A stretch of 9,864 nucleotides of DNA, from NCBI GenBank assembly GCA_946491675.1, contig CAMLYN010000031.1, forward strand, positions 1-9,864. The letters are read 5' to 3'. This stretch comes from an uncultured Mycoplasmatota bacterium (lineage in GTDB: Bacteria; Bacillota_I; Bacilli_A; RF39; UBA660). The translations under genes were made by a program, and so were the position numbers. The notes below the pieces were generated by a model. It worked only from the letters and a program-made list of their open reading frames with translations. It was not told where the DNA came from and made no database searches. Positions 1-9,864 of the stretch are shown here, one piece after another (the first letter of the stretch is position 1; the number at the start of each line of letters is the position of its first letter).

Positions 1-311
1 CTTTTATTTTATCATGTCCTTATTTTTTTTGTCTAATTTATTATAACCTATCCAACATATAACTTTCCTCATTTAACCACTTACTTTACCACATAAAGTT
101 ACGGGTATCTTTTGGACTTTAGTTTGTTGTGCAACCTTATCCGTTTATGTAGCCTTATAGTAAGTTTCTGTTCGTTGGTTCATGATTTTGTTCCACACTT
201 CCTTTAGTCCCAACATCACTGTTGATGCGTTGTGCTTCCCTAATACTTCGCAGATACCGACGTGTATAGTGGACTTTCACCACCTAGCTATATGCCATGC
301 ACGGCACACAC
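1..311 (-). mobile_element. 5' part of a bacterial class C group II intron (partial)
   Basis: Read on the minus strand, the block begins with GTGTGCC followed by a pairing GGC, the typical class C intron start (5' end at 309, or 311 with the extra GT). It continues with landmarks of domain I recalled from the Oceanobacillus iheyensis intron: the hairpin GGTGGTGAAAGTCCACTAT (266-284), a GAACAGAAAC segment (164-173), a TGCACAACAAA...AAGTCC segment (114-132), and GAGGAAAG followed by TTATATG (56-70). It is clearly richer in G+C than the surrounding genes, as expected for a structured RNA acquired by transfer. No reverse transcriptase ORF is present; it would lie beyond the left edge if the copy is complete. 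Class assignment is by eye and memory, not by a covariance model. Confidence 0.72.
2..55. repeat. 54-bp inverted repeat, left copy
   Basis: Positions 2-55 are a perfect reverse complement of 9811-9864, with no mismatch over 54 bp; the flanking inner sequences do not match. Read outward on the minus strand, this copy directly follows sequence that looks like group II intron domain I (56-311). The inner end can form a hairpin with intron sequence at 56-70, so the repeat may be interior intron sequence. It may instead be the edge of some other multicopy element, or an assembly seed shared by both contig ends. The identity is certain; the origin is not. Confidence 0.85.
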
Positions 312-334
312 AAAAATGAGCCCAAAATGGGCTC
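312..334 (-). terminator. Rho-independent terminator used as intron target
   Basis: GAGCCC (318-323) and GGGCTC (329-334) form a perfect 6-bp GC-rich stem around a 5-nt loop. On the minus strand it is followed by ATTTTTG, then by the intron 5' end. No gene ends just upstream on that strand (the nearest stop is at 525), so it probably belongs to the ancestral element end. Class C introns are known to insert just downstream of such hairpins. Confidence 0.7.
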
Positions 335-376
335 TTCAGGGGGTCCGAAAAAAAGCCTTATCCACCTTTATACAAC

Positions 377-489
377 CCTTATTTTTCCTTATTTTTCGGT
401 ACTTTTCATTATTTAAGTTTACATAGGTTTATGACTAATCGTGCAACTAATGTGCAACTAAAATTTTTGAGGGTCTTTTATGCAACTAA
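377..489. repeat. Cluster of short direct repeats, recombinase-arm-like
   Basis: A tandem 10-mer CCTTATTTTT occurs twice back to back (377-386 and 387-396). The motif TGCAACTAA occurs three times in the same orientation: two extended copies at 441-450 and 452-461, and a third at 481-489. Repeated short motifs like these are typical of arm-type binding sites of tyrosine recombinases near element ends. No integrase gene is in view, so this reading is inference. Positions 335-524 contain no supportable ORF. Confidence 0.4.
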
Positions 490-491
490 AA

Positions 492-523
492 TTAAAATTA
501 TAAACATCAAATTTATGATGTTT
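492..523 (-). terminator. Terminator of the 126-aa gene
   Basis: AAACATCA (502-509) pairs with TGATGTTT (516-523) across a 6-nt loop, an 8-bp stem lying 1 nt past the stop codon at 525. On the minus strand the tail is TATAATTTT, moderately T-rich. It could work on either strand, but only the minus strand has a gene to terminate. Confidence 0.6.
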
Positions 524-524
524 T

Positions 525-905
525 TTATTTGAATTTGATATCATTAAAAATATATAAACACTTACAAGCATGACAAATATATCCTAAAATATCGTATCCT
601 TCAATATACTTTCCGTCACCTTTATATAAATGCACATCAATTGAATTACAAATACAACATTTTTCTTTAAAATCTAATTGTCCTAAATTAACCCTATCTA
701 CCTTATATTCATTTTCTATATTTATTATTTCGTTTAAATCTATGTAGTTGTTTTCATTTTCAACAACTCTTCTAATATAACAATTACCACCATCAACTGC
801 TAATTGATGACATTTACACCATTTTAAATCATGTACTGATAAAGACTTAATAATTTCATTACAATTATTACATCTTGCTCTATTAATCACTATAATGCTT
901 TTCAT
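525..905 (-). CDS. 126-aa Cys-rich protein, zinc-ribbon-like (DUF7695-type N-terminus)
   Basis: This is a small soluble protein of unknown function with two clusters of paired cysteines. The first is C12-x2-C15 with C30-x-C32, followed by an AVDGGNCYIRR segment (36-46). The second is C83-x2-C86 with C111-x2-C114. The first half resembles small 'CxxC...CxCG...xVDGGxxYxRR' proteins annotated as DUF7695 (from memory). The spacing suggests two zinc-binding ribbons, perhaps for protein or nucleic-acid contact. The ATG at 905 is preceded by AAAGGAGAA at good spacing, its own promoter (926-953) and a hairpin terminator, so it is a stand-alone transcription unit. No signal peptide or membrane segment is seen. 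Such proteins are common cargo of mobile elements, but no function is assigned. Confidence 0.8.
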   Translation of the reverse strand: MKSIIVINRARCNNCNEIIKSLSVHDLKWCKCHQLAVDGGNCYIRRVVENENNYIDLNEIINIENEYKVDRVNLGQLDFKEKCCICNSIDVHLYKGDGKYIEGYDILGYICHACKCLYIFNDIKFK

Positions 906-925
906 TAGACTTCTCCTTTTATTGC

Positions 926-953
926 ACTATAGCATAAAAATAATAAAAATCAA
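926..953 (-). promoter_or_regulatory. Promoter of the 126-aa gene
   Basis: On the minus strand, -35 TTGATT (948-953) is followed by 16 nt and -10 TATAGT (926-931). A TGC directly before the -10 makes it an extended -10 box. The RBS AAAGGAG follows closely, giving a short leader. Confidence 0.65.
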
Positions 954-1000
954 AATCATCAAAACATAATTATTAGAAACTTTATCAACTTAATTTCAAT

Positions 1001-1028
1001 AAAAAATAGTAGAAAAATGAATCTACTA
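1001..1028 (-). terminator. Terminator after the 110-aa membrane protein gene
   Basis: TAGTAGA (1007-1013) and TCTACTA (1022-1028) form a 7-bp stem with an 8-nt loop. On the minus strand it is followed by TTTTTT. It lies about 25 nt past the stop codon at 1053 and separates this unit from the 126-aa gene. Confidence 0.75.
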
Positions 1029-1052
1029 ATTTCTATGAATTATATCATTTTA

Positions 1053-1385
1053 TTAATATGTAATCCGTTTATTGATATGTTTAACTACTAAATATAAAGT
1101 AATAATTACTAAAAAAATAATTGATATAAACAATCTATACCTAATAATAAATTTAATAAGGTATATAATAGTGCAACAACCAAACCATAATAAAAATAAA
1201 ACTATGGCTCTAATTGTCCAATGTAGAAATGAACCAAACTCTCCTCTTACACCAATATCACCAACTACCTTGAAAGCTATTTTAAAAGCAATACCGCCAA
1301 GAAAAAACATTATAATATAATTTGCAAAATAGTTGTCAAATATAGTTAAAGGAGAAGTTAATAGTTCAAAAAGTATTTTATTCAA
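1053..1385 (-). CDS. 110-aa membrane protein, function unknown
   Basis: A small hydrophobic protein with about three predicted membrane segments, near residues 20-40, 57-80 and 84-102. A short polar hinge between the first two (GDIGVRGEFGS, 42-52) may lie outside the bilayer. The C-terminus is basic (KHINKR), suggesting a cytoplasmic end. The start is TTG at 1383-1385, chosen because AAAGGAGAAG lies at proper distance upstream. It lies 30 nt after the 73-aa gene and probably shares its transcript, ending at the 1001-1028 terminator. No family is recognised and no toxin, holin or transporter motif is visible. The complementary strand has an open frame here (1072-1320), but it lacks a convincing RBS. 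Confidence 0.75.
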   Translation of the reverse strand: MNKILFELLTSPLTIFDNYFANYIIMFFLGGIAFKIAFKVVGDIGVRGEFGSFLHWTIRAIVLFLLWFGCCTIIYLIKFIIRYRLFISIIFLVIITLYLVVKHINKRITY

Positions 1386-1415
1386 ACTTCTTCTCCTTTC
1401 TTTTAACAGAATAAA

Positions 1416-1637
1416 TTATCCTCTATGCGCTTTAGAACAGCAATGTGCACATCCATCGATTTTATATTCAGGATGTTTAATTTTTGCATAATTGACTGCG
1501 TCTATTTCATTGTTAAATGAACCAAGCAATTCAAAATTATATCCTGATTTATACATATAATAGTAATAACAAGATTCTTTATGAACTTCATGATCCCCAT
1601 TTGATTGAGCATTCAAATTTAAATAATAATTTGTCAC
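1416..1637 (-). CDS. 73-aa conserved His/Cys-rich small protein
   Basis: The start is GTG at 1637, chosen because GAGGTGA (1643-1648) lies 5 nt upstream; an ATG at 1709 would start inside the promoter dyad. The protein opens with NLNAQSNGDHEVHKESC (residues 7-23), has a central LGSF...DAVNYAKI helix-like stretch, and ends GCAHCCSKAHRG (62-73). I recognise this pattern from many small 'hypothetical' proteins of mobile elements in diverse bacteria: NAQ-x-NGDHEVH at the N-terminus and GC-x2-C-x4-H at the C-terminus. The His and Cys residues (H16, H19, C23, C63, C66/C67, H71) could bind a metal, but no function is known to me. The downstream partner is the 110-aa membrane protein. Confidence 0.85.
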   Translation of the reverse strand: MTNYYLNLNAQSNGDHEVHKESCYYYYMYKSGYNFELLGSFNNEIDAVNYAKIKHPEYKIDGCAHCCSKAHRG

Positions 1638-1688
1638 ATTTTCACCTCTTTCTCGAGGCTTTTTTTTTGCAACTTTTTTAAACTTATG

Positions 1689-1737
1689 ATATAATATTTC
1701 TGCTATCAAATATTATATTTGTTTATGGGGTGTGCAA
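1689..1737 (-). promoter_or_regulatory. Promoter of the 73-aa gene with an 11-bp dyad
   Basis: On the minus strand, -35 TTGCAC (1732-1737) is followed by 16 nt and -10 TAATAT (1710-1715). A perfect inverted repeat, ATATAATATTT (1689-1699) and AAATATTATAT (1708-1718) with an 8-nt centre, spans the -10 and the likely start of transcription, where a repressor would sit. Its pure A/T content means it could partly be chance. Confidence 0.5.
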
Positions 1738-1781
1738 ATGCCTCTTTTTTTTGGACTTACGTTAACCAAACTGCCAATCTT

Positions 1782-2522
1782 CTAATTAATATTTAAATAT
1801 CCTAAATCTCTTAATCTATTTTCCATCATCTCGTTAGAAACTTGATATATAGAACTAAATTTACATATTAATTCTTTTAGTTCTTTTGAATTTAATTTAT
1901 CTAAAACTGCATTTTGGCTCATAACATCATAATTTTCTAGATATGGAGACAACAATTTTTCAAGTGTTTTTTTAGGTATTAAAATACTTGATGAAAAATA
2001 ATTTGCTTGCCATTCTTGCCAATCTTCTTTAGTAATAAGAAGTTTTTTTTGCTTACTGGTAACAAAATTTCTATTGCAAGTAACCGCTATTTGTTCATTC
2101 GTATTTTCATCAAACAATGACATTTGATTATTGTCAATGTGAAACAAATTAAACTGAGTAACGTAATGTCCTAACTCGTGTCCAAAAGTAAATGTTAAAC
2201 GTTTATCATCATTTTCAACTAATGAAGTATCAATAATAATCGTTTTTTCATTAAAATGATATTTTTCCTTTAAATCATTGTCATAAACATCCAAGTAACC
2301 TTCATTGAATACAAAAGCACCTAATATTTCTGAATTGGAAGAAATTTTTTTATATTCAATACTTAACCCTAATTTTTCAATTAGTACTTCAATAGGTGTG
2401 GGTTGAGCGTTGTGTAAACAATTACCAAAATATTTATTTAAAAGAACTTCTGCTTCCTTTTCAATATCATTTTTACTTAAAATATATAAACCGTTTTTAC
2501 CTTTTCTAAATTTATCAAACAT
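1782..2522 (-). CDS. ImmA/IrrE-family metallo-endopeptidase
   Basis: A 246-aa predicted zinc protease of the ImmA/IrrE (COG2856) type. In ICEs and prophages such enzymes cut the partner repressor and so derepress the element. The zinc motif HELGH is at residues 115-119, within FTFGHELGHYV, and the downstream acidic ligand is probably in EWQAN (E170). The N-terminal half has the usual mixed sheet/helix run before the motif. The ATG at 2522 is chosen over the GTG at 2531: AGGTG (2530-2534) overlaps the GTG but lies correctly for the ATG. It starts 17 nt after the repressor gene stop, so the two form an operon. Length is normal for the family and all expected catalytic residues appear present, so the protein looks intact. 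The substrate is inferred from context only. Confidence 0.92.
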   Translation of the reverse strand: MFDKFRKGKNGLYILSKNDIEKEAEVLLNKYFGNCLHNAQPTPIEVLIEKLGLSIEYKKISSNSEILGAFVFNEGYLDVYDNDLKEKYHFNEKTIIIDTSLVENDDKRLTFTFGHELGHYVTQFNLFHIDNNQMSLFDENTNEQIAVTCNRNFVTSKQKKLLITKEDWQEWQANYFSSSILIPKKTLEKLLSPYLENYDVMSQNAVLDKLNSKELKELICKFSSIYQVSNEMMENRLRDLGYLNIN

Positions 2523-2539
2523 ATTTATCACCTGAAATA

Positions 2540-2920
2540 TTATTTGTCCATATTATTAATTATTTTTTTCCAATCTTCATCAGTCAAATTACTTTCCTTA
2601 GCTTTTCTCAATGCCACACTAGCCAATGGTGTTTGACCGATATAACTTGTGATATCATTAGACATATGTCCTCTATCAATTAAGTCCTTATCAGCTAACA
2701 TCACAAGTTTTTCTCTCTCATCTTCACTTAATTCTAAGTAAGTAGCCATCTGATCAATTAAATTCTTATATTTATCTTCTTTTGAATTGGGTGCCATTTT
2801 ATGCCCTGATTCAATATCGGATAAATAAGACACCGATATTTCAAGATCTTTAGCCATCTTCCTAAGAGTAATATTTTTTTCCAATCTTCTTTCTTTTAAG
2901 TAATTACTAAATTCACTCAT
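2540..2920 (-). CDS. XRE/cro-C1 family transcriptional repressor (ImmR-like)
   Basis: A 126-aa DNA-binding protein with an N-terminal helix-turn-helix (roughly residues 8-65); the recognition region is LRKMAKDLEISVSYLSDIES (19-38). The C-terminal part (about 70-126) is helical and probably mediates dimerisation or contact with the protease. The ATG at 2920 is preceded by AAAGGGTGA at good spacing. An open frame continues upstream to 3001, but those codons overlap the promoter and operators and have no RBS, so the longer start is rejected. Followed by an ImmA-type protease, the pair matches the ImmR-ImmA switch of ICEBs1 and related elements. Autoregulation is suggested by two inverted 20-bp sites in its own promoter. 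Confidence 0.92.
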   Translation of the reverse strand: MSEFSNYLKERRLEKNITLRKMAKDLEISVSYLSDIESGHKMAPNSKEDKYKNLIDQMATYLELSEDEREKLVMLADKDLIDRGHMSNDITSYIGQTPLASVALRKAKESNLTDEDWKKIINNMDK

Positions 2921-2938
2921 ATTTTCACCCTTTATATT

Positions 2939-3001
2939 TGTTCTCATATGTGATAACACAATCACTAAAGAAATATTATCACAAGTGCGAACACAAGTCA
3001 A
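2939..3001 (-). promoter_or_regulatory. Repressor promoter with two inverted operator-like sites
   Basis: On the minus strand, -35 TTGACT (2996-3001), a 17-nt spacer and -10 TAATAT (2973-2978) form a good sigma-A promoter. Two related 20-mers lie in opposite orientation: minus-strand TGTTCGCACTTGTGATAATA (2974-2993) and plus-strand TGTTCTCATATGTGATAACA (2939-2958). They match at 16 of 20 positions and are 15 nt apart. The first covers the region between -35 and -10, the second the early transcript. This fits autorepression by the XRE protein encoded just downstream. Confidence 0.75.
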
Positions 3002-3020
3002 TAGTTTTTTTTAATAAATA

Positions 3021-3060
3021 AAAAAAGACCTAGACTCCGTTAAAAGAGCCTAGGTTTTTA
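3021..3060 (-). terminator. Strong terminator overlapping the end of the VirD4 remnant
   Basis: ACCTAGACTC (3028-3037) and GAGCCTAGGT (3046-3055) form a 10-bp stem with one G-U pair and an 8-nt loop; the minus-strand tail is CTTTTTT. The stop codon (3030-3032) lies inside the stem, so the last codons double as the terminator. The plus-strand side also has TTTTT, so it may work both ways. It isolates the repressor promoter from upstream transcription. Confidence 0.85.
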
Positions 3061-4436
3061 AAATGTATATTTATAATTTGTTTATTTTTAGTATTTTCAA
3101 ATTCTATATGATATTTTTCTGAATATTCAGAACATAGTTTCAATATATTCTCATTACTTAATAGCTTAGGTGATACTATATTCATAACTGTATTAAAGTT
3201 AATGGTATTATAATTAACTTCATATATTACATCTTTATAAATTTCCGAGATTGCTTTATCAATATCTTCAAACAATAATTTATCTTGTTCAATTTTATCT
3301 TTCATAAAGGAATCATCTACTTTATCTATCATTTTACTTTTTTTCTTCTTATTATATTTAATATCTTCAACTGTAAAATACGTATAATTTAGATTTTTAA
3401 AACTATCAACTTTTCTATTTATCATTCCTTTTTGATAGCAGCTAAATTTGGTGTAAAGAATCGTATCTCTAAATATAGGATATCCAATTATAGGAAAGAT
3501 AATCATTTTATAATGAAGTTGTTTTACTTCTTCTGGAGTTAATAAATCTCTAGCCATTAATGAAGTTGACCTATTACCATCATATTTATTTAAACTAATT
3601 GATTGACTTAAACTATTAGCTTCTATAGTTTTCTTTCCTAGCCTTTTACTTATTGCTTCAGCAGTATCTTGGGTATTAGTTTTTAAATAAACAAGTCCAC
3701 AATTATCTAATATAATTTGTGCTACTTCTTTACCATAAACATTATCCAGTTGAGCAAATGATTGGATAAAAAAATGAAATCTCATTCCCCTACTTCTTGC
3801 AACTGATACAATTGCTTCAATATCTGCAAGTGGTGGACAATTAGCAAATTCATCTAATATCCAATCAATTTGATATTTTAACTTCTTATCTTCTCTACTG
3901 TTAGCAAGTTTAACTAATTCTCTATATAGTAAACCAACTATAACTGTAATTAAAGTATAGTATGTTTTATCTTCATCAGGAACAATTACATACAAAACTG
4001 TAGGTTTCTTTCCAAGTAAATCAAAGTCAAAATCCGAACTAGAAGTAACATTAGCTACATTAACATCATCAAACAAGTTCATTTTAGATCCAAATACACT
4101 AGTAATACTTTTATAAGTATTTTCACTAGCAGTTATTACTGATGTTAAACTATCTTTTGATTTACTACCATATTCTCTTGTCTCTAAATACAATTTAAAC
4201 TTATCAAAATTTCTATTATCCATAGAACTGTTTTGAAATTTTCTTATACTAGTCATCGTTATTTGATTTCTTTTAATATGTTTTAATTTATATTCTTCTA
4301 AAAAAAGCCAATTAATCCCTCTAATAACTGTTTAGCTGAATTATTCCAGAAAGGATTATTAGTATATTTCACAAGACAATTAATATACATTTTACAATTT
4401 AATTTTTTAATAAATCTTCTTTATCTTTTAAACAAA
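3030..4436 (-). pseudogene. VirD4/TraG-type conjugative coupling protein, truncated and frameshifted
   Basis: The 408-codon open part (ATG at 4256) matches the C-terminal half of type IV coupling ATPases. It has Walker B WILDEFANCPPL (132-143), the ARSRGMRFHFFIQSFAQL segment (153-170) and LLTPEEV. The Walker A domain and membrane anchor, normally upstream, are missing. The ATG has no RBS. In the adjoining minus-strand frame, upstream DNA encodes NNPFWNNSAKQLLEGLIGFF, the conserved start of this region. Adding one base in the T7 run (plus-strand A7 at 4300-4306) joins it in frame through LEEYKLKHIKRNQIT to the ATG. Farther up, a KDKEDLLK-like piece in yet another frame suggests a second lesion. 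Homology stops near 4436, next to the 78-aa ORF. The gene is very unlikely to support transfer. A sequencing error in the A-run would remove one lesion, not the missing N-terminus. Confidence 0.85.
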
Positions 4437-4443
4437 TGCTTAA

Positions 4444-4680
4444 CTATTCATATAATCTAAATAAATCCATATCTAATTTTTCTTGCTCTTCTTCCCATTT
4501 TTTGTATTTTTTCTTAAAAATTTTAGATGACTCTTCTTTATAATGGTTTTTAGCTATTTGTTCATGACACTCGATTTGTGTCAAAGTCATTTTAATACTA
4601 AGTTCTGCCATTTCCAAACAAGTTTTATATAAATTTGAAAAACCAATTGCAAACTTCTCTTCTTTGCTTTTTTTATTCAA
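4444..4680 (-). CDS. 78-aa charged ORF, doubtful
   Basis: The ORF encodes a Lys/Glu-rich, probably helical protein ending KKWEEEQEKLDMDLFRLYE. The only start near the N-terminus is TTG (4678-4680), with no Shine-Dalgarno sequence. The McrC terminator lies just upstream, and no promoter is visible between them. It may be a remnant of another element gene cut when the restriction module was joined here, or a poorly expressed small gene. No family is recognised. The amino-acid make-up is protein-like rather than random, which is the main reason to keep it. Confidence 0.4.
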   Translation of the reverse strand: MNKKSKEEKFAIGFSNLYKTCLEMAELSIKMTLTQIECHEQIAKNHYKEESSKIFKKKYKKWEEEQEKLDMDLFRLYE

Positions 4681-4700
4681 TATTTTTTTAGCACAATAAA

Positions 4701-4721
4701 AAAACTAGTATAAACTAGTCC
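4701..4721 (-). terminator. Terminator of the restriction module
   Basis: ACTAGT (4704-4709) and ACTAGT (4714-4719), each self-complementary, form a 6-bp stem with a 4-nt loop. G-U pairs may extend it, and the minus-strand tail is TTTTTTTATT. It starts right at the mcrC-like stop codon (4721-4723). Confidence 0.75.
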
Positions 4722-5782
4722 TAAAAATTATCTTTAATAAATGTCTCTGCAATATTATTTAAACTTTCTTTAATATCATCCCAATTTCTATTTAAATCCA
4801 ATGTTCGTACCATTATTTTGTGGCCATTCAATATTTCCATTAAAGAAAATGGAGGCTCATTAATAGTTTGAGCATACAATAACAAGCCATAAACTTTATT
4901 TTCTTTATATGGATCTTGATTATCAACATAAGTTATAATTTGATATAAATTATTATTACTTATTGTTTTGCAACCTGGATTTATATAATTTTCTCTCAAA
5001 ATTTTACTATAGAATTTAGCATCTATAATTAACATTTTATTATTATATTCTAATGTTATGTCAGTTTTCATCATTGGAATATTACTACTCATTGGTTTAT
5101 CAGTTAAATATAATCTTTTAGATCTTGCATTTAATTTTGGATAATGTTTTCTATAATATGCTTTAATAAAATTCTCATATATAGCGCTTACTTTACTGTC
5201 ATCTAAAAATTCTTTAAATTTATTGTTACCTTTTTTTTCACTAACAATTAGGCCATTCAATATCAATTTGCATAAATCAACAACAAATTTGTGTGACAAA
5301 TTATTTCTATTAAATCTTATAAATTCCCAATTAATCGTTCTAATTTCCAGTATATTAACATTTGAAAAATATATATTCAATTTTTTTAATTCATCTTTAG
5401 TGGATTGACCAATTTTATTAGATTTTAATAGATAAAAAATTGTTGTTTTGATAACTTGATTTAACAAACAATTTTCATCATATTGATCATGTTCACATAT
5501 AAATTTCTTTTTTATTATTGAATTGTTTCTTATACTTTCATTAATGTTAATTTTCCCTCTTATAATATTTAATTCCTCTTTAAATTCATTATAATCTTTA
5601 TACATTCCTTTTTTTATTTGCTTTTTTAATAGCATACATAATAAAAGCGAAAATAAATTATAAATATTGTCAAAAGCTTCACTTCCAAGTGAAGCCTCTT
5701 CTTTTTCGTTTAAAAGCTCGCCATAAAATGAATAACAAAGCATATAATAAATATTTTTTACTTTATTGTCTACATTAATCAT
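4721..5782 (-). CDS. McrC-like PD-(D/E)xK nuclease subunit (LlaJI.R2-like)
   Basis: A 353-aa predicted endonuclease subunit that assembles with the McrB-like NTPase encoded just upstream and makes the DNA cut. The C-terminal half holds the PD-(D/E)xK core: an upstream acidic YENF (202-205), MKTDITLEY with D241, IIDAKFY with D254 and K256, and NLYQIITYV (278-286), typical of McrC nucleases. The N-terminal half is the helical region that in McrC docks onto the McrB ring. The ATG at 5782 overlaps the mcrB-like gene by 8 nt (ATGATTAA), so translation is probably coupled; the RBS is weak (GGATGGGG). All expected catalytic residues are present. Together with two C5 methyltransferases, this fits the second restriction subunit of LlaJI/BsuMI-type systems better than a classical methylation-dependent McrC. 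Confidence 0.9.
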   Translation of the reverse strand: MINVDNKVKNIYYMLCYSFYGELLNEKEEASLGSEAFDNIYNLFSLLLCMLLKKQIKKGMYKDYNEFKEELNIIRGKININESIRNNSIIKKKFICEHDQYDENCLLNQVIKTTIFYLLKSNKIGQSTKDELKKLNIYFSNVNILEIRTINWEFIRFNRNNLSHKFVVDLCKLILNGLIVSEKKGNNKFKEFLDDSKVSAIYENFIKAYYRKHYPKLNARSKRLYLTDKPMSSNIPMMKTDITLEYNNKMLIIDAKFYSKILRENYINPGCKTISNNNLYQIITYVDNQDPYKENKVYGLLLYAQTINEPPFSLMEILNGHKIMVRTLDLNRNWDDIKESLNNIAETFIKDNF

Positions 5783-7169
5783 TCAAAACCCCATCCAAGG
5801 CATTTTCCCATTGAATTAAAGTGTCTTCGTCATCATACCAATATTCTTCTAATAATGGAATTATTTCATAAGTAATAATGTCTTCGATATCTTTTTTATT
5901 TCCTTTTCTATTTGGCAATTTAGGATAAAAATAACTATGACCAATTTTAAAACCTGAACCCAATGATTTATCATTTTTAATTGCTTCATTTATTTGTTTA
6001 ATTACTGTAATAACATTATTATAATTTGCATCAAATTTTTCGTTAAATGCTTCAATAAATTTTTCATTATCAAATGCAGGTTCAATTCTAATGAATGAAA
6101 ATCTTCTTCTTAACGCATAATCTATTAATGCTAAAGATCTATCCGCTGTATTCATTAGACCGATAATATATAAATTTTCCGGAACAGTAAAGTTCTTTTC
6201 TGAATAAGCTAATGTTAATTCTTCTCCTCTTTTATCCCTCTCTATTAACATTAATAATTCTCCAAATATTTTACTTAAATTTCCTCTGTTTATTTCATCA
6301 ATAATTAAATAATAATTGTTTGATAAATCATTTTTTGCTTTCTCGCATAAATTATAAAATATTCCATGTTTTAATTCAAATCCACTTTCGGTTGGTCTAT
6401 AACCTTCTATAAATTCCTCATAAGAATAACTTTGATGAAATTGAATTAATTCAACTTTATCCTCATCTTTACTCCCTAATATAGAATAAGCAAGCCTTTT
6501 TGCCATAAATGTTTTACCAACTCCAGGGGCACCTTCAAGTATAATATTTTTTTTCTTTTCTAAAATAGATACCATTGTATCGTATTTTTCCTCATCTATG
6601 AATACATCTTTTAAAAAATCATCTTTAGAATACAAATTATCTACTGTTGTGTCTCCTTCTAATTCTTCCACTTCAATATCTTCTAATCTTGATGAAACAT
6701 TTAAATCGTTATCAACACAAATTTTTCTTTCTATATCATCATAATAAATTATAAAAGTTGCACCTTCACAATTATTATCATAAAGCTTAGTAAACCATTG
6801 ATATTTTTCTTCGTTTTTATGATCTGTACGTTTTATTTGAAACTTATTTGTACCATCATTTGCAATAGTATGAACAAATAATATTTCATTATTATCATTA
6901 TCATACGCAGGACCAATTAAATCTATTATTCCACGCTTTAATGATAATTTAACATCATTTGCCAAAGTATAATAAACATTTTTGTCATTACCAAATGTTT
7001 CATTTTTTACAATTGCATTTACTGACAATAGATAATTTTTTAAATCTAGTGATAAATTGTATGACCCTTGACCAGTAGTGCCATCATTTTTCTTAACCAT
7101 TTGATATCTAGATTGTGTAGCAGAAATTTCTCTTTTAAAAGGATTGTTCATATTATATTCAATACTCAT
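5775..7169 (-). CDS. McrB-like AAA+ NTPase, DNA-recognition and translocation subunit (LlaJI.R1-like)
   Basis: A 464-aa protein with a C-terminal AAA+ module of the McrB family. It has Walker A GAPGVGKT (213-220), Walker B LIIDEINRGN (288-297), the family signature MNTADRSLA (339-347, the GTP-contacting loop in E. coli McrB) and the arginine motif LRRRF (353-357). Residues 1-about 200 form a separate domain that I do not match to McrB's methylcytosine reader. In LlaJI.R1 the equivalent region is a B3-like site-specific DNA-binding domain, so this region probably sets the cut site. The ATG at 7169 has GGGAGTG upstream and its own -10 box. It follows the methyltransferase terminator by about 40 nt and overlaps the nuclease gene. 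The protein should form a hexamer that couples GTP (or ATP) hydrolysis to DNA translocation. Confidence 0.92.
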   Translation of the reverse strand: MSIEYNMNNPFKREISATQSRYQMVKKNDGTTGQGSYNLSLDLKNYLLSVNAIVKNETFGNDKNVYYTLANDVKLSLKRGIIDLIGPAYDNDNNEILFVHTIANDGTNKFQIKRTDHKNEEKYQWFTKLYDNNCEGATFIIYYDDIERKICVDNDLNVSSRLEDIEVEELEGDTTVDNLYSKDDFLKDVFIDEEKYDTMVSILEKKKNIILEGAPGVGKTFMAKRLAYSILGSKDEDKVELIQFHQSYSYEEFIEGYRPTESGFELKHGIFYNLCEKAKNDLSNNYYLIIDEINRGNLSKIFGELLMLIERDKRGEELTLAYSEKNFTVPENLYIIGLMNTADRSLALIDYALRRRFSFIRIEPAFDNEKFIEAFNEKFDANYNNVITVIKQINEAIKNDKSLGSGFKIGHSYFYPKLPNRKGNKKDIEDIITYEIIPLLEEYWYDDEDTLIQWENALDGVLND

Positions 7170-7195
7170 ATCTTCACTCCCTCAAATACAATTCA

Positions 7196-7224
7196 ATTAT
7201 ACCACAAAAAAAAGACAAAATTAA
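7196..7224 (-). promoter_or_regulatory. Probable promoter of the mcrBC-like genes
   Basis: On the minus strand a perfect TATAAT (7196-7201) lies 27 nt before the mcrB-like start. At 17 nt spacing the -35 is TTAATT (7219-7224), a poor match, so this looks weaker than the methyltransferase promoters. It overlaps the terminator hairpin loop, an economical arrangement for resetting transcription between the two gene pairs. Confidence 0.5.
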
Positions 7225-7232
7225 TTGTCTTT
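7206..7232 (-). terminator. Terminator between the methyltransferases and the mcrBC-like genes
   Basis: AAAGACAA (7211-7218) and TTGTCTTT (7225-7232) form an 8-bp stem with a 6-nt loop, followed on the minus strand by TTTTT. The stop codon of the second methyltransferase (7221-7223) lies in the loop. The stem is fairly AT-rich, so some readthrough is likely. Confidence 0.65.
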
Positions 7233-8288
7233 ACTATTTTTTTTGTACATTTCAATAATTGCATTACCAATTTTTTCAGCTAAAATTGGGGGGACAGCAT
7301 TTCCAACTTGAGTATATTGGCTTGTTTTTGTTCCCAAAAATTTAAAATCATCAGGAAATGATTGAATTCTAGCTGATTCTCTAACAGTTGGTATTCTGTT
7401 TTCTTTATAATGAAAATAATTTCTATGACCGCAATCAATTGTTGTAGATGGTTCTTTGCTATTCATTCTTTTAAATGCCGAACTATAATTTCTAATTTTA
7501 TAATACTCTTTAGGTAAAGATTTTATATTACCACCATCAGGAATCATTGAAATTATTTTTTTTGTTTGTTCTGTATGTACAGTTATTTCGTTATTAAATA
7601 TTGATTTTGATTTCTTTCTCATTTTCTTTTGAAACTCATTTTGTGGTGGTGTTTTATATTCTGTACATAACTCCCCATTGTCTAATGAAGGCAAATCACA
7701 TAAAGCTTCTCCCGTACCTATAATATGATTAACAGGTTCTGGATATTCAAAAAATTTATCACCAAATATATCCTTTCTCAATCCCACAAAAAAAACTCTT
7801 TCTCTTTTTTGAGGAACACCATAATCACAAGCTTTCAAAACTTTATATGTCACATTATAACCAAGTTCAGAAAATCTTTCTACTATTTCTTTTTTAAAAT
7901 ACCCTTTTTCCAATGTTAGTAATCCTTTAACATTTTCTAAAATAAAAAATTCTGGTTTGATTTGTTCTACAAACCTAACGTATTGTAGATAAAGAGTATT
8001 TCTTTCATCTGAAGCTTCTCTTTTACCTACCATACTAAATCCTTGACATGGTGGCCCTCCAATTATTCCAACAATTTTATGTTTCTCTCCAAAAGACTTA
8101 ATTTCTTCATTTGTAAAATCATAGATATTTTTAGTAATTCCAGAAGCTTTTTTATGATTAATATTAAAGGTTTCAATGGCATCGTTCCAACTATCTAATG
8201 CTAATTCCACTTCAAATCCAGCATCTTCAAATCCTTTTGAAAATCCACCACATCCACAAAAAAGATCAATTATTTTTTTACTTTTCAT
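7221..8288 (-). CDS. C5-cytosine DNA methyltransferase, second copy (LlaJI.M2-like)
   Basis: A 355-aa DNA methyltransferase that adds a methyl group from S-adenosylmethionine to carbon 5 of cytosine in a specific site. It has motif I DLFCGCGGFSKGF (8-20), motif IV GGPPCQGFS (77-85) with catalytic C81, motif VI ENVK (118-121), motif VIII QKRERVFFVG (160-169), motif IX RESARIQSFPDDF (303-315) and motif X QVGNAVPP (327-334). The target-recognition region lies between motifs VIII and IX and differs from the upstream paralogue through most of its first part. The ATG at 8288 overlaps the upstream gene by 11 nt, with AAGGAT upstream, so the two are cotranslated. The pairing suggests that each enzyme methylates one strand of an asymmetric site, as in LlaJI. 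It looks complete and active. Confidence 0.95.
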   Translation of the reverse strand: MKSKKIIDLFCGCGGFSKGFEDAGFEVELALDSWNDAIETFNINHKKASGITKNIYDFTNEEIKSFGEKHKIVGIIGGPPCQGFSMVGKREASDERNTLYLQYVRFVEQIKPEFFILENVKGLLTLEKGYFKKEIVERFSELGYNVTYKVLKACDYGVPQKRERVFFVGLRKDIFGDKFFEYPEPVNHIIGTGEALCDLPSLDNGELCTEYKTPPQNEFQKKMRKKSKSIFNNEITVHTEQTKKIISMIPDGGNIKSLPKEYYKIRNYSSAFKRMNSKEPSTTIDCGHRNYFHYKENRIPTVRESARIQSFPDDFKFLGTKTSQYTQVGNAVPPILAEKIGNAIIEMYKKNSKDN

Positions 8289-9342
8289 TATCTAACACAT
8301 CCTTAATCATATTTGCTATAGCTTTTGCCATTAATGGTGGCACTGCATTTCCAACTTGTCTTAATTGACTTGTTGGAGTTCCTACAAATTCAAAATCATC
8401 TGGAAATGATTGTAGTCTTGCTGATTCCCTGACAGTTGGAACTCTATTATATATTGGATGGAAATAATTCATATGCCCTGTATCTATAGTAATGGATGGT
8501 TTTGTTTCATCTAATCTTCTGTATGCTGATGAGTGTCTATTATTTCTTTGAACCTTCCATAAATGTTCAGGAACATTTCTCCAATTTCCGCCTTGTGGAA
8601 CATAGTTCATCCTTTCTTGAACTTCTTTATTTGGATATTTTGGTTCATGATTTAAAACAATATTATTTTTTGCTCTAACATATTTTTGAAATTTAGTAGA
8701 TGGACTAACTTTTAATTGATTAGTTTCTCCAGTTTCTAATGAATATAACTCCCCAATTGCCTCCTTAACGGAAACCTTATCCTTTACTTTCTTTATATTA
8801 TTATAATCAAATGTTCCTATATCTCTTTTTATACCAACAAATACAGCTCTATTTCTATTTTGTGGGACACCAAAATCGCTCGCTGTAAGAACTCTAACAT
8901 CAACAAAATAATTTAATTCTTCTAAAATCTCAAATATTTTATTTTTAGCAAAGCCATTATCTTTAGTTAAAATTTGACGTACATTTTCAATAACAATTGC
9001 TTTTGGATTTAAAAGTTTAACAAATCTTATAAATTCAAAAAATAATTTATTCCTAGGATCATTTTCAATTCCTTGTCGATTTCCAGCAGAAAATCCCTGA
9101 CAAGGAGGGCCTCCAATTATAACATCTACTTTTCCATTACCAAACATTTTAATAACTTCTTCATCAGTTATTTTAGTTATATCACAACAAATAGAATTAC
9201 TATTTTTAAAATTTTTATCATGAGTAGCAATAGCATCCTCTTTAAAATCTATTCCACCAACAATGTTATATCCAGCTAATTTAAAACCAAGGCTTAATCC
9301 ACCGGCACCACAAAATAAATCTAAAACATTATATTTTTTCAT
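8278..9342 (-). CDS. C5-cytosine DNA methyltransferase, first copy (LlaJI.M1-like)
   Basis: A 354-aa paralogue of the following gene with all core motifs: motif I DLFCGAGGLSLGF (8-20), motif IV GGPPCQGFS (77-85) with catalytic C81, motif VI ENVR (119-122), motif VIII QNRNRAVFVG (161-170), motif IX RESARLQSFPDDF (305-317) and motif X QVGNAVPP (329-336). The two enzymes align well even just before motif IX (PS-x-TID-x-GH-x-NYFH), so they share an ancestor and recognise related or complementary sequences. The ATG at 9342 has AGGTGAT 5 nt upstream and is the first gene after two tandem promoters. In LlaJI such methyltransferases also act on the operon's own promoter; here that is only a possibility. 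The recognition site cannot be read from the protein sequence. Confidence 0.95.
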   Translation of the reverse strand: MKKYNVLDLFCGAGGLSLGFKLAGYNIVGGIDFKEDAIATHDKNFKNSNSICCDITKITDEEVIKMFGNGKVDVIIGGPPCQGFSAGNRQGIENDPRNKLFFEFIRFVKLLNPKAIVIENVRQILTKDNGFAKNKIFEILEELNYFVDVRVLTASDFGVPQNRNRAVFVGIKRDIGTFDYNNIKKVKDKVSVKEAIGELYSLETGETNQLKVSPSTKFQKYVRAKNNIVLNHEPKYPNKEVQERMNYVPQGGNWRNVPEHLWKVQRNNRHSSAYRRLDETKPSITIDTGHMNYFHPIYNRVPTVRESARLQSFPDDFEFVGTPTSQLRQVGNAVPPLMAKAIANMIKDVLDNEK

Positions 9343-9363
9343 ACTTTATCACCTAACTGTTTA

Positions 9364-9398
9364 ATTATATCAAATTCAAAAATGAAAGTCAGCAGTAT
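9364..9398 (-). promoter_or_regulatory. Proximal methyltransferase promoter P2 with 14-bp element
   Basis: On the minus strand, extended -10 TGATATAAT (TATAAT at 9364-9369) has a -35 CTGACT (9387-9392) at 17 nt. The -35 lies inside the element ATACTGCTGACTTT (9385-9398), which recurs at P1. The likely start of transcription is only some 15 nt before the ATG, so the leader is very short. Confidence 0.65.
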
Positions 9399-9523
9399 CT
9401 AAGAAAAAAGTAAGAAAATTTTATATATATATTATTTCTATCTTATTAATACTACTAATTGACACAAACTTATTTAGTTTTATCAACTTTAATTTTTATA
9501 ACCTCTTATTCTTTTCCTTAAAT

Positions 9524-9558
9524 ATTATAGCATACGAATTGTCAAAAATCAGCAGTAT
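9524..9558 (-). promoter_or_regulatory. Distal methyltransferase promoter P1 with 14-bp element
   Basis: On the minus strand, extended -10 TGCTATAAT (TATAAT at 9524-9529) has a -35-position sequence CTGATT (9547-9552) at 17 nt. It lies inside ATACTGCTGATTTT (9545-9558), 13 of 14 identical to the P2 element and exactly the same distance (19 nt) from the -10. A transcript from here would carry a leader of about 175 nt. Positions 9399-9523 between the two promoters are AT-rich with no supportable ORF. Confidence 0.6.
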
Positions 9559-9617
9559 TACTATATTTTTTTTGATAATATATACATAGTATCCCAAAAA
9601 GTATCCGAAAGTTATCC

Positions 9618-9646
9618 TTGTTATAAAACCACCCATGATATAAAAT
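9618..9646 (+). promoter_or_regulatory. Plus-strand promoter of the broken small ORF
   Basis: -35 TTGTTA (9618-9623), a 17-nt spacer and -10 TAAAAT (9641-9646) precede the ORF at 9715. Upstream, GTATCC-type words recur (around 9589, 9601 and 9612 as GTTATCC), possibly protein-binding sites. This promoter is divergent from the methyltransferase promoters. Confidence 0.45.
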
Positions 9647-9670
9647 GTGGTTAAATAGAGATATTTTTGA

Positions 9671-9697
9671 AAAGGAGAATTTGTTTCTCTTTTTTTC
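9671..9697 (+). terminator. Leader hairpin followed by a T-run (attenuator-like)
   Basis: AAAGGAGAA (9671-9679) can pair with TTCTCTTT (9685-9692), with one bulged base and a short loop, and is followed by a T-run up to 9696. It sits between the promoter and the RBS GAGGAGGAA of the small ORF, so it could end most transcripts before the gene. The stem is short and imperfect. Confidence 0.35.
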
Positions 9698-9714
9698 TAT
9701 TGAGGAGGAATACA

Positions 9715-9825
9715 ATGAGTGCTAAAGAAATATTAGATATAATATCTAAAATATGGTGCAATACAGAGGACTTAATGAAGTAATCCGGATTAGGTTATGT
9801 TAAAGCTTCTTTGGATAGGTTATAA
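9715..9825 (+). pseudogene. Broken small DNA-binding protein, possibly excisionase-like
   Basis: A strong RBS (GAGGAGGAA) precedes ATG at 9715. The frame reads MSAKEILDIISKIW, then CNTEDLMK, and stops at TAA (9781-9783). It then continues in the same frame as SGLGYVKA before the 54-bp repeat begins at 9811 and a second stop follows at 9823. DLMK-x-SGLGYVKA looks like a helix-turn-helix of small proteins found near integrases, with TAA replacing a probable TTA (Leu). So this seems to be a gene damaged by a nonsense change and cut off by the repeat. The excisionase reading is from memory and weak; a real 22-aa peptide is possible. Confidence 0.4.
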
Positions 9826-9864
9826 TAAATTAGACAAAAAAAATAAGGACATGATAAAATAAAA
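9811..9864. repeat. 54-bp inverted repeat, right copy
   Basis: Perfect reverse complement of 2-55, ending exactly at the window edge. Here it interrupts the frame of the broken plus-strand ORF, so the unit was probably joined at 9811 by insertion or recombination. No transposase is visible on either side within the window. Confidence 0.85.

Follow-up and report, generated by a model that had tools for sequence, protein, structure and literature searches.

McrBC is an enzyme that attacks methylated DNA, and the locus described here places genes of that type directly behind two genes for DNA methyltransferases. This raises the question of what the methyltransferases and the cutter have to do with each other. 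The locus lies in a contig of an uncultured Mycoplasmatota bacterium, of which 9,864 nucleotides were analyzed (hereafter the window). An earlier note on this DNA described two complete C5 methyltransferases before McrB-like and McrC-like genes, all codirectional and overlapping within pairs. Open reading frames, Pfam matches, and motifs bore out this description: the four ORFs are intact and follow one another along the minus strand in the order M1, M2, RB, RC, with overlaps of 11 nt (M1/M2) and 8 nt (RB/RC) and a gap of 51 nt between M2 and RB.

8278..9342, minus strand: M1, C5-cytosine DNA methyltransferase, 354 aa (Pfam, motifs)
7221..8288, minus strand: M2, C5-cytosine DNA methyltransferase, 355 aa (Pfam, motifs)
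5775..7169, minus strand: RB, McrB-like GTPase, 464 aa (Pfam, structure match)
5775..6641, minus strand: RB residues 177-464, McrB-type AAA+ GTPase (Pfam, structure match, motifs)
4721..5782, minus strand: RC, McrC-family nuclease, 353 aa (Pfam, structure match)

Both methyltransferases matched PF00145 (M1, E 3.6e-75; M2, E 2.6e-81) and possess C5 motifs I, IV, VI, VIII, and X. They are 44.6% identical to each other, and the target-recognition region of M2 is unlike that of M1. The nearest plasmid relatives among those compared (L019-L021) showed 46-48% identity for the better gene and 30-32% for the second; they were left out of the site prediction given below. RB was assigned to AAA_5 (E 2.1e-23), with Walker A, Walker B, and the MNTADR signature all present, while the only Pfam family matched by RC was PF10117 (McrBC, E 8e-38). 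The closest solved structures were E. coli McrB for RB residues 180-460 (E 3.5e-87; 51% identity over the AAA+ part) and E. coli McrC for RC residues 8-350 (E 3.2e-39). RC keeps TDITL...DAK; in the alignment with E. coli McrC, D241, D254, and K256 of RC fall on the PD-(D/E)xK motif of the E. coli enzyme. The top NCBIfam models were McrB for RB and McrC for RC, both below their cut-offs; the top PADLOC models were type II methyltransferase for M1 and M2 and type II restriction enzyme for RB, with nothing among the PADLOC models for RC.

These assignments place the cutter in the E. coli McrBC family, which favors reading the locus as a classical type IV McrBC, one directed against methylated foreign DNA and blind to the marks of the neighboring methyltransferases. 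The available part of Fukuda et al. (PMC2614495) speaks for the same reading, reporting that a methyltransferase is frequently found linked to McrBC genes and expecting that the marks of a linked methyltransferase escape cutting by the neighboring McrBC. In the accessible text of a census (PMC11090510), many McrBC systems are said to have DNA methyltransferases next to them, and these cases are deferred to a later paper. The evidence against the type IV reading begins with the N-terminus of RB.

A structure search with full-length RB returned AAA+ proteins only among the 50 matches listed, and the N-terminal domain was therefore modelled separately. Residues 1-165 alone were predicted to adopt a B3 DNA-binding fold with a pLDDT of 88:

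6675..7169, minus strand: predicted B3-fold DNA-binding domain, RB residues 1-165, likely site reader (structure prediction)

The best 25 VIA rows for this domain were B3 structures throughout, including LlaJI.R1, BfiI, EcoRII, and NgoAVII. Foldseek E-values of the B3 match were weak, and the assignment is one of fold alone because the domain profile of the RB N-terminus matched no solved structure by sequence. The VIA rows held no DUF3578, YTH, or EVE reader, a result that by itself rules out nothing. PF12102 (MrcB_N) matched neither RB nor residues 1-165 at E 0.1, whereas the positive control, L006, scored 4e-38. A precomputed PF28529 label on RB was set aside; it is also carried by relatives that have a different N-terminal domain and is absent from the Pfam copy used. 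The earlier note had named the N-terminal domain of RB as the likely reader, to be abandoned if it matched a methylcytosine-binding domain. The PF12102 search gave no such match, and the modelled B3 fold, with LlaJI.R1 among the best 25 rows, agrees with that proposal. The B3 domain is thus likely the part of RB that reads the recognition site.

The B3 domain was found at seven distinct loci: the window together with its near-copy L004 (proteins 98-100% identical, on a Bacilli MAG contig), L077, L042, L106, L073, L074, and L078. Relatives of M1 and M2 adjoin it at all seven, with 58-88% identity to the window proteins at the other six loci. L078 is the outlier, with the methyltransferase pair in one fused ORF and the weakest B3 match (30% over 133 residues), and L042 and L106 are kin. 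This count covers seven loci; the protein lists hold 12 and 29 domain-bearing proteins, most of whose neighborhoods lie outside it. L042 and L078 had been reached only through M1 and were left out of a blind count based on queries free of methyltransferases. Such queries yielded five distinct B3-bearing places, each with M1 and M2 relatives adjacent (5/5): L004, from a search giving 15 loci; G204 and G421, from 395 genomes with two candidates scored per genome; G476, one of 386 genomes; and L077, a contig from the IMG/VR search. G421 was recovered again as one of 392 genomes. The reverse association is not absolute, since L107 carries the M pair with a phospholipase D-like (PLD) endonuclease and no B3-McrB within 16 kb; at L080 and L108 the B3 domain was not detected. 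The adjacency of the pair to all seven B3 domains is observed, and from it we infer a cognate relation between the pair and the cutter.

Comparison of the nucleases revealed that the cutter varies beneath this constant arrangement. Four of the seven B3 loci have PF10117 nucleases, those of L077, L042, and L106 being 58, 30, and 28% identical to RC, respectively. At the other three (L073, L074, and L078), the nuclease is of the RE_LlaJI family (PF09563) and the AAA+ part is only 27-36% identical to that of RB; Pfam also detected PF09563 in L108. The reader and the methyltransferases therefore stay together across two nuclease families. Three further loci, L011, L005, and L006, have AAA+ parts 84, 79, and 75% identical to that of RB and PF10117 McrC proteins 79, 64, and 62% identical to RC, with no match to the RB B3 domain. 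L011 has a distant pair of C5 methyltransferases (29%), and in L005 two C5 methyltransferases are fused (30%). L006 combines a window-like cutter with an MrcB_N reader and a type I system, and its 11.3 kb show neither a C5 methyltransferase nor a match to M1 or M2. Cognate reading predicts this pattern, and a chance neighborhood does not. Against the type IV reading there thus stand a B3-like N-terminus lacking a PF12102 match, a near relative that has PF12102 and no C5 methyltransferase nearby, and a B3 domain that remains with the M pair as the cutter changes. We regard the type IV reading as improbable, the least probable of the alternatives considered.

The gene order M1-M2-PLD-McrB-McrC at L042 and L106, where a PLD endonuclease with an NgoFVII-type B3 domain lies between M2 and RB, suggests another reading, in which the M pair serves a lost NgoFVII-like PLD endonuclease and the McrBC module is a later second weapon with a target of its own. 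L107, with M1-M2-PLD and McrBC absent from 16 kb, fits it as well. However, the B3 reader and the M pair remain together with no PLD match at L077, L073, L074, L078, and L004, and the gap between M2 and RB in the window is only 51 nt. A lost PLD partner thus appears unlikely, and at L042 and L106 a single M pair may serve both the PLD and the McrBC arm.

Cognate reading would ally the cassette with known systems in which McrBC-related enzymes cut unmethylated DNA. LlaJI, BsuMI, and LlaI are grouped as such, beside a methyltransferase pair, in the available text of PMC2614495. LlaJI (Lactococcus plasmid pNP40; LlaJI.R1 in H. pylori) shares with the window two C5 methyltransferases followed by an McrB-like GTPase with an N-terminal reader and then a nuclease, the methyltransferases adjoining the R genes in the same direction. 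The reader is a B3 domain in H. pylori LlaJI.R1 and is predicted to be one in RB, and R1.LlaJI is identified as the specificity subunit in the accessible part of PMC1459862. A further likeness to LlaJI as described is a methyltransferase promoter with repeated short asymmetric sites, which in the window are candidates for the cognate site. In contrast to LlaJI, RC belongs to PF10117 and not to RE_LlaJI (PF09563), the predicted site is GCTGA instead of GACGC, and a terminator followed by a separate promoter apparently precedes the R genes. BsuMI and LlaI likewise combine a methyltransferase pair with McrBC-like restriction genes and cut unmethylated DNA, but their restriction genes comprise three ORFs and the McrB-like protein is short (337-343 aa; PMC1459862, available part), whereas the window has two ORFs with the reader fused into the 464-aa RB. 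A three-ORF layout was also seen at L080. The three nucleases used as queries gave no sequence match to YdjA of BsuMI.

E. coli McrBC, the type IV system, shares the AAA+ GTPase, the MNTADR signature, and an McrC nuclease with conserved catalytic residues; it differs in having an MrcB_N/DUF3578 methylcytosine reader where RB has a B3-like N-terminus, and the window cutter is accompanied by two C5 methyltransferases. The NgoAVII and NgoFVII PLD endonucleases have a B3-type reader, and a PLD-B3 enzyme stands beside the same M pair at L042, L106, and L107, but no PLD gene was found in the window, which has an McrBC cutter instead. The assignment to a LlaJI/BsuMI type made in the earlier note therefore held for the two C5 methyltransferases and the predicted B3 reader and failed for the nuclease family (PF10117, not PF09563) and the number of R ORFs (two, not three). 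Its core idea, a LlaJI-like system that would cut unmethylated DNA, is favored by the predicted B3 reader, the M pair at 7/7 loci, and the lack of a C5 methyltransferase at L006.

Positions 341-3021 of the window are 100% identical to G001, in which the cassette had no match. Pfam also identified a truncated VirD4/TraG-like gene on the left side of the window, and two integrase-like ORFs lie upstream of the cassette on the L004 contig. By reading of the gene list, phage-like genes occur upstream at L077. These four observations together indicate that the cassette is probably mobile cargo. Overall, we consider it highly probable that the locus is a mobile LlaJI-like R-M cassette, with cognate reading, cutting of unmethylated DNA, and GTP-driven action as its predicted properties.

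The gap behind M2 contains two further elements.

7206..7232, minus strand: terminator-like hairpin and T tract, spanning the M2 stop codon (folding)
7196..7204, minus strand: extended -10 TGGTATAAT before RB (by eye)

The window hairpin has a folding energy of -7.3 kcal/mol (z -4.1) and is unlisted in a strict terminator scan, whose stem requires 3 G-C pairs. A hairpin with a T tract occupies the gap after M2 in the window, L077, L042, L106, and L107 (-6.0 to -12.5 kcal/mol; z from -1.3 to -4.1, weakest at L077), and at the same five loci a TGn-TATAAT-like -10, recognized by eye, follows it before the next gene. Since this hairpin and -10 lie after M2, the R genes are probably transcribed on their own, and the four genes need not form one simple operon.

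Two elements upstream of M1 suggested a candidate for the recognition site.

9546..9553, minus strand: upstream promoter element GCTGATTT; -10 TATAAT at 9524-9529, offset 24 nt
9386..9393, minus strand: downstream promoter element GCTGACTT; -10 TATAAT at 9364-9369, offset 24 nt

M1 upstream regions were compared at ten distinct loci (window, L042, L073, L074, L077, L078, L080, L106, L107, and L108). GCTGA occurs on the coding strand twice each in the window, L042, L077, and L106 and three times in L107; M1 of these four loci other than the window is 72-80% identical to the window M1. For each of the 11 copies, a -10 hexamer differing from TATAAT at no more than one position lies exactly 24 nt from the first base of GCTGA. 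GCTGA had been spotted by eye before ranking; against a first-order background it ranked first of 1024 5-mers, with 9 copies seen and 0.48 expected at four loci excluding the kin locus L106 (11 and 0.54 with L106 included). Among ten pairs of upstream regions, the similarity of eight stayed within that of 20 shuffles; L106-L107 equaled the best shuffle (0.72) and L042-L106 exceeded it (0.76). GCTGA is asymmetric and each of its strands contains a cytosine, the properties that a site shared by two different methyltransferases must have, and a LlaJI promoter holding two LlaJI sites is described in the accessible literature.

The same element, GCTGAYTT, may instead be a plain -35 or the operator of another regulator, with the true recognition site elsewhere. 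CTGAYT looks like a weak -35 at 17-nt spacing, CTGACT keeping 4/6 bases of TTGACA; CTGACT-17-TATAAT at the downstream element was listed as promoter-like in a scan with 46 such sites found and 43.5 expected. Offset 24 to a -10 is also the commonest of 16 offsets in G476 at large (14/285 GCTGA), and the element is absent at the five more distant M1 loci. There, a small HTH_26 regulator ORF precedes M1 in L078 and L080, and M1 has an N-terminal extension in L073 and L074 (without a Pfam match in L073); L108 completes the five. On the other side, all 11 copies have the same G and C ahead of TGA although the C departs from TTGACA, each of the five loci has two or three tandem copies, the LlaJI promoter provides a precedent, and the carrier G012 shows no such offset preference at large (6/468). 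In G013, which has no M1 match, offset 24 accounted for 18/568 (maximum 21). GCTGA was not depleted in 400-kb samples of the carriers (O/E 1.06 in G012 and 1.11 in G476), and O/E was 1.06 in 374 kb of G013. We give the plain -35 or foreign operator a little less than an even chance. That GCTGA/TCAGC is the cognate site, and that M1 and M2 repress their own two promoters through the -35-position copies, we judge about evenly balanced; the two copies before the window M1 are themselves observed.

In the mechanism we propose, M1 and M2 would each methylate a cytosine on one strand of the short asymmetric site, and the B3 domain of RB would bind the same site when unmethylated. Rings of RB, GTP-driven by homology to E. 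coli McrBC, would then cut the DNA with RC, so that foreign DNA without the marks is probably destroyed. At the GCTGA copies in the -35 position, M1 and M2 would turn down their own two promoters, while RB and RC would be made from the separate extended -10 promoter behind the terminator. The cassette would thus be a mobile R-M system, LlaJI-like in action and equipped with an E. coli-type McrBC cutter. The broader proposal has close to an even chance: that M1, M2, and B3 form one portable module reading GCTGA/TCAGC, plugged into McrBC or LlaJI R1/R2 or standing beside PLD, and in one branch regulating itself through the site at the -35 position of tandem promoters.

McrBC-related cutters of unmethylated DNA beside methyltransferase pairs are already known, as the available part of PMC2614495 describes. 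What appears new here is an E. coli-type cutter with a predicted B3 head, one putative specificity module across cutters, and a site derived from a promoter, a combination of which the accessible text of the literature searched gave no description. GCTGA is one of the sequences that, according to the available part of PMC12366791, are recognized by Staphylococcus and Enterococcus enzymes, whose systems are not named there. TCAGC as a methylation motif had no literature match. The case offers a structural reason for methyltransferases beside McrBC, namely a reader predicted to have been swapped to B3, and yields a concrete predicted five-base site together with a model of autoregulation. If this is true, the site of an uncharacterized R-M system would be readable from its own promoter.

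Relatives of the C5 methyltransferase genes M1 and M2 were found beside several other sets of restriction genes. At two loci (L042, 233–8288, and L106, 9408–13568), the M1–M2 pair was followed by a PLD-B3 (NgoFVII) endonuclease gene and then by genes for an McrB-like protein with a predicted N-terminal B3 domain and a more distant McrC; further downstream, L042 also carried a helicase with DUF2726 and a 404-aa ORF that was not assigned to a family. Locus L107 (3163–9263) showed the order M1-M2-PLD followed by a KAP-family NTPase, with McrBC absent from the 16 kb fetched, and had three predicted GCTGA promoters. At L080 (6911–12231), the pair was accompanied by three restriction ORFs (267, 349, and 463 aa), the same layout as that reported for BsuMI and LlaI.

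In the window, the McrC-family nuclease gene is followed by a 78-aa ORF with a TTG start (4444–4680), which had no credible family match and is also present in L004, a Bacilli contig with a near-copy of the cassette. The adjoining VirD4/TraG-like coupling protein (3030–4256) lacks its N-terminal part (the profile match starts at position 179), and other-frame stretches just upstream resemble further VirD4/TraG-like sequence; it represents a decayed conjugation gene bordering the cassette. Upstream of its cassette, L004 has two ORFs (387–1211) with matches to the catalytic part and the N-terminal part of a phage integrase, and these appear to be a single integrase gene that has been split. PADLOC matched an HTH regulator and IrrE/M78 peptidase pair (window 1782–3001) to capH (4.8e-06) and capP (7.4e-13), and the DNA including this pair (341–3021) was identical to genome G001.

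M1 carries an N-terminal extension of approximately 55–60 residues, starting near KGGKREGSGRK, in L073 (9846–11066) and L074 (4560–5780); Pfam gave no match for that of L073, and the extension is perhaps a fused regulator. L078 and L080, which lack the GCTGA elements, have a small HTH_26 (Cro/C1-type) ORF directly before M1 (7760–7999 and 6644–6889, respectively), perhaps encoding a controller protein.
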